DNA of 64,000 bases from Streptomyces asiaticus (GTDB lineage Bacteria; Actinomycetota; Actinomycetes; Streptomycetales; Streptomycetaceae). This document shows, piece by piece, positions 1-64,000 of the stretch. Each line of letters opens with the position of its first letter. The stretch's first letter is position 1. Both the position numbers and the translations under genes were made by a program. The notes below the pieces were generated by a model that saw only the letters and a program-made list of their open reading frames with translations, had not been told where the DNA came from and made no database searches. The stretch lies in the NCBI RefSeq assembly GCF_018138715.1, contig NZ_JAGSHX010000006.1, positions 7,440,001-7,504,000 on the forward strand, given 5' to 3'.

Positions 1-644
1 GCCTCCTCCTGGGCGAGATAGGTGGGGGCGTAGTTGCCCGCGAACTTCACGGCCCCCGTGCCGCCCGGCGCCGCCCGGTGGTGCCGCGTACTGACCCATA
101 CGGGCACCGGTTCGGGGCCGTCGGCGAAGAAGCCGCCGGTGACGAAAGCGATGAGCAGGAACGCGTACTCGCGCGCGGGCCGCAGCCCCAGGTGCGCCTC
201 GCTGGCGTAGAGCAGCGGGCGGAGATACAGGCTGAGTGCGGGGGCGTTCGGCCCGACGTGCTGCAGCTCGTCCTGGTCGGCGGCCACCAGGAGGTCGACG
301 GCGTCGAGGAACAGGCGCTCCGGCAGCGGAGGAATGGCCAGCCGGCGGGCCGACTCGGCGAGCCGTGCGGCATGGCGGTCGGGGCGGAAGACGCTCACCG
401 TTCCGTCGGTCCGGCGATGGGCCTTGAGCCCTTCGAAGACGACCTGCCCGTAGTGCAGCCCGACCATGGCGGGCGACATGGGAAGAGGACCGTGCGGCTG
501 CAGTACCAGCGGGGACCACCCGCCGTCGGCGGTCCAGGACGCCGTCACCATGTGCGCGGTGAAGGACGCGCCGAACTCTGGGCTCTTCGGAGCCTGCGCC
601 GCGACCGTGGTACGGGCCGTGCGATCAGTCACGATGTCGGTCAT
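1..644 (-). CDS. Branched-chain amino acid aminotransferase (fold type IV PLP enzyme), 3' end cut by window edge
   Basis: The first 214 residues of an IlvE-like aminotransferase, which interconverts branched-chain amino acids and 2-oxo acids with PLP. Visible family landmarks are LHYGQVVFEGLKAHRR near residues 63-78, VFRPDRHAARL at 85-95, YLRPLLYASE at 140-149, and the PLP-lysine segment GTGAVKFAGNY, with the lysine at about residue 200. The ATG at 644 is chosen because GGGAG lies about 8 bases upstream. The gene starts 20 bp after the NTF2-like gene, so the two probably form one transcript. The paralogue could belong to a biosynthetic cluster outside the window rather than to primary metabolism; the sequence does not decide. 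The family call is firm and the pathway is unknown. Confidence 0.85.
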   Translation of the reverse strand, partial: MTDIVTDRTARTTVAAQAPKSPEFGASFTAHMVTASWTADGGWSPLVLQPHGPLPMSPAMVGLHYGQVVFEGLKAHRRTDGTVSVFRPDRHAARLAESARRLAIPPLPERLFLDAVDLLVAADQDELQHVGPNAPALSLYLRPLLYASEAHLGLRPAREYAFLLIAFVTGGFFADGPEPVPVWVSTRHHRAAPGGTGAVKFAGNYAPTYLAQEE

Positions 645-664
645 GATGGACACTCCCGAACCCC

Positions 665-1057
665 TCAGACCAGCGGGGCGTAGAAGAAGGTCTGCCGCTT
701 CGCGAAGGTGCCCGACTCGGTCAGCGTGAAGAAGTCGGCGAATTCGAGGGAGGCTTCCCGCCCGTCCCGCAGGATCCCGTGGAACTCGCCGCGCACCGCC
801 ACATCCAGGTCCGCAGCGATCAGGGAGCCGATGGTGTGCCGACCGCTTTCTATAATCCGTTCGTCGCGGTAAAAGCGTTCCAGTTCGACGTGCCCGGTCA
901 GCTTCTCATAGCCCGGACGGAGATATTCCGCTGTGGGCTCGAAGAGCTGGATCACACCGGATATGTCGCCGTCGTCGACGAGCTGGTAGTACCGGCGGAC
1001 GGTATTGGCTGGCGCAATTCCCTGCGGCCTCTGTGCAGTGCTCGAAATCTGAGGCAT
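665..1057 (-). CDS. NTF2-like / SnoaL-fold small protein (130 aa)
   Basis: A 130-residue single-domain protein with the alpha+beta cone pattern of the NTF2/SnoaL superfamily: an N-terminal helix (ANTVRRYYQLVDDGDISGV), a FEPTAEYLRPGYEKLTGH segment, a central FYRDERII helix and a C-terminal beta meander ending in KRQTFFYAPLV. Relatives act as ketosteroid-isomerase-like enzymes, cyclases or small-ligand binders; no substrate can be assigned here. The ATG at 1057 follows an AAGG-type ribosome site. An upstream in-frame extension has no such site and is rejected. The gene lies 20 bp ahead of the aminotransferase, and its 5' region is shared divergently with the ABC transporter operon. Confidence 0.75.
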   Translation of the reverse strand: MPQISSTAQRPQGIAPANTVRRYYQLVDDGDISGVIQLFEPTAEYLRPGYEKLTGHVELERFYRDERIIESGRHTIGSLIAADLDVAVRGEFHGILRDGREASLEFADFFTLTESGTFAKRQTFFYAPLV

Positions 1058-1168
1058 GAACCCTGTGCCTTCCCCCTGCGTCGAGTGGCGGGACCGGAAG
1101 CCCGCCGCGGGTTTCCCGGGACACACTGCAAGAAGTCGTGTGCCGTTGTCGAAGGACAGGGGGAAATT

Positions 1169-1184
1169 CCTTACTAAAGTAAGG
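1169..1184. promoter_or_regulatory. Palindromic operator candidate between divergent operons
   Basis: CCTTACT-AA-AGTAAGG is a perfect 7-bp inverted repeat in the 219-bp gap between the divergent NTF2-like gene and ABC ATPase gene. Its size and AT-rich centre suit a TetR- or MarR-type dimer. No such regulator is encoded next to it, so the binding protein is unknown. Confidence 0.45.
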
Positions 1185-1276
1185 GTCGATTGCTCTCCTT
1201 GGTGCACTGCGCCGCACGGTCCCAGCCTCGTACCTTCTTCAGTGACGAAGGACGCCGAAGAGGCCGGGAGCCAAGA

Positions 1277-2221
1277 ATGATCACCCTGCAGGGGCTGACC
1301 AAGCGATACGGTGACGTATCCGCGGTGGATGGCCTTTCCCTGACGATTCCTGCGGGGCGCGTCACCGGTTTCCTCGGCCCCAACGGCGCGGGCAAGTCCA
1401 CCACCATGCGCATGATCACGGGGTTGGACCGCCCTTCCGCCGGTGCTGCGCTCGTCCATGGCCGGCCGTACGCCGAACTCCGCCACCCGTTGCGGGAGAT
1501 CGGTGCCCTGCTCGACGCCAAGGCGCTGCACCCCGGACGTAGCGCCCGTGCGCACCTGAAGGCACTTGCGCGCAGCAACGGCATCCCCGTACACCGGGTC
1601 GACGAGGTCCTCGATGTGGTGGGACTGACCTCGGTCGCGGGGCGCCGGGCGGGGGCCTTCTCGCTGGGGATGGGCCAGCGCCTCGGAATCGCCGGCGCGC
1701 TGCTCGGAGACCCCGCCATCGTCATGTTCGACGAACCGGTCAACGGACTCGACCCAGACGGGGTGCGGTGGATCCGAGGACTAATGCAGCAGCTTGCCGC
1801 CGAAGGGCGCACGGTCTTCGTCTCGAGCCATCTCATGAGCGAGATGCAGCTCACTGCCGACCGGCTGGTCGTCATTGGCAAGGGACGGCTCATCGCCGAG
1901 ACAACGGTCCAGGAACTCATCGAGCGCAGCTCTCTCAACGCCGTGCGCGCCCGCGGGCCGGAGACCGCAGCCCTTCAGAGGCTGCAGGCTCGGCTGACGG
2001 AACAGCGGGTTCCGGTCCGCTGGGAAGGCACCCACGAGCTGCACATCACCGGCCTGGCGGTCGAGGCGGTCGCCGATCTCGCCTACGAGATGGACGTCAG
2101 GTTGCACGAAGTGCGCTCCGTCGAAGCCTCGTTGGAACAGGCCTATATGGAACTCACCGCCGACACTGTCGAATACGGGGCCCCCGCCGTGCAGGCCACG
2201 CGAACCACCTACGGAGAATGA
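1277..2221 (+). CDS. ABC transporter ATP-binding protein (DrrA-like, 314 aa)
   Basis: The ATPase subunit of an ABC-2 type exporter. It has Walker A GPNGAGKST near residues 38-46, a signature region reading FSLGMGQRLGIAGALLG, Walker B AIVMFDEPVNGLDPDG and the H-loop VFVSSHLMSE. A roughly 90-residue C-terminal tail is typical of drug-resistance ATPases of the DrrA type. The ATG at 1277 is used because GGGAG sits 7 bases upstream; the longer reading frame to the left has no ribosome site. The stop overlaps the next start (ATGA), so translation is coupled to the PAP2 gene. The matching permease lies two genes downstream. Substrate is unknown; lipid or drug export is possible. Confidence 0.9.
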   Translation: MITLQGLTKRYGDVSAVDGLSLTIPAGRVTGFLGPNGAGKSTTMRMITGLDRPSAGAALVHGRPYAELRHPLREIGALLDAKALHPGRSARAHLKALARSNGIPVHRVDEVLDVVGLTSVAGRRAGAFSLGMGQRLGIAGALLGDPAIVMFDEPVNGLDPDGVRWIRGLMQQLAAEGRTVFVSSHLMSEMQLTADRLVVIGKGRLIAETTVQELIERSSLNAVRARGPETAALQRLQARLTEQRVPVRWEGTHELHITGLAVEAVADLAYEMDVRLHEVRSVEASLEQAYMELTADTVEYGAPAVQATRTTYGE

Positions 2222-2934
2222 CACTGCTCATGAACACAGCCCTTGTGCAACTCGCCGAGGCCGGACCCCACTACGGCGTCGGTGTGTACCGGGACATCAC
2301 CGAGTGGGCCGCAGGTTCGCCGGCGTGGCTACAGAAACTCGGCGAAGTCGGCACTGAAGCCGGCATCCTCGTTTTCGTGGCCCTGTTCGTTCTACAGTGG
2401 TGGCGCGCCAGAAGACGGGAGGACCGCTCCATGGCCCTGGCCCTGCTCGGCCCGGTCGCGGTCGCGGTCGCGGTCGCGGTCGCCGCAACCTACATGCTGA
2501 GTGAAGGCATCAAGAGCTGGCTGCATGAGGAACGTCCCTGCCGGGCCATTCCCCACGTCACCACGATCGCCGAATGCCCCGAACCGGGCGACTGGGCCTT
2601 CCCCAGCAACCACTCGGTCATCGCCGCCGCCTCCGCCGCCGCGCTCGTCATCAGCTGGCGTCTGATCGGCATGCTCGCCCTGCCGCTCGCCGCCCTCGTC
2701 GCGCTGTCCCGCGTCTACGTCGGTGTGCACTACCTGCACGATGTCGCGGCGGGTGCCCTGCTCGGCGTGGTCGTGACCCCGGTGATCATGCTCGCCCTGA
2801 TGATCCCAGGCACCTGGGCCGTCAACAGACTGCGACAGACCCCGCTAGCCTCCGTCCTGGGCACCGCTCCGCAGACGTACGCCGGAGCACGTGCGCAGTA
2901 CGCTCACGCCTCGCCGAACAGGAACCAGGGATGA
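2218..2934 (+). CDS. PAP2-superfamily membrane phosphatase (238 aa)
   Basis: An integral membrane lipid phosphatase of the PAP2 family with the three signature blocks in order: KSWLHEERP, then PSNHS, then SRVYVGVHYLHD. These hold the expected Lys/Arg, His and Arg/His/Asp catalytic residues. Five or six hydrophobic segments flank them. PSNHS replaces the usual PSGH. The gene is wedged between the ATPase and permease genes of one ABC exporter, overlapping each by four bases (ATGA), so it probably acts in the same process, for example dephosphorylating a lipid carrier or the exported lipid. Five tandem GGTCGC units at 2454-2483 encode an Ala/Val repeat inside a membrane helix. Confidence 0.85.
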   Translation: MTLLMNTALVQLAEAGPHYGVGVYRDITEWAAGSPAWLQKLGEVGTEAGILVFVALFVLQWWRARRREDRSMALALLGPVAVAVAVAVAATYMLSEGIKSWLHEERPCRAIPHVTTIAECPEPGDWAFPSNHSVIAAASAAALVISWRLIGMLALPLAALVALSRVYVGVHYLHDVAAGALLGVVVTPVIMLALMIPGTWAVNRLRQTPLASVLGTAPQTYAGARAQYAHASPNRNQG

Positions 2935-3734
2935 CGGCCGCGCCGCACGCCGCTCCGGTCCGGGCGTCCCACCGGGCGCGCGGCGCTTCCGGAGGCCTGA
3001 CCGGCGCCATGGCGGCGGAGTGGACCAAGCTGTGGTCGGTCAGGTCCACCTGGTGGAGCCTGCTCGCCACGGCCGGGCTGATGCTTCTGGCCGCGCCGAT
3101 CATCGGCTCGACGATGGTGAACAACAGGCGGGGCGGCCCGCTCGTCTCCGCCACGGAGGTCACCATCTCGACCGTGTACATCGCGCAGTTCGGCCTGATC
3201 GCGCTGGCCATGCTGGCGATCACCGCCGAGTACACCTCGGGCAGCATCCGCACCACGCTGCAGGCGGTGCCGCGCCGCGGTACCCTGCTGCTCGCCAAGA
3301 CCCTCGTCGTCGGTGCCGTGTGCCTCGTCGCGGGAACTGCCACCGGCCTCCTCGGCATTGCGGCCGCCTCCCTGATGCTCGGCGACCTGACGACCGTGGA
3401 CAGCGGCGAGGCGGTGGCCACGGCCTTGCGCATCGGCGTCCACCTCGCGCTGATCAGCGCCCTCACCGTCGGCGTCGCCGTGGCGGTACGCAGTGCCGCG
3501 GGCACCCTCACCATCGTCTTCGTAGGGCTGACCATGGTCTCGCTCATCCTGTCCGCCACCGACATGGCGCCGCTGGAGTACGTGGCGGACCGGCTGCCGG
3601 ACGCGGCCGGCACGCATTTCATGAACGCCGACGGCACCCCGTACGGACCGATGACCGCCCTGCTCTTCGTCGTGGGCTGGGCCGTGCTCGTCCAGGCGGT
3701 CGGCTATCTGGTGCTGCGCAAGCGCGATGCGTGA
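2931..3734 (+). CDS. ABC-2 type transporter permease (267 aa)
   Basis: The membrane subunit of the exporter. A cytoplasmic N-terminus reads MAAEWTKLWSVRSTWWSLLA, the usual start of actinobacterial ABC-2 permeases. Six hydrophobic segments follow, with an ITAEYTSGSIRTTL loop after the second and a C-terminal LVLRKRDA tail. The start overlaps the PAP2 stop by ATGA, so ATPase, phosphatase and permease are coupled. A strong stem-loop terminator follows 41 bp downstream and closes the operon. Confidence 0.85.
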   Translation: MTAAPHAAPVRASHRARGASGGLTGAMAAEWTKLWSVRSTWWSLLATAGLMLLAAPIIGSTMVNNRRGGPLVSATEVTISTVYIAQFGLIALAMLAITAEYTSGSIRTTLQAVPRRGTLLLAKTLVVGAVCLVAGTATGLLGIAAASLMLGDLTTVDSGEAVATALRIGVHLALISALTVGVAVAVRSAAGTLTIVFVGLTMVSLILSATDMAPLEYVADRLPDAAGTHFMNADGTPYGPMTALLFVVGWAVLVQAVGYLVLRKRDA

Positions 3735-3775
3735 GCGGCACCCCTCGTACGCGTTCCGGTACCGCCGGAATGCGC

Positions 3776-3821
3776 GGGCGTTGCATGCCGGGAACCCCCG
3801 CTCGGCGTGCAACGCCCTTTT
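3776..3821 (+). terminator. Rho-independent terminator of the ABC/PAP2 operon
   Basis: A 15-bp stem (3776-3790 against 3803-3817, with only one G-T wobble) carries a 12-base loop and is followed by TTTT at 3818-3821. Confidence 0.85.
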
Positions 3822-3911
3822 GCGCCCCGGGCCGGCTGGCGCTGGCCGGATGCCCGCTTGCACGACCTTCGTCAGTACCCCCGCCCGGGGGCGCTGGCTA
3901 CTCTGGCCTGT

Positions 3912-5573
3912 GTGACCTTCAAGACCGCTGACATGGCCCGGATCGTGGGGTGGATTCAACCCTCGGAACGCCATCAATGGCCCCGCCACTGGCCGCTCTT
4001 CGCGGTGGGCGCGTGGGTGGCACTCAACGCCCCGGCTCTGCTGATCGTCCCGGAAACCCGAGCGGAGGACTACCGGCCGTGGCAGACAGCGGCCGGCGCC
4101 GTCGCCATCGCCGTCGCCGTGGCGCTGTACCGCGCGCTTCCCGCGGTCTCGTGCGCCGTCTGCCTGGCGTTGTGGTGGGCCTCCGGGACCCTGCACAACG
4201 ATGTCGGCGCCATCCTGGTCTCGCCCTATGTGCCGGCGGTGTTCGTCACGAGCTTCGCGGTGGGTCGGCAGTCGGTGAACCCTCCGACGGTGCTGGGCCT
4301 GCTGGGCCTAGTGGTGGTCGGTGGTTCGGCCGCTTCGGTCCTCGGCGGGCTCACCACCCCTATGTGGTTCGTGCTGCTGACTGCGTTGATCTTCGTCTGC
4401 TTGCTGCCCTGGCTCATGGGCAGGTACGCAATGCAGCGGCGCGAACTGCAGCACGCGGGCTGGCAGCACGCCCGTCAACTGGAGGCACAGCAGCGTATCA
4501 GCGTGGAGCAGGCCAGGCTGCGGGAACGGGCCCGCATTGCCGAGGACATGCACGACTCGCTCGGCCACGAACTAAGCCTGATTGCGTTGCGCGCCGGTGC
4601 GCTGCAGGTCGCCCCAGGAGTGGAAGAGCGCTTCCGTCGATCGGCGGGGGAACTGCGCGCCAATGTCGCAGATGTCATGGACCGTCTGCGGGACATCATC
4701 GGTGTGCTGCGCGAAGACGATGCTCCACTCCCGATGGACCCTTCACACGCCGACATAGGCCTGCTCATCGACCGAGCGCGCACGTCCGGCGTACTCGTAG
4801 AACTGAAGCGCACGGGCGACTTCGGTGAGCTGCCGAGTATGGCGGACAAGGCCCTGTATCGCGTGGTGCAGGAATCGCTGACCAATGCGATGAAACATGC
4901 CCCAAAGGCAGAGGTCTCGGTCCATCTCGCCTACACGCCGGCCGACGTCACGGTGATCGTACGCAACTGCCCGCCGACGGAGCCGCCGGGTGACCGACCG
5001 CAAGGAGGCCGTGGCCTGGTCGGGTTGGAGGAGCGGACACGGTTAGCCGGCGGTGAGTTCCGCGCCGGGCCGTTGCCCGACGGCGGCTTCGAGGTGACCG
5101 CCCGCCTGCCGCGGACCTCCGCTGCGATCCGATCGGCGGGCAGCCCCTGGCACGCGGACCCGAAGACGGACACCCCGCGGGACGACCTGGCGCGTGCGAC
5201 GACTCGTCTCCGCCGACGCTTCCTCACCGTAGTGTCCGTCCCCATCGCGTTGTCCGCCTGTCTCGTTGCGACCATGCTCGGGTACTACGCCTATCTGTCG
5301 GCTTCCTCCACGCTCGCCCCTGTACGCTACGATCGACTCGTGGTCGGCGAGACCGAGGCAAGGGTCAAGGCTCTGCTCCCTGACAACGAGATGAGTGACC
5401 CACCGTCCGAGTACCTTCCCGTGCCACCGGGAGCCACCTGCCGCTACTACCGGGCAAGCGAGGCCCTGTTCGTGCGGGTCGACGTGTACCGCCTGTGCTT
5501 CGCCGAAGGCCGACTGATGGACAAGCGTGTGATTTCCGCTAAATCCAGGGCGCCTGTGGACCACGACCGGTAG
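3912..5573 (+). CDS. NarL-type sensor histidine kinase with an unusual C-terminal membrane-anchored domain (553 aa)
   Basis: A sensor kinase with about five N-terminal membrane segments (residues 25-170), a HisKA_3 dimerisation helix with IAEDMHDSLGHELS (phospho-acceptor His at about 214), and a HATPase with the N-box QESLTNAMKHA and GRGLVGLEERTRLAGG. After the ATPase the protein continues for about 120 residues: a basic RRRF stretch, one membrane helix (about 434-463), then an apparently extracytoplasmic domain with two cysteines. The GTG at 3912 is taken because a -10-like TACTCT lies 7-13 bases upstream, which suggests a leaderless transcript; ATG at 3933 is the alternative. The cognate response regulator follows 71 bp downstream. 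Confidence 0.85.
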   Translation: MTFKTADMARIVGWIQPSERHQWPRHWPLFAVGAWVALNAPALLIVPETRAEDYRPWQTAAGAVAIAVAVALYRALPAVSCAVCLALWWASGTLHNDVGAILVSPYVPAVFVTSFAVGRQSVNPPTVLGLLGLVVVGGSAASVLGGLTTPMWFVLLTALIFVCLLPWLMGRYAMQRRELQHAGWQHARQLEAQQRISVEQARLRERARIAEDMHDSLGHELSLIALRAGALQVAPGVEERFRRSAGELRANVADVMDRLRDIIGVLREDDAPLPMDPSHADIGLLIDRARTSGVLVELKRTGDFGELPSMADKALYRVVQESLTNAMKHAPKAEVSVHLAYTPADVTVIVRNCPPTEPPGDRPQGGRGLVGLEERTRLAGGEFRAGPLPDGGFEVTARLPRTSAAIRSAGSPWHADPKTDTPRDDLARATTRLRRRFLTVVSVPIALSACLVATMLGYYAYLSASSTLAPVRYDRLVVGETEARVKALLPDNEMSDPPSEYLPVPPGATCRYYRASEALFVRVDVYRLCFAEGRLMDKRVISAKSRAPVDHDR

Positions 5574-5644
5574 CTCCGCGAACATGGGGAACAAGCCGCC
5601 AGTTCCGAACCACCAGAACTCACCACGAGTTCACGACAGAAACG

Positions 5645-6328
5645 GTGACTGCCATTACCGTCCGACTTCTTCTAGCAGACGACGAGACTATGATCCGTGC
5701 CGGCGTGCGAGCGATTCTGGCCGCAGACTCGGAGATCGACGTAATCGCCGAAGCGGAGAACGGGTCCGAAGCTGTTGCTCTCGCCCTGCAGCACCGCCCG
5801 GACGTCGTACTGATGGACATCCGGATGCCGGTGATGGACGGTCTCGTCGCCACGGCAGAGATCAAGCGGCAAGCACCAGATGTCTCGGTGCTGATCCTGA
5901 CGACCTTCTCCGAACACGAATACGTGGCCCAGGCTCTCGGAGATGGAGCCAGCGGCTTCATGCTCAAATCCGGTGACCCGTGCGAACTGCTAAGTGGAGT
6001 GCACGCAGCAGCCAGGGGAGCCGCTTACCTCTCTGCCAAGGTCGCGACCCGCATCATCGCTGAGCTAAACCGCGGCTCTTCCGGACAGCGCATGGAGAGG
6101 CGTGCGGCCTCACGTGAGCGCGTTGAGGGCCTGACGGAACGGGAACGGCAGGTGCTTGCCTTCGTCGGCAGAGGGATGTCCAATGCCGAAATCGCGAAGC
6201 GTCTGTACGTAGTGGAGGGGACCGTGAAGAGCTATGTGAGCTCCATCCTAACCGAGCTGGGCGTACGTAATCGCGTTCAGGCGGCCATCATTGCGTATGA
6301 AACCGGCCTCGTGGATGAGGGCCAGTGA
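5645..6328 (+). CDS. NarL/FixJ-family response regulator (227 aa)
   Basis: The receiver domain spans residues 5-120, with the acidic pair ADDE at 11-14, the phospho-acceptor Asp in VVLMDIRMP (about residue 58), a Thr in LILTTFS and a Lys in FMLKSGDP. A LuxR-type HTH occupies about 160-222 (LTERERQVLAFVGRGMSNAEIA, then VEGTVKSYVSSILTELGVRNR). It is the partner of the upstream histidine kinase. The start is GTG. Targets are unknown; the coupled ABC/PAP2 operon immediately upstream of the kinase is the obvious candidate. Confidence 0.9.
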   Translation: MTAITVRLLLADDETMIRAGVRAILAADSEIDVIAEAENGSEAVALALQHRPDVVLMDIRMPVMDGLVATAEIKRQAPDVSVLILTTFSEHEYVAQALGDGASGFMLKSGDPCELLSGVHAAARGAAYLSAKVATRIIAELNRGSSGQRMERRAASRERVEGLTERERQVLAFVGRGMSNAEIAKRLYVVEGTVKSYVSSILTELGVRNRVQAAIIAYETGLVDEGQ

Positions 6329-6372
6329 ATCGTCCCTGTTGGCACCGTAACGCTTCACAATGGCTTCACCCC

Positions 6373-6641
6373 CGTGAAGGGTGTCTCTATTGCCGTACGG
6401 CGACTGACCAGGGGCTTTGGGATCGTTTGAGTATGGGCATGATCAGTAGTTGTGGGCCTGCGACTGCTCTACCTGATCTTCTGCCGCTTACTGAGCTGCT
6501 TCCTCCAGCTGTGCCGGTCGCTTGCCGCGAACAACGTCGAGATCCTGGCGCTGCTTCATGAGGTCGCCGTCCTGCGGCGAGAGGTCGAGCGGCCGCGATT
6601 GTCGTGGGCCGATCGTGCCGTGCTCTCCGCCCTCGCCAGGC
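6373..6641 (+). mobile_element. 5' fragment of an rve-type IS (same family as 31281-32409)
   Basis: Left terminal repeat GTGAAGGGTGTC and about 270 bp including the transposase N-terminus ([18 protein letters not shown], then [18 protein letters not shown]) match the copies at 31.3 and 32.4 kb. The fragment stops where the oppositely oriented IS begins at 6642. Its remainder is not found on the far side of that IS, so a deletion accompanied or followed the insertion. Confidence 0.8.
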
Positions 6642-7836
6642 TGTGCCGTTCAGAAATCTGTCGCTGCAGGTCAGGCCGCGTGTCTGTACTCGTTGATCAG
6701 GCCGCCGAGGACGCGAGTCTGGAGCAGTCGTCGCGGAGTGCTCGAGTCGGTCAATGGTGCGGTCCGGCTGTCGGTAAGGGGCGGACGTTGCTCTCGAGCC
6801 TGATGGGGGCGATGGCCGTTGTAGTGCCGGGCGTAGACATCGAGGACGTGGCGAGCGTGGGTCTCGTTCCAGATCAGCACGTGATCGAGGAGTTCACGCC
6901 GCAGTGTCCCGATGACTCTCTCGCAGTGCGCGTTCATCCACGGGGCCCGCGGGGCGATCCTGACGGTTTCGATGCCCTCAGCTTCGAAGACCGCGTCGAA
7001 GGATTCTGTGTACTTGCTGTCCCGGTCGCGGATCAAGAAGCGCAACGACTCGAGGCGCACGTCCACCTCAAGAGCAAGGTTGCGGGCCTGCTGGGCCGTC
7101 CACTGCGCAGTCGGATGAGCGGTGACGCCGGCGATGTGGAGGCGGCGCGTGCCATGCTCAAGGAAGACCAGCGCGTAGACCCGGCGAAGGCTTGCCAGGT
7201 CGATGTGCAGGAAGTCGCAGGCGATGATGGCCTCGGCCTGGGATGTCAGGAACTCGCGCCATGTCGGCCCGCCGCGGCGGGGAGCCGGATCGAAACCAGC
7301 TGCCGTCAAGATCTTCCAGACGGTGGAGGCGCCGATCCTGTGGCCCAGCCGGGCGAGTTCCCCCTGGATCCTGCGGCATCCCCAGCGCGGGTTCTCCCGC
7401 GCCAGCCGCAGCACCAACTCCTTCACAACTTCCACTGTCGCCGGCCGGCCCGGCCTGGTCCGGCACTCGCTGTAGTCCCACCTGCGTGCAACGAGACGCC
7501 GATGCCAACGGAGCAACGTCCCTGGCGTAACAGGGAACACTTGCGCCCAGCGACGCCGGGGTATCAGCGAGGACAATGCCGCGAACCACAACCGGTCCGC
7601 CCACTGATACCGCACCGGACTCGCAAGTTGCCTGCGCAGCACCGCGTTCTCGTGCTGGAGCACGAGCAATTCAGCATCTCTGGACGTCCGCCGACGCAGC
7701 AACACCGCAGGAACCGAGAGCAGCTTCCGTGTGACCTGATACACCAGTGACACGATCACCTGGACATGGTCCCAGCACGCGCGCTGATCCCGCCAGACCG
7801 CCTACGACCTGCAACGACGCATTCCTGAACGGCACA
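6642..7836 (-). mobile_element. Complete rve-type insertion sequence (about 1.2 kb)
   Basis: Bounded by 22-bp imperfect inverted repeats that begin TGTGCCGTTCAG (19 of 22 positions match). It contains one transposase gene. A frameshifted relative lies at 12808-14025 and an end fragment at 52344-52584. No clear target duplication is visible; the three-base GGC on both sides is too short to count. Confidence 0.85.
6671..7759 (-). CDS. Integrase-core (rve, DDE) transposase, 362 aa, apparently intact
   Basis: An N-terminal helical region ([19 protein letters not shown]) is followed by an HTH region ([19 protein letters not shown]) and a DDE core. First Asp lies in ACDFLHID, second Asp in [18 protein letters not shown], and the Glu in [14 protein letters not shown]. 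The C-terminus is [13 protein letters not shown]. The start is GTG at 7759. This is the only full-length copy of this family in the window; it could mobilise the defective copy at 12.8 kb. Confidence 0.85.
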
Positions 7837-7858
7837 GGCTATGGTGCCGACGGTTTGA

Positions 7859-10768
7859 TTACTGCGTCGTGATGCTCAGGGTCCAGGGGACCATAGGGCC
7901 GATCTCCGGTGAGGCAGCGGCAGTGATGACGAAAGGCGTGTTGGAAATGGGAGCGTCGACGATCTGGCTGAGGAGTGCACCAGCTCGATGGGATGGCGGT
8001 TCCTTGGACAGCACGATCTGCGGTGCGCGAGATCGGCTGGAGGTGTGGTTTTGGTTGGCTTGGACGAGCGCGGAGTGCAAGGAACGATGTTGGTGAATCT
8101 TGGCCGTGATGTTTTGGTCCCGCGCTGGCAGGTCGACTTGGACGAGGTGGAGATGGAGTTCGTCGGCAAAGGGGCTGTGGGCGAGATCACGGGCGAGGTT
8201 ATGAATTGTGGAACTGCTATGGCCCGCGGGGGATTGGAGGTAGATAAGCCGCATGGCTTCCAGGTTGACCAGCATGCTGCCGCCCTGCGGGGCGTGGCCG
8301 AAGGGCACCAGCGCGGGGTAAGGGGAGGGAACCCCTGCTGCTTCGGTGGCTGTGAGCAAGGCGGTGGTCCGGCCTGGGCACTGCCACAAGGCAGATTCGG
8401 TGCCCTGAAATGGGGCGATCGGGGCAGCGGAGGCGGCTAGGCGGAGTTCCATGTCTCCGGCCGTGGTGATGAGGGCGGTCACGAGGTCCGGGAGAGGGGT
8501 GCCAGCGCGGATGGCGTTGTGGGCCAAGGTCCGCAGGGCCTGATCGAAGCGCCGCAAGGTAGAGATGTTGTGAGGCTCTCCGATGATGCTGTGGAATTCC
8601 TCGGGCCCGGTTTCGGCTGACGAGTTGGCCTCAGCCGGTGCCGGGAGCTCCGGAGGTGGCGGAGCCTCCGGAGTGAGTTGGATGCGCTCTACGGCGGCGT
8701 CCAATTGCTGGATCTCGGTGGTCAGGCTCCTGGTCTGGGATTGGGCGGTGAGCATGGAACGGATGCCGTTGAGCCAGACCAGGGCGTCGTTTTGGGTCAA
8801 CGCCTCGGCGGTGCTGATGGCATCGGGCAGCAGCGTCTGGGGAGCTCTCAGGAAGGCTCGTGCTGTGGACGCGACCAGCGTGTGTTGCGTGGCGCTGGCG
8901 CGGGCGAGGATGGTCAACCCGTGTCGACGCTGTTCGGGTGAGAGTTTGTCGTTGGGCAGGAGGTGGGCCACCAGTTCGTGGTCCGATTCCTCGTCGGCCT
9001 GAGCGATGAGTTCGGCGGCCAGAGTGTCCGGGCTCATCGCACCCCATCGCACGCCGCCGGTCGACGGGTACAGGTCCGCCAGCATTCGTTCGATCCGGGT
9101 GCGGGTGTCAGGGGCCAGGGGCTGCGGTTCATCGATGTCGCGGTTGTGAGCCTCGAAGGCAGCCGCGACGGCAGCCAGGGCTTCCCTGCGGCTGGTCGCC
9201 CCGACGATTCGTTGAGACGCCACCAGCTGTCGTAGTAGTTCTGGACGTGATTTGAATGTAGCTTCCAGGCCCGCCGCGCGGACGCTGCGGCTCCAGTAGC
9301 GATGCTCATGCCCGATCAGCACATCGACGGGTCGGCCCGCCTGAGGGTATTGCCTGTCGTTGTCTGCCAGGACGGCTGCCAGTGCTGTCATGTGTGCCGA
9401 CACGATGTCGTGCGCAGTGGTCTCTTGCCTTTCGATGGTTTTTCGGGGACGGGCCGCGGTGACGGCGGGGTCGTCATCCGCAGCGGTGGGTACACCGTGT
9501 CGCAGGACGTCGATTCGTGAGCGGAAGGCATCCGCGGCGTCCTGAATGGCCTGGTCCGGAAGGAGATTGTGCCAGGCGGCGGTTGGGCTGAGGTGCACAG
9601 TGACGCCGTCACCCATCACCTCGGTGTGCTGACGCTCCACGCTTAAGGAGGTCCACCAGCCGCGGATGGAGCGGGCCAGTAGCAGCACCCGTACCCGTTC
9701 GGTGTGCCGTGCGTTACCCAGCGCGTCGAGGACCTGCTCGACCTGGCCGATGCGGGTTTCGGCATAGTCGATCGCCAGTAGCAGCGGACGGGTGTTAGCG
9801 GTGAGCATTCGGTAGGGGCTGCTGGGCTCGTGGGCTCTGGAATCTACGAGGAAGCCGGTTGTCCAGCTTTGGGTTCCCCGGTGCGCCAGGCGGCGCATGA
9901 GTTCTGCGGCTAGCCGGGTCTTGCCGACTCCGCCCGGTCCCGTCACCACGGCGACATCTGCTGGCTGGCCGCTGACGCACCAGGCGAGCAGCTGGTCGAT
10001 CTCGTAGTGCATGCCTGAAAAGGGGACGACCTCGGCTCGCGGAGACAGCAGATATGAGGGAGATAGCCGCGGGCGGGGCGGGTGCTCGAACAACAGGCCC
10101 TGGTCGGCCGATTCCAACCAGGGAGCCGCGCCGACGGCAGCGGTCACCGCTTGGACGAAGCCGTCGCTGGCCAGCAGTCGACGTGCCGGAGTCGCCCACA
10201 GCACCCGCGCGCCCCAACCGTCCGGTACAGCATTCACGATGCCGATTAAGAGGTCATGGCAGAACAATCCGGCTCCGGACAGGCCGCTCCACCCTGAAGC
10301 CTCCTGGGCCGTAGCGTTGGTCACGTCTAGTTCGTACTTCGCGGCTCGCAGCCCGCTGATCGCACTGACCTGCCCGATCACCTCGCGGCAATCTCGCAGG
10401 TCGCCCCTTTTCATAGCTCGTGGGAAGCCCACCGCCCGACACTCCGGCCGGTCCGTCGGGGCTTCACATGTCAGTTCCCCCCAACGCAAGGGTTCCAACT
10501 GGCGCCCCAGCAGATCGGGCTCGCCGCGTAGCAGCACGACATCCAGCTCCCGGCCGCCGTCCCATACCACAGCCACCGGCACTGCCCGCCCGCCGCCGTG
10601 GCGCAGTAATCGCACCAGCACCTGGCAGCCCTCGGGCAGTGTCCCGGACGAGTCGGCCACGACGTGACGCGCCGTAATCACCAATCCAGGGGCGATGACA
10701 CTGCCGGATCCGAATCGGCCGTTATCGGGACGCAGCACCTCCGCCGCACGCGCCGACACCGAAGCCAC
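7859..10768 (-). CDS. Trypsin-like peptidase fused to a P-loop NTPase (969 aa), conflict-system core protein
   Basis: The N-terminal chymotrypsin-fold peptidase shows the triad: His35 in ITARHVVAD, Asp76 in ELDVVLL, Ser164 in GLSGAGLF. A P-loop NTPase follows with Walker A GPGGVGKT (277-284) and Walker B LLLAIDYAE (339-347), of the STAND/AAA type. The remaining 600 residues are mostly helical with a proline-rich patch near 675-690, and have no family I recognise. The GTG start has GGGAGG 8 bases upstream and lies 15 bp after the Trypco2 gene. Trypsin-NTPase fusions beside Trypco domains are known from predicted NTP-dependent conflict systems, in which the NTPase senses and the protease acts. 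The trigger and cleavage target are unknown. Confidence 0.8.
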   Translation of the reverse strand: MASVSARAAEVLRPDNGRFGSGSVIAPGLVITARHVVADSSGTLPEGCQVLVRLLRHGGGRAVPVAVVWDGGRELDVVLLRGEPDLLGRQLEPLRWGELTCEAPTDRPECRAVGFPRAMKRGDLRDCREVIGQVSAISGLRAAKYELDVTNATAQEASGWSGLSGAGLFCHDLLIGIVNAVPDGWGARVLWATPARRLLASDGFVQAVTAAVGAAPWLESADQGLLFEHPPRPRLSPSYLLSPRAEVVPFSGMHYEIDQLLAWCVSGQPADVAVVTGPGGVGKTRLAAELMRRLAHRGTQSWTTGFLVDSRAHEPSSPYRMLTANTRPLLLAIDYAETRIGQVEQVLDALGNARHTERVRVLLLARSIRGWWTSLSVERQHTEVMGDGVTVHLSPTAAWHNLLPDQAIQDAADAFRSRIDVLRHGVPTAADDDPAVTAARPRKTIERQETTAHDIVSAHMTALAAVLADNDRQYPQAGRPVDVLIGHEHRYWSRSVRAAGLEATFKSRPELLRQLVASQRIVGATSRREALAAVAAAFEAHNRDIDEPQPLAPDTRTRIERMLADLYPSTGGVRWGAMSPDTLAAELIAQADEESDHELVAHLLPNDKLSPEQRRHGLTILARASATQHTLVASTARAFLRAPQTLLPDAISTAEALTQNDALVWLNGIRSMLTAQSQTRSLTTEIQQLDAAVERIQLTPEAPPPPELPAPAEANSSAETGPEEFHSIIGEPHNISTLRRFDQALRTLAHNAIRAGTPLPDLVTALITTAGDMELRLAASAAPIAPFQGTESALWQCPGRTTALLTATEAAGVPSPYPALVPFGHAPQGGSMLVNLEAMRLIYLQSPAGHSSSTIHNLARDLAHSPFADELHLHLVQVDLPARDQNITAKIHQHRSLHSALVQANQNHTSSRSRAPQIVLSKEPPSHRAGALLSQIVDAPISNTPFVITAAASPEIGPMVPWTLSITTQ

Positions 10769-10783
10769 TTGGCTGCCCTCCCG

Positions 10784-11104
10784 CTACGACGGTAGCTCGG
10801 TGCTCGTCGGGCCGAAGCCAGACTGGTAATCGTTGATCAGCGTGTCCTCGCCTCCGTGGACCAGCAGGCTCACTGTCAGCCGATGGGCGCGGCTCGCCGA
10901 CCGCTCTCCTTTCGTATCGGCGGACACGACGAATGCCTTCACTCCGCCGGCAGCTGACCCGCTGTGCCGAATCTCGATCCCAAAGTCCAATGTGATCTCC
11001 TTGACGGAGAACCGGATCGGTAGCCCGTCTCCGGCCTGCTGCGCAGCGGCGAGGCCGACCCGCACGGCTCTAATCGCATCAGAGAGTTCGGTTCCCTCGT
11101 CCAT
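10784..11104 (-). CDS. Trypsin-co-occurring (Trypco2-like) small protein (106 aa)
   Basis: A small alpha/beta protein with a Trypco2-like pattern: helix ELSDAIRAVRVGLAAAQQAG, the strand pair LPIRFSVKEITLDFGIEI, then a hydrophobic strand FVVSADT and THR-like RAHRLTVSLLV. The family is named for co-occurrence with trypsin-like proteases in conflict operons, which fits the trypsin-NTPase gene 15 bp downstream. The ATG at 11104 is chosen because GGGAGG lies 8 bases upstream; the ATG at 11110 would be only 2 bases from it and the GTG at 11122 precedes it. Biochemical role is unknown; it is probably an adaptor. Confidence 0.75.
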   Translation of the reverse strand: MDEGTELSDAIRAVRVGLAAAQQAGDGLPIRFSVKEITLDFGIEIRHSGSAAGGVKAFVVSADTKGERSASRAHRLTVSLLVHGGEDTLINDYQSGFGPTSTELPS

Positions 11105-11123
11105 GGCCATTGCCTCCCGCACT

Positions 11124-11972
11124 TCATCCCGAGTCAGCTACTGGTTGGATCATCTCTTCGCCTTGATCCGGCTGGGCGGGGCGGTCGTCGATGAGGATCA
11201 CCAACCGGCCGGTGATACCAGGCCCTTCCTCATCTATCCCTGTGAGGGGGTTGTGGTGCCGGGGAGACACTCTGTCGATCGCATCTGCAATGCGCTGGTA
11301 GAACGTCCCGGCCAATGCCCAGTTGCCGCTGTCCCTACCGCGTTCGCCCTCCCTCGCGGTGTACAGGGCAGTGAGGATGGCGATGAGGCTGCGGCCAGAC
11401 ACCGTCACCCGCACCTGACCGGTCGCGTCGGCCGCCACCTCGCCAGGAACTCTGAAGTGCTCACTGCGTGCGGACTGCTCCACGATGAACGCCCACGTGT
11501 CGCGGTGACAGACCAGATCCACGGCACTGACGCCTGCGGCCCGCACCAGCCTTTCCTCGTGTGCGAACTCGTCTTCAGCCGGGGCTTGAGTCGCTGAGTT
11601 CGCCTCGACGTCCGCGACGCTTCCGGGACCGGACAGGGGCCGCTCAAAGCTCGGCCGTCGCGTCGGTGCGATGCCGCGCTCAGCCGCTTCCCGACGCGTG
11701 GCCGCCACCTCCAGGCGCAGCGCTTCCACCTCTCGGCGGGATTCCGCAATGTCGCTGTGCGCCTCACCCAGAGCACGACGCAAATCCCTTAAGTCGGCCG
11801 AAAGTGACTCTAGTCGTTGATTGATGATGTTCGCCGTGTCACGCCGTAGCTGATCCGTAACCTTGCGGTTCTCGGCCAGCCCCTCGTGTAACGTCCGCAC
11901 CAATTCCTCAAGCAAGCCTGTGACGGCGGTTCGGAACTCCGGTTCATTCCTCTTCGCGCCTAAACCAAACAC
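11124..11972 (-). CDS. Coiled-coil protein of the trypsin-NTPase operon (282 aa), family not recognised
   Basis: The first gene of conflict operon 1, 19 bp ahead of the Trypco2 gene. Residues 15-115 form a long amphipathic coiled coil (repeated LEEL, RRD, LRR and EVEALRLEV patterns). An acidic linker follows, then a compact C-terminal domain containing DLVCHRDTWAFIVEQS and VSGRSLIAILTALY and ending in GRLVILIDDRP. GTG at 11972 is selected because GGAGG precedes it by 7-8 bases; the frame is open further left without a ribosome site. I do not recognise the family. The coiled coil suggests oligomerisation or sensing upstream of the protease-NTPase. Confidence 0.65.
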   Translation of the reverse strand: MFGLGAKRNEPEFRTAVTGLLEELVRTLHEGLAENRKVTDQLRRDTANIINQRLESLSADLRDLRRALGEAHSDIAESRREVEALRLEVAATRREAAERGIAPTRRPSFERPLSGPGSVADVEANSATQAPAEDEFAHEERLVRAAGVSAVDLVCHRDTWAFIVEQSARSEHFRVPGEVAADATGQVRVTVSGRSLIAILTALYTAREGERGRDSGNWALAGTFYQRIADAIDRVSPRHHNPLTGIDEEGPGITGRLVILIDDRPAQPDQGEEMIQPVADSG

Positions 11973-12106
11973 AGCCCCCTCCTCCCCTCGGCGGCATCCC
12001 TGCCCACTGCATTCCTCCCCGAGCGGCAGCCACGTAACGCGTGGCCTTCGTGCCATGGCCGAAAGTTCCCACTCTCGGAGACTCATCGGCCTTATACGAC
12101 GGAGGG

Positions 12107-12807
12107 ACGGTTGGTCCTGGTGGCCGGTGTCAGCAACTGGCCGGGACCGGAAGCGAATACCAGCCCGGGTCGGCTGTTCTGCCACACATACGGTCGGGGC
12201 GGAGGCTCGTAGCTGGGCTGGAGCCAGGGCGGACGTCGGGGACTACCTTGCTGGATGTGCTCCCGCTGTGTCCATGGGCGACGAGATCGTCGTCACAGCC
12301 GTCCAGGTCCGGGGAAGTGTTCCAGCGGCTGTATGCGGCGGGCCGGTGACAGATCGGGGCCCCGCCCGCCCTGGTCGTTGTTGATGCCGGCGATGGCGTA
12401 ACCCGACTGAGCTTCCTGCTTGCGGGCTTGCCCGTTGACCTGCTGGGCCGGATATGTTCGGACCGCGTCCTGTACTTCCCGCCCCCACCCCCGCCGCAGC
12501 CAGCCCGGCACGGGCGGAAGCCCAAGCGTGGGGCGGAGCTTAAGTTCGAGGATCCGGCCAGTCTGACCCATCCAATCACTACGACGACCGACACCACCCA
12601 CTACGGCAAGGCCGCCGCCACCGCCTGGGACCGTCTGCCCGGCTGCTCGTCCGGTGCTCGGCCTGGGCCGACTACCCCGAAGCACCACTGTCGGTTATCG
12701 AAGGCACCGTCATCCGACTCCAAGTCGACCATCTCCGTGGCGACCGCGCCCCAGGCGAGTGTGGCTGTGGTGGTCGCTCGCCGGTCCACAGCCGGGGATG
12801 TGGACCG
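12107..12807 (+). pseudogene. Degraded DDE transposase with several frameshifts
   Basis: Pieces of one transposase appear in order but in different frames: LVLVAGVSNWPGPEANTSP, then LVAGLEPGRTSGTTLLD, then SFLLAGLPVDLLGRICSDRV, ending near VDRV at the IS boundary. The order and spacing match a family of large actinobacterial DDE transposases in which the protein continues with a VLRR and IEHTFR region, absent here. The 3' end is removed by the IS at 12808. No intact gene lies in this 700-bp stretch. Confidence 0.6.
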
Positions 12808-14025
12808 TGTGCCGTTCGGAAACTCGTCGTTCCCGGTCAGGCGGCGTATCTGTACTCGTTGATCACGCCGCCGAGTATTCGGGTGCGCAGAACCCGGTGA
12901 GCGGAGGGGGCGAGCATGGACGTCGGGTGCTCCTGGAGGAGGGGAGGGAGGTGCCCACGAGCCTGGTGGGGGCGATGACCGTTGTAATGCCGGGCGTAAG
13001 CATCGAGGACCTGCCGAGCGTGCGTCTCGTTCCAGATCAAGAGGTGGTCGAGGGCCTCGCGGCGCATGGTGCCGATGACACGTTCGCAGTGCGCGTTCAT
13101 CCGTGGGGACCGTGGCGCGGTCCTCACGACCTGGGTGTCGTCGGCTTTGAAGACCGCGTCGAAGGACTCGGTGTACTTCGCATCCCGGTCGCGGAGCAGG
13201 AAACGCAGCGAGTCCACCCGAATACCCAACTCGACGGCGAGGTTTCTTACCTGCTGCACCGTCCAGGGTCCGGTGAGATGGGCGGTCACTCCCGCGATGT
13301 GCAGCCGGCGTGTGCCGTGCTCGAGGAACACCAGCGCGTACACCCGGCGCAGATCGACCAAGTCGATGTGGAAGAAGTCGCAGGCGATGATGGCTTGGGC
13401 CTGAGCGGTCAGGATATCGCGCCATGTCGGACGGCTGCGGCGTGGGGCTGGATCGATGCCCGCCGCGGTGAGGATCTCCCAGATCGTCGTCGAGCCGACT
13501 GGGTGTCCGAGCCGGACCAGCTCGCCCTGAATTCTTCGACAGCCCCAACGCGGATTCTCCCTGGCGAGCCGCAGCACCAGAGCTTTCACCGCACCCGCCG
13601 TCGAAGGTCTCCCGGGCCTGCGTCTGCGCTTGCTGTAGTCCCACTTCCGGGCGATCAGCCTGCGGTGCCACGCCAACAGCGTCGCGGGGCGTCACCGGGA
13701 ACACCTGCGCCCACCGGCGCCGGGGGATCAGCGAGGACAGCGCTGCGAACCACAGCCGGTCCGCATGCTCGTAGCGCACCGGCCTCGTGAGCTGCCTGCG
13801 CAGCACTGCGTTCTCGTGCCGCAGCACGAGCAATTCCGCGTTCTTGGCTGTGTCCCGGCGTAGCAGCACCGTCGGGACTGTGAGCAACTTCCGAGTCGCC
13901 TGGTATAGGAGCGAAACGATCACCCGGACAGGGTTCCAGCAGACCGTGATGGCGCGCCAGACCACCCCAGCGGCCGGGTCCGGACGCCGCCCGCGAGCAG
14001 GAGAGATGAGTTTCTGAACGGCACA
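12808..14025 (-). mobile_element. rve-type insertion sequence, second copy (about 1.2 kb)
   Basis: Terminal 18-bp inverted repeats beginning TGTGCCGTTC match at 17 of 18 positions. It belongs to the family of the element at 6642-7836. The left flank is a dead transposase and the right flank a LamG-domain gene fragment, so this IS marks a rearrangement junction rather than a simple insertion into one gene. Confidence 0.85.
12837..13923 (-). pseudogene. Frameshifted rve transposase
   Basis: The N-terminal part (VIVSLLYQATRKLL to VFPVTP) and C-terminal part (AWHRRLIARKWDYSKRR to GGVINEYRYAA) lie in different frames, joined near 13690. The homologue at 6671-7759 reads through the same region in one frame as [16 protein letters not shown]. 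The shift is therefore a mutation rather than programmed frameshifting. All three catalytic acidic residues remain in the C-terminal part. Confidence 0.8.
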
Positions 14026-14578
14026 GGCATGGGCACAAGCCGCGGCCGTACCGAAGAACGAAGTGGCGCTGCTCAGCGCACCGGGTGCGCAGCAGAATGC
14101 CTTCGCTGTGCGATATGTGCCCAGTACCACGCCGGACACAGATCCGGGCCGATGGCGGATCTCCATGGCGAGTGCCGACGGTAAGGACGCCATTGTCAAG
14201 CAGGTGGAGAACGGTCAGTTCTCCAGCTCGGCTGAATGGACACATCTGGCGTTGGTCTACGACGGGTTCGCCAAGCAGCTCAAGCTCTACGTGAATGGTG
14301 AGCTCGAAGAGATCGCCTGTGCGGACACCGACGGGGACGGCGTCTCCGATGAGACCTCATGCGCCGACCGGATCGCGCAGGTGGACGACGTGCTGTCGTT
14401 CAAGGGAACGCAGCCGCTGCAACTTGGCCGGGCGAAGACCGGAACCACCTGGGGCCAGTACTGGCCGGGCGCGGTCTCCGATGTGTGGGCGTTCCAGGGG
14501 ACACTGACCGACGCCCAGGTCGCGCGACTCGCGATCGGCATACCCGGCATGGCCACAGACGTACCCAGCGGCGACTGA
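14026..14578 (+). pseudogene. C-terminal fragment of a LamG (concanavalin-like) domain protein
   Basis: The frame is open from the IS end and reads VALLSAPGAQQNAFAVRY, then SSAEWTHLALVYDG, KQLKLYVNGELEEI and VWAFQGTLTDAQVARL. This is the beta-sandwich pattern of LamG/concanavalin-like domains common in secreted actinobacterial proteins. An acidic DTDGDGVSDE insert sits in the middle. Everything upstream has been replaced by the IS. LamG proteins often precede Rhs-type genes in Streptomyces, and the Rhs gene follows 114 bp downstream, so the intact gene was probably its operon partner. The GTG at 14063 could allow residual translation, but a signal peptide is lacking. Confidence 0.7.
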
Positions 14579-14692
14579 TTCACCGTGGTGAGCCAGGAAC
14601 TGCCCGGTTCACTACGCCACAGCCCAGTTCAGACAAGCGCGAGCTTTCGTTCCACCGCCGGACGCGTGCGTCCGTGGTGCACACAGTGAGGG

Positions 14693-17600
14693 ATGAGAAC
14701 AGGGATGAACGGCAGACCTCGGAAGCGGTTACGCTCGCTGCGCCCTCGCGTTGCGATGGCCTCGGCTGTGGTCATGGTCGCCACCTTGCTGCAGGGGATG
14801 ACGCAGCCTGCTCTCGCCGCCGATGACGGAAAGGGCCGTCCTGACCTTCCGCGCGCCGAGAAGCCCGTCCGCGGCACGGTTGGCAAGGTCAAACCACGCA
14901 CCATGATGAAGGGACCGCGAACCCCGCAGGCGGCCCCGCGCGTCGCTTGGCCCAAGGCCGCCTCAGCGGTGGTGAAGCTGCCGGGAGCAGGTGCGAAGGC
15001 GTCAGCGTCGGCGATACCGGCCCAGGGTCTGCCGCTGGCACTGGATACAGATGGTAAAACGGGCGCGGCACGTGGCGAGGTCGCTGCCCGCGTACTGGAC
15101 CACAAGGCCGCCGCGAAGTCCGGCGTCGACGGTCTCCTGTTCTCTCTTCAACCCAAAACGGGTGAGAAGGCCACGAAGGACACCGCGTCAGGGCGGGTGC
15201 GGGCCAGAGTCGACTACTCGTCCTTCGCGCAAGCCTACGGTGGTGGCTACGCCTCCCGGTTGACGCTGGTCAAGTTACCCGCCTGTGCCCTCACCGCCCC
15301 CGACCGACCGGGATGCCGCACGCTCACCCCCCTCGCGGCGATCAACGATGCAGAGAAGCACACCCTCCTCGCGCCGAACGTGGTCTTGCGCGCGGACACG
15401 CCGACGGTACTGGCGGCGGTGGCGGAGGAACAGGGCGAGAAGGGGGACTACAAAGCCACTTCTCTCTCCCCCTCAGCCGCATGGAACACCAACCTGAACA
15501 CCGGGGACTTCACCTGGTCGTACGCCATGCCCGTACCGGACGTACCAGGGGACCTGACACCGACTGTGGGTTTGTCGTACTCCTCGGGCGGGATCGACGG
15601 CCGCACCACGAACACCAACAACCAGGCCTCGTGGGTCGGCGACGGCTTCGACCTCTGGCCGGGGTTCATCGAGCGCCGCTACAAGCCGTGTGCGGACGAC
15701 GGAGTGAAGAACGCAGACGGCAACAAGCCCGGCGACCTGTGCTGGGCCTATGACAACGCGTACATGTCCTTCAACGGCAAGGGCGGGGAACTGGTCCCGA
15801 ACGGGACGGATTCCTGGAAACTCAAGAGCGACGACGGCACGAAGATCGACCGGCTCTACGGTTCGGACACCAACGTACGCGGCAACGGTGCGCGGAAAGA
15901 CGAGTACTGGCGAGTCACCACGCCCGACGGCATCCGTTACTACTTCGGCTACAACCGCCTGCCCGGATGGGCCGACGGCAAGGAAACGACCGACTCCACC
16001 TGGACAGCCCCGGTGTTCGGGGACGACGCGGACGAGCCCTGCCACGGTGCGGCGTTCGCCGACTCCTGGTGCCAGCAGGCATGGCGGTGGAACCTCGACT
16101 ACGTCGTGGACCCGCACGGCAACGCCATCGCGTACTACTACGACAAGGAGACGAACTCCTACGGCCGCAACCTGGAGGCCAAGGACAACACCCGCTACGT
16201 CCGCGGCGGCAACCTGGACCGAATCGAATACGGGCTGCGATCCTCCTCCATGTACGGCACCAAGCCGCTGGCGAAGGTCGACTTCACCAGCGGCGAGCGC
16301 TGCCTGCCCGACACACAGAGCGACTGCGCCTCCATCGACAAGGACGCGTTCGCCTGGTACGACACCCCCTGGGACCTGAACTGCACAGCAGACGAGGACT
16401 GCGACGAGGGCCGCTTGGCCCCGGTCTTCTTCACCCGTAAGCGGTTGACAAAGGTCACCACTCAGGTTCTTGAGGGCGGTGCCCCCAAGGCCGTCGACTC
16501 ATGGAGCCTGGTCCACCGGTGGGGCAAGGCTGACACCGACTACCAGCTGGAACTGGAGTCCATTCAGCACACTGGCCACACGGCTGAGCCGGCCATCACG
16601 TTGCCGAAGACGACCTTCGCCTACACCCAGCTGGCCAACCGACTGGACAAGACCGGCGACGGCTACGCGCCCTTCATCAAAGACCGCCTGTCCACGGTCG
16701 CCGACGAGTCCGGCGGCCAGATAGACGTCAACTATTCTGCCGAGGCCTGTGACTGGGGCTCTCTGCCGACCCCGCAGACGAACACCACCCGCTGCTTCCC
16801 GCAGTACATCGGCGGCAGCACCAGCGATGCCCCTGAACGGCAGTGGTTCAACAAGTACGTGGTCACTTCGACGACCACCACCGACCGTACCGGCGGCGCA
16901 CCGGACCAGGTCACCGCCTACGACTACAAGGGCGGCGCTGCCTGGCACTTCGACGATGACGACGGGCTGACCAAGGAGAAGTTCAAGACCTGGTCGCAGT
17001 GGCGCGGCTACGGACAGGTCCGTGTGCAGACCGGTGGCCAGGGTGGCTCGAAGGCGATGAAGTCGCAGGAAGACACGTACTTCCTGCGTGGCATGGACGG
17101 TGACCGCAAGGACACCGGAGGCGGCACGAAGAGCGTGTCGGTCAGCCTGGAAGACGGCGAGGGCGACCCCATCACCGACCACGAGTCGGCCAACGGCTTC
17201 GCCTACAAGACCGTCAGCTACTCGGGACCCGACGGAAAGGTCCTGGCCAAGAAGGTCAACCGTCCCTGGCACCACGAGACCGCCAAGAAGACGCGAGACT
17301 GGGGCACGGTCACCGCCAACTTCGCCGGAACAGCGCACACCAAGACATTCACCTCCCTGGATGACGGCGCCGGCGCCAAGTGGCGAACGGTCTCGACGGC
17401 CACCAGCTACGACACCGTCGCAGGCAGGGTCACCCAGGTTGACGACTTCGGCGACATCACCACCGCTGCTGACAACACATGCACCCGCACCACCTACGCC
17501 ACCAACACCGACAAGAACATCCTCACCCTTCCCTCCCGGGTCGAGACCGTTGCCAAGGCCTGCGACGCTGCGGTCAGCCGACCCGGTGATGTCAATTCCG

Positions 17601-20600
17601 ACACCCGGACCGCCTACGACGGCGGTGCCTACGACGCGGCACCCACCAAGGGAGACGCCACCGGGGAAGCGGTGCTGAAGGCGTACGACGGATCCACGGC
17701 CGTCTACCTGGAATCCGGCTCCACCTACGACTCCTACGGCCGAGCCCTGACCAGCACCGATCTGACCGCCAACGTCACGGTTACCGCGGCAGGCACACTC
17801 ACCCGGACACCCCGTAGCGACGGCCGCATCACCACCACGGCCTACATCCCTGCGACGGGCATGCCCACCAGCATGGAAGAGACCTCGCCGCCCGCCAAGA
17901 GCGGCGACGCGAGTACCGCGCAGACGACCACTACCACCCGCGATGCGCTACGCGGGCTGCCACTGAAGCAAAGCGACACCAACGAGAAGACCACCAGCTA
18001 CGCGTATGACGCACTGGGCCGCTCCACCAAGGTGTGGCTGGCCGACCGGCTCACAAGCCAGACCCCGACCTACGAGTTCACCTACCACGTCACCGAGAAC
18101 CAGCCCGTCGTCGTCGGCACGAAGACCCTGGGCAACAACGGCGCGCAGCGCACCTCCTACACCCTCTACGACGGCCTCCTGCGCGAGCGGCAGACACAAG
18201 CACCCGGCCCGAAGGGTGGCCGACTGCTCACAGACGTCTTCTATGACGAACGCGGTCTGAAGTCGAAGGACTTCGCCACCTACTACACGGACGGCAAACC
18301 GGCCACCACACTCTTCAAGCCCGAGGACGCGCTGAGCGTCGAGACACAGAACCGCTATGCCTACGACGGCCTGGGCCGACAGACCGAGGCACGGCAGATC
18401 GCCGGAAACGGCGACGGCGGGACCGTGCTGGGCGTCACCAAGACCATATTCGGCGGCGACCGCACCACGGTCATCCCACCGGTCGGGGGCACCGCGACCA
18501 CCACCCTCACCGACGCCCGCGGCCGCACCACCGAACTGCGGCAGCACCATCAGCGCAGCGTCGACGCCGCTTACGACACCACCGCCTACACCTATACCTC
18601 CCGGGGTGAGCTCCAGGAGGTCTCCGACCCCGCGAAGAACACCTGGCGCTACACCTACGACCTCCTCGGCCACCAGACCCAGGCAAACGACCCGGACAAA
18701 GGCACCACCCACAGCACCTACGACGACCGTGGCCAACTGACCTCCACCACCGACGCACGCAACACCACCCTCGCCTATGTCTACGACGGCCTCGGCCGCA
18801 AGACCGAATTGCACAAGGACTCACCCAGCGGCGAGCTGAGAGCAAAATGGGTCTACGACACCGTCAAAGACGCGAAGGGATACCTGGCGGAATCCACCCG
18901 CTACGACGACGGCCGGGCCTACACCTCCAAGGTCGTGGCCTACGACCGCCTCTACCGAGCGCTGCGCACGTCCGTCACCATCCCCGCCGAAGAGGGCGAG
19001 CTCCAGGGCACCTATCTGTCCGCGACCACGTACAAAGCCTCCGGACTCGTGGAAGGAAAGGGCTACCCCAAGGCCGGATCCCATCCGGCAGCCACCGTCG
19101 TCTACACCTACGAGGACGAGACCTTGCGTCCCGTCGCCATCGACGGCGGCCAGGGAGTGAAGTCCACCACGCTCTACAGCCTGACCGGGAAGCCCAGCCA
19201 GTACGAACTCTCCAGCAGCGGAAGCAAGAAGACCTGGCTCACCAACACCTACGAGTGGGGTACCCAGCGGCTGGCCACCGCTCGTGTGGACCGGCAGGAC
19301 GTGGCAGGCGTCGACCAGTACAGCACGTACGGCTATGACGAGTCGGGCAATGTGCTGTCAGTGTCGGACGTCTCCCGCTCCGGCACGGACAACCAGTGCT
19401 TCACCTACGACTACCTGCGGCGCCTGACCGAGGCATGGACCCAGGACCAGAAAAGCTGCGCCACCACACCGAGCGGCAGCGTCGTGGGTGGTCCGGCGGC
19501 GTACTGGAACTCCTACACCTACGACCAGATCGGCAACCGCCGCACCGAAACCCTGCACGACACCAGCGGCGACAGCACCAAGGACACCAAGCGCACCTAC
19601 ACATACCCCGATCCAGGTCCCAGGAGTGCACGGCCGCACGCCATGACCTCCGTCACCGCCACCGGCCCCACCGGCACCGCCAAGGACGACTACGGGTACG
19701 ACGAAACCGGCAACACCACCACCCGCACGACTGGCGGTGACACCCAGACCCTTCGCTGGGACGCCGAAGGACACCTGGCGAAAGTCACCGAACCGGTCGA
19801 GGGCGGAAGTGACAAGGTCACCGAATACCTCTACGACGCCGACGGCAACCGCCTGATCGCACGTACCCCCACCGAGACCACCCTCTACCTCGGCACCACC
19901 GAAATCACCCTGCCCAAGGGCTCCACCACCCCCAAGGTCACCCGCTACTTCGACCTCGGCGGCGGCCACCAGGCAGTCGAGGAAGACGACGGCACCGTGT
20001 CCTTCACGGTGGCCGACCACCACGGGACCGCCCAACTCGCCATCGATGCCGCCACACAGAAGCTCACGCAGCGCCGCACTCTGCCCTTCGGCGGCGTGCG
20101 AGGCCAGCAGCCCACCACCTGGCCCGGCACCAAGGGCTTCGTAGGCGGCACCGACGACACCAAAACCACCGGCCTCACCCACCTTGGCGCCCGCGAATAC
20201 GACCCCACGACCGGACGCTTCCTCTCCGTCGATCCGGTCATGGACCTGACCGATCCCCAGCAGATCCATGGCTACAGCTACGGCAACAACAACCCTGCGA
20301 CCTACAGCGACCCCAACGGTTTGCGCCCTGACGGCCCGGCCGGCGGAGCCGGCTACAACGATGACGCGGCAAACCGTGAGCAGGGTAGGCAAGGCAGCGG
20401 ATGGGTCCTGGACAACTCCGGCGGATGGACCTACCGGCACGAACGGTACTGGCCGAACCCCGGAGGATCACGCAAGAGCGCTCGCACGCTCGACTACACG
20501 TGGTCCTGGAGGGCGCAGTCCAAAGGTGCCAAGAGCCGCGGGCCTTGGATCACCGTCCTGGGGGAAGACGAGAAGCCTGGGTTCTTCGAACGGCTCTTCA

Positions 20601-21496
20601 CCTCTGCCGCCACCTTCTACGGCGAGGTCACCAATGTTGCGCCCGCGATCGACTGCGCAACTGGGGACGTGTCGCGGTGCACGGATTTCGGAAGCGGAAA
20701 GGTGCAGGCGCTCAAAGCCCTGGGGAGAGCAATCAAGGGCACGAGCAAAGGGCCTGAATGTCACAGCTTCCTGCCCGGGACAGATGTCCTCCTCGCAGAC
20801 GGATCGACCAAGAATATCGAGGAGGTCAAAACCGGTGACCAGGTGACCGTCACCGACCCCGCCACGGGCCGTACCACTGTACGCAAGGTCGCAGGCACCA
20901 TCGTCACGGAAGAAGACAAGAAGTTCGTCGATCTCTCAATCACCACTGGTGATGCTGAGAAGAGCGCGGCCCTCATCTCCACAGTTACACATCCCTTCTG
21001 GGTAGAGAGCGAGGATCGCTGGGTCGACGCCGGAGACCTGAAGCCCGGCATGACCCTCCGGACCTCGAACGGTGACACCGCAAAGGTTCAGAGTGTTCGC
21101 TACTTCGAACGCCGCCAACGCACCCATGACCTCACCATAAGCGGCATCCACACGTACTATGTGCTGGCGGGTGAGGCGTCCGTCCTCGTTCACAACACCG
21201 GTCCGGGATGCGGTCCTAATATTTCGACGCGTTACGAGAAAGCTGGTGATCTCGGCAAATACACCGAGGGGCAAAAGACTCGGGACCCGGCATCGCAGTG
21301 GTATCACGAGTACCTGAGCGAGGAAGAACTCTTGGACGGGGTCAATAAGGCCCCCAAGGGAGACGGAATTCTTGTGTCACGTGACGGAACAATTCTTGGC
21401 GGTCATCATCGCTGGGATGAAATTCAAACGAGGGTCAACGACGGGCGTCTCGACCCCGATAAGCCAATCCGTATCGATGTCTACGGTGGAGAGTAG
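14693..21496 (+). CDS. Secreted Rhs/YD-repeat polymorphic toxin with HINT pretoxin domain (2267 aa)
   Basis: A signal peptide (basic RPRKRLRSLRPR, hydrophobic core, cut after QPALA) is followed by a long beta-rich region with tens of YD repeats and an Rhs-core motif near residue 1835 (REYDPTTGRFLSVDP, then HGYSYGNNNPATYSDPNG). A HINT autoprocessing domain spans about 2023-2167: it starts with Cys in CHSFLPGTDVLLADGS, has a TVTHPFWV block, and ends HTYYVLAGEASVLVHN. The last 100 residues are the toxin tip, including ILVSRDGTILGGHHRWDEI, which resembles ParB-like nuclease folds; that assignment is tentative. ATG at 14705 is an alternative start. The probable immunity gene begins 8 bp after the stop. 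The protein likely delivers its tip to competing cells after shell cleavage. Confidence 0.85.
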   Translation: MRTGMNGRPRKRLRSLRPRVAMASAVVMVATLLQGMTQPALAADDGKGRPDLPRAEKPVRGTVGKVKPRTMMKGPRTPQAAPRVAWPKAASAVVKLPGAGAKASASAIPAQGLPLALDTDGKTGAARGEVAARVLDHKAAAKSGVDGLLFSLQPKTGEKATKDTASGRVRARVDYSSFAQAYGGGYASRLTLVKLPACALTAPDRPGCRTLTPLAAINDAEKHTLLAPNVVLRADTPTVLAAVAEEQGEKGDYKATSLSPSAAWNTNLNTGDFTWSYAMPVPDVPGDLTPTVGLSYSSGGIDGRTTNTNNQASWVGDGFDLWPGFIERRYKPCADDGVKNADGNKPGDLCWAYDNAYMSFNGKGGELVPNGTDSWKLKSDDGTKIDRLYGSDTNVRGNGARKDEYWRVTTPDGIRYYFGYNRLPGWADGKETTDSTWTAPVFGDDADEPCHGAAFADSWCQQAWRWNLDYVVDPHGNAIAYYYDKETNSYGRNLEAKDNTRYVRGGNLDRIEYGLRSSSMYGTKPLAKVDFTSGERCLPDTQSDCASIDKDAFAWYDTPWDLNCTADEDCDEGRLAPVFFTRKRLTKVTTQVLEGGAPKAVDSWSLVHRWGKADTDYQLELESIQHTGHTAEPAITLPKTTFAYTQLANRLDKTGDGYAPFIKDRLSTVADESGGQIDVNYSAEACDWGSLPTPQTNTTRCFPQYIGGSTSDAPERQWFNKYVVTSTTTTDRTGGAPDQVTAYDYKGGAAWHFDDDDGLTKEKFKTWSQWRGYGQVRVQTGGQGGSKAMKSQEDTYFLRGMDGDRKDTGGGTKSVSVSLEDGEGDPITDHESANGFAYKTVSYSGPDGKVLAKKVNRPWHHETAKKTRDWGTVTANFAGTAHTKTFTSLDDGAGAKWRTVSTATSYDTVAGRVTQVDDFGDITTAADNTCTRTTYATNTDKNILTLPSRVETVAKACDAAVSRPGDVNSDTRTAYDGGAYDAAPTKGDATGEAVLKAYDGSTAVYLESGSTYDSYGRALTSTDLTANVTVTAAGTLTRTPRSDGRITTTAYIPATGMPTSMEETSPPAKSGDASTAQTTTTTRDALRGLPLKQSDTNEKTTSYAYDALGRSTKVWLADRLTSQTPTYEFTYHVTENQPVVVGTKTLGNNGAQRTSYTLYDGLLRERQTQAPGPKGGRLLTDVFYDERGLKSKDFATYYTDGKPATTLFKPEDALSVETQNRYAYDGLGRQTEARQIAGNGDGGTVLGVTKTIFGGDRTTVIPPVGGTATTTLTDARGRTTELRQHHQRSVDAAYDTTAYTYTSRGELQEVSDPAKNTWRYTYDLLGHQTQANDPDKGTTHSTYDDRGQLTSTTDARNTTLAYVYDGLGRKTELHKDSPSGELRAKWVYDTVKDAKGYLAESTRYDDGRAYTSKVVAYDRLYRALRTSVTIPAEEGELQGTYLSATTYKASGLVEGKGYPKAGSHPAATVVYTYEDETLRPVAIDGGQGVKSTTLYSLTGKPSQYELSSSGSKKTWLTNTYEWGTQRLATARVDRQDVAGVDQYSTYGYDESGNVLSVSDVSRSGTDNQCFTYDYLRRLTEAWTQDQKSCATTPSGSVVGGPAAYWNSYTYDQIGNRRTETLHDTSGDSTKDTKRTYTYPDPGPRSARPHAMTSVTATGPTGTAKDDYGYDETGNTTTRTTGGDTQTLRWDAEGHLAKVTEPVEGGSDKVTEYLYDADGNRLIARTPTETTLYLGTTEITLPKGSTTPKVTRYFDLGGGHQAVEEDDGTVSFTVADHHGTAQLAIDAATQKLTQRRTLPFGGVRGQQPTTWPGTKGFVGGTDDTKTTGLTHLGAREYDPTTGRFLSVDPVMDLTDPQQIHGYSYGNNNPATYSDPNGLRPDGPAGGAGYNDDAANREQGRQGSGWVLDNSGGWTYRHERYWPNPGGSRKSARTLDYTWSWRAQSKGAKSRGPWITVLGEDEKPGFFERLFTSAATFYGEVTNVAPAIDCATGDVSRCTDFGSGKVQALKALGRAIKGTSKGPECHSFLPGTDVLLADGSTKNIEEVKTGDQVTVTDPATGRTTVRKVAGTIVTEEDKKFVDLSITTGDAEKSAALISTVTHPFWVESEDRWVDAGDLKPGMTLRTSNGDTAKVQSVRYFERRQRTHDLTISGIHTYYVLAGEASVLVHNTGPGCGPNISTRYEKAGDLGKYTEGQKTRDPASQWYHEYLSEEELLDGVNKAPKGDGILVSRDGTILGGHHRWDEIQTRVNDGRLDPDKPIRIDVYGGE

Positions 21497-21503
21497 CGCT
21501 CTG

Positions 21504-21893
21504 ATGTCCATGATTTATTCGACCGACCCCGACTTCCGGGTGTGCCGGATCGATTTCAATACGCTACTCGAGATCCAGTTGGAGGCGGAGGACCAAGGCT
21601 GGGCTACGCGGTGGAGCTCTGTGGATGCACTCCGCAGTCAAGTCAAGGAAGAGACCGTGTTCCTTCAGTCGCTGATGCGTGAGGAAAGAGCAGGGGCTGT
21701 GCGGGCCTACCGGTGTCTCTTGCTGTTCTCGACCGCGGGTGGCGAGAATGCGGGCGGAATTGCCACCATCGATCTTGATCCGGCGAGGTTTGAATCGCTG
21801 GAACGTCTCGATCGAGACTCGGATGTCCGGAAGGCGCTTGTCCGGATATTCTCCCTGGCGTTGGGTGGCATTTCGGCAGTCTCAAAGAAATAG
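21504..21893 (+). CDS. Probable immunity protein for the Rhs toxin tip (129 aa)
   Basis: A small, acidic, cytosolic-looking protein placed immediately after the toxin gene, the normal position of immunity genes in polymorphic toxin loci. GGAGAG within the last toxin codons serves as its ribosome site, 10 bases before ATG 21504, so its synthesis is tied to the toxin message. It has no signal peptide or membrane segment. The sequence (YSTDPDFRVCRIDFN, then LLLFSTAGGENAG) does not match an immunity family I can name. Function is inferred from position only. Confidence 0.6.
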   Translation: MSMIYSTDPDFRVCRIDFNTLLEIQLEAEDQGWATRWSSVDALRSQVKEETVFLQSLMREERAGAVRAYRCLLLFSTAGGENAGGIATIDLDPARFESLERLDRDSDVRKALVRIFSLALGGISAVSKK

Positions 21894-22117
21894 CGAGATC
21901 TGTCAATGGTCAACCATTGGCGGAGCGGTTGCAGGTCGTGTTGGCGAACTTCCCGTCTCTCCAAGTCGAAAACTGATCTCTGACGCGAAGCTTGGCCGCC
22001 CGGCGGGGGATTCCCTGTCGATAACGGCCAGCGATAACCCCAGAGGGCCCACCGGAATGATGTCCCGGTGTGGCCTCTGGGATGTCTGACGGCAGTAGTT
22101 GACGGCAACGTCAGCGG

Positions 22118-22505
22118 ACGGGGGTTGCGCAGAGGGGGGTTCGTCGCCGCCGCCGGGCTTGCCGGTGATCTCGGCGGGGTTGCGGAGAGCGTGGCCGAGA
22201 AGGTCGATGGCGTCGCGCTGGAGGCGGAGCCGGACGTGGGCGTACACGGTGGCGGTGACGCCGATGTGGGTGTGCCCCAAACAACTCCTTGATCACCACG
22301 AGTTCGACCCACTGCTCCAGGAGGAGCGTCGCTGGCGAGTGTCGGAGGTCGTGGAATCGGATGCGGTGGAGCTTGGCCTGACGGAGCAGGGTGTTGAAGT
22401 GCCGGGTGAGGGTGGCTCCCTCGATCGGGGCTCAGTCGGATCGGGTGAAGACGTAGCCGCTGTCCTTCCAGCCCGTCCCGGCCGCTTCGCGATCCTGGCG
22501 TTGGC
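22118..22505 (-). pseudogene. C-terminal remnant of a phage-type tyrosine integrase
   Basis: Reading leftward: a TGA interrupts at KDSGYVFTRSD, then FHDLRHSPATLLLEQ (Arg and His catalytic box) lies in frame with VELVVIKEL, followed by a frameshift and GHTHIGVTATVYAHVRLRL (His and Tyr box). One nonsense codon, one frameshift and a missing N-terminus make it dead. Downstream to 21894 (about 220 bp) I see no gene. Confidence 0.75.
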
Positions 22506-22530
22506 GGTTGTGGTGCTGCTCGAGAGAGTG

Positions 22531-22760
22531 CAGGCATGGCGTCGGCAGGGCGATGCGCTGTTCGGAGCTCTGGGTCTGCCCGGCGACGAGTCCGGCGCCG
22601 CCACCTGGGGACGGCTCTCGGCCGCCGGGATACAGCGCGCTCGGCCCCGCCCGACCAACGACATGTGGATCGCCGCCTGCGCTCTCACCTACGACCTGCC
22701 GCTGGCCACCCTCAACCTCAAGGACTACGAGGACTTCCGCCTCCACCACGGCCATCCTCG
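22531..22760 (+). pseudogene. C-terminal remnant of a PIN-domain (VapC-type) toxin
   Basis: The sequence RPTNDMWIAACALTYDLPL followed by ATLNLKDYEDFRLHHG is the C-terminal half of a PIN ribonuclease, with the Asp of the TND motif and the DYEDF segment. The N-terminal Asp/Glu half is absent because the frame runs into the opposing integrase remnant. It is unrelated to the intact VapC at 57025-57447. Confidence 0.65.
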
Positions 22761-23028
22761 GCGCCGAGTAACGGTCGCGTCTGACGGCAACGCTGACGGC
22801 AACAGGACCCGACACCGCCGCACTTCCACGAACCTCAGCGGACAAGCAAACGTTGCCCTACCTGCGAAGACCCAGGTAGGGCGGGGTAGGCCCGCACACG
22901 TACTATGTGCTGGCGGGCGAGACGCCGGTACTCATTCACAATTCGAGTGGAATCTGCGGAACCGCGGGGCTGGAGAACAGGGACTGGCAGCATATTCTGG
23001 ACCGCCACCGGCCCGGTGGTGCGCTGGT

Positions 23029-24424
23029 GAGCGTGTCTGAAAGATCGTGTAAGTCCGTGATGTGACAGGCTGGCCGAGGCCCGGCCTCGGGCCTTGGCCA
23101 GCCGGGACGGACAGAACATGGCGGACAACGACACCTCGACCGCCGTATCGGTCGAGGACAAGCTGGTGAACGAGGTCGTCGAGCGGCTGATGGACCGCGC
23201 CGACGCATCAGGAGCTGCGCTGCTGGGTGAGGGCGGGCTTTCGGCCGAGGTCACCCGTGCGGTGCTGGAGCGGGCTCTGGATGCCGAAATGAGCGAGCAC
23301 CTCGGCTATGAGAAGCACGATCCGGCCGGCCGGGGGTCGGGCAACAGCCGCAGTGGGACCTCGCCGAAGGCCGTGCTGACCGATGCGGGTGCGGTCACGG
23401 TGGCCGTTCCGCGGGACCGCAACGGCTCTTTCACGCCGAGGCTGGTGCCCAAGCACGCCAGGCGGCTGGCTGGGTTCAACGAGCAGATCCTGTCGCTGTA
23501 TGCCCGCGGCATGAGCGTGCGCGACATCCGCTCCCACCTGGCCGCCATGTACGACGTGGAGGTTTTACCGGACCTGATCAGCAAGGTCACCGATGCCGTC
23601 GCCGACGAACTGGCCACATGGCAGAACCGGCCGCTGGACGCGATCTGGCCGATCATCTACATCGACGCCCTATGGATCAAGATCCGCTCCGGATCAGTGG
23701 TCTCCAAGCCGGTCTACCTCGCCGTCGGCGTCGACATGGACGGCCGCAAAGACGTCCTGGGCCTATGGGCCGGCGACGGAGGTGAAGGCGCTACGACATG
23801 GATGACCGTGCTCACCGAACTGCGCAACCGCGGGGTGGAGGACGTGTGCATTGTCGCCTGCGACGGCCTGAAAGGCCTCCCGGAGGCGGTTACCGCGACC
23901 TGGCCCAGAACCACGGTGCAAACGTGCGTGATCCATCTGATCCGGGCCTCGCTGCGACTCTCCTCCAGCCGTGACCACCCCAAGCTCGTCCCCGCGCTCA
24001 AAGCGATCTACACGGCGCCGACCGAACAGGCCGCCGAACAGGCGCTGGAGGAGTTCACCGCCTCGGAACTGGGCCAACGCTATCCGGCGGTCGTGCGGAC
24101 CTGGCAGGCCGCCTGGAGCGAGTTCACCCCCTACCTGGCGTTCCCACCGGAGATAAGGAAGGTCGTCTACTCGACGAACCTGATCGAGTCGATCAACGCC
24201 CGGTTGCGGAAGACCACCCGCAACCGCGGCCATTTCCCCTCCGAGCAGGCCGCACTGAAGGTGCTCTACCTCGCAGTGCGCGAGCTGATCACCCCCAAGG
24301 CCAGCGATATCAACCACGTCGCGGCACACTGGAAGAAGGCGCTGAACCAGTTCTCGCTGTTCTTCGAGGACCGGCTCAACACCACATGAGTTCCAAGGAC
24401 TTACACAAAGACACTGACACGTCC
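23029..24424 (+). mobile_element. IS256-family insertion sequence with 8-bp target duplication
   Basis: It is flanked by GCGCTGGT at 23021-23028 and 24425-24432. The terminal 28-bp inverted repeats are imperfect, sharing an outer CGTGTC and an inner GTGTAAGTCC. One intact transposase gene lies inside. The intact target duplication suggests a relatively recent insertion. Confidence 0.9.
23094..24389 (+). CDS. IS256-family (MULE-type) transposase (431 aa)
   Basis: A full-length mutator-type transposase. It has RAVLERALDAEMSEHLGYEK near the N-terminus, a DDE core with IIYIDALWIKIRSG (first Asp), VCIVACDGLKGLPEA (second Asp) and YSTNLIESINARLRKTTRNR (Glu). The C-terminal end is KALNQFSLFFEDRL. 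An internal ATG (MADND) is an alternative start. No frameshift or nonsense codon is seen. Confidence 0.92.
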   Translation: MASRDGQNMADNDTSTAVSVEDKLVNEVVERLMDRADASGAALLGEGGLSAEVTRAVLERALDAEMSEHLGYEKHDPAGRGSGNSRSGTSPKAVLTDAGAVTVAVPRDRNGSFTPRLVPKHARRLAGFNEQILSLYARGMSVRDIRSHLAAMYDVEVLPDLISKVTDAVADELATWQNRPLDAIWPIIYIDALWIKIRSGSVVSKPVYLAVGVDMDGRKDVLGLWAGDGGEGATTWMTVLTELRNRGVEDVCIVACDGLKGLPEAVTATWPRTTVQTCVIHLIRASLRLSSSRDHPKLVPALKAIYTAPTEQAAEQALEEFTASELGQRYPAVVRTWQAAWSEFTPYLAFPPEIRKVVYSTNLIESINARLRKTTRNRGHFPSEQAALKVLYLAVRELITPKASDINHVAAHWKKALNQFSLFFEDRLNTT

Positions 24425-24564
24425 GCGCTGGTCGACGACGAGGCGGGTATCTCCATCGGCAAGGAGAAGAAGGTCCGTCATGATGCTAGGCAATCATCGG
24501 ATGGCTGAATTGATCGGTTCCGGCGCTCGATACGCACCTCAAATCCTCGGATATCCGCTGCATC

Positions 24565-25032
24565 TTGGTGCTGCTGGACCGCAGCAATCGGGCAGTCTGG
24601 ATGACCTTGGATGTCAGTCCATGGATGGTGCTTGGGCTGCCGAAGTTGCGAGGGCTTGATCTTCCACTTCCCCCGGGGCGTTTCACTCTTTGGGCTGGCT
24701 TTCCTGTTGCTGTCGGGTCCGGATACGGACGACCGGGCAGGCTGGTGGTTGTGGCGGACGATCGTGATGCGATGGTGGACCGGGGCGGTTCGGGTGGCGA
24801 TGCGAGTGGTGCCGGTCGCCGTCGGGCTGTGTGTTTCGAGTTCCGTATCGATACGGTTCAGGGGCCGGGAGCGGAAGCTCTGGCTCGGCAGCAGGTGACC
24901 GTATTGCGTGATGTGGTGAGCTGGGTCGCGCAGCAGAGAGAGCAGAGCCGTGCTTCCGCGCCGACCGCGCATGACAGGGGCGGGCCGGTGGGCCAGGAAC
25001 CGGACCTCACGTCATCGCCATCCGAGGGGTAG
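24565..25032 (+). CDS. Hypothetical protein, uncertain (155 aa or shorter)
   Basis: An open frame starting GTG. The C-terminal half (VCFEFRIDTVQGPGAEALA, then QVTVLRDVVSWVAQQREQ) reads like a genuine short helical protein, whereas the first 60 residues look less protein-like. There is no convincing ribosome site. It may be the tail of a degraded gene from a mobile element. No function can be given. Confidence 0.3.
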   Translation: MVLLDRSNRAVWMTLDVSPWMVLGLPKLRGLDLPLPPGRFTLWAGFPVAVGSGYGRPGRLVVVADDRDAMVDRGGSGGDASGAGRRRAVCFEFRIDTVQGPGAEALARQQVTVLRDVVSWVAQQREQSRASAPTAHDRGGPVGQEPDLTSSPSEG

Positions 25033-25344
25033 TCCCCGGCCCCTTCTGACCTGTGCGCCTTGCGGTGGGTGACCGGCTGCTTGCTGGAGTTACCCCCTCT
25101 GGTTCGAACCTGCGACGCCGAGGGCCGATGCTGACGTTCCTCGTCCAGCTTCGTTGACCTGCGGAGACGTGAGGTGAAGACGGGTTGTGCGGCTGGGCCG
25201 GGTCTGTGCGCGGCCAGCTGTGTCCTGGTGCCGCAGGTAGCCCCACGGGTAGTCGTGTGACGTCTCTGACCTGCGGCAACGCAGGGTGTAACCAAGTGCC
25301 CCCGGCGGGACTCGAACCTGCGGCGCGGCTCGTGGGCTGAGCCG
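25033..25344. other. Non-coding stretch with two tRNA T-arm-like fragments
   Basis: On the minus strand, around 25290-25325, GCAGGTTCGAGTCCCGCC followed by GGGGGCA looks like a tRNA T-arm and acceptor 3' strand without the rest of a tRNA. A second similar GTCGCAGGTTCGAACC lies at about 25090-25110. No full cloverleaf can be drawn. They may be scars of integrase attachment sites. No gene is seen here. Confidence 0.35.
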
Positions 25345-26226
25345 GTGTTGTCCGGGATGACGGTCGGTGGGTCTCAAGATGGTGGGTTGTTCGACTGCGG
25401 CGGGATCGACGTCGCTCAGCTTGATTATCAGGCGCGTGTGTGTGGTGTGGACCCGATGGACTCGAAGAGGCTGATCGAATTGGCCTCGGTCGGCGTTGCG
25501 GCCCTGGCGTGGCGGGAGGGTCCGGTTGAGGACTGGCACGCGGCCCAGGACGGCATCGGAGAGGCCGAGATGATGCGTTTGAATGCCGCTGCTACTCGTA
25601 CCGCCCATGATCATTTGAGGGCGGAAGCCCGGGTTGACCTTCCACTGGAAGATGCCCGCTTGCCAAGTGGAGGCGCTGCCTCGATATTCGCCCCACTGCC
25701 CCGGGTGCTGGCTGATCCGCAGCGCAGTCTTCCCGATGGCCGTGTGCTGCGTGACCTGGCGCCCGACCCTGGCGCGTGGGAAGAATTCGCAGGGCATGTC
25801 TGCGCGCACTGCGGCCGGTGGGCTGGCCTGGAGACCGCATACGGACCTCGGTCTGTGCTGATCCTGCTGGCCTGTCACGCCGTAGGTCGCGTCAGGAAGT
25901 GGTGGCTGCTGCCGGACTGGTCGGCCCGCGTACAAGAGTTCCTTCGACGACTGGATGATCCGGAGGCTTGGGACGACAGGCAGGTGGCTCACTATCTGCG
26001 GCAGCAGCCGCCCCCACGCACCGCGGATCGGTATGCCTTGAGGCAGCGGTTGCTCGACGGACCGGACCGGTGCACTGCCGCGGCCGCCGACTACTGCCTA
26101 CGAACCGGTCTTGGGCTGCTCGCGCCTTCGGACTACGGGTGGCCCGGCTACTCCCGACACGCGATGCCAGCGGCCTGCCGCGCCCTCGTCGTTCCTCCAA
26201 ACCCTCCAGACGTGACACGGCGGTAG
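25345..26226 (+). CDS. Hypothetical protein, plasmid/ICE type (293 aa)
   Basis: A long open frame with consistent actinobacterial coding character. Visible segments include LIELASVGVAALAWREGPVEDWHAA, here taken in two parts (LIELASVGVAALAWREGP and VEDWHAAQDGIGEAEMMRLN), an HVCAHCGRWAGLETAYG stretch with two cysteines that could be a small metal site, and VRKWWLLPDWSARVQEFLRR. No transmembrane helix is evident. The start is uncertain: GTG 25345 is used, while the ATG at MDSKRLIEL better resembles a natural N-terminus. It lies upstream of a recombinase gene, and such proteins are typical passengers of Streptomyces plasmids and integrative elements. Function is unknown. Confidence 0.6.
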   Translation: MLSGMTVGGSQDGGLFDCGGIDVAQLDYQARVCGVDPMDSKRLIELASVGVAALAWREGPVEDWHAAQDGIGEAEMMRLNAAATRTAHDHLRAEARVDLPLEDARLPSGGAASIFAPLPRVLADPQRSLPDGRVLRDLAPDPGAWEEFAGHVCAHCGRWAGLETAYGPRSVLILLACHAVGRVRKWWLLPDWSARVQEFLRRLDDPEAWDDRQVAHYLRQQPPPRTADRYALRQRLLDGPDRCTAAAADYCLRTGLGLLAPSDYGWPGYSRHAMPAACRALVVPPNPPDVTRR

Positions 26227-26380
26227 AGAATCGCTCACCGCTGTCGGCCAGTACCACGGCCGCCGTCCCGCCCGAGCACATTCCGGCTTGTGAAAACAGA
26301 TGGTCCGGAAGTCATGTGTCCAAGAATGCGCTGAATCTCGGTCTTTTAGTGTGCAGGAGGAGACCGACTGAGGAGAGCCG

Positions 26381-27334
26381 ATGCAGCTCTTGGATCTGGA
26401 CAAGATCACATTGGGTATGTCGGGCGCGTGGGCGGGGTTTCTGCGGGATTGGGATCGGACGCTGCGGGCGGGGAACTATCCCGAAACCACCCGCTACAAC
26501 TACCTGCTGGCCGTAGCCCAGCTGGCCCGATACCTCGGTGGTCGTGGCTCAGGAGGCGAAGAGGGAACGCATGATCCGCTAAACGTCACGAAGCCGCAGA
26601 TCGAGGCATTCCAGGCGTGGATGATCAGCAGTCGGTCAGCCTCGACCGCAGTGAACAAGCACAAGGCGCTGCAGCAGTTCTTCAAGTGGCTGGCGGTCGA
26701 CGAGGGGGAGATCGACCGTTCGCCGATGGAGCACGTCAAGCAGCCCAGGACCTCCCAGAAGCTCATCCCGATTGTGCAGGCTGAGGACACCTCCAAGATC
26801 CTGGCCGCTTGCCGAGGGAAAACGTTCCTACAGGTCCGTGACGAGGCGATCATCCGGCTGCTGTGCAATACGGGCGCGCGTCTGTCCGAGGTTGGCTTCC
26901 TCAAGGTGGAGGACATCGACCTGAACACTGACTCGGTCCACTATCACGGGAAGGGCAGTAAAGACCGCCGCGTACGCTTCGGCCACCGGACCGCCCGGGC
27001 ACTCAGCCGCTACCTGCGGGCTCGGGCACAGCACAATGGCGCGCCGTTGCCCGACTTGTGGCTTGCCGACCGCGGTGGCCGGCCACTGGCCCCCAACGGC
27101 ATCAAGATCATGGTCAGGCGACGCGGATTGGCCGCTGGACTGACCGGTATCCATGCTCACCGCTGGCGACACGCCTTTGCCCACGCATGGAAACGTGCTG
27201 GTGGAGATAGTGGTGACCTGATGCTGCTCATGGGATGGACTTCCGATGACATGCCCCGCCACTACGGTGCCAGCGCAGCAGCGGAACGTGCCCAGGAGAC
27301 CCACCTCAGGATGGGAATCGGGGATGATGTCTGA
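26381..27334 (+). CDS. Tyrosine recombinase (XerC/D-like, 317 aa)
   Basis: The N-terminal core-binding SAM-like domain (residues 14-110) is followed by the catalytic domain: Arg in CNTGARLSEVGFL, Lys in GKGSKDRRVRFG, HAHRWRHAFAHAW (H-x-x-R), then LMGWTSDDMPRHYGAS with Trp in place of the usual second His and the Tyr nucleophile. This variant is common in actinobacterial plasmid and element recombinases. The GAGGAGAG ribosome site precedes ATG 26381. The small gene downstream overlaps its 3' end, a recurrent pair in Streptomyces mobile elements. It probably resolves dimers or integrates an element. Confidence 0.88.
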   Translation: MQLLDLDKITLGMSGAWAGFLRDWDRTLRAGNYPETTRYNYLLAVAQLARYLGGRGSGGEEGTHDPLNVTKPQIEAFQAWMISSRSASTAVNKHKALQQFFKWLAVDEGEIDRSPMEHVKQPRTSQKLIPIVQAEDTSKILAACRGKTFLQVRDEAIIRLLCNTGARLSEVGFLKVEDIDLNTDSVHYHGKGSKDRRVRFGHRTARALSRYLRARAQHNGAPLPDLWLADRGGRPLAPNGIKIMVRRRGLAAGLTGIHAHRWRHAFAHAWKRAGGDSGDLMLLMGWTSDDMPRHYGASAAAERAQETHLRMGIGDDV

Positions 27335-27620
27335 ACCCTCTCAAAGGCGAGTTCGCAAGCCGGGTCAGACTGCCCAGCAGCGGAGGTACCGCGCGAGGTT
27401 GGCCGCGCACGCGTCCTGGGCGAATACCAGTGACCGGACGGCTCGCACCGCGGCGGGCACGGCGGCGTTCCTCGAGCGGTTCGAACGCCAGGTGGACCCA
27501 GAGGGGGCCCTCCCGCCCAATGTCCGCCAGCAGATGGCGGTACACGCCCGAACGGCTTACATGCTGCAACTCGCGAAGCGTTCCGCTGAGGCGCGACGTC
27601 GAAAGCGGAGCGAAGGATGA
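27324..27620 (+). CDS. Small basic hypothetical protein linked to the recombinase (98 aa)
   Basis: An Arg/Ala-rich soluble protein (KPGQTAQQRRYRARLAAH, SWANTSDRTARTAAGTAAFL, YMLQLAKRSAEARRRKRSEG). Its ATG lies inside the last codons of the recombinase gene, giving an 11-bp overlap and likely coupled translation. The family recurs next to such recombinases but has no known activity; a DNA-binding accessory role is a guess based on the basic charge. Confidence 0.65.
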   Translation: MMSEPSQRRVRKPGQTAQQRRYRARLAAHASWANTSDRTARTAAGTAAFLERFERQVDPEGALPPNVRQQMAVHARTAYMLQLAKRSAEARRRKRSEG

Positions 27621-27659
27621 TCCTGGGGGCGCATCCTGGGCGGCGCGGGGGCACTGCCC

Positions 27660-28911
27660 TTGCCGAGAATGTCATCCATGCAGGTCACGCGGCATGTCGG
27701 TACTCGTGAAGGATCCCGCCGAGTCGATCGCTTCGTCGTATGTCGAGACGGCTGAGTTGCTCAGGATCGTCGATCGGCGTGGGTAAGGCGTGCAGCGGTC
27801 TGGCGTTCGCGATGCCCTGGTGCGGCCGGTGTGCGTTGTAGAACTGCTTGAACTCGCGCAAGATGTGGAGCAGGTGCCGATGGTTCCAAACCAGGGTGCG
27901 GTGCGGTCCAGGAGTTCCCGTCTGTAGGTCTGTACCCACCGTTCCATGATCGAGTTCATTCTCGGCATCTGAACGGCGCCGAGCACGACCTCGATCCCTG
28001 CATCCGCCAGGATGGCATCGAACAGGTCGGAGAACTTTCCGTCCCGGTCCCTGATCATGTAACGCGCTCGGCAGCCCGCGTCCTCAAGATCCATGGCGAG
28101 GGTCTTCGCGGTCTGCGCCACCCATGAAGAGGTTGGGTGCGCGGTGGCACCCAGGACCCGGATCCGTCGGCTGGCATGCTCGATGACGGCAAGCACGTAC
28201 ATCCGAGCCCCGGACAGGGTGACCGTTTCGAAGAAGTCACAGGCCAGTAGGGCGTCGGCCTGGGAGCGCAGGAAGTTCGCCCAGGTGCTGGCGGACCGCT
28301 CGGATGCTGGATCGATACCGGCCTCTTGCAGGATCTCCCAGACGGTTGAAGCGGCCACTTTCACGCCCAGGACGAGCAGTTCGCCGTGCAGGCGGCGATA
28401 TCCCCAGCCGGGGTTCTTCCGCACTAGGCGCAGCACCAGGGCCCGCACGGAGTGCACGGTCCGCGGCCGTCCCGAACGCTTGGGCCGGGAGGCGGGCAGC
28501 ATGGCGGCGGGTGAGAAGGTCGAGGTGCCGGCGGAGCACTGTGTCCCGACGCACCAGCAGCCGCACTCCGCGGAGCACGTCCATGGGGAGCCGGTGCAGC
28601 AGCGCCGCCGGAAATGCTCGGTCGCTCGGAGTGAACCGTGCCCGGTCCTTACCGAGTTGGCGTTCCAGCACCGTGATCTGGTGCGCAAGGCGAGTATCTC
28701 AACAGCTTTGTCTCGATCGCCCATCGGTAGCAGGCGCAGCATGGCGAACGCATTCGTCACGCCCAAGTAGGCCAGTCGCAGCAGCACGGTCGATCATCTT
28801 GTCGCGGCGAGCACCAACCTCGCGAGAGCGCCCGTTCAGGCGACTTCTCCGGTCGACCTCCCGTACACGGCGCGCACCTCCTCCCACCAGGGCGGATGAG
28901 GTTTTCGGCAA
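27660..28911 (-). mobile_element. rve-type insertion sequence, decayed copy
   Basis: Ends TTGCCGAGAATGTCATCC (left) and TTTTCGGCAA (right) correspond to the inverted repeats of the intact copy at 51102-52343. The transposase is disrupted. Its right end abuts a 5' fragment of a related element in the same orientation. Confidence 0.8.
27685..28787 (-). pseudogene. rve transposase with several frameshifts
   Basis: Compared with the intact 365-residue homologue at 51127-52224, the frame shifts after EILALR near 28690, shifts back near KRSGRPRTVHSV, and shifts again after RRELLDRT near 27905, where the C-terminus (HILREFKQFYNAHRPHQG to LGGILHEYRHAA) lies in another frame. The central DDE region (LACDFFETVT, MIRDRDGKFSDLFDAIL, NSIMERWVQT) is preserved. 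Confidence 0.8.
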
Positions 28912-29481
28912 GAGCACGCGCCCACTTTCACCCCCAGCACGAGCAACTCGCCGTGCAGGCGCCTGTACCCCCAGCTCGGGTTCTCCTTCGCCAGCCGCAG
29001 CACCAGGATGCGGACGGAGCGCGCGGTGCAGGGTCGTCCCGGGCGTTTGGGCCGGCAGGAGGCGGCATGACGGCGTTTGACGAGGGTGCGGTACCAACGC
29101 AGCACCGTGTCGGGGCGGACGAGTAGCCGTAGTCTTCGCAGGACGTGAAGTGGCAGCCGGTGCAGCAGCGCCGCCAGGAACGCCCGATTGCCGGGCGTGA
29201 ACAGGACCTTGCCCTTGTCGAGTTGACGTTCCAAAACGGTGACTTGGTGGCGCAGCGCGAGGATCTCCGCGCACTTGTCCCGGTCGGACATCGGCAGCAG
29301 GCGCAGCATCGCGAACGCGTTCGTCACGCCGAGGTAAGCCAGTCGCAGCAGCAGCACGGCCGATCATCTTGCCGCGGTGAGCGTCGGCCTCGCGAGAGCG
29401 CCTGTTCTGGCGACTTCGCCGGTCGACCTCCGGTACACCGCGCACACCCCCTTCCACCAGGGCTGACGACATTTTCGGCAA
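28912..29481 (-). mobile_element. 5' fragment of a related rve-type IS
   Basis: The first 145 residues of the transposase (AYLGVTNAFAMLRLLPMSDR to YRRLHGELLVLGVKVGA, 28915-29357) and the outer terminal repeat (ATTTTCGGCAAG near 29470-29481) are present. The rest was removed where it meets the element at 27660-28911. It differs in sequence from its neighbour, so it is a separate copy rather than a duplication. Confidence 0.75.
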
Positions 29482-29519
29482 GCGCAATCGCGGTGCTGTT
29501 GTAACGATCCCCTTGCTCT

Positions 29520-29535
29520 GTTATTCCGTAATAAC
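29520..29535. promoter_or_regulatory. Inverted repeat upstream of the ArsR-type regulator
   Basis: GTTATT-CCGT-AATAAC is a perfect 6-bp inverted repeat ending 13 bases before the regulator ATG. Spacing and symmetry suit autoregulation by a winged-helix dimer. The surrounding TA-rich sequence probably includes the -10 element. Confidence 0.55.
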
Positions 29536-29548
29536 GTAACCTCGACCC

Positions 29549-30064
29549 ATGGCCGATGAGTCCCTCGATGAGCGGGTCGCCGCGCTCGAAGAGCGGGTGA
29601 CGCGACTGGAGTCCGCGCCGCCGGAGGCAGACCGGGACGAGGTGTTCTGGGCGCTCGAGGGGCTGCGCCGACGGCTCACGGGGCAGGGGCAGGTGCTGTT
29701 CACCGGCGCGGTCGACCTGCCCAACGGCGAGCACTACGAATGGCAGCAGGGCGCGGCGGCGCACGGGCTGCTCGACGCGGACTGGTCCCAACACGCCGCG
29801 CCGTACGCCGCGCTGGGCCACCCGGTGCGGCTCACCCTGCTGCGGGCGGTGCTGCGCGGCACCCGCTCCGCGGCCGAACTGCAGGAGACCGCCGGGCTGA
29901 ACACCACCGGCCAGCTCTACCACCACCTCAAGCAGCTCACGGCGGCCGGCTGGCTCCAGGCCGAGGGACGCGGCCACTACCAGGTGCCTCCGGGCAGGGT
30001 GGTGCCGCTGCTCGTGCTGCTGTCCACCGTGGTGCCGACAGGAAACCGAACGACGGGGGAGTGA
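29549..30064 (+). CDS. ArsR-like winged-helix regulator (171 aa)
   Basis: An N-terminal coiled coil (SLDERVAALEERVTRLES) precedes a winged HTH around residues 85-160: YAALGHPVRLTLLRAVLRG, then SAAELQETAGLNTTGQLYHHL as recognition helix, then LTAAGWLQAEGRGHYQV as wing. It has no obvious metal-binding cysteines. It ends 3 bp before the serine hydrolase gene, so the two are one operon and the hydrolase is its likely regulated target. Confidence 0.8.
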   Translation: MADESLDERVAALEERVTRLESAPPEADRDEVFWALEGLRRRLTGQGQVLFTGAVDLPNGEHYEWQQGAAAHGLLDADWSQHAAPYAALGHPVRLTLLRAVLRGTRSAAELQETAGLNTTGQLYHHLKQLTAAGWLQAEGRGHYQVPPGRVVPLLVLLSTVVPTGNRTTGE

Positions 30065-30067
30065 CCC

Positions 30068-31162
30068 ATGGACCGACGGAAATTTCTTACCGTGGCGACG
30101 GCGGCGACGGGCGTATCGCTGTTGCCCGGGACCGCCGCCGCGGCCGACGGGACCCTGCCCGCGCGGGTACGGCGTCAACTGGACCGGGCGCTCGCCGCCG
30201 GCAGTCCGAGCGCGGTCTGCGGGGTTATCCACGGCGGACGTCCCTACGTGGCGGGCGCGGCCAAGGACGGGGAGGCACCGGCACCGGACGGCCGGACCGT
30301 GTTCCAGCTCGGCTCGATCGGCAAGACACTCACCGCCACCGCCCTGGCCCGCGCCGTCTGCGCGGGCGAGACCCGCCTCGACGCACCGCTCGTCCTGCCC
30401 GCCCGCTTCCCCGTCCCGCGCAAGGGCCCCCGGCGGATCACCCTGGCCGATCTGGCGACCCACACCTCCGGTCTGCCCTCGCTGCCGCCCAACCTCCTCG
30501 CCGGAGCGGATCCCCACGATCCGTACGCCCGCTACACGCTGGACGACCTGGCCGCCGGGCTCGGCGAGACAACCCTGAACAGCGAGCCGGGCAGCACATA
30601 CGCCTACGCGAACCTCGGCTTCGGACTGCTGGGCCAGGCGCTGGCCTTCGACGCCGTGGACGCGATGCTGTGGCGCCGGGTGGCCGCGCCGCTCCGTCTG
30701 TCGGACACCACGACGACCCTGCGGCCGGATATGGCCTCCCGCAAGGCCGTCGGGCATCTCGACGGGGAGGCCGTTCCCGACTGGCACGACCGGGTGCTCA
30801 GCGCGGCGGGTACCTCGATCTACAGCACCGCCGATGACATGCTGCGCTTCCTGGGCGCCCAACTCCGCCCGGAGCGCTCGCCCTTGCGGGCCGCCATCGA
30901 GCTGACCCAGCGGCCTCACTTCACCGTCGACCGCGACCTGCGGCTCGGCCTCGGCTGGCATCTCAGCCCGCTGCCCAGCGGCCGGACCATGACCTGGCAC
31001 AACGGCGGCACCGGCGGATTCAGCACCTGCACGGCGTTCAGCCGGGAGAGCGGGACGGCGGTGGTGATGATGGTGAACACCTTCAGCCAGGAGACCGGCT
31101 CCGGGGCCCGCCCGGTCGACGAGCTCACCATCGCCCTGCTCGGCGAGCTCGACGCGGACTGA
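30068..31162 (+). CDS. Tat-exported serine hydrolase, class C beta-lactamase / DD-peptidase family (364 aa)
   Basis: A twin-arginine signal (MDRRKFLTVATAATG, then SLLPGTAAAA) is followed by the penicillin-binding-protein fold: nucleophile motif S-x-x-K in LGSIGKTLTA, Y-x-N in YAYANLG, and HNGGTGGFS in the position of the K/H-T-G motif. LADLATHTSGLPSLP is the typical family loop. Activity could be esterase, peptidase or beta-lactamase; the sequence cannot tell. It is co-transcribed with the ArsR-like gene and followed by a terminator, forming a self-contained two-gene unit between IS clusters. Confidence 0.85.
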   Translation: MDRRKFLTVATAATGVSLLPGTAAAADGTLPARVRRQLDRALAAGSPSAVCGVIHGGRPYVAGAAKDGEAPAPDGRTVFQLGSIGKTLTATALARAVCAGETRLDAPLVLPARFPVPRKGPRRITLADLATHTSGLPSLPPNLLAGADPHDPYARYTLDDLAAGLGETTLNSEPGSTYAYANLGFGLLGQALAFDAVDAMLWRRVAAPLRLSDTTTTLRPDMASRKAVGHLDGEAVPDWHDRVLSAAGTSIYSTADDMLRFLGAQLRPERSPLRAAIELTQRPHFTVDRDLRLGLGWHLSPLPSGRTMTWHNGGTGGFSTCTAFSRESGTAVVMMVNTFSQETGSGARPVDELTIALLGELDAD

Positions 31163-31171
31163 GCCGGATCC

Positions 31172-31201
31172 CCGCCCCCGACGCCGTGACGCCGGGGGCG
31201 G
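31172..31201 (+). terminator. GC-rich terminator stem-loop
   Basis: CCGCCCCCG (31172-31180) pairs with CGGGGGCGG (31193-31201) just after the serine hydrolase stop. There is no T tract, as is common in Streptomyces. Confidence 0.6.
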
Positions 31202-31280
31202 TGGATGCGGGAAGGTGGCCCCACTCGCCGAGTGAACACGTCGTACCGCTTCTCGCTCCGCCCCGGGGCCCGGCGCCGTA

Positions 31281-33464
<2,184 letters not shown>

Positions 33465-33707
33465 GTATTTGACCAGCGGCGATAAATAACAGAGCCCCAC
33501 ACCCACTCCTCTCGGCGGCACGGCACCGTCCGGCACCGCCGCGTCAGCGGCCCTGCCCCTCGGAGCGACCGAGCAACGTACGTCCCCTTCAGGCTCCGAT
33601 CCGACGTCAGAGCCGTTGTAGCACTGCCGGCGATATTCGGTACGCCACGCGGTGGCGGGAAGGGGCCGCACCGCCTGCCGCACGTTCACGTGCCGGACCC
33701 GGCAGTG

Positions 33708-33800
33708 TCAGGCGTATTCATCCGCGGTGACCAGGCCGTCCCCATCGACGTCGTAGCGGTCGAAGACCTTCCGCGCCGCCGTCTCCACGATGTCCGCCAT
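33708..33800 (-). CDS. Mini-ORF encoding a single EF-hand motif (30 aa), possibly truncated
   Basis: The peptide MADIVETAARKVFDRYDVDG followed by DGLVTADEYA contains a canonical calcium loop (D-x-D-x-D-G to E). It has a good ribosome site (AAGGACGGAG). It lies 53 bp after the 1505-residue gene and in the same direction, so it could be the last gene of that operon. Streptomyces EF-hand proteins usually have two to four hands in 70 or more residues, so an early stop has probably truncated it. The region 33465-33707 holds nothing else recognisable. Confidence 0.45.
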   Translation of the reverse strand: MADIVETAARKVFDRYDVDGDGLVTADEYA

Positions 33801-33853
33801 GTGCTCCGTCCTTCTGCGATCTTCGCTTACGGGCGCCCATGACTCCAAGATCG

Positions 33854-36800
33854 TCAGCGCGTACCTCTCAGCCCGTCGGGGGACCCCGTCCCGGCCACTT
33901 GTCGGCGGGCTGGGGGTGACTGGGCGGTGCCTTTGGCCGCGTCGAGCGCGTAGACGCAGCGGTCCTTGCTGCACGCGTACACCACGCCCCCGGCGGCCAC
34001 CGGGGATCCGGTGATCTCGCCGCCGGTCGCCAGCTTCCAGCGCAGCTGTCCGCCCGCCGCGTCCACGGTGTAGAGGCAACTGTCGGCTGAGCCGAAGTGG
34101 ACGCGGCCGTCCGCGACGACGGGCGAGCCGATGACCTCGCCGCCCGCCCTGAAGCGCCACTTGGGCGTGCCGGTGACGGCGTCGAGCGTGTAGAGCGCGG
34201 TGCCGCTGCCCAGATGGACCGAGCCGTCGGCCACCAGCACCGGCTCGATGGACTGCCGGGCCTCGGTGGCGATGCGCCAGCGGTCGCGGCCGTTGGCGGC
34301 GTCGATCGCGTAGACCGTGCCGAGGCAGTCGGCGATGTAGATACCGCCGCCGGTGACCGCGGGCCCCGGCGCGTACGCGGGGGCGCACAGGAAGACGGCG
34401 GGCGCCTCGAAACGCCACCGCACATCCCCGCGGGCGATGTCGAGCGCGAGCACCCGCGTCCCCGCCGAGACGTAGACCACCCCGTCGGGCGCCGCCAGCA
34501 GACGCAGCGGCACCCCGCCGCACGACGCCGCGTCGCCCACCGGGTACGACCAGCGCTCCGCGCCGGTGCGCGCCTCGAGGGCGCGCAGCCGCGCGTCCGC
34601 CCGCACATAGACCGTGCCGTCGTGGACGGCCGGGCCGGACTCGGGCGTCTCGAAGTCGGTCTGGAGCCCCTGCATCTCCCACAGCAGCTCACCGTTGGCC
34701 GCCTCCCACGCCTGGACGCCACCGCCGCGCGTACCGGTGACGACCGTGCCGCGGTCGACCTTCAGGGAGTAGACCCAGCCGTCGGTCGACAGCCGCCAGC
34801 GCTCGGCGCCGTCCTCCGCGTCCAGCGCGTACAGAGTCGGGCCGTCGGAGGCGTGGATACGGCCGTCCGCGACCGCCATGGCCCACGCCACGTTACGCGT
34901 CTTGAACTGCCGCCGCCCGGTGGCCACATCGAGCGCGTGTACCTCGAACGACGTGACGTAGAGCAGGTTCCCGGCGACCGTCGGCGTGCCCGAGATGTCG
35001 TCGGACATACGGAACCGCCACGGCCGTCGGCGGTCCTGGCCGCTTCCCGGCGACGTCCCGGCCTCCGCCATGTCTCCCGGGCCGAGGGTCGTCGGCGGAG
35101 GCACGGCCGCTGTCGCCGCATGGATCGGTCCGGCCAGCCGTTCGTCGGCTTGCAGGATGCGTTGCTGGAGTTCGGCGAGGTCCGGACCAGGATCGACGCC
35201 CAGTTCGTCCGCGAGAAGGAGCCGGAAGTGGGCGTACACCGCGAGGGCCTCGGCCTGACGCCCGCTGCGGTACAACGCGAGCATGAGCAGCTCGCACAAC
35301 CGCTCGCGCAAGGGGTGTTCGGCAGTCAGCGCGATCAGTTCGGGGACTGCTTCGGCATGGCGTCCGACCTCCAGTTCCAGGCTGAGACGCTGCTCCAGGA
35401 GCTCTAGTCGCCACTCCTGGAGGCGTATGCGCTGGGCAGCGGCGTATGGACCGGGAACGCCGGCCAGCGGCTCGCCGTCCCACATGTCGAGGGCACGGCC
35501 GAGGAGGGCGATGGCGTGCGGCAGATTGTCCACTGCCTCGGCAGCCCGCGCCTCCTCCGCCAGCTCGCGTGCCACGGTGAGGTCCAGCTCATGCGGTTTG
35601 AGCCGTATCGTGTAGCCCTCTGTATCGCTTGTGGGAAAGTCTTGGAGGGCTTTGCGCAGCCGGGACGCGTACGTCCGAATCGCCGCGTGGGCGGCGTCGG
35701 GCGGCTCTGCGCCCCACAGGCCGTCGATCAACTCGGCGGCCGTCACCGAGCGGTCCTCATACAGCAGGAGGGCAGCGAGCACAGCCCGCTGTTGGGGCGA
35801 GCCGACACTGCGCTTGCGGCCGTCGTGCTGGGCCCGCACAGGCCCGAGCACGGTGAAATGCCAGCCTTTCGTCTCGCGCCATGCCAGCAATGTCCGTGGT
35901 GTCGGCCCTGACTGCTGCGCGGGCGGCGCGGAGAACCGTGGTGTGTCACCCTGGCCCAGCACGAACCGGTGTGCCGCGACGAGTTCGGGACCTGGATCGA
36001 TCCCCAAGTCCTCGTTGAGCATGCGGCGTGTCTCGTCGTAGACGGCGAGTGCCTCCGCCGGCCGCCCGCTGTGGTGCAGGGCCAGCATGAGCAGAGCTCT
36101 GAGGCGCTCACGCAGTGGATGATCCGCGGAGAGGACGCCGAGTTCTTCGAGGACATCCGTGTGCCGCCCCCGTTCCAGCTCAACGGCGAACAGCCTTTCC
36201 TGGAGATTGAGCCGCCACTCCATGAATTGGGCGCGCTGTCCCTCCGCGAAGGGCCCCGGTACCCCGGCGAGTGGTTCGCCGCTGAAGTGCGAGAGGGCAT
36301 CCGCTAGGTGGTCGCGTTCCGCGGTGAGGTCCCCGGCCTGCCGGGCGCGGGATGCCTCGCTTTCCAGCTGCTCGACGGTTGTCAGATCGAGATCGAGTTC
36401 GACGGGGTCGCCAGTGGGGTTCCGCAGCCGGTAGCCCTCGAACTCGTGGGATACGAATACGTCAGGGGCGAGCAACTCGCGCAGCTGCGCGATGTAGCCG
36501 CGCAGGGTCCGTGGCGCGGACATCGGAGGCTCGTCGCCCCACACACCGTCGATCAGCTCGGCAGCGGTGACAACTCGCCCGGTGCGCAGCAGCAAGGCGG
36601 CGAGCACCGCGCGCTGCCGCGAGGGGCCGGCGTCCGCCGCGGTGCTGCCGCGCCACGCCAGCTGTGGGCCGAGAATGGTGAATCGGAGCGGGGCCACGGG
36701 CGCGTATGGGGTCACCGTCTCCGCGCGGGGCTCGGCCGGGGGCGCGGAGCGTACCATGGGCGGAGCGGTCTCAGGGGTGGTCGCGGGCTCCTGGACGTGG

Positions 36801-38371
36801 TACAGCCGCTCCAGGACGGGACCCACCAGCATGGCGAACGCTGATGTCCCCTCCGAGATGGTGCTCTGGCCATGGGGGTCGGCGATCAGTGCCGCGAAGG
36901 CGGGGAGCCTGCCGACGTAAGGCTCCAAGGCACGTCCGACGGTCTCGGCGAGATCGATGCACTGTTCGGTGCTGAGACCGGCCGACAGCAGCTCCCTGAC
37001 ACCAGGCTTGAACTCATAACTGGATTCTTCCGCCCACAGGAGCCGCGACACCGGCGGTTGCCACTGTCGGCGCTCTTCCGCTTCCTCTTCCGAGCGCTCT
37101 TCTGATTCCTCTTCCGAGGGCATGACCAGACCGCCGAGCAGCAGCTCCGCTACATGGGCCGGTGTGCTCGCCGGCAGTGCGGCGGCCCGTACCAACTGCA
37201 TGAGAGGCACGTTCAGCGGCCGGATCGCGGACAGGCGCACGGCGAGTTGATATGCCTCGGGTGAGAAGGAGCTGCGGAACCGCCGGATGAGCTGTTCGGC
37301 GGAGGCCCCGTCCGCGGGCTCCTCGTTCCCCCATCGGCCTCGCTCGTCGCTGGACTGCCCAGGCCACGCTGTCTCGATGAGCCGAGGCACACCGGGCGCG
37401 GCGACGAAGCGGGCCCATGTGGCCAGTGACGAGGCGGAGAGCGTCACCACCGGCAGCGCGGGCGGACCCACGGGCTCCACCGGGACATGGGACAGGGGAT
37501 CCCGCGCCACCACATCTCCGTTCCCCGGGAATGGGCGAGCGGCCGTGAGCAGATAGGGCTCGGTGGCGAGGCCGGTGCCGCGCCACATGCGGCGGGGCAG
37601 GGGAGACAGCGCGACCACCGGTCCGGTCCGGGCCCACGCTGCGATGACGGTGCCGATCGCCGCGTTCCGCCAGGCCGCGTGCACACCGTCGCTGAACACG
37701 AAGACCACAGAGCGGTCTGAGTGTGGCGCGGCGACGGAAGGCTCCCGTCCCCCGGGCGTGAACCGGCGCACCCGAACGTTGCGGAAGACGCCGCTGCGCT
37801 CGAGAAGACGCTTCACTTCCCGCGCCGTCGCGCGCCAGACCCGCATGGACGGGCTGTCGTCCACGAGCAGTACGGCGGTGTACCGCAGTTCCTGGAGGGG
37901 GCGCGGCACCACGTCGAGGACCCCGGACTCCGCTGTCTGCCGTACCGTCGCCTCGATGTCGGTGACGACCCTGTACGGGTGGTCGCTGTGGCCGCGGAGC
38001 GGGCGGATCGCTCCTGCCAGGCTGTGCATGCCGGGCAGGGCTCGCGGGCCCGGGACGCGTACGGCGCGTGCGGGCGTGCCGGATGCGCTTTCGGCGCTCC
38101 CGGTGCCGAACACTTCCCGGCCGCCTGTGGCGTGGGGGCCGGCGGCCGTTTCGGAGGGGCACGCTGGCCGGGGCGACGCAGGTGGAAGACCCACGAGGTC
38201 GGCATCGGCTGCGGTGTGCGGCGCGGCTGGGGGCGGAGCCGCGGTGTGGGTGCCGTCGCCCAGGTCGTGCCCGGCTTTCATGGCCCGCGCCAGCCACAGG
38301 ACGTCGAGGAGTTCGGTGGCTCCCACGTCATAGCCGACGCCGTCCAGGATGCGTCGCAGCCGTTCGATCAT
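33854..38371 (-). CDS. SAV_2336-type vWA-like protein fused to two BTAD modules and a PQQ propeller (1505 aa)
   Basis: Residues 1-35 match the SAV_2336 N-terminal motif (MIERLRRILDGVGYDVG). A vWA-like domain covers about 160-285 with a MIDAS-type DDSPSM at 171-176. A helical SAV_2336-type region runs to about 525. Then come two winged-helix plus BTAD modules as in SARP/AfsR regulators: 562-808 (QRAVLAALLLRTGRVVTAAE, ELIDGVWGDEPP) and 838-1081 (QRAVLAALLLYEDRSVTAAE, ELIDGLWGAEPP). The C-terminal 390 residues form a PQQ-like beta-propeller with repeated LYALDA.xG...W units. The start overlaps the MoxR stop (ATGA). In the known vWA-MoxR-VMAP ternary systems this is the vWA partner. Tandem BTAD plus propeller suggests extra ligand or protein sensing. 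No signal peptide, so cytosolic. Confidence 0.85.
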   Translation of the reverse strand: MIERLRRILDGVGYDVGATELLDVLWLARAMKAGHDLGDGTHTAAPPPAAPHTAADADLVGLPPASPRPACPSETAAGPHATGGREVFGTGSAESASGTPARAVRVPGPRALPGMHSLAGAIRPLRGHSDHPYRVVTDIEATVRQTAESGVLDVVPRPLQELRYTAVLLVDDSPSMRVWRATAREVKRLLERSGVFRNVRVRRFTPGGREPSVAAPHSDRSVVFVFSDGVHAAWRNAAIGTVIAAWARTGPVVALSPLPRRMWRGTGLATEPYLLTAARPFPGNGDVVARDPLSHVPVEPVGPPALPVVTLSASSLATWARFVAAPGVPRLIETAWPGQSSDERGRWGNEEPADGASAEQLIRRFRSSFSPEAYQLAVRLSAIRPLNVPLMQLVRAAALPASTPAHVAELLLGGLVMPSEEESEERSEEEAEERRQWQPPVSRLLWAEESSYEFKPGVRELLSAGLSTEQCIDLAETVGRALEPYVGRLPAFAALIADPHGQSTISEGTSAFAMLVGPVLERLYHVQEPATTPETAPPMVRSAPPAEPRAETVTPYAPVAPLRFTILGPQLAWRGSTAADAGPSRQRAVLAALLLRTGRVVTAAELIDGVWGDEPPMSAPRTLRGYIAQLRELLAPDVFVSHEFEGYRLRNPTGDPVELDLDLTTVEQLESEASRARQAGDLTAERDHLADALSHFSGEPLAGVPGPFAEGQRAQFMEWRLNLQERLFAVELERGRHTDVLEELGVLSADHPLRERLRALLMLALHHSGRPAEALAVYDETRRMLNEDLGIDPGPELVAAHRFVLGQGDTPRFSAPPAQQSGPTPRTLLAWRETKGWHFTVLGPVRAQHDGRKRSVGSPQQRAVLAALLLYEDRSVTAAELIDGLWGAEPPDAAHAAIRTYASRLRKALQDFPTSDTEGYTIRLKPHELDLTVARELAEEARAAEAVDNLPHAIALLGRALDMWDGEPLAGVPGPYAAAQRIRLQEWRLELLEQRLSLELEVGRHAEAVPELIALTAEHPLRERLCELLMLALYRSGRQAEALAVYAHFRLLLADELGVDPGPDLAELQQRILQADERLAGPIHAATAAVPPPTTLGPGDMAEAGTSPGSGQDRRRPWRFRMSDDISGTPTVAGNLLYVTSFEVHALDVATGRRQFKTRNVAWAMAVADGRIHASDGPTLYALDAEDGAERWRLSTDGWVYSLKVDRGTVVTGTRGGGVQAWEAANGELLWEMQGLQTDFETPESGPAVHDGTVYVRADARLRALEARTGAERWSYPVGDAASCGGVPLRLLAAPDGVVYVSAGTRVLALDIARGDVRWRFEAPAVFLCAPAYAPGPAVTGGGIYIADCLGTVYAIDAANGRDRWRIATEARQSIEPVLVADGSVHLGSGTALYTLDAVTGTPKWRFRAGGEVIGSPVVADGRVHFGSADSCLYTVDAAGGQLRWKLATGGEITGSPVAAGGVVYACSKDRCVYALDAAKGTAQSPPARRQVAGTGSPDGLRGTR

Positions 38372-39384
38372 GTCGAGAGCGCTTCGTCCAAGCGGTGCAT
38401 CACTGCGTTGACGAGCTCCTCGTGGCTCAGATCGGCGCCGGTGAGCCGCAGGTGGATGGCGGCGAGAAGCTGGTCCGTCGCGAGCGTCTGGGTGGCGGTG
38501 CGGTGGAGAAAGGTCTCGATGAGGTCATTGGCCTCCGAGAGGGCTGCCTCTCCGAAGTTGTGGCGGACGATGTCCCGAAGCTTGGACTCGTCCGGGTCCG
38601 GGAGGTCGAGCCGGACACAGCGACGCAGAAACGCGGGCGGGAAGTCCCGTTCCCCGTTGCTGGTCATGATCACTACCGGGAAGTGTTCGCAGGACACGAC
38701 TCCCCGCTCGACGTGGGCGCGTTTCCTGCTGCCGGTGGTGAGCACGTCGGCCGATTGCTGGTGCTCGGGCAGCCGCGCCAGTTCGGGGATTTCGAACTCG
38801 CCCTCTTCCAGGACCACCAGCAGGTCGTTGGGCAGATCGATATTTGCTTTGTCCAGTTCGTCGACGAGCAGTACGCGCGGAGCGCCCGTGGCCGCGAGGG
38901 CGGTGCCCAGTGGGCCGAGCCGCAGGTAGTCGTCGATGTCGGATGCCCGGGAGCCGCGCTGCCGGAGCCTGTGCCGTGCGTGTCCGGCCCTCTCGCGCTC
39001 CCGGCGCAGTGACGCCTCGCGGAGTCTGCCCACCGCGTCGTACCGGTAGAGGGCGTCTGCCAGGGTGGAGCGGCTGTTGATCGGCCAGCGCAGCACCTCG
39101 CCGAGGCCGAGGTCCTCCGCCACGGCATGTGCCAGAGACGTCTTGCCCGTCCCGGGGCGTCCAGTGACGAGCAAGGGGCGGCGCAGGTGCAAGGCCGCGT
39201 TGACCACCGCCACCTGATCGCGGTTGAGCAGATACGTTCGCGGCCGGTCGGAGCGCCGGGACGTCGGCACGCGCCGCCAGGGCGGTGGAGCGGGCAGTTC
39301 GGCCGGGCCGCGGAACACCCACCATTCCGCGGGCCGATCGCCGTGGTCGTCCGGCGGTGCGGGCGGTTGCTGCGACACGGTCAC
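38368..39384 (-). CDS. MoxR-type AAA+ ATPase of a VMAP ternary system (338 aa)
   Basis: A MoxR-family AAA+ chaperone-like ATPase: Walker A GRPGTGKTSLA, Walker B RVLLVDELDKANIDLPNDLL, sensor-1 Asn in VIMTSNGERDFPPAFLRRC with the arginine finger, and a C-terminal helical lid. A proline-rich N-terminal 50 residues precedes the AAA core. GTG start with GAGGAG upstream. It lies 34 bp after the VMAP gene and overlaps the vWA-like gene by four bases, so all three are co-translated. MoxR ATPases typically remodel vWA-domain partners, which fits the downstream gene. Confidence 0.88.
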   Translation of the reverse strand: MTVSQQPPAPPDDHGDRPAEWWVFRGPAELPAPPPWRRVPTSRRSDRPRTYLLNRDQVAVVNAALHLRRPLLVTGRPGTGKTSLAHAVAEDLGLGEVLRWPINSRSTLADALYRYDAVGRLREASLRRERERAGHARHRLRQRGSRASDIDDYLRLGPLGTALAATGAPRVLLVDELDKANIDLPNDLLVVLEEGEFEIPELARLPEHQQSADVLTTGSRKRAHVERGVVSCEHFPVVIMTSNGERDFPPAFLRRCVRLDLPDPDESKLRDIVRHNFGEAALSEANDLIETFLHRTATQTLATDQLLAAIHLRLTGADLSHEELVNAVMHRLDEALST

Positions 39385-39418
39385 GGTCTCCTCGGTGGTC
39401 CAGCGGTCACGGTTCTCG

Positions 39419-41629
39419 TCACGGTCGTGGTTCCGGTGTGTCGTGGTTCCGGTCAGGGTGGGTCAGCGTCCATGCGTCGGGAGCGAGCGGTGGGGGTCTG
39501 TGATCCGGCCCGTCGTGGAGGAGCGAGAGCTGTCGGCCGTGGTGAACGGGGGATTCCGGACACGCGAGCGCTTTGGCACGCTCCATGCGCACGGCTTCCG
39601 GAAGGCCGTGGTGGTCGACACCTTCGACGAGATTCACCAGCTCGGCCGCGATGTCCTCACCGTCGCCGTGGCGGTGCCAGAGCACCGTGTGCACTCCGGC
39701 CTGGATGCATTGCTGGAGGAGGGAACTCTGACGCTGCCGGTCGCAGCACACGATCACGACTCCGGCGTCCGGATTGATCTCCAGTACCGCCTGGGCGACC
39801 GCCGGGTCCGCGCTCCGCCCGTCGAGCACCAGGTGGCGTGAGGCGGCGAGCGCCTTCGTGCGCCGCTTCCAGCCGGCGTATGTCTCGCGCGTCCGTTGCG
39901 AACTGCGCAGCACGACCCGGCGCGTGATCCCTGGCAGGAAGGCTCCGTCGGGACCGTTTTCGCCGCACTGCCAGGTGTCCACTTCCAGCCGCAGCCACGC
40001 CGACGCCACGAAGTACTCCACCAGCGCTGTCTCCGGGTGCTCTTCCACCTCGGTGCGCAGCACATGCCGGATGGACTCCACCACGTGATGGCTGGAGACC
40101 TCGGTGTCCTGGGTGAGGACGACGTCGTGTCTGCCCCCGTCGGTCCAGACCCAGATCTGATAGGTGAACCGGTTACCCGGAGCCACCGGAAGAAGCTCAA
40201 TCTGAACCCGGGGTGCGTGTGGCCCGTGGCCCGCGTCGGCGCGATGGGGCAGCCGTGCCTCGGCGGCTACGTCCGCGCGGAACTGCTCGACCCCCGCGAG
40301 CGGGATCCCGAAACGGGCGGCGGCCATGTCCACCCAGGCGTCCAGGTCGTCCGAGGGGTGGGCCCCGCTTTCGCGCTCCTCCAGGCTGACGCGGACGGCA
40401 CCCTGCAGCAGGGGCGGCATCGGTTGTCCGGCGGGCGCTTCGTATCCCTCGAGGACTTCCATCGCGTGTGCGGGTGAGGACACTGCCGGAAGCCCGTCGG
40501 CGTATGGCAGAACCTTTCGCAGCAGAGAGGTGGGGTCGGTCGTGCGGCAGTGAGCGAGCAGTCCGGTGAGATCGCGCTGCTGACGGAGGGTGAGTATTTC
40601 GCGGGGGCTCACCACCCGGGCCACCCGGAGCAGATGTGCCCAGCCCGGCGTTCCATACGGGTCGGGGGAGGGGGCGCGTCCGGAAAGGTGGGTGCGGACG
40701 ACGTCCAGCAGCTCCGGGATGCCGCGCCGTACACCCATGGCCAAGCCGACGAGGCGGGCCGGGTCCGTGACCGCGATGTCACCGGTTGCCCGGCCCAGGC
40801 GCGTCGACAGCCATCGAGTGCACTCCGCCAGCGACTGAGGGTTGGGAAGCAACTGCTCCAGCGCGGCGAGCAATTGCTGTCGTCCGCGCGCCGCCATCGG
40901 AACCGCGACCGGCGGAAGCTCGGGGAGCTCCGACTCGATGGTGGGCAATCCGATGGCGTACATCGCCTGGAGAACCGCCGACGTGTTCAGGTGGCCATCG
41001 TGGTCCGCCCGCGTCGCGCCCGTCGTGCGGGCGTTGCCAACCCCGTGCTCGGCGACCACCACACCCACCACGGCCTGGCGTTCCCGATCCCATAGCGGGC
41101 TTCCGCTGAATCCCTTCGCGACCCGGCCTCCGACGACATCCAGGGCGATCCATTGCCCGGAGGAAACGCGGGGCACCGCGCGCACGGTGGGCAATTCATG
41201 ACCGCTGGTCCAGAGCGCCACGACCTCGCCGCCGTCCCGGTGGGCGAGAAAGGGGGCGGGCTCCGCGCCCGAGGGCGCGGGTATGTCGAGTTCCAGCACT
41301 GCCAGATCGCCGTAGTAGGGGAGCATGTCCGGTGCGGGCGGCTGGGCCGGCCCGCTCCGCCTGGCCCTCGGCGGCCGCCACATCTCCGGGACGACGCGAC
41401 CATGGAACTCCTGTCCGGCCGACACATGCGGCATGCGCAGTCTGACCACCTGGTTCCGGTCGGGCACTGCCTGTGTGAAACGATCTCGGCCCAGTGCGCT
41501 GTTGACCACATGCGCACAGGTGAGTACCAGATTCTGGGTGATGAGGACGCCGGCGCCGACGGGCTGAACCTGGCTTCGCACCGATACGAAAGCCTGGTGC
41601 AACGCCGCGTCGGATGGTGCCCCGCTCAC
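39419..41629 (-). CDS. Trypsin-like peptidase fused to VMAP-C-type domain (736 aa)
   Basis: An N-terminal trypsin-fold protease with His40 (LTCAHVVN), Asp108 (YYGDLAVLELD) and Ser176 (GFSGSPLW). A small helical effector-associated-type region follows at about 245-315 (LLAALEQLLPNPQSLAECTRW). The C-terminal half matches the vWA-MoxR-associated protein C-terminal (VMAP-C) pattern, with VQIELLPVAPGNRFTYQIWVW, EYFVASAWLRLEVDTW and VVIVCCDRQRQ. GTG start with GGAGG 7 bases upstream. It is the second gene of the operon, 16 bp after Trypco1. In the family model, VMAP is the adaptor tying the protease effector to the MoxR-vWA switch. Confidence 0.82.
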   Translation of the reverse strand: MSGAPSDAALHQAFVSVRSQVQPVGAGVLITQNLVLTCAHVVNSALGRDRFTQAVPDRNQVVRLRMPHVSAGQEFHGRVVPEMWRPPRARRSGPAQPPAPDMLPYYGDLAVLELDIPAPSGAEPAPFLAHRDGGEVVALWTSGHELPTVRAVPRVSSGQWIALDVVGGRVAKGFSGSPLWDRERQAVVGVVVAEHGVGNARTTGATRADHDGHLNTSAVLQAMYAIGLPTIESELPELPPVAVPMAARGRQQLLAALEQLLPNPQSLAECTRWLSTRLGRATGDIAVTDPARLVGLAMGVRRGIPELLDVVRTHLSGRAPSPDPYGTPGWAHLLRVARVVSPREILTLRQQRDLTGLLAHCRTTDPTSLLRKVLPYADGLPAVSSPAHAMEVLEGYEAPAGQPMPPLLQGAVRVSLEERESGAHPSDDLDAWVDMAAARFGIPLAGVEQFRADVAAEARLPHRADAGHGPHAPRVQIELLPVAPGNRFTYQIWVWTDGGRHDVVLTQDTEVSSHHVVESIRHVLRTEVEEHPETALVEYFVASAWLRLEVDTWQCGENGPDGAFLPGITRRVVLRSSQRTRETYAGWKRRTKALAASRHLVLDGRSADPAVAQAVLEINPDAGVVIVCCDRQRQSSLLQQCIQAGVHTVLWHRHGDGEDIAAELVNLVEGVDHHGLPEAVRMERAKALACPESPVHHGRQLSLLHDGPDHRPPPLAPDAWTLTHPDRNHDTPEPRP

Positions 41630-41645
41630 GCTCGGCCTCCGCCCG

Positions 41646-42125
41646 TCACGACGTCACGGAACTCGATGCTCCGGTGGAGGAACCGCCGGACTGCGAGGGG
41701 GGAGCGGCAGTCGGCTGCTCGGAGAGGTTCCACGTGGCGCTCACCGTGAAGCTCGTCTCGCCTTTGCCCGAGAAGACGCCCAGGCTCAGGTCGCTGCCCA
41801 GCGTGGCGCCGAATTCCACGGTGACCTCGTCAGGGCGCACGGGGAACTGGGAGAAGGATTGGTGGATACTGCTGAGGACACCGCCCAGCGGGTTCAAAGC
41901 CTGGGTCAGAGCCTCGCCCCCGCGGGTGAGTGCCTGCGCGGCGCGGCTGCCGACGCTCACTGGCTGGGCGCTGCCGAAATCCTCCGGCAGTTCCAGATCA
42001 GAGGGCTCGCCTGTCCTGCTCCCGTGCTGCGAACCATCCGCCGGGACCTGAGTGGAACCGGTCCTGGGCGCGAGATGAAGGCGCACGGTGGAGCCGTCGT
42101 CGAAAGTCAGATGCACGTCCCCCAT
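41646..42125 (-). CDS. Trypsin-co-occurring domain 1 (Trypco1) protein (159 aa)
   Basis: An all-beta start (MGDVHLTFDDGSTVRLHL) and the family hallmark PDEVTVEFGATLGSDLSL, with a helix ALTRGGEALTQALNPLGGVL before it and a SFTVSATWNL strand after. These match Trypco1, a small domain that accompanies trypsin-like proteases in predicted conflict systems. It is the first gene of the operon, 16 bp before trypsin-VMAP. No strong ribosome site precedes the ATG, so translation may begin on a leaderless or weak site. Confidence 0.75.
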   Translation of the reverse strand: MGDVHLTFDDGSTVRLHLAPRTGSTQVPADGSQHGSRTGEPSDLELPEDFGSAQPVSVGSRAAQALTRGGEALTQALNPLGGVLSSIHQSFSQFPVRPDEVTVEFGATLGSDLSLGVFSGKGETSFTVSATWNLSEQPTAAPPSQSGGSSTGASSSVTS

Positions 42126-42906
42126 GCGGGAGATTTTGCCACGGCGGGCAGCTGCCGTCGCGCGATTGCGCAGATCCAGTGGGCGCGGGGCTGAGCGCCT
42201 GGGCCGAAAAGACTCCGTTCCGGGGCCTGTCGTGGGGCTGCTGCCGTAGGAATTCGCGGTAGTACGGCTATCGCTAAACGGTATCGCGCCCTGGAAGGCC
42301 GGGGACGTTGGGATGCGCTGCGGGCGGCGGGGCCGCGTACCGGTGTCGTGGGCGGGCCGATGGGGTGAGGTCGGTGACCTGGTTCGCCGATGAGCTGGAA
42401 AGAACGGCGAAGGAAGGACCCCTCCGGCATACTTGCGAGCGCGGACCACCCTGCTCGCCAGTGACGGCCATGTGGCAGAGCGGGTGCAGATGACGCTGAT
42501 GTGTGTTCGGGATGACGCGCAGGACGTGCAGCGGGTCCCCGGTGTCCGTCACCCGGGGAAGGGCCGATGTGCCGTTGGTCCACACGCAGATTGCTTGGAA
42601 GACGGCATCGAAGCTGTCGGCGAAGCAGGCGCTGCGATCGCGGATGACGACCTGGCCGACTTGGCATGGTCGCCGAAGTCCATGAGGTAGTGGCCTGCCT
42701 GCAGCGGGTGTGGTGGAGAGAGTTTGGGTCTGTGCTGGGCGTGGCTTCGGGCGTATGCTGTACATATGCGACGCCCGGTCACGATGCCAGCTTCCAGGCA
42801 ACTCGGGACGCAGAAGCCGAAAAGGGTGGACTCCTTTACTCGGCTGATTGTGCGTCAGCACGACCTGGGAGAACGGACCGGAGCACGCCGCTCGGATTCG
42901 ACGCAA
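42126..42906. other. Intergenic region with a transposase scrap
   Basis: The first 250 bp should hold the promoter of conflict operon 2, but no clear -10/-35 pair stands out. On the minus strand about 42440-42680 reads VIRDRSACFADSFDAVFQAI, a scrap of a DDE transposase core in one frame with HITHQR-type tail. Short open frames to the right lack support. Confidence 0.45.
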
Positions 42907-42977
42907 CTGGGGGTCAAGGGGTCGCAGGTTCAAATCCTGTCGTCCCGACCAGCGTTTTCGCAGGTCGGAGGCCGTTT
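42907..42977 (+). repeat. 71-bp tRNA-Pro 3' identity segment (attachment site copy 1)
   Basis: Identical over 71 bp to 57985-58055. It begins in the anticodon loop of tRNA-Pro (CTGGGGGTC), includes the T-arm GCAGGTTCAAATCCTGT and acceptor strand with encoded CCA (CGTCCCGACCA), and extends 28 bases past the tRNA. The sequence to the left (CGGATTCGACGCAA) is not the 5' half of a tRNA, so this is an attachment site left by integration and not a functional tRNA gene. Confidence 0.88.
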
Positions 42978-43380
42978 CTGCGGGTAGCGGAGGCGGCCTT
43001 AACCATTTCCGGGCTGGGAGCAAGTGGGAGCGCTCTGGGAGCCCTCGTGGTCCCAACTCGCAGACGTGTCAACGCCGCCCGGTTTGTCCGTCACCCAATC
43101 CGGTAGACGTGCGGTGCCGTACCGCGCCCCTGTGCGCCGTCGTCAACCGCGGGCCCGCGAGGTCACCCCATCGATTCGGATGCTCTGTGCATCGAGAGGC
43201 ATAAGGACCCTTGTCGGCTCCCGACCCGCTTTCGAGGTGGGAGCACGGAGGCGCGCTCCCCATGCGACAGGGGGAACTGGAGCTACCGACGATCTCGCTG
43301 GCTGGTTTCCGCAGGCAGGCTGTGTGCGGGCAACCTGGTCGTCGTGGGCGGCCTGCGCCAAGCGGCGGTAAAGCCTGTGG
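42978..43380. other. Non-coding stretch after attachment site copy 1
   Basis: By position an element entering at this site should have its integrase gene here on the minus strand, as at 57992-59467. Only short broken frames are present. I see no gene, RNA or clear regulatory site. Confidence 0.5.
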
Positions 43381-44584
43381 GTGCCGATTATTACATCCGA
43401 GCTGGTCAGGCGGCATGTTCATAGGTGTGGAGAGTGCCGCCGAGTTGGTCCTTCCGCCGGATATCGAGGCGGTTGAGCTGTTCGGGATTGGTGAGGGGAC
43501 GGGGGAGTGGGCGCAGGGGTGCTGCGGCGCGGAGGGTGCGGTGGGGTCGGTGCTGGTTGTAGAAGGTTTCGTATTCGCGGAGTGCGTGCAGGAGGTGCGC
43601 TTGGTTCCAGATGAGGGTGCGGTCGAGTAGTTCGGTTCTGCAGGAGCGGATCCAGCGTTCCATTACTGCGTTCATGCGGGGTACGCGGATACCGGTCTTG
43701 ATGATGGCGACGCCTTCGTCCTCGAGTACGGCGTCGAAGGCATCCGTGTATCTGCGGTCGCGGTCACGGATCAGATACTTCACCGTCGCGCCGGCCCCGT
43801 GGAGGTCCATGGCGAGGTTCCGGGCAAGTTGGGTGGTCCACGCTGCGGTGGGGTGGGCGGTTGCGCCGAGAACGCGTATACGCCGCGTGGCGTGCTCGAT
43901 GGCGGCGAAGACGTACAGGCGTGCTCCGGTCAGCGTCCGGGTTTCGAAGAAGTCGGCGGCAAGAATTGCGTGTGCTTGGCCGCGGAGGAAGGTGGTCCAG
44001 GTCTGGCGGTCGCGCTGGGGTGCGGGATCGATGCCGTTGTGCTGGAGGATCTCCCATACCGTGGAGGGGGCTACCTTGATCTCGAGGGTGGCGAGTTCGC
44101 CGTGGATTCTTCTCTATCCCCAGCTCGGGTTTTCTCGGACCATGCGCAGGATGAGGGTTTGGATGCTGCGGTGGGTGGGTGGTCGTCCTGGCCGTTTGCG
44201 GCGGGAGGCGTTGGCGTGGCGGCGGTGTAGGAGGTCGCGGTGCCAGCGGAGGACCGTGTCGGGGGAGACGATCAGATGAAGTCGCCGGAGTGTGGTGCGG
44301 GGGAGCCGGTGCAGCAGGGCGGCGAGGAATATGCGGTCGGGCGGAGTGAGCCGGGGTTTGGCGACCTGGCGTTGAAGGACGGCCAGTTGTGGCGCAGGGT
44401 GAGAATCTCGACGTTCTTGTCGGTGTCGCTCATCGGCAGCAGCCGCAGGAGAGCGAACACGTTGGTAAGCGTGAGGTAGAGGAGTCGCAGCAGCACGATG
44501 GATCATCCTGGCGTACCAGCCCGGTGACTCTCAGCCGCATCCTTAATCCTGCAGGTCACAGCCTACGGATGAGGTTTTCGGCAC
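43381..44584 (-). mobile_element. rve-type insertion sequence, inactive
   Basis: Terminal repeats start GTGCCGATTATTACATCC (left) and GTGCCGAAAACCTCATCC (right, reverse strand). They are related to the TTGCCGG-type repeats at 27660 and 51102 but distinct, so this is a different member of the family. Confidence 0.75.
43406..44496 (-). pseudogene. rve transposase with frameshift and amber codon
   Basis: The N-terminus (LLYLTLTNVFALLRLLPMSD) shifts frame after LTLRH near 44390. In the next frame QRQVAKPRLTPPDRIFLAAL continues to ENPSWG, where TAC of the conserved SWGYRRIHGEL has become TAG (about 44111-44113). The remainder (AADFFETRTLTG, LIRDRDRRYTDAFDAVL, NAVMERWIRSCRTE) is intact to the stop. 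Confidence 0.82.
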
Positions 44585-45141
44585 CCACAGCGACGCTGAT
44601 CGATCCGATCCACATGCTGACCGAGTGGGCGAGGGCGAACGGCGACGCAGTGCTCGATGCGCTCGACGCCGATCCCGAACCGGTTACCCACAGCGACTGA
44701 GACCCCCGCTAGGGCACTGAGTATCCTCTCGGCCGCTACTCGGTATCGGCCCGGCCGCGCTCGGTCTACAGGCTCTCGACGCGTTGGACGATCTGCTACA
44801 TCGGGGTGGTGGTCCTGGCCACGACCACGAGCGTCTCACCGGCCTCACCCCAAGTGCGGTGCACGAGGTCAAGCGCGTGGTCCACGGCGGACGCGACATC
44901 CCCGTCGGCGGGGGCCGGTCGTAGGTGCAGCCGAACCCGGCATCCCGTCGAAGCCAGACCTGCCCGATGATCTACGCCATGGTCATCGGCCGATGACCGG
45001 CACGAGTACCCAACTCGCCTTTCACACCAGGCCCGTGACCTGCGACTTCACGATGCACACCGCTGATTGGGAAGTCCGGCACGCCCCATGCCACATCAAC
45101 GACCCAGACACGAGGCAGTCACGTGATCGACCGGACAAGGA
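44585..45141. other. Stretch without an intact gene
   Basis: The first 116 bases encode, in frame with the IS end, IDPIHMLTEWARANGDAVLD and a stop at 44698-44700, possibly the C-terminus of a gene whose front was lost to the IS. From 44701 to 45141 only short broken frames are seen. Confidence 0.4.
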
Positions 45142-46547
45142 CTAGTACTGCAACGGTGCTTGTCGTGACTGGTGGGCAGGTCAGGGGCTGTGTCCGCGTC
45201 GTTTGTAGTGGCTGGTGCGGGCCTGGTGTTGTCGTCGTCGGCGCCAGGTCGACCAGTGCAGGATGTGCTCGACGGGTGTGGGTCGGCGGTCGGTGAGTCG
45301 GGTGATCAGCCGTCGTATCTCGGCGAGGCTGAGGTGGATGAGCTGGGAGGATCCGTTTCTGCTTTCCCGGCATCCAGCTCACGGGCTCGCAGGACGCTCA
45401 GGCAGGCATGGGCGGCCATGGCGAGGGTCATGTGGCGGTGCCACCCGGGATAGCGACGCACCTGGTAGTCGTCCAGGCCGCACTCCTGCTTCGCGCTCTG
45501 GAAGCATTCCTCGATGGCCCACCGGCTGCCCGCAATGCGGATCAGATCATCGAGCGTGGTCTCGGTGGGGCAGTAGGCGATGTAGTAGGAGATCTCTTGC
45601 GGGCGGGCAACGCTGCGGCGGGCGACCACCCAGTGGCGGCGGTCGGGCCGGTGCCAGGGCCGCACCTCGACACGGGCCCAGTCGTAGATCCGCAGGCCGT
45701 GGGCCCCGGTGCCGCAGGAACGGCGCTTCCATTTCTGCCGGGCAAGACCGGGAAACAGGTCGTGGACGGGATGGTCGATCGCCCAGCGGGTGACCACGGT
45801 GTCGTGCCGGGTGGTGGCCATGACGTGGAAGACGTCCGCCCGCTCCAGCTCCGACCGCCAGCCTTTGCTGAACCCGTAAGCGGCATCCGCGGTCACCCAG
45901 CGAAACGGGATCTTGTCCGCGAGCGCGCGGCGGACCATCGCCTTGGCCATGGCCACCTTGGTCTCGAAGGCGACCTCGTCCTCGATGCCGGCCCGGCGGC
46001 ACCTTTCGCGGTCGTCGGTCCAGGAGGCGGGCAGATACAGACGCCGGTCGATCAGCGTCCGCCCACGGTCGGTGGCATAGGCGAGGAAGACGCCGACCTG
46101 GCAATTTTCCGTGCGCCCGGCGGTGCCGGAGTACTGCCGCTGCACCCCGGCCGACCGCGTCCCCTTCTTCAAGAAGCCCGTGTCGTCCACGACCAGGACG
46201 GCATCGGGGTCGCCGAGGTTGTCGACCACGTACTGACGCACGTCGTCGAGCACCTCGTCGGCGTCCCACTCGATCCGGTTCAGCATCCGGTGGATACGGT
46301 CCGGGCCCGTATGGCCGGCTTCTTCCGCCAGCGTCCAGCCGTTCTTCCGTTGCAGCGGAGCGATCAGGCCCCGCATATAAGCAAGTGCCGACTCCCGGGG
46401 CTCCGATCTGCTGAAACGGTGCACGAATCGCTCGTGCACAGCGTCCAGTTCAGCCGCCCACAACCTGACATCAGCGAGGTCCCCACCCATAACCACACCA
46501 ACGACCGACCTGGTCAGCAGTCACGGCAAGCACCGTTGCAGTACTAG
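45142..46547 (-). mobile_element. IS701-like insertion sequence between CTAG repeats
   Basis: The ends are near-perfect inverted repeats of about 29 bp that begin CTAGTACTGCAACGG, differing at one position. CTAG at 45142-45145 and 46544-46547 may be the duplicated 4-bp target. One transposase gene lies inside. The right flank is an integrase remnant. Confidence 0.85.
45186..46496 (-). pseudogene. IS701-family DDE transposase with a C-terminal frameshift
   Basis: Residues 1-375 read cleanly: first Asp in AVLVVDDTGFLKKG, second Asp in RWVTADAAYGFSKGWR, Glu region SRWAIEECFQSAKQECGLDDY. After RARELDAGK the main frame ends early at 45306, but another frame continues with HLSLAEIRRLITRL and HILHWSTWRRRRQHQ to a stop near 45186, which is the normal IS701-type tail. 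A single indel near 45366 explains this. Whether the 396-residue product still works is unknown. Confidence 0.75.
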
Positions 46548-46796
46548 GTCAAGACACTGCACGGCCGCCAGCGGCATGACCAACTCGTGGCCCTGCGCTC
46601 GTTGTTCGCCTGGGCCAAGCGGAATGGGTGATCTTCCGCGACCCGACCAGCCGGATCAAGGTCGGACAGTACTAATACTCCGTGCCGCAACCACTGGTCC
46701 CCGACCAGGTCGACCGCTCCGTTGACGTGGCCACCACCCCGGCGACGCGGCTCGTCCTCGCCTTCGCGGCGGTCCATGCCGCCCGGGTCGCTCAGC
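46548..46796 (+). pseudogene. Tyrosine integrase remnant (core-binding part)
   Basis: The sequence KTLHGRQRHDQLVALRSLFA continues WAKRNG, then a one-base deletion, IFRDPTSRIKVGQY, a TAA, and LVPDQVDRSVDVATTPATRL. It is the middle of an integrase with one frameshift and one nonsense codon. It runs directly into a Tn3 transposase tail. Confidence 0.65.
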
Positions 46797-46799
46797 TCC

Positions 46800-46934
46800 C
46801 CGCTCAAGCACAAGAACCTCAACTCCCTGGGCCGCTACAGCTTCACGGCCTCCCAGCCGGTTAAGGGGCTGCGGCCCTTGCGCGACCCGGACGCCGTCGA
46901 CCTCGACGATGACGACGACGGTCAGGAGGAGTGA
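46800..46934 (+). pseudogene. C-terminal fragment of a Tn3-family transposase
   Basis: The 44 residues PLKHKNLNSLGRYSFTASQP to a tail of Asp/Glu are the characteristic C-terminus of Tn3-family TnpA. The rest of the gene is absent. A Tn3 transposon once bordered this point. Confidence 0.75.
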
Positions 46935-47091
46935 GCACCGCATCCGTCGTTCGGGGCGGGTCGTTGTACGCCGGGAAGACCACCGCCGACCGGCGGCTAC
47001 GGCTGGGCCGCGGATACCGCTGTTGGCGATTCCCCGAGTCAACACAGAGGTGCGGCTCGTCCGGTGCGGCACGCGCCAACGCAGGTTCGAG

Positions 47092-47469
47092 TCAGCCGAT
47101 GGAGGAGATGCCGCCCTCGCGGGCGTCGAGCAGCTCGTCCCAGTGCTCGGTCGCCCATCGGCACGCGGCGGCCAGCGGCTCCAGCGTGCTGCGGCCCAGC
47201 GGTGTCAGCGCGTATTCCACCCGCAGTTTCGGGTCGGCGTGCACCGTGCGTGACACGAACCCGTTCCGCTCCAAGCCGCGGAGCGACTGGGTGAGCGCCT
47301 TCGGGGTGACGCGGCCCAGTGGCACGCGGAGTTCGGAGTATCTGCGCGGGCCGTCTTCCAGGCAGCGGAGGACCAGGGGTGCCCATTTGTCACCGAAGCG
47401 GAAGGGCAGCAGCGAGGACGGGCACAGCTCGTCGAACAAGTCGGGTGGCAGCGGTGGCCGTTGCGTCAT
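47092..47469 (-). CDS. HxlR-family winged-helix regulator (125 aa)
   Basis: A typical HxlR regulator: FRFGDKWAPLVLRCLEDGPR forms the first helices, YSELRVPLGRVTPKALTQSL the recognition part, and LERNGFVSRTVHADPKLRVE with YALTPLGRSTLEPL the wing and dimer helix. N-terminal Cys16 is in a position used by redox-sensing members, but a single Cys is weak evidence. It is divergent from the quinone-reductase-like gene, with an inverted repeat in the gap, a layout typical of HxlR regulators controlling an oxidoreductase. Start ATG 47469 after GGGAG. Confidence 0.88.
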   Translation of the reverse strand: MTQRPPLPPDLFDELCPSSLLPFRFGDKWAPLVLRCLEDGPRRYSELRVPLGRVTPKALTQSLRGLERNGFVSRTVHADPKLRVEYALTPLGRSTLEPLAAACRWATEHWDELLDAREGGISSIG

Positions 47470-47495
47470 CGAGGGTCTCCCGTCTCCGGTCTTGG

Positions 47496-47524
47496 TATCC
47501 AGATGGTGACCGACCTTCTGGATA
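47496..47524. promoter_or_regulatory. Inverted repeat in the HxlR/oxidoreductase gap
   Basis: TATCCAGA (47496-47503) and TCTGGATA (47517-47524) form a perfect 8-bp inverted repeat with 13-base spacing, about 27 bp upstream of the HxlR start. It is a likely HxlR operator. A second near-palindrome ACCTATAAAGGT lies just upstream of the oxidoreductase start. Confidence 0.55.
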
Positions 47525-47739
47525 TCTTCTGGAGCATCGACTCAACGGGAGATATTCCGACGACGGGCAGGATCGTGGTTTTCGGGGCGGGTGGCCGCCT
47601 GCCTGCTCGACAATCTCACCGATCCGCACCCGGCCTCCTCTGGCCGGAAGGCAGCCGGCGTGCCGATTTGCACCTCATCAGAGTAACGGGCGTCGAATGA
47701 ACACCATCATTTCGACCTATAAAGGTAAGGCAGGATATT

Positions 47740-48645
47740 ATGCGTGCAGCCCGCTTCCATGAATACGGCGGAGCGGAGAGCCTGGTGATCGAGCAGGCCC
47801 CCGACCCCCACCCCGGACTTGGTGAGATCCGTGTCCGCGTCGCGGCGGCCAGCGTCAATCCCATCGACTGGAAGCTGCGCGCCGGCGCCCTGCACCAGCT
47901 GATTCCCCTGGAGCTGCCCGCCATTCCCGGGCGCGACGCCGCCGGCGTGGTCGACGAAGTCGGTGACGGAGTACAGGGGGTGAGCATCGGCGACCGCGTC
48001 TTCGGGCTGGGCGGTGTCACCGGCTCAACCGCAGAGCTGGTCATCCTCTCGGCCTGGGCCCACGCCCCCGCCACGTGGAACGATGAGCAGGCTGCGGGCG
48101 TCGGACTCGCGTCCGTGACCGCGATGCGTGGCCTGAACGCGCTCGGCTCCCTCGCGGGGCGCACCCTTCTCGTCGAGGGCGCCGCCGGAGGCGTGGGCAG
48201 CGCGGCAGTCGAGATCGCTGTGGCACAAGGCGCCACCGTGATCGGGACAGCCAGCGAACGCAACCACGAGTTCCTCACCTCTCTCGGCGCCGTTCCCACC
48301 ACCTACGGCCCCGGCCTCGCGCAGCGCCTCTCCGCTCTCGCTCCGCACGGCGTCGACATCGCGCTCGATACCGCGGCCTCCGGATCCCTGGTCGACCTCG
48401 TCACTATCACGGGCGACCCGACGCGCGTCGCGACGGTCGCCGACCACGCAGGCGGACAGCGTCTGGGCACACATGTGGTCAACGCGGAGAACGACTCCAC
48501 CCTCCTGTCCGCGGCCGCGGAACTGGGTCGGCAAGGCCGCTACACACCCCGTATCGAACAGACCTACCCCCTGGAGCGGATCGTCGACGCCCACGCGCAC
48601 GCCGAGCGCGGACGCACACGCGGAAAGATCGTGATCCGCATCTGA
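47740..48645 (+). CDS. Zinc-independent MDR oxidoreductase, quinone-reductase-like (301 aa)
   Basis: A medium-chain dehydrogenase/reductase: GroES-like N-terminus (MRAARFHEYGGAESLVIEQA, then VAAASVNPIDWKLRAG and PAIPGRDAAGVVDEVGDG) and a Rossmann fold with the NADP motif EGAAGGVGSAAVEIA. No structural zinc cysteines are present, so it belongs to the quinone oxidoreductase branch. GGCAGGA precedes the ATG. It is divergent from and probably repressed by the HxlR gene, suggesting a role in electrophile or quinone detoxification. Confidence 0.88.
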   Translation: MRAARFHEYGGAESLVIEQAPDPHPGLGEIRVRVAAASVNPIDWKLRAGALHQLIPLELPAIPGRDAAGVVDEVGDGVQGVSIGDRVFGLGGVTGSTAELVILSAWAHAPATWNDEQAAGVGLASVTAMRGLNALGSLAGRTLLVEGAAGGVGSAAVEIAVAQGATVIGTASERNHEFLTSLGAVPTTYGPGLAQRLSALAPHGVDIALDTAASGSLVDLVTITGDPTRVATVADHAGGQRLGTHVVNAENDSTLLSAAAELGRQGRYTPRIEQTYPLERIVDAHAHAERGRTRGKIVIRI

Positions 48646-48826
48646 AGCAGGGGCATGGCACAGATGCGCCAACCCGCCAAGCGACGATCTTGGCGGGCTG
48701 GCGCTGACTGCTCGGCGCTGGACGTCTGCCACTGACGGATGCGCGGGTCCGACTGGAACGCGACACGGGATGCCCCGGATCAGCAGTCGAGGCCGGGCCC
48801 GAAAGCGTCGGCAAACGACGGCGAAC

Positions 48827-48985
48827 TCAAGCGGTCAGCGCATCACCGCTGTTCAGGGGGCCAGCGTAGACCTCTGCCGGAGAGCGATAGTCATGGGTCT
48901 TACGCGGGCGATGGTTGAGTTCGTGGGCGATCGCGTCCAGGTCGGCCTGGCTGAACGTGCGGAGGTCCGCGCCCTTGGGTGCCTC
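48827..48985 (-). pseudogene. C-terminal fragment of an IS30-family transposase
   Basis: The minus strand reads KGADLRTFSQADLDAIAHEL followed by NHRPRKTHDYRSPAEVYAG and a stop, the conserved end of IS30 transposases. The rest is missing where the IS110 fragment begins. The region 48646-48826 shows no gene. Confidence 0.8.
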
Positions 48986-48993
48986 TGTGTTTG

Positions 48994-49737
48994 TCAAGCG
49001 GCCTGGTGCGATCGCGTAGGCTCGGGTTTGGCGGGCCCGGGAAGTGACTTGTCCGAAGAGCCGGCTGTCGGGGTTGGGCCGGCCGCGCTGGATGCTGTAG
49101 TCGCCCCCAGTTGTCCTCCTGGGCCCGTCGTCCTGGTGCGTCGGCGTTCGTCGCCGATCATCGTGCGCCAGACGTGATCAGCGAGGCGACGTTTCAGGCA
49201 ACGTTGTGCTTCCCGGGGCGTCTTTCCTTCCGCGAGTTTGGCCTGGTAGTAAATGTGGCCCCGGGTTCCCGGCATGCGGATCTGCGTGATGGCGACGGTG
49301 TGAAGTGCCGCGTTGAGCTGGCGGTCGCCGCGCCTGGACAGGCGATGGCGTGCCCGGTCGGCGCTGGCGATCTCGATGGGAGCCGTGCCGGCGTACTGGG
49401 CGAAGGCGCTGGCAGTCGCGAAGCGGGTGGGGTTCCCGGTCCGGCCCAGGAGGCGGGCGGCGGTCACGGCTCCGATGCCAGGAGTATCAGTCAGCCGGCT
49501 TTCGGACTCTGCGACCAGCGCGGCCATGGCTTTGGTGTTGTCCTTCAGCTTCACATCCCAAGTCCGGATCTCGGCGATCAGGTCAGCGGCGAGGGTGTGG
49601 CGGGTGAGCTCGGCCGAACCCGCGGGGACCACCGTGTCCAGCAGCTGTTCGGCCTTGGCCGCGGACAGATCGCGCGGCGCCCCGCCGGGCAGGAGTGCCC
49701 GCAGCAGCGCGTGGAGCTGGTTCACCGCGCGGACGGT
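48994..49737 (-). pseudogene. 3' part of an IS110-family transposase
   Basis: It carries the transposase_20 domain (SRLTDTPGIGAVTAARLLGR, TASAFAQYAGTAPIEIAS and SRRGDRQLNAALHTVA) and the IS110 C-terminus. The N-terminal DEDD catalytic domain (about 160 residues) is absent because the sequence is cut at the IS4-type element. It cannot transpose alone. Confidence 0.82.
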
Positions 49738-49847
49738 CTGATCTGGAAGAACGCCGGACGCGAGAAGCGGAGCCCCGGTAGAACTGGCTGGTCCGCCAAG
49801 ACAAGCCGTTCACAGCACCGGAGGCTCCGCTGTCAGGTCAGTGTGTC

Positions 49848-51101
49848 ATCCCCCGCAAGCTCGCGGTAGCTGACGGTGTTTTCGCTCCGGGGCATCTGGG
49901 CGAGTTGACGCAGATCGTGCCGTTCGAGATGGTCGACGAGGTCGTCGCCGAGTGCGGCGCCACCCAGCAGCGGTTGCGGAAACTGCCCGCCCGGGTGGTG
50001 GTCTACCTGCTGCTGGCCGCCGCACTGTTCGAGGAGTGCGGCTACCCGGCCGTGTGGTCCAAGCTCACCGGTGCGCTGGGCAGCCTGCCTCTACCGAAGA
50101 TCACCGCGACCGGACTGTGACACGCCCGGTGCCGGCTGGGCGTGCGCCCGCTGCAGGCCCTGTTCGACCTGCTCCGCGGTCCGGCCAGTGCGATCCGCAC
50201 CGCCGGCGCCCGCTGGGCCGGACTGCTGGTCGTCGCCATCGACGGCACGCACTTGGACGTGCCAGACGACCCGGACGTGCGGGCTCGGCTGGGCAAAGGA
50301 GCCAATCAATACACCGCCGCCTCCGGCTACCCGCAGGTCCTGCTGGTCGCCCTGGTGGCCTGCGGCACCCGCGCGGTCATCGACGCGGTCTTCGGCCCCC
50401 GCAAGCCGGGCGAACCCGTCCTCGGACGCCGCCTGCTGCGCTCCCTGCATGCGGGCATGGTCGTGCTGCTGGACCGGGGATTCGCCACCAACGCCTTCCT
50501 TCAAGCCGTGGATGGCACCAGTGCCGCCTTCCTGGCCCGGCTCTCGACCGCGCGCAAGCCGCCGGTCCTTGGCCGGTTTGACGACGGCTCTTTCCTGTCC
50601 AGGATCGGCACCGTGGAGGTCCGCATCATCGAGTGCGAGATCACCATCACCACCACCGCCGGGCGGCACACCGGTGTCTACCGCCTGGCCACGACCCTGC
50701 TCGATCACCGCCGCTGCCCCGCGTTCGAGCTGGTCAGGTTGTATCACGAGCGATGGGAAGTCGAGTCTGCCTATTTCGCCATCAAGCAGTCCATGCTCAG
50801 CCGCCGCGTGCTGCGGGCCCGTACCCTGCCGGGCATCGCGCAGGAGATCTACGCGCTGCTGACCGCGTACCAAGTGATCAGGATCGCCATCGCCGACACC
50901 ACCGGCACCGTCCCTGGAGCCGACCCGGACCGGGCCAGCTTCAGCGTCGCCCTTCAGACCGCCCGTGACCAGGTCATCCAGGCCGCGAACGTGATCACCG
51001 ACACCACCATCGACCTCGTCGGCGCCATCGGACGAGCGGTCCTGGAGCACCTCATGCCCGCACGCCGCCTGCGCCTCAGCCCCCGCGCCGTCAAACTGCC
51101 C
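49848..51101 (+). pseudogene. IS4-family transposase with in-frame TGA and lost 3' end
   Basis: The N-terminal IS4 domain (LRKLPARVVVYLLLAAALFE, then YPAVWSKLTGALGSLPLPK) ends at TGA 50118-50120 and the same frame continues HARCRLGVRPLQALFDLL with a full DDE core: VVAIDGTHLDVPDD, VVLLDRGFATNAFLQA and YHERWEVESAYFAIKQ. A single CGA-to-TGA change would explain the stop. The 3' end is truncated by the IS at 51102. No true start codon can be chosen with confidence. Confidence 0.8.
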
Positions 51102-52343
51102 TTGCCGGAAACTTCATCCGTGCAGGTCACGCTGCATGTCGGTACTCATGAAGGATGCCGCCGAGGCGATCGCGTCGACGTATGGCGAGGCGGGCTAACG
51201 TGTCCGGATCGTCGATCGGCGGGGGCAAGGAGTACAGCGGTCTGGCGTTGGCGATGCCCTGGTGTGGTCGGTGTCCGTTGTAGAACTGCTCGAACTCGCG
51301 CAGGGTGTGCAGAAGGTGTCGCTGGTTCCAGATCAACGTCCGGTCCAGGAGCTCGCGGCGACAGGTCTGTATCCAGCGCTCCATGATCGAGTTCATTCGT
51401 GGCATCTGGATGCCGCTGAGGACGATGTCGATCCCCGCGTCCTTGAGAACGGCATCGAACAGTACGGGGAACTTTCCGTCCCGGTCCCGGATCATGAACC
51501 GTGCCCGGCAGCGGAGGTCTTCGAGGTCCATGACGAGGTTCTTCGCCGCTTGCGCTACCCAGGAGGCGATCGGATGCGTCGTGGCGCCCAGGACGCGGAT
51601 CCGGCGACTGCCGTGTTCGATCACCACGAGCACGTATATCCGTACGCCCGACAGGGTGACTGTTTCCATGAAGTCGCAGGCCAGAAGCGCCTCAGCCTGG
51701 GAACGCAGAAAACTGGCCCAGGTACTGGAGTTCCGCTCGGGCGCAGGATCGATGCCGGCCTCCTTCAGGATTTCCCAGACGGTGGACGCGCCCACTCTCA
51801 GCCCCAGCACGAGCAACTCGCCGTGCAGGCGCCTGTACCCCCAGCTCGGGTTCTCCTCCGCCAGCCGCAGCACCAGGATACGGATCGAGCGCACGGTACG
51901 CGGTCGTCCCGGGCGGTTGGGCCGGCAAGAGACGGCATGGCGGCGTGCGACGAGGTCGCGGTGCCAACGCAGCACCGTGTCGGGGCGTACGAGCAGCCGT
52001 AACTGTCGCAGAACGTGCAGCGGCAGCCGGTGCAGCAGCGCCGCCAGGAACGCTCGATCGCTCGGCGTGAACCGGACTTTTTGCTCGCCGAGTTGACGTT
52101 CCAGCACGGTGATCTGGTGGCGCAGGGCGAGGATCTCCGCGTCCTTGTCCCGGTCGGTCATCGGCAGCAGGCGCAGCATCGCGAACGCGTTCGTCACACC
52201 CAGGTAAGCCAGTCGCAGCAGCACGATCGATCATCATGACGCGCTGACGGCAACTGCGCGAGAGCGCGAGCTCGGGCGACCGCGGCCAGATTTCGGGAAA
52301 CCCGAAGAACCGCCCCCACCAGGGTGGATGAGGTTTCCGGCAA
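51102..52343 (-). mobile_element. Complete rve-type insertion sequence (1.24 kb)
   Basis: Inverted repeats of 18 bp starting TTGCCGGAAAC match at 17 of 18 positions (51102-51119 and 52326-52343). This is the intact reference copy for the decayed ones at 27660 and 28912. It sits inside the 3' end of an IS4-type element. Confidence 0.88.
51127..52224 (-). CDS. Integrase-core (rve, DDE) transposase, 365 aa, intact
   Basis: A single uninterrupted frame: N-terminal helices AEILALRHQITVLERQLGEQ, HTH-like WGYRRLHGELLVLGLRVGAS, first Asp LLACDFMETVTLSG, second Asp FMIRDRDGKFPVLFDAVL, Glu region NSIMERWIQTCRRELLDR, and the C-terminus LGGILHEYRHAA. GTG start at 52224. It could supply transposase in trans to the related defective copies. 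Confidence 0.88.
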   Translation of the reverse strand: MLLRLAYLGVTNAFAMLRLLPMTDRDKDAEILALRHQITVLERQLGEQKVRFTPSDRAFLAALLHRLPLHVLRQLRLLVRPDTVLRWHRDLVARRHAVSCRPNRPGRPRTVRSIRILVLRLAEENPSWGYRRLHGELLVLGLRVGASTVWEILKEAGIDPAPERNSSTWASFLRSQAEALLACDFMETVTLSGVRIYVLVVIEHGSRRIRVLGATTHPIASWVAQAAKNLVMDLEDLRCRARFMIRDRDGKFPVLFDAVLKDAGIDIVLSGIQMPRMNSIMERWIQTCRRELLDRTLIWNQRHLLHTLREFEQFYNGHRPHQGIANARPLYSLPPPIDDPDTLARLAIRRRDRLGGILHEYRHAA

Positions 52344-52584
52344 GGGCAATGCTCGTAGCGCACTGGCCTCGTGAGCTGCCTGCGCAGCACCGCACTCTCG
52401 TGCCGGAGCACGAGCAATTCCGCGTTCTTGGCTGTGTCCCGGCGTAGCAGCACCGCCGGGACCCTGAGCAGCTTCCGAGTTGCCTGGTATACGAGCGAAA
52501 CGATCACCCGGACAGGGTTCCAGCAGACGGTGATGGCGCGCCAGACCACCCGCGAGCAGGAGGGATGAGTTTCCGAACGGCACA
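52344..52584 (-). mobile_element. 5' end fragment of the TGTGCCGTTC-type IS
   Basis: It contains [20 protein letters not shown] to RRQLTRPVRYEH and the outer repeat GAGTTTCCGAACGGCACA at 52567-52584. This is the start of an element related to 12808-14025; the remainder is missing. Confidence 0.8.
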
Positions 52585-52857
52585 GGGTGCAGACCTGCCG
52601 ACGGGAACTCCTGGACCGCACCTTGATCTGGAACCACCGGCACCTGCTCCACGCCCTACGAGAGTTCGAGCGGTTCTACAACGCACACCGACCACACCAG
52701 GGCATCGCCAACGGCCGCCCACTGCACCTATTACCTGCGCCGATCGACGACCCGGACACATTAGCCCGCCTCGACATACGACGACGTGATCGCCTCGGCG
52801 GCCTCCTCCACGAATACCAGCATGCCGCATGACCTGCACGGATGAAGTTATCGGCAA
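52585..52857 (+). mobile_element. 3' end fragment of the TTGCCGG-type IS
   Basis: On the plus strand it reads QTCRRELLDRTLIWNHRHLL to LGGLLHEYQHAA (stop at 52830-52832), followed by the terminal repeat GGATGAAGTTATCGGCAA (52840-52857). It is opposite in orientation to the intact copy at 51102 and joined directly to a fragment of a different IS. Confidence 0.8.
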
Positions 52858-52990
52858 GCACACCGCCGCATCACCGGTGAGAACACCATCTCCTGGCGTG
52901 ACCCAGCAAAGACTCACCAATCACAGAATCCGGGATGAAACAACGGGAGAAAACGACCTCTCAGGCAATGCGCCTACCGTCAGCTGACGA

Positions 52991-55900
52991 TCAATCGGGC
53001 TGGCGTATACCCAGCTCGAAGTCATAGATGTACAGGCCGTGCTCGCCCACTACAGCCAAGCCCCGCCCGTCGGGCAGCCAACTGCACGCATTCAAACCCC
53101 CGTCGACCCGCATCGTCGCCACAAGGTTCTCCGAGCCGGGCTCCCAGACCCGCACTGTCTCATCAGTGCCAGTGGTGGCGAGCCACTTGCCGTCCGGAGA
53201 GGCCGCCACCGCATTCACCCTGCCGGTGTGGCCGGTGAGAGCACGGACGCTGCGGGCGGTACGAAAGGTGGACGCATCCCAGACCCACACAGCTGTGCCT
53301 CCGGCGGCGGCAAGCCACGTGCCGTCCGGGGAGATCACCATCGCCGTCACCCTGCCGCTGTGGCCGGTGAGGCGAGTAGTACGGCCGGTGGCCAGGTCCC
53401 ATACCGTCTCGTGTCCACCGACAACGACGGTGACAAGCCAGGTGCCGTCCGGGGAGACGGCGACCGTCTCCACCGCGCCGGGGGCCTCATCGTTGCTGGC
53501 GAGAGTGTTGATGCTGCGGCCGGTGATTATGTCCCACACCCGCACCGCCCCGTCGGCGCCAGCAGTGACAAGCCGGGTGACGTCGCGGGAGACCGCCATC
53601 GCATTCACTGCGCCGCGGTGGCCGGTAAGCGTGCGGATGCTGCGGCCGGTAGCCACGTCCCAGATCCGCACCAACCCGTCGTCGCCGGTGGTAGCGAGCC
53701 AGGTACCGTCCGGGGAGACCGCCATCGCATTCACTGCGCCGCGGTGGCCGGTAAGCGTGCGGATGCTGCGGCCGGTAGCCACGTCCCAGATCCGCACCAA
53801 CCCGTCGTCGCTGGCGGTGGCGAGCCAGGTACCGTCCGGGGAGACCGCCACGGTGCTGATGCCGCTCCTAGTGCTGGCACCGTGTGTGCTGGCGTTTCGG
53901 CCAGCGTCCCAGAGTCGAGCCGTCTCGTCCCAGCTGGCGGTGGCGAGCCAGGTACCGTCCGGGGAGACCGCCACCGCATTCACCACACCGGTGTGACCGG
54001 TAAGAACGCGCGTACTGCGGCCGGTAGCCACGTCCCAAAGCCGCACCGTCTCATCCCAGCTGGCGGTGGCGAGCCAGGTGCCATCGGGGGAGACCGCCAC
54101 CGCATTCAGCGGGCCGCGGTGGCCGGTGAGCGTGCGGACGCTGCGGCCAGTGGCCACGTTCCATACCCGCACCGACCCGTCATCGCTGGCGGTGGCAAGC
54201 CAGGTACCGTCGGGGGAGACCGCCACCGCATTCACCGCACCGGTATGGCCGGTGAGCGTGCGGACGGTGCGGCCAGTGGCCACGTCCCATACCCACACCT
54301 TCCTATCGTGGCCGGCGGTGGCAAGCCAGGTACCGTCGAACGAGAATGCCACCGCGAACATGGTGTGGCCAGTGAGCGTGTGGATGCTGCGGCCAGTGTC
54401 CGCGTCCCAAAGCCGCACCGTCTCGTCCCAGCTGGCGGTGGCGAGCCAGGAGCGGTCCGGGGAGACCGCCACCGCATTCACTGGGCCGCGGTGGCCGGTG
54501 AGCGTGCGGACGCTGCGGCCAGTGGCCACGTCCCATACCCACACCTTCCTATCGTGGCCGGCGGTGGCAAGCCAGGTACCGTCGAACGAGAATGCCACCG
54601 CATATACCCCGCCGGGGTAGGTGGTGGGCCTGGTGAGGGTGCGGATGCTGCGGCCGGTGGCCACGTCCCACACCCGCACCGACCCGTCGTCGCCGGTGGT
54701 AGCGAGCCACGTGCCGTCCGGAGATATCGCCACCGCATTCACCTTGCCGGTGTGGCCAGTGAGAGTGCGGCGCATGGCCGGGTCAGGTTGGTCGGGCAGG
54801 GGCCACCGGTTGTACAGCGCAGGGTAGGGGGAGCGCCAGGCGGTGGCCTGGGCGCGCCAGGTGTCGTAGCCGCTCAGGCGGCTGTGGAGCACGGCGGCCT
54901 GGGCGTGGGCGGGGGTGGTGGGCGTGAGTAAGTGTGCGGTGCGGGCAAGGTCGCGGGCCGCCTGCTGCGCGGCCGGGGTGGGGATCTGTTCAAGGTCGGC
55001 GATAGGCGCGGTCGCTGCGCGCTGGTCGAGGCGCCAGGCGATCCAGCGCAGGTCCAAGGCCAGCGCTTCCACTTCGGTCGTACGTCCGGCGGCCAGGAGG
55101 TGGGTGACGAGGTGGTCAGCAAGGTATCCGTCGGGCATCTTCCACCAGGCCAGCTGGGGACCGGCGCGGTCACCCGGCTGCGGTCCTGCGGGCGGAATGT
55201 CGGCGGCAGCGCCATCGACCAGCATTTGGTGCAGGTCTTGGAGGCGTTGGTCGCCGAGCCGTGAGCGCAGGAAGTCGCGGATGACATCGTGGAGTTGCAC
55301 GCGTCCGCCGTCGGTCGGGTCCAGGTCGAGCAGGGACAGGCCGCTCAGCATGGCGCACAACTCCCGGGCTTGTTCCTCGTTCAATGCTGCGGTGGCACGC
55401 CACAAGGTGATGATGAGTTGGATCGGGATGGCCTCGTCCTCGGCGAAGACTCCGAGTTCGGTGAAGCGGATGTAGCCTTCGGGGGGCAACAGCGTTGTGC
55501 CGGCCTCGACGGCAGCACGCACGGCGGTCTGACGTGCGCGCGGGTCATTCAGGTCGACGGTGTCGGCTGGGTCCAGGCCGGCCGGTCCCTGGCGGCGCAG
55601 TTGTGCCAGTACGGCAGCTCCGGCGTCGGCCGGGGTGACCCCGGTGGCCATCCGCCGGTGGATGAGGCGGTTCGCCAGGCGCAGGAGCAGTGGCCAGCGC
55701 CCGGTCACCTTCAACAAGCCGCGCATGGTCTCCTCCGGCAATGTGCCGGAGAGGCTAAAGGTGAGAACCTGTCTGGCCTGGGCTGTGGACATCTCGTCCA
55801 CCTTCACCTGGTGCGCGCTGGTGGGCAGCAGCTCTGGCAGCCGGGTGGTGATCAGTCTTCGACAGCGGGCGCCGCCGATCAGGAATGGCTGGAGTTGTTC

Positions 55901-56551
55901 TGATGTCCACACGTCGTCCAGGATCAGCAGCAGGGGCCTGCGGGTATCCAGTAGCCGGCCTAGGTGGGCGCCGGCAAGGTCCGCGTCCTCGAAGACGGTG
56001 GTGTCACCTGTGATGAACCGGTTGGCCTCCGCTACTTTGGCGGCGATCGCTGCTCGGCTTCGCACGTCCAGACCGAGGGTGATGCGGTAGATTCTGCCTT
56101 TGAACCGGCGCTGCACCCTGTCGTCTGCCCACACCATCTCCGCGAGGGTGGTCTTACCGAAGCCGCCGGCGCCGTGCAGCCCGGCTGTGGCTGTGATGCC
56201 GACTGACCGCTGCCCTCTGCGGTGGCATAGGGCCGCGGCTACCTGGTCGGCCTGGTCCCGGTCGACCACCCATTGCGGTATCTGTGGGGGAGCAGGCGGG
56301 GGTGGGGACCCGGTGCCTTCATCTGCACCGCCGTCTCTGCGCAGGGCGTACACGGCCAGTATCAGCGCGGCCACCAGGCCGGCACCGAGCACAAACCAGG
56401 CGTGCTGCCGGATCGCGTCCAGCGGCCCTGGCCACTGGTCCTGTCCCGTCGCGGCGTTCTCCGCCAACGACGTAACCGCACTCACAAGCACGGTCACCAC
56501 CGCCGAGGCCACTAATCCCGGCCAGCGATTACCCCTCACGAGCGCCCCCAC
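52991..56551 (-). CDS. Membrane-anchored NB-ARC NTPase with 14 WD40 repeats (1186 aa)
   Basis: Two membrane helices (about 12-30 and 51-70), then an NB-ARC domain: P-loop GLHGAGGFGKTTLAEMV (Lys133), kinase-2 RRPLLLILDDVW (206-215), RRLITTRLPELL as the ITTR/RNBS-B motif, and GRWPLLLRLANRL as the GLPL equivalent. A winged-helix and helical linker leads to about residue 588. From there to the end are 14 WD40 repeats, enough for two seven-blade propellers, mostly of the form VNAVAVSPDGTWLATASDD. The architecture is that of STAND signalling proteins, such as Apaf-1-like and fungal HET-type recognition proteins. No enzymatic effector domain is fused; membrane anchoring suggests a membrane output. 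GTG start. Confidence 0.85.
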   Translation of the reverse strand: MGALVRGNRWPGLVASAVVTVLVSAVTSLAENAATGQDQWPGPLDAIRQHAWFVLGAGLVAALILAVYALRRDGGADEGTGSPPPPAPPQIPQWVVDRDQADQVAAALCHRRGQRSVGITATAGLHGAGGFGKTTLAEMVWADDRVQRRFKGRIYRITLGLDVRSRAAIAAKVAEANRFITGDTTVFEDADLAGAHLGRLLDTRRPLLLILDDVWTSEQLQPFLIGGARCRRLITTRLPELLPTSAHQVKVDEMSTAQARQVLTFSLSGTLPEETMRGLLKVTGRWPLLLRLANRLIHRRMATGVTPADAGAAVLAQLRRQGPAGLDPADTVDLNDPRARQTAVRAAVEAGTTLLPPEGYIRFTELGVFAEDEAIPIQLIITLWRATAALNEEQARELCAMLSGLSLLDLDPTDGGRVQLHDVIRDFLRSRLGDQRLQDLHQMLVDGAAADIPPAGPQPGDRAGPQLAWWKMPDGYLADHLVTHLLAAGRTTEVEALALDLRWIAWRLDQRAATAPIADLEQIPTPAAQQAARDLARTAHLLTPTTPAHAQAAVLHSRLSGYDTWRAQATAWRSPYPALYNRWPLPDQPDPAMRRTLTGHTGKVNAVAISPDGTWLATTGDDGSVRVWDVATGRSIRTLTRPTTYPGGVYAVAFSFDGTWLATAGHDRKVWVWDVATGRSVRTLTGHRGPVNAVAVSPDRSWLATASWDETVRLWDADTGRSIHTLTGHTMFAVAFSFDGTWLATAGHDRKVWVWDVATGRTVRTLTGHTGAVNAVAVSPDGTWLATASDDGSVRVWNVATGRSVRTLTGHRGPLNAVAVSPDGTWLATASWDETVRLWDVATGRSTRVLTGHTGVVNAVAVSPDGTWLATASWDETARLWDAGRNASTHGASTRSGISTVAVSPDGTWLATASDDGLVRIWDVATGRSIRTLTGHRGAVNAMAVSPDGTWLATTGDDGLVRIWDVATGRSIRTLTGHRGAVNAMAVSRDVTRLVTAGADGAVRVWDIITGRSINTLASNDEAPGAVETVAVSPDGTWLVTVVVGGHETVWDLATGRTTRLTGHSGRVTAMVISPDGTWLAAAGGTAVWVWDASTFRTARSVRALTGHTGRVNAVAASPDGKWLATTGTDETVRVWEPGSENLVATMRVDGGLNACSWLPDGRGLAVVGEHGLYIYDFELGIRQPD
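53070..54780. repeat. Array of about 120-bp WD40-encoding repeats
   Basis: Fourteen units lie within the NB-ARC gene. Some are nearly identical as DNA: a long stretch starting CTATCGTGGCCGGCGGTGG recurs at 54304 and 54551, and units around 53600-53730 and 53730-53850 match almost base for base. This is internal duplication and not a CRISPR array. Confidence 0.8.
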
Positions 56552-56698
56552 TCAACTCGCGCACTGTCACCCGAGGCTACCCCCGCGCTCAACCAAACAG
56601 GGACCCCTTCAGCGCGATCCACTGCAGGGACGGCCAACCATGGCAGGGTGCACTGCGGCCCCACATTCGTGCCTGGTCAAGGGGCGCCTTTGTGCGTG

Positions 56699-57007
56699 TC
56701 AGCTTTCTGTGGGGTGTTGTTCGGGCCATGTGGTCTGGGTGACGTGGTCGTGGAAGTCGGCTCGCAGGGTCAGCTCGCCGCCGAGGGCGGTGATGTAAGC
56801 GGCCATGGTGTCGATCTGCGGGGTACTGGCTCCGTTTTCGATCTGTGCGATCCGGGCCTGGCTGACGCCCAGTTCCCGGGCCAGCGCGCGCTGGCTCATC
56901 CCGCGGCTGCGCCGGGCTCTTTTCAGGAATGCCCCCCAGGCGTGGGTGGTGGTTTTGTCAGGCGGTGCCGCGTCGGTGTGCTTGGCCGGGTGTGTGGTGT
57001 AGTCCAT
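56699..57007 (-). CDS. Xre-family HTH protein, third gene of the VapBC locus (102 aa)
   Basis: A C-terminal Xre/Cro HTH is visible at about residues 38-90: SRGMSQRALARELGVSQARI, then AQIENGASTPQIDTMAAYI. The N-terminal 30 residues are polar. It begins 17 bp after the VapC stop, so it is in the same transcript. It could be a second regulator of the toxin-antitoxin operon or the antitoxin of a decayed partner. No adjacent toxin of the HigB/RelE type is seen. Confidence 0.8.
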   Translation of the reverse strand: MDYTTHPAKHTDAAPPDKTTTHAWGAFLKRARRSRGMSQRALARELGVSQARIAQIENGASTPQIDTMAAYITALGGELTLRADFHDHVTQTTWPEQHPTES

Positions 57008-57024
57008 GGTGGCCGTTGTCCTTG

Positions 57025-57447
57025 TCAGTCGACGCTGCCGCGTGGGGCGATCCACTGGTGGGGTTGTCCGGTCACTTTGGCGATGGTTTCGAAGTCCGCG
57101 TCGTAGTGCAGCAAGGTCAGCCCGCATAGTTCTGCGGTGGCGGCGGTCATCAGGTCGACTGCTCCTGGTCCCTGGTGCCAGCTTGTGGCGACGAGGAGAT
57201 CTTGCACCTGCCGGGCCCGGGTGAGTGCACGGTCGGGTACGGGGGTCCAGCCGAAGGCGTCGTGGAGGTAGCGCTCCAGTACGGCCCGCTCGTCGCGGCC
57301 GCCGGTGGCGCGGACCAGTTCGAGTTCGGTGATCTCGCACACGGCCACTCGGCCCTCGTCCAGGATGCCTGCCCAGTGTCGTTCCACGGCGGGGCTGCGG
57401 AACAGGCGGTTGCAGGCGCTGGTGTCGATCAGATAAGACTCGCTCAC
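57025..57447 (-). CDS. vapC: PIN-domain toxin, VapC family (140 aa)
   Basis: A complete PIN-domain ribonuclease with all four acidic positions: SYLIDTSACNRLFR (Asp8), EITELELVRATGG (Glu), GAVDLMTAATAELCG (Asp) and HYDADFETIAKVTG (Asp). It starts with GTG, which overlaps the antitoxin stop by four bases (GTGA). VapC toxins cleave tRNA or rRNA when freed from VapB. Its host here is the 15-kb island between tRNA-Pro repeats, where it may stabilise that element. Confidence 0.88.
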   Translation of the reverse strand: MSESYLIDTSACNRLFRSPAVERHWAGILDEGRVAVCEITELELVRATGGRDERAVLERYLHDAFGWTPVPDRALTRARQVQDLLVATSWHQGPGAVDLMTAATAELCGLTLLHYDADFETIAKVTGQPHQWIAPRGSVD

Positions 57448-57644
57448 GCCGGGCGGGCCTCGCCGAAGGCGCCGCCCTCACCCGCGAGCTCGCTCAGCCG
57501 CTGCCGGGCCGCGCGACGCTGGTAGATCGCACCAACCGCAATATCCACCGCCTTGGCCACGACCTCGGTGTCATCCTCGGTGTGCAGGAGTTGCTTGGCC
57601 TCGGCGAGGCGCTCCTCGTCGATCTCAATGGTGATCTTGGCCAT
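57444..57644 (-). CDS. vapB: VapB-type ribbon-helix-helix antitoxin (66 aa)
   Basis: The N-terminal strand AKITIEIDEERLAEAKQLL is a VapB-type ribbon-helix-helix start. The C-terminal half (QRLSELAGEGGAFGEARPA) is the flexible toxin-binding tail. The ATG at 57644 is favoured over 57647 because GGAGG lies 6 bases upstream. The gene overlaps vapC by four bases. Confidence 0.85.
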   Translation of the reverse strand: MAKITIEIDEERLAEAKQLLHTEDDTEVVAKAVDIAVGAIYQRRAARQRLSELAGEGGAFGEARPA

Positions 57645-57679
57645 CATGTCCTCCCTGAATGTCTGGGCACCTTACCAAT

Positions 57680-57697
57680 GATAACAAATCCCTTATC
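57680..57697. promoter_or_regulatory. Candidate vapBC operator/promoter
   Basis: GATAA (57680-57684) and TTATC (57693-57697) form an inverted repeat in an AT-rich island about 35 bp upstream of vapB, the expected place for VapB autorepression. The rest of 57648-57984 (about 290 bp) shows no gene. Confidence 0.4.
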
Positions 57698-57984
57698 GGC
57701 AGTGCTGGCGCAGGTGTCGCGCGGCCGACGTCAAGGCGCCTCGGCTGGGATGCCCCGCGTCGGCTCCCATGGGCGGGGAGGGGGCTCGGGCCCACGCGGT
57801 CGACGTCGCCGGACCGTGGTCCGCGTCATTTGAAGGAGAGAAGCGTCGCCCGACTGCGCCCCGGGCGACGCCGACTGGCGCGTAGTGTGTGGGGTGCGTA
57901 CTTCTCGGGCTTCGTGCGGCGGCGTATGGCCCTGAACGAACTGCTACAGAGTGGTACGGATGGTTGCGGAGAGTTGCCGCGCCG

Positions 57985-58055
57985 CTGGGGGTCAAGGGGT
58001 CGCAGGTTCAAATCCTGTCGTCCCGACCAGCGTTTTCGCAGGTCGGAGGCCGTTT
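57985..58055 (+). repeat. 71-bp tRNA-Pro 3' identity segment (attachment site copy 2)
   Basis: Identical to 42907-42977. The left flank again lacks a tRNA 5' half. The adjacent integrase gene ends inside this repeat, so this copy is the left attachment site of an element extending to the right. Confidence 0.88.
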
Positions 58056-59467
58056 TTCCAGAGATGGGAGAGCGGCCTTTTCCGTGTTGTGCGGCGTGGT
58101 GGTCGCATGGTGGTCGCACGCGTTCCCTGGGGTGTGGAGGCGCTGGGTGAACTGGCGGCCGGGGCGGCGAAGTAGGGCAGCGTGAGGCGTGCCCGGTGTC
58201 CGTTCGGGTGGTCGCGGCGTGGTCGCACCCAGTCTGGCCAGTGCGGGTGACTACCGGCGGCCGGGTCGGCTTGGGCGAGTGCGGTGTCGATGGCGTCTAC
58301 GGCGTCGTGGGCGGCTTGGTGGGTGAGGTGGCTGTAGAGGTTGGCGGTGGTGGAGAGGGTGGAGTGCCGCAGGGTTTTGGAGACGACGGTGAGTGGGGTG
58401 CCCGCGGTGATGGAGAGGGTGGCGGCGAGGTGTCGCAGGTCGTGAAGGGTGATGCGGGGGACCTCTGCTTCCTTGGCGCGTCGGCGGAATCGGTCCAGGA
58501 CGGTCTGAGGTCGCAGTGGGCGTCCGTCGGGTCGGCAGAAGACCAGTCCGGTGAAGGGATCCGAGGAGCGGTCAAACAGTACTGAATCCGGGGCCTCGGC
58601 TGCGCGGCGTGTGAGAGCGGCTGCCACGCGCGGTGAGATGGCGACCCAGTTCTTGCTGCTGCGGGTCTTGGGCGAGGTGATGACCAGGCGGGCGTTGTTG
58701 ATGGCCGAGAGGGTGTAACGGACGTAGAGCACCCCTTCGTCGAGGTGGACATCGTGCCAGTGGAGGGCGAGCGCTTCCCCTTTGCGCATGCCAGTGCCGA
58801 TGAGAAGTTCACACAGATCCGCGATGAGTGGGTCGGCTTGGTGGCAGTAGCGCAGGAAGCGGGCTGCTTCCTCGGCCGTCCAGATCCGACGCTCGGCCGC
58901 CGCCGGGCGGGGCAGGACGGCCGGGCGTGCGGGGTTGTGGGTGAGGCGGTGCTGGCGGACGGCGTCGCCCAGGGCGCTGGAGAGCGTAGCCAGGCACCGG
59001 TAGACGGTCACTCTGCCACGGCCTGCGGCCAGCTGGGTGTGAACGAATCCGGCGATGTGGCGGTGGCCGAGCTCATCCAGCTTGAGCGCGCCCACGGCGG
59101 GGATCAGGTCGCCGGTGACGTAGTCGCGATACCGGGCCAGCGTGGTCGGCTTGAGCACGTACGCCTTCGTCTCCACCCAGGCAGAGAGGTAATCGGCAAC
59201 GGTCTGGTTCGGGTCGCCGTTGAACCCGCCGGCCTCGCCCTCGAGGATCCGTTGCAGCGCGGCCTGGGCGGCGTCCTGAGTGGGGAAGCCGCTGCGGCGG
59301 ATGGTGGTGCGGTGGTGGTCGGGGGAGGGGAGGTCGACGGCGAAGGTCCAGCTGCCGTGGTCACCGTCGGTTGCAAGTCGCGGGCAGCGGGTTCCGAGCT
59401 GGTGGCGGTGTGCGTCGCGGCATCCGCAGCGCCGGTAGACCCGACCACGGTCAGTGATGGAGCGCAT
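57992..59467 (-). CDS. Tyrosine site-specific integrase of a tRNA-Pro element (491 aa)
   Basis: A Cys-rich N-terminus (VYRRCGCRDAHRHQLGTRC) is typical of actinobacterial element integrases. It is followed by a SAM-like domain (ADYLSAWVETKAYVLKPTTL) and a catalytic domain with Arg in LIGTGMRKGEALALHW, HDLRHLAATLS (H-x-x-R), KTLRHSTLSTT (His) and Tyr in ANLYSHLTHQ. ATG 59467 has GGAGG 8 bases upstream; the longer frame has none. The last 20 codons (GLRPAKTLVGTTGFEPATP) lie inside the attachment repeat and are antisense to tRNA-Pro. All catalytic residues are present, so the element may be mobile. Confidence 0.9.
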   Translation of the reverse strand: MRSITDRGRVYRRCGCRDAHRHQLGTRCPRLATDGDHGSWTFAVDLPSPDHHRTTIRRSGFPTQDAAQAALQRILEGEAGGFNGDPNQTVADYLSAWVETKAYVLKPTTLARYRDYVTGDLIPAVGALKLDELGHRHIAGFVHTQLAAGRGRVTVYRCLATLSSALGDAVRQHRLTHNPARPAVLPRPAAAERRIWTAEEAARFLRYCHQADPLIADLCELLIGTGMRKGEALALHWHDVHLDEGVLYVRYTLSAINNARLVITSPKTRSSKNWVAISPRVAAALTRRAAEAPDSVLFDRSSDPFTGLVFCRPDGRPLRPQTVLDRFRRRAKEAEVPRITLHDLRHLAATLSITAGTPLTVVSKTLRHSTLSTTANLYSHLTHQAAHDAVDAIDTALAQADPAAGSHPHWPDWVRPRRDHPNGHRARLTLPYFAAPAASSPSASTPQGTRATTMRPPRRTTRKRPLSHLWKNGLRPAKTLVGTTGFEPATP

Positions 59468-59679
59468 GGTGATCGCCTCCTGGGTTGGTGCGACGTGCCG
59501 ACGATCCCAGTCTCCGCCGACCGGGCACACCACGCGATCACCTCAGACTCCATAGGCCTCTGAGCTGAGTGTTCCCCTTGTCGTGGCCACAAGTGAGGGG
59601 CGGTGGCAGTCGGTGTTTCGATGATCGATGTTGCTGCTCGCAAATAGTGTGCCAAGCAGTGCATGTCGAGGAAACTTAT

Positions 59680-59692
59680 TGTCAATGTGACA
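59680..59692. promoter_or_regulatory. Inverted repeat upstream of the NrtR-like gene
   Basis: TGTCA-ATG-TGACA is a perfect short inverted repeat 22 bp before the ATG, overlapping a TTGTCA that could be a -35 element. It is a candidate autoregulatory NrtR site. Confidence 0.45.
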
Positions 59693-59714
59693 GCAATCCG
59701 ATACGGTCGGCACC

Positions 59715-60473
59715 ATGCGTGATGATTCCTGGGCGCCGCCGTCCGTTCTGCTCACAGTTGACCTTGTAATCCTGACGTTGCGTGAGGGGCGGCTGTGTGT
59801 CCTGCTCGTGGAGCGGGGCAAGGAACCCTTCGCTGGCATGCAGGCGCTGCCCGGCGGTTTCCTCAACCACGCCGGTGAGGCGATCCCGGAGGCCGCTCGC
59901 CGCGAGCTGGGCGAGGAGACCGCTGTTGATGCCCGGCAGTTTCATCTGGAGCAGTTGGCCACCTATGGGGATCCAGGGCGTGATCCGCGTGGGCGGGTCG
60001 TCTCGGTTGCGCATCTGGCGATCGCACCGCGCCTTCCTGAGCCGGTCGCGGGAACGGATGCCGCGAATGCCTCATGGATTCCGACGGACACGGTCCTTTC
60101 CGGGCAGGTGAAGCTTGCTTTCGACCACGATCGGATAGTGGCGGACGGAATTGAACGCGCCCGTACAAAACTCGAGTTCTCCGCACTGGCCACGGCGTTC
60201 TGTGGAGACCTTTTCACCATTGCCGAGTTGCGGCAGGTGTACGAGGCGGTGTGGGGCGTCACCCTCGACACCCGGAATTTCTACCGGAAGATCCAGGCCG
60301 TGGACGGGTTCATCGTTCCGGCCGGGACGGGACGCAGGACCACGGTGGGGCGCCCCGCACGCCTGTTCCGCGCGGGACCGACCACGGTGCTCTCACCTCC
60401 GCTGGTCCGGCCCGTACCGGCGCCGGCGGAACAGCAGGTGGAAGAACAAACAGAGCAAAACGCGAAGGAATGA
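59715..60473 (+). CDS. NrtR-type regulator: NUDIX domain plus winged HTH (252 aa)
   Basis: The N-terminal NUDIX domain has a box reading GGFLNHAGEAIPEAARRELG followed by EET, with one residue more than the consensus between the first Gly and Glu, so hydrolase activity may be lost. The C-terminal winged helix (about 155-210: FSALATAFCGDLFTIAELRQ, then VYEAVWGVTLDTRNFYRKI) is the NrtR DNA-binding domain. NrtR proteins sense ADP-ribose or related NAD metabolites and repress NAD genes. Here the gene precedes a nucleosidase-like gene by 6 bp, so it probably controls that operon in response to nucleotide status. Confidence 0.82.
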   Translation: MRDDSWAPPSVLLTVDLVILTLREGRLCVLLVERGKEPFAGMQALPGGFLNHAGEAIPEAARRELGEETAVDARQFHLEQLATYGDPGRDPRGRVVSVAHLAIAPRLPEPVAGTDAANASWIPTDTVLSGQVKLAFDHDRIVADGIERARTKLEFSALATAFCGDLFTIAELRQVYEAVWGVTLDTRNFYRKIQAVDGFIVPAGTGRRTTVGRPARLFRAGPTTVLSPPLVRPVPAPAEQQVEEQTEQNAKE

Positions 60474-60479
60474 GAATAC

Positions 60480-61673
60480 ATGTCAAATGACCTGGTGGTG
60501 ATTCTCACCGCCCTCAATCTCGAATACGAGGCCGTGCACAGGGAACTGGCCGATCCGCAGGTGACCGTACACAAGAGCGGAACGCGGTTCGAGGTCGGGA
60601 CCGTGCCGGGCACGTCGTGCCGTGTGGCACTCGGTCTGACGAGCAAGGGGAACCATTCGGCCGCAGTGCTGGCGGAGCGCGCTATCGAGCACTTCTCTCC
60701 GGCAGCCGTGCTGTTCGTCGGTGTCGCCGGCCGCATGCGGAGCTCGATCGCGCTGGGCGACGTGGTGATGGCCACCCTTGTGTACGCCTACCACGGCGCG
60801 ACCAGCGAGGACGACGGACTCAAGGCGCGGCCCCGGTCGTGGGAGGCGCCGCACCCCCTCATCCAGCTCGGCCAGCATCTGGCCCGGACGACGGACCGGG
60901 CCGGCCACGCACCGGAGAACGGGCGAGTGCCGCGGGTGCACTTCGGCCCGATCGCCGCCGGTGAGGTCCTGCAGAACTCGCGGAACTCCGCCGAGGCCGC
61001 ATGGCTCCGGCAGCACTACAACGACGCGTTCGCGATCGACATGGAAGCCGCCGGCGTGGCACAGGCCGGCCATCTCAGTGGCCTGCCGGTCGGCGTCATC
61101 CGCGGCATCAGTGACCGGGCGGACGGCACGAAGAACGGAGCGGAGGACCGCGAGCGGCAACCGCGCGCCGCGGCGAACGCGGCGGCTTTCGCGGTACGGC
61201 TGGCTGCGGAACTGATCAAGGAAGCAGAACTGGCAGTGGAAGCAGAGGAAGAGGAGCAGATTGTCATGGCCCAGAAAGGCAGAACTGGCAGGGGCGGCGG
61301 AAGCGTCGTCAACACGGCCTTTTCCAGCACGGTGGGAATCATGGCCGGAGAGGTCACCGGCAGCACCGTCCATGTCAGCGGGGCAGTTCCGAAGGCATCC
61401 ACCCCGGCGGAACTGGTCGCGGAGCTGGACCGCTTCCGGGAGCACCTGGCACGACACCACGCCGATGGGACCCTCGACGCGGACATTCACCATGAGGCAC
61501 AGGTCGAGCTGAGCATCGCGAGGCGCGCAGCGGAGAAGTGCACCGCGAACGCCCCGGCGCCTCCGAAGAAGGCAGCTCTGGCGCTCAGGAAGTTACGCGG
61601 CCTGCTCGCCGACCACCCGGAACTGGCCGCCGGTCTTGCGTCCTTGATCGCGGCGGCGGGTGACCCGGCATGA
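60480..61673 (+). CDS. MTA/SAH nucleosidase-like (PNP/UDP family) protein with signalling tail (397 aa)
   Basis: Residues 1-250 form a nucleoside phosphorylase/nucleosidase domain: VVILTALNLEYEAVHREL, FVGVAGRMRSSIALGDVV, the catalytic Glu in FAIDMEAAGVAQAG and Asp in RGISDRADG. An acidic helix (ELAVEAEEEEQIV) follows. Residues 278-299 are a short strand motif (NTAFSSTVGIMAGEVTG, then STVHV) resembling RHIM-like bacterial amyloid signalling motifs. The C-terminal 85 residues form a helical domain (PAELVAELDRFREHLARHH). Start ATG after AAGGAAT; its stop overlaps the next gene (ATGA). Such nucleosidases occur as effectors in conflict systems; the substrate may be a nucleoside or NAD-related signal. 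Confidence 0.75.
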   Translation: MSNDLVVILTALNLEYEAVHRELADPQVTVHKSGTRFEVGTVPGTSCRVALGLTSKGNHSAAVLAERAIEHFSPAAVLFVGVAGRMRSSIALGDVVMATLVYAYHGATSEDDGLKARPRSWEAPHPLIQLGQHLARTTDRAGHAPENGRVPRVHFGPIAAGEVLQNSRNSAEAAWLRQHYNDAFAIDMEAAGVAQAGHLSGLPVGVIRGISDRADGTKNGAEDRERQPRAAANAAAFAVRLAAELIKEAELAVEAEEEEQIVMAQKGRTGRGGGSVVNTAFSSTVGIMAGEVTGSTVHVSGAVPKASTPAELVAELDRFREHLARHHADGTLDADIHHEAQVELSIARRAAEKCTANAPAPPKKAALALRKLRGLLADHPELAAGLASLIAAAGDPA

Positions 61674-63715
61674 CCGAGGGCTTCCCCTCCACGCACAACG
61701 AGGCGCATGACTCTTTTGTCGCCGTCCAGGCCTCGGTGGTACGCGACTCCACCATCAACATCGTCCCGCCGGATGCTTCGCCTCAGAAGAAGTACGAGGT
61801 CGGGGTCCGCTGTCTGGAAGAAGGTTTACCCGGCCGGGCGCGGGAACTGATCTGGGACGCGATTACCCACAACCACGACGGCCCGCAGATCCGCTTCCAC
61901 TGGGCGCTCGCCATGCTCAGTAAACGCGCCCACCACGACCTCAGTGCCGAGGAGCGCCGTCAGCTGGACCGGACGCGGGACGTCATGCAGGGCTACGCCG
62001 AGGACAAGGACTGGAAGCCCGGTCTGCAGGTCGTCTTCGATCTGCTGGCACTGCCCGGCAAAGCTGACAGTGAGACCGCCGCCGTGCTGAAGCGGCTGAG
62101 GGATCTGGCACCGCCCCAGCGTGACCTGATCGTCCACCACCTCGACCTCGTGCTCACCAGCCGGACAAAAGCCACCCTGTGGGCCGAGATCTGCGAGCTC
62201 GCCAAGGCCGGGCAGTTCCGTGGTGACCGCTCCCGGCGGGTCCGGTACTACTTTGAGCCCGATCCTATCGGGGCACGGACCCGGCCTCCCGAGGAGAGCA
62301 CCGCCTTCCGTCACCGTCCTCGCCTGGCGGCCTGGACCGGTCTGTTCGTCGTCACCGCGGGATTCCTCGGGATCTCGGCAGTGATCGCGGAGCCGCTGAC
62401 CGCGATCGTCGAGCTGCTGATCGCGCTCGGCACCGGATTCCTCGCCGCCCGGTTCGGCCAGCGATGGTGGCACAACAAGCACCGGCTCCAGGCCAAGGAG
62501 CAGGAGCTGGGCCAAGCGTCGAACCAGGAGCCGGTACCGGATCCGGCCCACTCCCCGGCCGTTCCCTCCCCCGCGTCCGCGGGCGGCGGGACCCTCGCGG
62601 CGGACGGGTTCACCAGCGGCGTCCGCAAGTCCTTCGAGCACTACTTCGGCATGTACGTGCCGCACGGGTTCGACCGGCCCGAGTGGCTCGCCCACACCGC
62701 TGGCATCCGCGCCGTTCTGGCCGCCGAGGTCGCGTTCCTCTACCGGGAGAGCAGAATCAGCGTCGACCGGGTCAACTGGCTGATCCGCTACCTGGCCCGG
62801 GACGCCAAGGACCGCCATGACAACGGCACGCTGTTCGCCCACCGGCAGCAGTACCGGACTCCGGTGACGATGAAACTCGCCTGCGTGCCCGCCCTCGCCG
62901 TCCTGGGCCTCACGTCCCTGGCCGTCACCGTCACCGCCGCGACAGGTTCGGCGAGTGCGCTCCACGGCCTCCTGACCTGCGCCGTGTTCATCGGCGCCAT
63001 CGGGAGCGGGCGCCGGGCAGCGTCGGTGTGGCTGTACATACGTAGCGAGGAACAGCGGTTCGCCGAGGAGACGCAGGAGTACCACCGGCGGATGTACGCG
63101 CGTGAGGAGGAGTTCCAGCGCTGGAAGGAGCAACTGGAAGCCGTCCGGCCCTCCGACGCCGAGATGGAGGCGTGGCTCAGCCACGACAAGGTCCTGTTCA
63201 CCGCCGATGTGCTCCGTCACCACCAGCTGACCTGGTACGACATCATCGCCCACACGATCCTGACGACACCGGCACGCCCCTACAGACGAGCGCGGCGCCG
63301 AGGCGGCCCCTGGCGCTACTCCCGATACACCCTCCGGCTGTTCCTGGCCACACGGAACGGTATCCGCGAGATCAGCACCGTAGTCGACTTCGCCCGCGCC
63401 ACTCGCCCGGGCGAACAACGCACCAACTACCGCTTCGACGCGTTCTCCTCCGTGCAGGTCACCGAGGACGACCGCATCGGCTATGAGATGGCGCTGCTCC
63501 TCTCCAACGGCCCGGCCAGAACCATCCGGATCAAGGACGCCGACAGCCACCAGCTCGAACCGTACGAGAACGCCCGGGACCTCTCGCAGATCAACCTCGA
63601 CGCGGCCGGCTTCGCCCATACTTTTCGTCTCCTGGAGGGCATCGCGGCCGACGGGAAGGCGTGGGTCGAGCGGAACAACGCCGACAGTCCACCGCCCGCG
63701 GACAGCACCGACTGA
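61670..63715 (+). CDS. Multi-domain membrane protein of the NrtR-nucleosidase operon (681 aa)
   Basis: Residues 15-34 (SFVAVQASVVRDSTINIVPP) resemble the short amyloid-like motif of the preceding protein. A helical domain follows (KYEVGVRCLEEGLPGRAREL, then RFHWALAMLSKR) to about 200. Two hydrophobic segments lie at about 222-260 (LFVVTAGFLGISAVI, IVELLIALGTGFLAARFG) and two more at about 400-445 (LACVPALAVLGLTSLAVTVT, LLTCAVFIGAIGSG). The C-terminal 200 residues are polar with a coiled coil (EEEFQRWKEQLEAV) and a beta-rich region. I do not recognise the whole family. It is translationally coupled to the nucleosidase and could be the membrane partner or executor. A strong terminator follows. 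Confidence 0.65.
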   Translation: MTEGFPSTHNEAHDSFVAVQASVVRDSTINIVPPDASPQKKYEVGVRCLEEGLPGRARELIWDAITHNHDGPQIRFHWALAMLSKRAHHDLSAEERRQLDRTRDVMQGYAEDKDWKPGLQVVFDLLALPGKADSETAAVLKRLRDLAPPQRDLIVHHLDLVLTSRTKATLWAEICELAKAGQFRGDRSRRVRYYFEPDPIGARTRPPEESTAFRHRPRLAAWTGLFVVTAGFLGISAVIAEPLTAIVELLIALGTGFLAARFGQRWWHNKHRLQAKEQELGQASNQEPVPDPAHSPAVPSPASAGGGTLAADGFTSGVRKSFEHYFGMYVPHGFDRPEWLAHTAGIRAVLAAEVAFLYRESRISVDRVNWLIRYLARDAKDRHDNGTLFAHRQQYRTPVTMKLACVPALAVLGLTSLAVTVTAATGSASALHGLLTCAVFIGAIGSGRRAASVWLYIRSEEQRFAEETQEYHRRMYAREEEFQRWKEQLEAVRPSDAEMEAWLSHDKVLFTADVLRHHQLTWYDIIAHTILTTPARPYRRARRRGGPWRYSRYTLRLFLATRNGIREISTVVDFARATRPGEQRTNYRFDAFSSVQVTEDDRIGYEMALLLSNGPARTIRIKDADSHQLEPYENARDLSQINLDAAGFAHTFRLLEGIAADGKAWVERNNADSPPPADSTD

Positions 63716-63748
63716 GTCCTCCCGGACCGGATCCGGAGGCCGACCGGC

Positions 63749-63780
63749 CAGGGAGCTGCCGAGAGCACGGCAGCTCCCTG
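63749..63780. terminator. Stem-loop terminator after the membrane protein gene
   Basis: CAGGGAGCTGCCG (63749-63761) and CGGCAGCTCCCTG (63768-63780) form a perfect 13-bp stem with a 6-base loop. It lacks a T tract on the plus strand. Confidence 0.75.
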
Positions 63781-63868
63781 AAGGTCCAGGTACCACGGGC
63801 CGAGTATGGATACCACCGAGCCACCCCCCCCTGCCAAGGTGTCGCGAAAACGAGGGTGACAGCCAGTC

Positions 63869-64000
63869 ATGACGGACAGAGAACGGAGCACCAGCGCCCT
63901 ACTCCTTGCCGAGTACGCGCAGATCAAGGACGAGCAGCGTGCACGTATCGGCTTTCGGGACAACCTGCTGTACGTGACGCTCGCGGCGGTGACCGCCGTC
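63869..64000 (+). CDS. Membrane protein, 3' end beyond the window (first 44 aa)
   Basis: ATG 63869 follows GAGGGTGA. The peptide reads SALLLAEYAQIKDEQRARIG then FRDNLLYVTLAAVTAV, a short cytoplasmic helix leading into a hydrophobic segment at the window edge. This pattern starts a common family of small Streptomyces integral membrane proteins of unknown function. It lies in the same direction as the nucleosidase operon but after a terminator, so it may be separately expressed. Confidence 0.6.
   Translation, partial: MTDRERSTSALLLAEYAQIKDEQRARIGFRDNLLYVTLAAVTAV

What the first reader, a model, noticed from the sequence alone, without database searches (positions are those of the whole stretch)
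33708..42125. VMAP ternary conflict operon with a tandem-BTAD, PQQ-propeller-fused vWA partner
Seen: a four-gene minus-strand operon with gaps of 16 and 34 bp and an ATGA overlap, encoding Trypco1, trypsin fused to a VMAP-C-like domain, a MoxR AAA+ ATPase, and a 1505-residue SAV_2336/vWA-like protein. Known: vWA, MoxR and VMAP proteins form a predicted three-part NTP-dependent conflict system with proteases as effectors. Unusual: the vWA partner carries two complete winged-helix/BTAD modules, otherwise found in SARP regulators, plus a C-terminal beta-propeller. This would place transcription-factor-like ligand or protein sensing directly on the switch protein. All three trypsin residues, Walker motifs and the MIDAS-like DDSPSM are intact, so the system looks functional.
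Basis: partly seen in the sequence, partly recalled or inferred. Interest (0 to 1): 0.87.

Follow-up and report, generated by a model that had tools for sequence, protein, structure and literature searches.

The report
Conflict system copying host AfsK/AfsR parts
A predicted bacterial self-defence operon in a Streptomyces carries pieces resembling the cell's own antibiotic-control proteins AfsR and AfsK, and such pieces appear to be overwritten from the host's original genes, as if the system must keep resembling them.

Summary
The operon is real: Trypco1, trypsin-VMAP, MoxR, and a 1505-aa SAV_2336/vWA protein with two SARP modules and a propeller. It belongs to the known VMAP ternary systems. 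New is the source of the vWA arm. The propeller is a copy of the host's own AfsK propeller (92% protein; 93.5% DNA). In 6 of 9 other genomes with this vWA subtype the arm is tandem SARP + NB-ARC + TPR, an AfsR-like protein. The copy has been overwritten from afsK by gene conversion: synonymous divergence falls from 0.49 to 0.03 in tracts and segment trees conflict. Two related genomes, G020 and G149, show the same with afsR (369- and 199-bp identical tracts); G007 and G016 do not. SARP module 2 keeps AfsR's DNA contacts (10/10 in 5, 9/10 in 2 of 7 tandem proteins); module 1 has lost 3-7 of 10. Mechanism is inferred: the arm stands in for the AfsK-AfsR pathway, as bait/sensor or as released competitor, coupled to trypsin. 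No function was tested, and neutral conversion is not excluded.

The parts
41646..42125 (-). Trypco1 protein (a longer GTG start at 42449 is open)
   Evidence: PF19493 1.6e-16; start positions
39419..41629 (-). VMAP: N-terminal trypsin-like peptidase and C-terminal VMAP-C domain
   Evidence: Trypsin_2 residues 25-190, VMAP-C residues 487-708; triad H40/D108/S175
38368..39384 (-). MoxR-type AAA+ ATPase with N-terminal WWVFRG and PPWRR motifs
   Evidence: AAA/AAA_5; motifs, compared by eye with those in PMC7159879 section 9
33854..38371 (-). 1505-aa vWA switch protein
36911..38320 (-). SAV_2336 N-terminal / vWA region (residues 18-487), DDSPSM at 171
   Evidence: NF041121 8.7e-95
35885..36700 (-). 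SARP module 1 (residues 558-829), AfsR-type DNA contacts degenerate
   Evidence: AfsR 8hvr 4.2e-64; contact residues
35087..35884 (-). SARP module 2 (residues 830-1095), the ten tabulated AfsR DNA contacts intact, activation residues R59Y and E76A
   Evidence: AfsR 8hvr 1.9e-88
33912..35042 (-). AfsK-derived beta-propeller, 93.5% DNA identity to the host's own afsK
34338..34817 (-). main gene-conversion segment with own afsK (overlaps a 167-bp identical run, about 34668-34834)
34188..34277 (-). second converted segment
33963..34052 (-). third converted segment (inside a 122-bp identical run, about 33945-34066)

Best explanation
This is a VMAP ternary conflict system whose vWA arm is a stand-in for the host's AfsK-AfsR signalling pathway. 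SHOWN by sequence: the operon; an AfsR-like tandem SARP, of which module 2 keeps AfsR's DNA-contact residues; an AfsK propeller where relatives have NB-ARC-TPR; and overwriting of the arm by the resident afsK (here and in a S. violaceusniger remnant) or, in two other related genomes, exchange with the resident afsR. INFERRED: the arm must stay similar to the resident pathway because it takes part in it. It sits on AfsR-type DNA sites through module 2 and presents the AfsK/AfsR sensing surface. When an invader or signal engages that surface, the vWA-MoxR pair relays this to the trypsin-VMAP, whose proteolysis is the damaging or signalling output.
For: Core domains and gene order. Propeller 92% protein / 93.5% DNA identical to own AfsK. 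Relatives' arm is SARP-SARP-NB-ARC-TPR; for G020, G007 and G016 it is 57-75% identical to AfsR genes and 51-57% to AfsR paralogues. AfsK phosphorylates AfsR (PMC10936776, passages). Conversion: informative sites 50 orthology / 14 by-genome / 1 other (P=0.0005). Segment trees conflict: V+Vs rejected on the converted segment (AU 0.0009), V+K on the rest (about 5e-97). dS 0.49 against 0.03. Direction afsK to vWA: distance of V to the two closest outgroup afsK genes falls from 13.5-14.0% to 3.8-3.9% while K's is 3.2-4.5% throughout. afsR equivalent: identical tracts of 369 bp (G020) and 199 bp (G149), largest cross-genome vWA-AfsR run 71; by-genome 49 against 11. Module 2 DNA contacts 9-10 of 10 in 7 of 7 tandem proteins tabulated. 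V-K dN/dS 0.12 in unconverted codons. A sensor-on-vWA model is in print: PMC10907252 (passages).
Against: No functional, expression or phage data. Conversion between paralogues can be neutral: G007 and G016 show none (by-genome 96 against 97; longest runs 29 and 20), and the G037/G049 arms are only about 37-41% identical to their own AfsR. G020/G149 and G037/G049 are related pairs, so the counts are not independent. The window's own module 2 is only slightly nearer to own AfsR (58-61%) than to two AfsR paralogues (53-56%), and the unrooted TPR tree sets the arms of G020, G149, G007, G016 and S. clavuligerus apart from all AfsR genes and paralogues (98%), so descent from afsR itself is not settled. 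Retained DNA contacts fit an effector as well as a tethered bait. The AfsK version is known from one intact copy and one broken remnant. V-Vs dN/dS is 0.18-0.19 (Vs is a pseudogene) against 0.03-0.14 for K-Ks, so constraint on the copy looks weaker. Segments were chosen after seeing V-K divergence; only the Vs+Ks grouping is independent of that.
Confidence: 0.42

Rival explanations
1. Effector reading: the trypsin-VMAP cleaves the vWA protein and frees the SARP-propeller arm, which binds AfsR promoter sites as a dominant-negative (or rogue) regulator and shuts down or re-routes the AfsR regulon during attack.
For: Kaur et al. place effectors on the vWA C-terminus and suggest dominant-negative or decoy roles for inactive host-like domains. 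Module 2 keeps DNA contacts while activation residues (R59, D71, E76, R173; changes beyond E76D) are altered in 5 of 7 proteins, R59Y and E76A here (residue roles from PMC10936776 section 8). Exchange with afsR would keep DNA specificity matched to the host regulon.
Against: G020 and G016 module 2 keep all four of these residues, and in G037/G049 the change is only D71E. It does not explain why the AfsK propeller should track host AfsK. No cleavage site shown.
Confidence: 0.3
2. Neutral reading: arms are opportunistic captures of local domains, and gene conversion is the ordinary recombination of similar paralogues, without selection for resemblance.
For: Conversion is patchy, absent in G007/G016, and concentrated where the sequences are still similar (47 of 49 by-genome sites lie in the SARP2-NB-ARC part, not TPR). 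No matched control of unrelated paralogue pairs was run.
Against: Two proteins of one pathway supply the arms. Open frame and V-K dN/dS 0.12 for the intact copy. Conversion inferred in four genomes, between replicons in G020.
Confidence: 0.27
3. Not a defence system but a developmental or metabolic regulator of the AfsR family that uses MoxR-vWA remodelling and proteolysis to tune antibiotic production.
For: AfsR/AfsK parts; DNA contacts intact. I saw no defence assay for this family in the passages read.
Against: Patchy distribution (10 of 150 genomes), decay in S. violaceusniger, arm swapping (Schlafen-type helicase arm in G076), and four full VMAP-C loci plus a fragment in this genome: all usual in conflict systems.
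Confidence: 0.15

Closest known systems
VMAP ternary systems (Kaur et al. 2020, PMC7159879), trypsin/Trypco1 branch
   Same: Gene order, VMAP-C, trypsin with Trypco1, MoxR N-terminal motif, vWA with variable C-terminal domains; wHTH and propeller arms are mentioned and decoy roles suggested there
   Different: The main text has no occurrence of BTAD, AfsR, AfsK, PQQ or gene conversion (term searches); its supplementary architecture tables were not read
DGR-linked VMAP systems with vWA-borne sensors (PMC10907252, passages seen)
   Same: vWA C-terminus proposed as sensor, VMAP peptidase as effector; the sensor is changed by a copying process
   Different: There a reverse transcriptase diversifies a lectin fold; here gene conversion from a host gene makes the arm more like the host protein
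Beta-propeller ternary systems (subsystem 4 of Kaur et al.)
   Same: Propeller C-terminal to the vWA
   Different: VMAP-C present; bpMoxR profile below cut-off; propeller is AfsK-derived
AfsK-AfsR (host Ser/Thr kinase and SARP regulator; AfsR structures 8hvr, 8k60, 8jke)
   Same: Source of the propeller; nearest solved relatives of both SARP modules
   Different: No kinase domain; fused to a vWA switch; extra SARP module; NB-ARC-TPR missing here

Membership tests
VMAP ternary conflict system | VMAP-C domain | tested here: met
   PF20028 3.9e-32, above cut-off
VMAP ternary conflict system | Gene order VMAP, MoxR, vWA | tested here: met
   also in 4 of 4 relatives looked at and S. clavuligerus
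VMAP ternary conflict system | MoxR N-terminal motifs WxhapG and PsWRxa | tested here: inconclusive
   WWVFRG fits; PPWRRV fits except that the last residue is not aromatic (fit judged by eye)
VMAP ternary conflict system | vWA core with two metal-site aspartates | tested here: met
   DDSPSM at 171 and FSDG at 226 (strand positions judged by eye); SAV_2336_NTERM 8.7e-95
VMAP ternary conflict system | [D/E]xxx[D/E]xxxa motif in the N-terminal extension | tested here: inconclusive
   not found by eye in residues 1-35, although the NCBIfam profile matches from residue 18
VMAP ternary conflict system | Trypco gene beside trypsin-VMAP | tested here: met
   PF19493 1.6e-16
VMAP ternary conflict system | Acts against invaders | not testable with these tools
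   needs phage assays
Beta-propeller ternary system | bpMoxR and a TPR/propeller third component in place of VMAP | tested here: not met
   bpMoxR 18.0 bits against cut-off 27; VMAP-C present
SARP transcriptional regulator | SARP as N-terminal domain of a free regulator | tested here: not met
   SARP modules follow a vWA switch domain
AfsK kinase | N-terminal kinase domain | tested here: not met
   no kinase family among Pfam hits at E<=0.1; AfsK equivalog 748 bits against cut-off 1300

The most novel reading that the evidence does not exclude
A bacterial integrated decoy kept up to date by gene conversion: the conflict system carries replicas of the host's AfsK/AfsR regulatory hub and is periodically overwritten from the genuine genes, so that anything that attacks or manipulates the hub also triggers the system.
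Probability: 0.28. Interest if true: 0.92.

Novelty: new variant of a known kind. Interest (0 to 1): 0.72.

Why it matters
What the variable arms of VMAP systems do is open: one paper makes them released effectors, another makes them sensors. An arm assembled from parts like those of two proteins of one named, well-studied pathway, and kept similar to a resident copy, gives that question a concrete target. It also suggests that Streptomyces antibiotic control (AfsK-AfsR) is a surface worth guarding or seizing during infection, and that gene conversion can keep an immune mimic matched to its host.

Tried and rejected
Beta-propeller ternary subsystem: rejected, VMAP-C present and bpMoxR below cut-off. 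Recent whole-gene duplication of afsK: rejected, only the propeller part matches at DNA level, and unconverted segments are 13.5% diverged. One old capture without later exchange: rejected by quartet counts and trees. Conversion from vWA into afsK: less likely, since K's distance to its two closest outgroups is not raised in the tracts. The mismatch-clustering permutation test was dropped for afsR because all seven pairs tried, controls included, gave 0 of 3000; longest runs, dS and quartets were used instead. Of the AfsR contact residues, S80 and Q81 (tabulated) were left out of the table; own AfsR also differs there (D and A). A plasmid copy of the propeller: no megablast match. Phages carrying the parts: SARP-like matches in 4 of 50,697 phage records, all unannotated 'Bacteriophage sp.' from faecal samples at 34-39% identity, and partial propeller matches in 6; not pursued. 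No structure prediction was run.
Full report
OBSERVATION. Pfam and NCBIfam give Trypco1, trypsin + VMAP-C, AAA+ (MoxR-type by its N-terminal motif and position) and SAV_2336_NTERM + two Trans_reg_C/BTAD modules + PQQ_2 propeller. The window lies at C6:7440001-7504000 of an 11.9-Mb, 6-contig genome with five VMAP-C matches, one of them partial and on a smaller contig. Of the other three full loci, the caspase-VMAP one (L038) has a TPR arm and the EAD2-VMAP one (L040) an NB-ARC-TPR arm; the third (L039, trypsin-VMAP) shows only a weak zinc-ribbon match. Different arms in paralogous systems of one genome is what is described for this family (PMC7159879 section 19).

THE PROPELLER IS HOST AfsK. 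In the own genome, residues 1086-1489 match a 1030-aa open frame at 92% protein identity. Its ORF is 949 aa with an N-terminal protein-kinase sequence (kinase recognised by eye) and lies about 10 kb from the AfsR gene. NCBIfam's AfsK equivalog aligns to residues 1060-1485 of the window protein. DNA identity is 93.5% over 1131 bp without gaps.

THE SARP ARM IS AfsR-LIKE. Module 2 matches S. coelicolor AfsR (8hvr) at 1.9e-88 and module 1 at 4.2e-64. Against own-genome genes module 2 is 58-61% identical to AfsR and 53-56% to two AfsR paralogues, a small margin. A vWA N-terminus query at E<=1e-65 found the subtype in 10 of 150 same-genus genomes, own included. Of the nine others, six carry SARP-SARP-NB-ARC-TPR (G007, G016, G020, G037; G149, G049; in G049 NB-ARC is below its cut-off, no TPR family passed 0.001, and the N-terminus is cut by a contig end, but the protein is 84% identical to G037's). 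G091 has one SARP-like module + NB-ARC + TPR; G065 a partial BTAD + AAA + weak TPR; G076 a Schlafen-type helicase and no SARP. Synteny of Trypco1, VMAP and MoxR was checked in four and in S. clavuligerus. So in the window lineage an AfsK propeller stands where relatives have NB-ARC-TPR. For G020, G007 and G016 the arm is 57-75% identical to AfsR genes and 51-57% to AfsR paralogues. An unrooted tree of the TPR part groups the arms of G020, G149, G007, G016 and S. clavuligerus (98%) apart from AfsR genes and paralogues alike, so whether the arm came from afsR itself is open. In the NB-ARC tree the G020/G149 arms sit next to the AfsR of those genomes rather than with the other arms, but the branches that decide this are weak (54-85%).

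DISTRIBUTION OF THE PROPELLER. An AfsK-propeller protein query at E<=1e-120 gave exactly one match in 142 of 150 genomes, two in the window genome (AfsK and the fusion) and none in seven, six of which are assemblies of about 630 or more contigs. A DNA query over the linker and first part of the propeller at E<=1e-70 matched 2 of 392 genomes: the own fusion and one AfsK (G384); more diverged fusions would be missed. S. violaceusniger NBRC 13459 retains a remnant: residues 1071-1500 with an internal stop, plus downstream DNA matching window 33503-33834, and no match to the other operon proteins in the 16 kb held.

GENE CONVERSION WITH afsK. Mismatches between the vWA propeller (V) and own afsK (K) are clustered: identical runs of 167, 122, 111 and 93 bp. 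Of 20,000 codon-position-preserving permutations, 5 reach the longest run and 0 reach the sum of the five longest or of squared runs. V against its S. violaceusniger orthologue (Vs) is not clustered (722 of 5000); K against Vs is (1 of 5000). With S. violaceusniger afsK (Ks), informative sites are 50 for V+Vs/K+Ks, 14 for V+K/Vs+Ks and 1 for the third grouping. The 14:1 excess has one-sided P=0.0005, and the first two classes are segregated along the gene (3 of 100,000 shuffles). Splitting the propeller into 660 converted and 458 unconverted columns gives conflicting trees: V+K (96%) and Vs+Ks (97%) in the first, V+Vs (100%) in the second. AU tests reject V+Vs in the first (P=0.0009) and V+K in the second (about 5e-97). 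I chose the segments by V-K divergence, so V+K is partly built in; Vs+Ks is not. V-K dS is 0.49 in unconverted and 0.028 in converted codons; K against another species' afsK (G059) is 0.33 and 0.50 in the same codons. The two closest outgroup afsK genes (G150, G056) are 13.5-14.0% from V in unconverted and 3.8-3.9% in converted columns, but 3.2-4.5% from K in both, so afsK was the donor. dN/dS is 0.12 for V-K in unconverted codons, 0.18-0.19 for V-Vs (Vs is broken) and 0.03-0.14 for K-Ks: the copy is under purifying selection, perhaps weaker than on AfsK.

EXCHANGE WITH afsR. In G020 the AfsR-like arm shares a 369-bp identical tract with its own afsR at 80% overall identity; in G149, 199 bp. 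Among the 36 cross-genome pairs of a 4 by 10 matrix the longest run is 71; the own pairs of G007 and G016 reach 29 and 20. Between G020 and G149, themselves 84% identical over the whole vWA protein, by-genome sites outnumber the third grouping 49 to 11 (P=4e-7). By-genome excess also appears when either is paired with G007 or G016 (129:45, 129:58, 110:58, 116:59). It is absent for G007 with G016 (96:97), the negative control. 47 of the 49 by-genome sites lie in the SARP2-NB-ARC part; in the TPR part own-pair dS is about 0.5-1.1. Within the G020 tracts V falls from 20.7% to 6.7% from the AfsR of G149, while K is at 6.7-8.1% throughout SARP2-NB-ARC, which fits afsR as donor. G020's operon is on a contig identical in length, coordinates and a tested 9-kb stretch to a Streptomyces sp. 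NBC_01237 plasmid record, while its afsR is on another contig, so exchange crossed replicons.

WHICH SURFACES ARE KEPT. Ten DNA contacts from the AfsR cryo-EM paper were tabulated (PMC10936776; passages and section 8); S80 and Q81, which also differ in own AfsR, were left out. Module 2 keeps all ten in 5 of 7 tandem proteins and nine in the other two (S46A in G016, R94H in G149); module 1 has 3-7 of ten changed in 7 of 7; AfsR orthologues keep ten in 10 of 10 genomes (S. clavuligerus not tabulated). This holds in G037/G049 although the arm is only about 37-41% identical to own AfsR. Of the residues whose mutation reduced activation (R59, D71, E76, R173), module 2 has changes beyond E76D in 5 of 7: R59Y and E76A here, E76R in G007, R59H in G149, the mild D71E in G037/G049; none in G020 and G016. 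This favours retained DNA binding with partly relaxed activation.

MECHANISM. Two published schemes exist: VMAP peptidase freeing vWA-borne effectors (PMC7159879: section 19 whole, the first parts of sections 9 and 10, passages elsewhere; the release scheme as retold), or a vWA-borne sensor triggering the VMAP peptidase (PMC10907252, passages). I favour the second in a modified form: the arm is a stand-in for the AfsK-AfsR pathway, anchored by module 2 on AfsR-type sites, and its engagement is relayed through vWA-MoxR to the trypsin. Conversion from the host genes would keep the stand-in convincing. The dominant-negative effector reading is close behind, and a neutral reading cannot be excluded. 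None of the functional steps is shown.

NOVELTY. Nine text searches of the open-access library (most lists were capped at 10-20 papers and only the starts of abstracts were shown) listed no title or abstract start that reports AfsR/AfsK arms or host-gene conversion in these systems. The key paper's main text has no occurrence of AfsR, AfsK, BTAD or gene conversion, but it does mention wHTH domains, propellers, propeller-kinase-related arms and decoys. Its supplementary architecture tables could not be read here, so the SARP architecture itself may be listed there. The system is a new variant of a known kind.

Noticed in passing
window 31354-33440 (+) and 43406-43810 (-): Transposase/integrase fragments (rve_3, HTH_21) lie on both sides of the operon, so it may sit in a mobile or rearranged region.
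   Followed up: partly
window 30068-31162 (+): Serine beta-lactamase-family hydrolase (PF00144 1.9e-51) beyond the transposase fragments.
   Followed up: no
L037 4481-5821 and G000:C6:5390079-5392226; G001:C1:6764599-6769598: Beside afsR lies a second AfsR-like gene whose match lacks the SARP part, in this genome and in S. violaceusniger; in the latter the afsR match is split over two open frames.
   Followed up: no
L121 4524-9374 (G076): Same vWA subtype with a Schlafen group 3 helicase arm in place of the SARP arm.
   Followed up: partly
L133 (NZ_CP027859.1 from 681075, S. clavuligerus ATCC 27064 plasmid pCLA1): A full-length 1828-aa orthologue with syntenic MoxR, VMAP and Trypco1 matches in a named strain; the plasmid table lists no gene there.
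   Followed up: partly
phage records MT835531, MT835530, MT836527, MT836049: Unannotated faecal 'Bacteriophage sp.' records encode SARP-like stretches (34-39% identity to module 2).
   Followed up: no
L039 4590-9269: Another own-genome vWA protein of 1559 aa whose arm has no clear Pfam match (weak zinc ribbon only).
   Followed up: no
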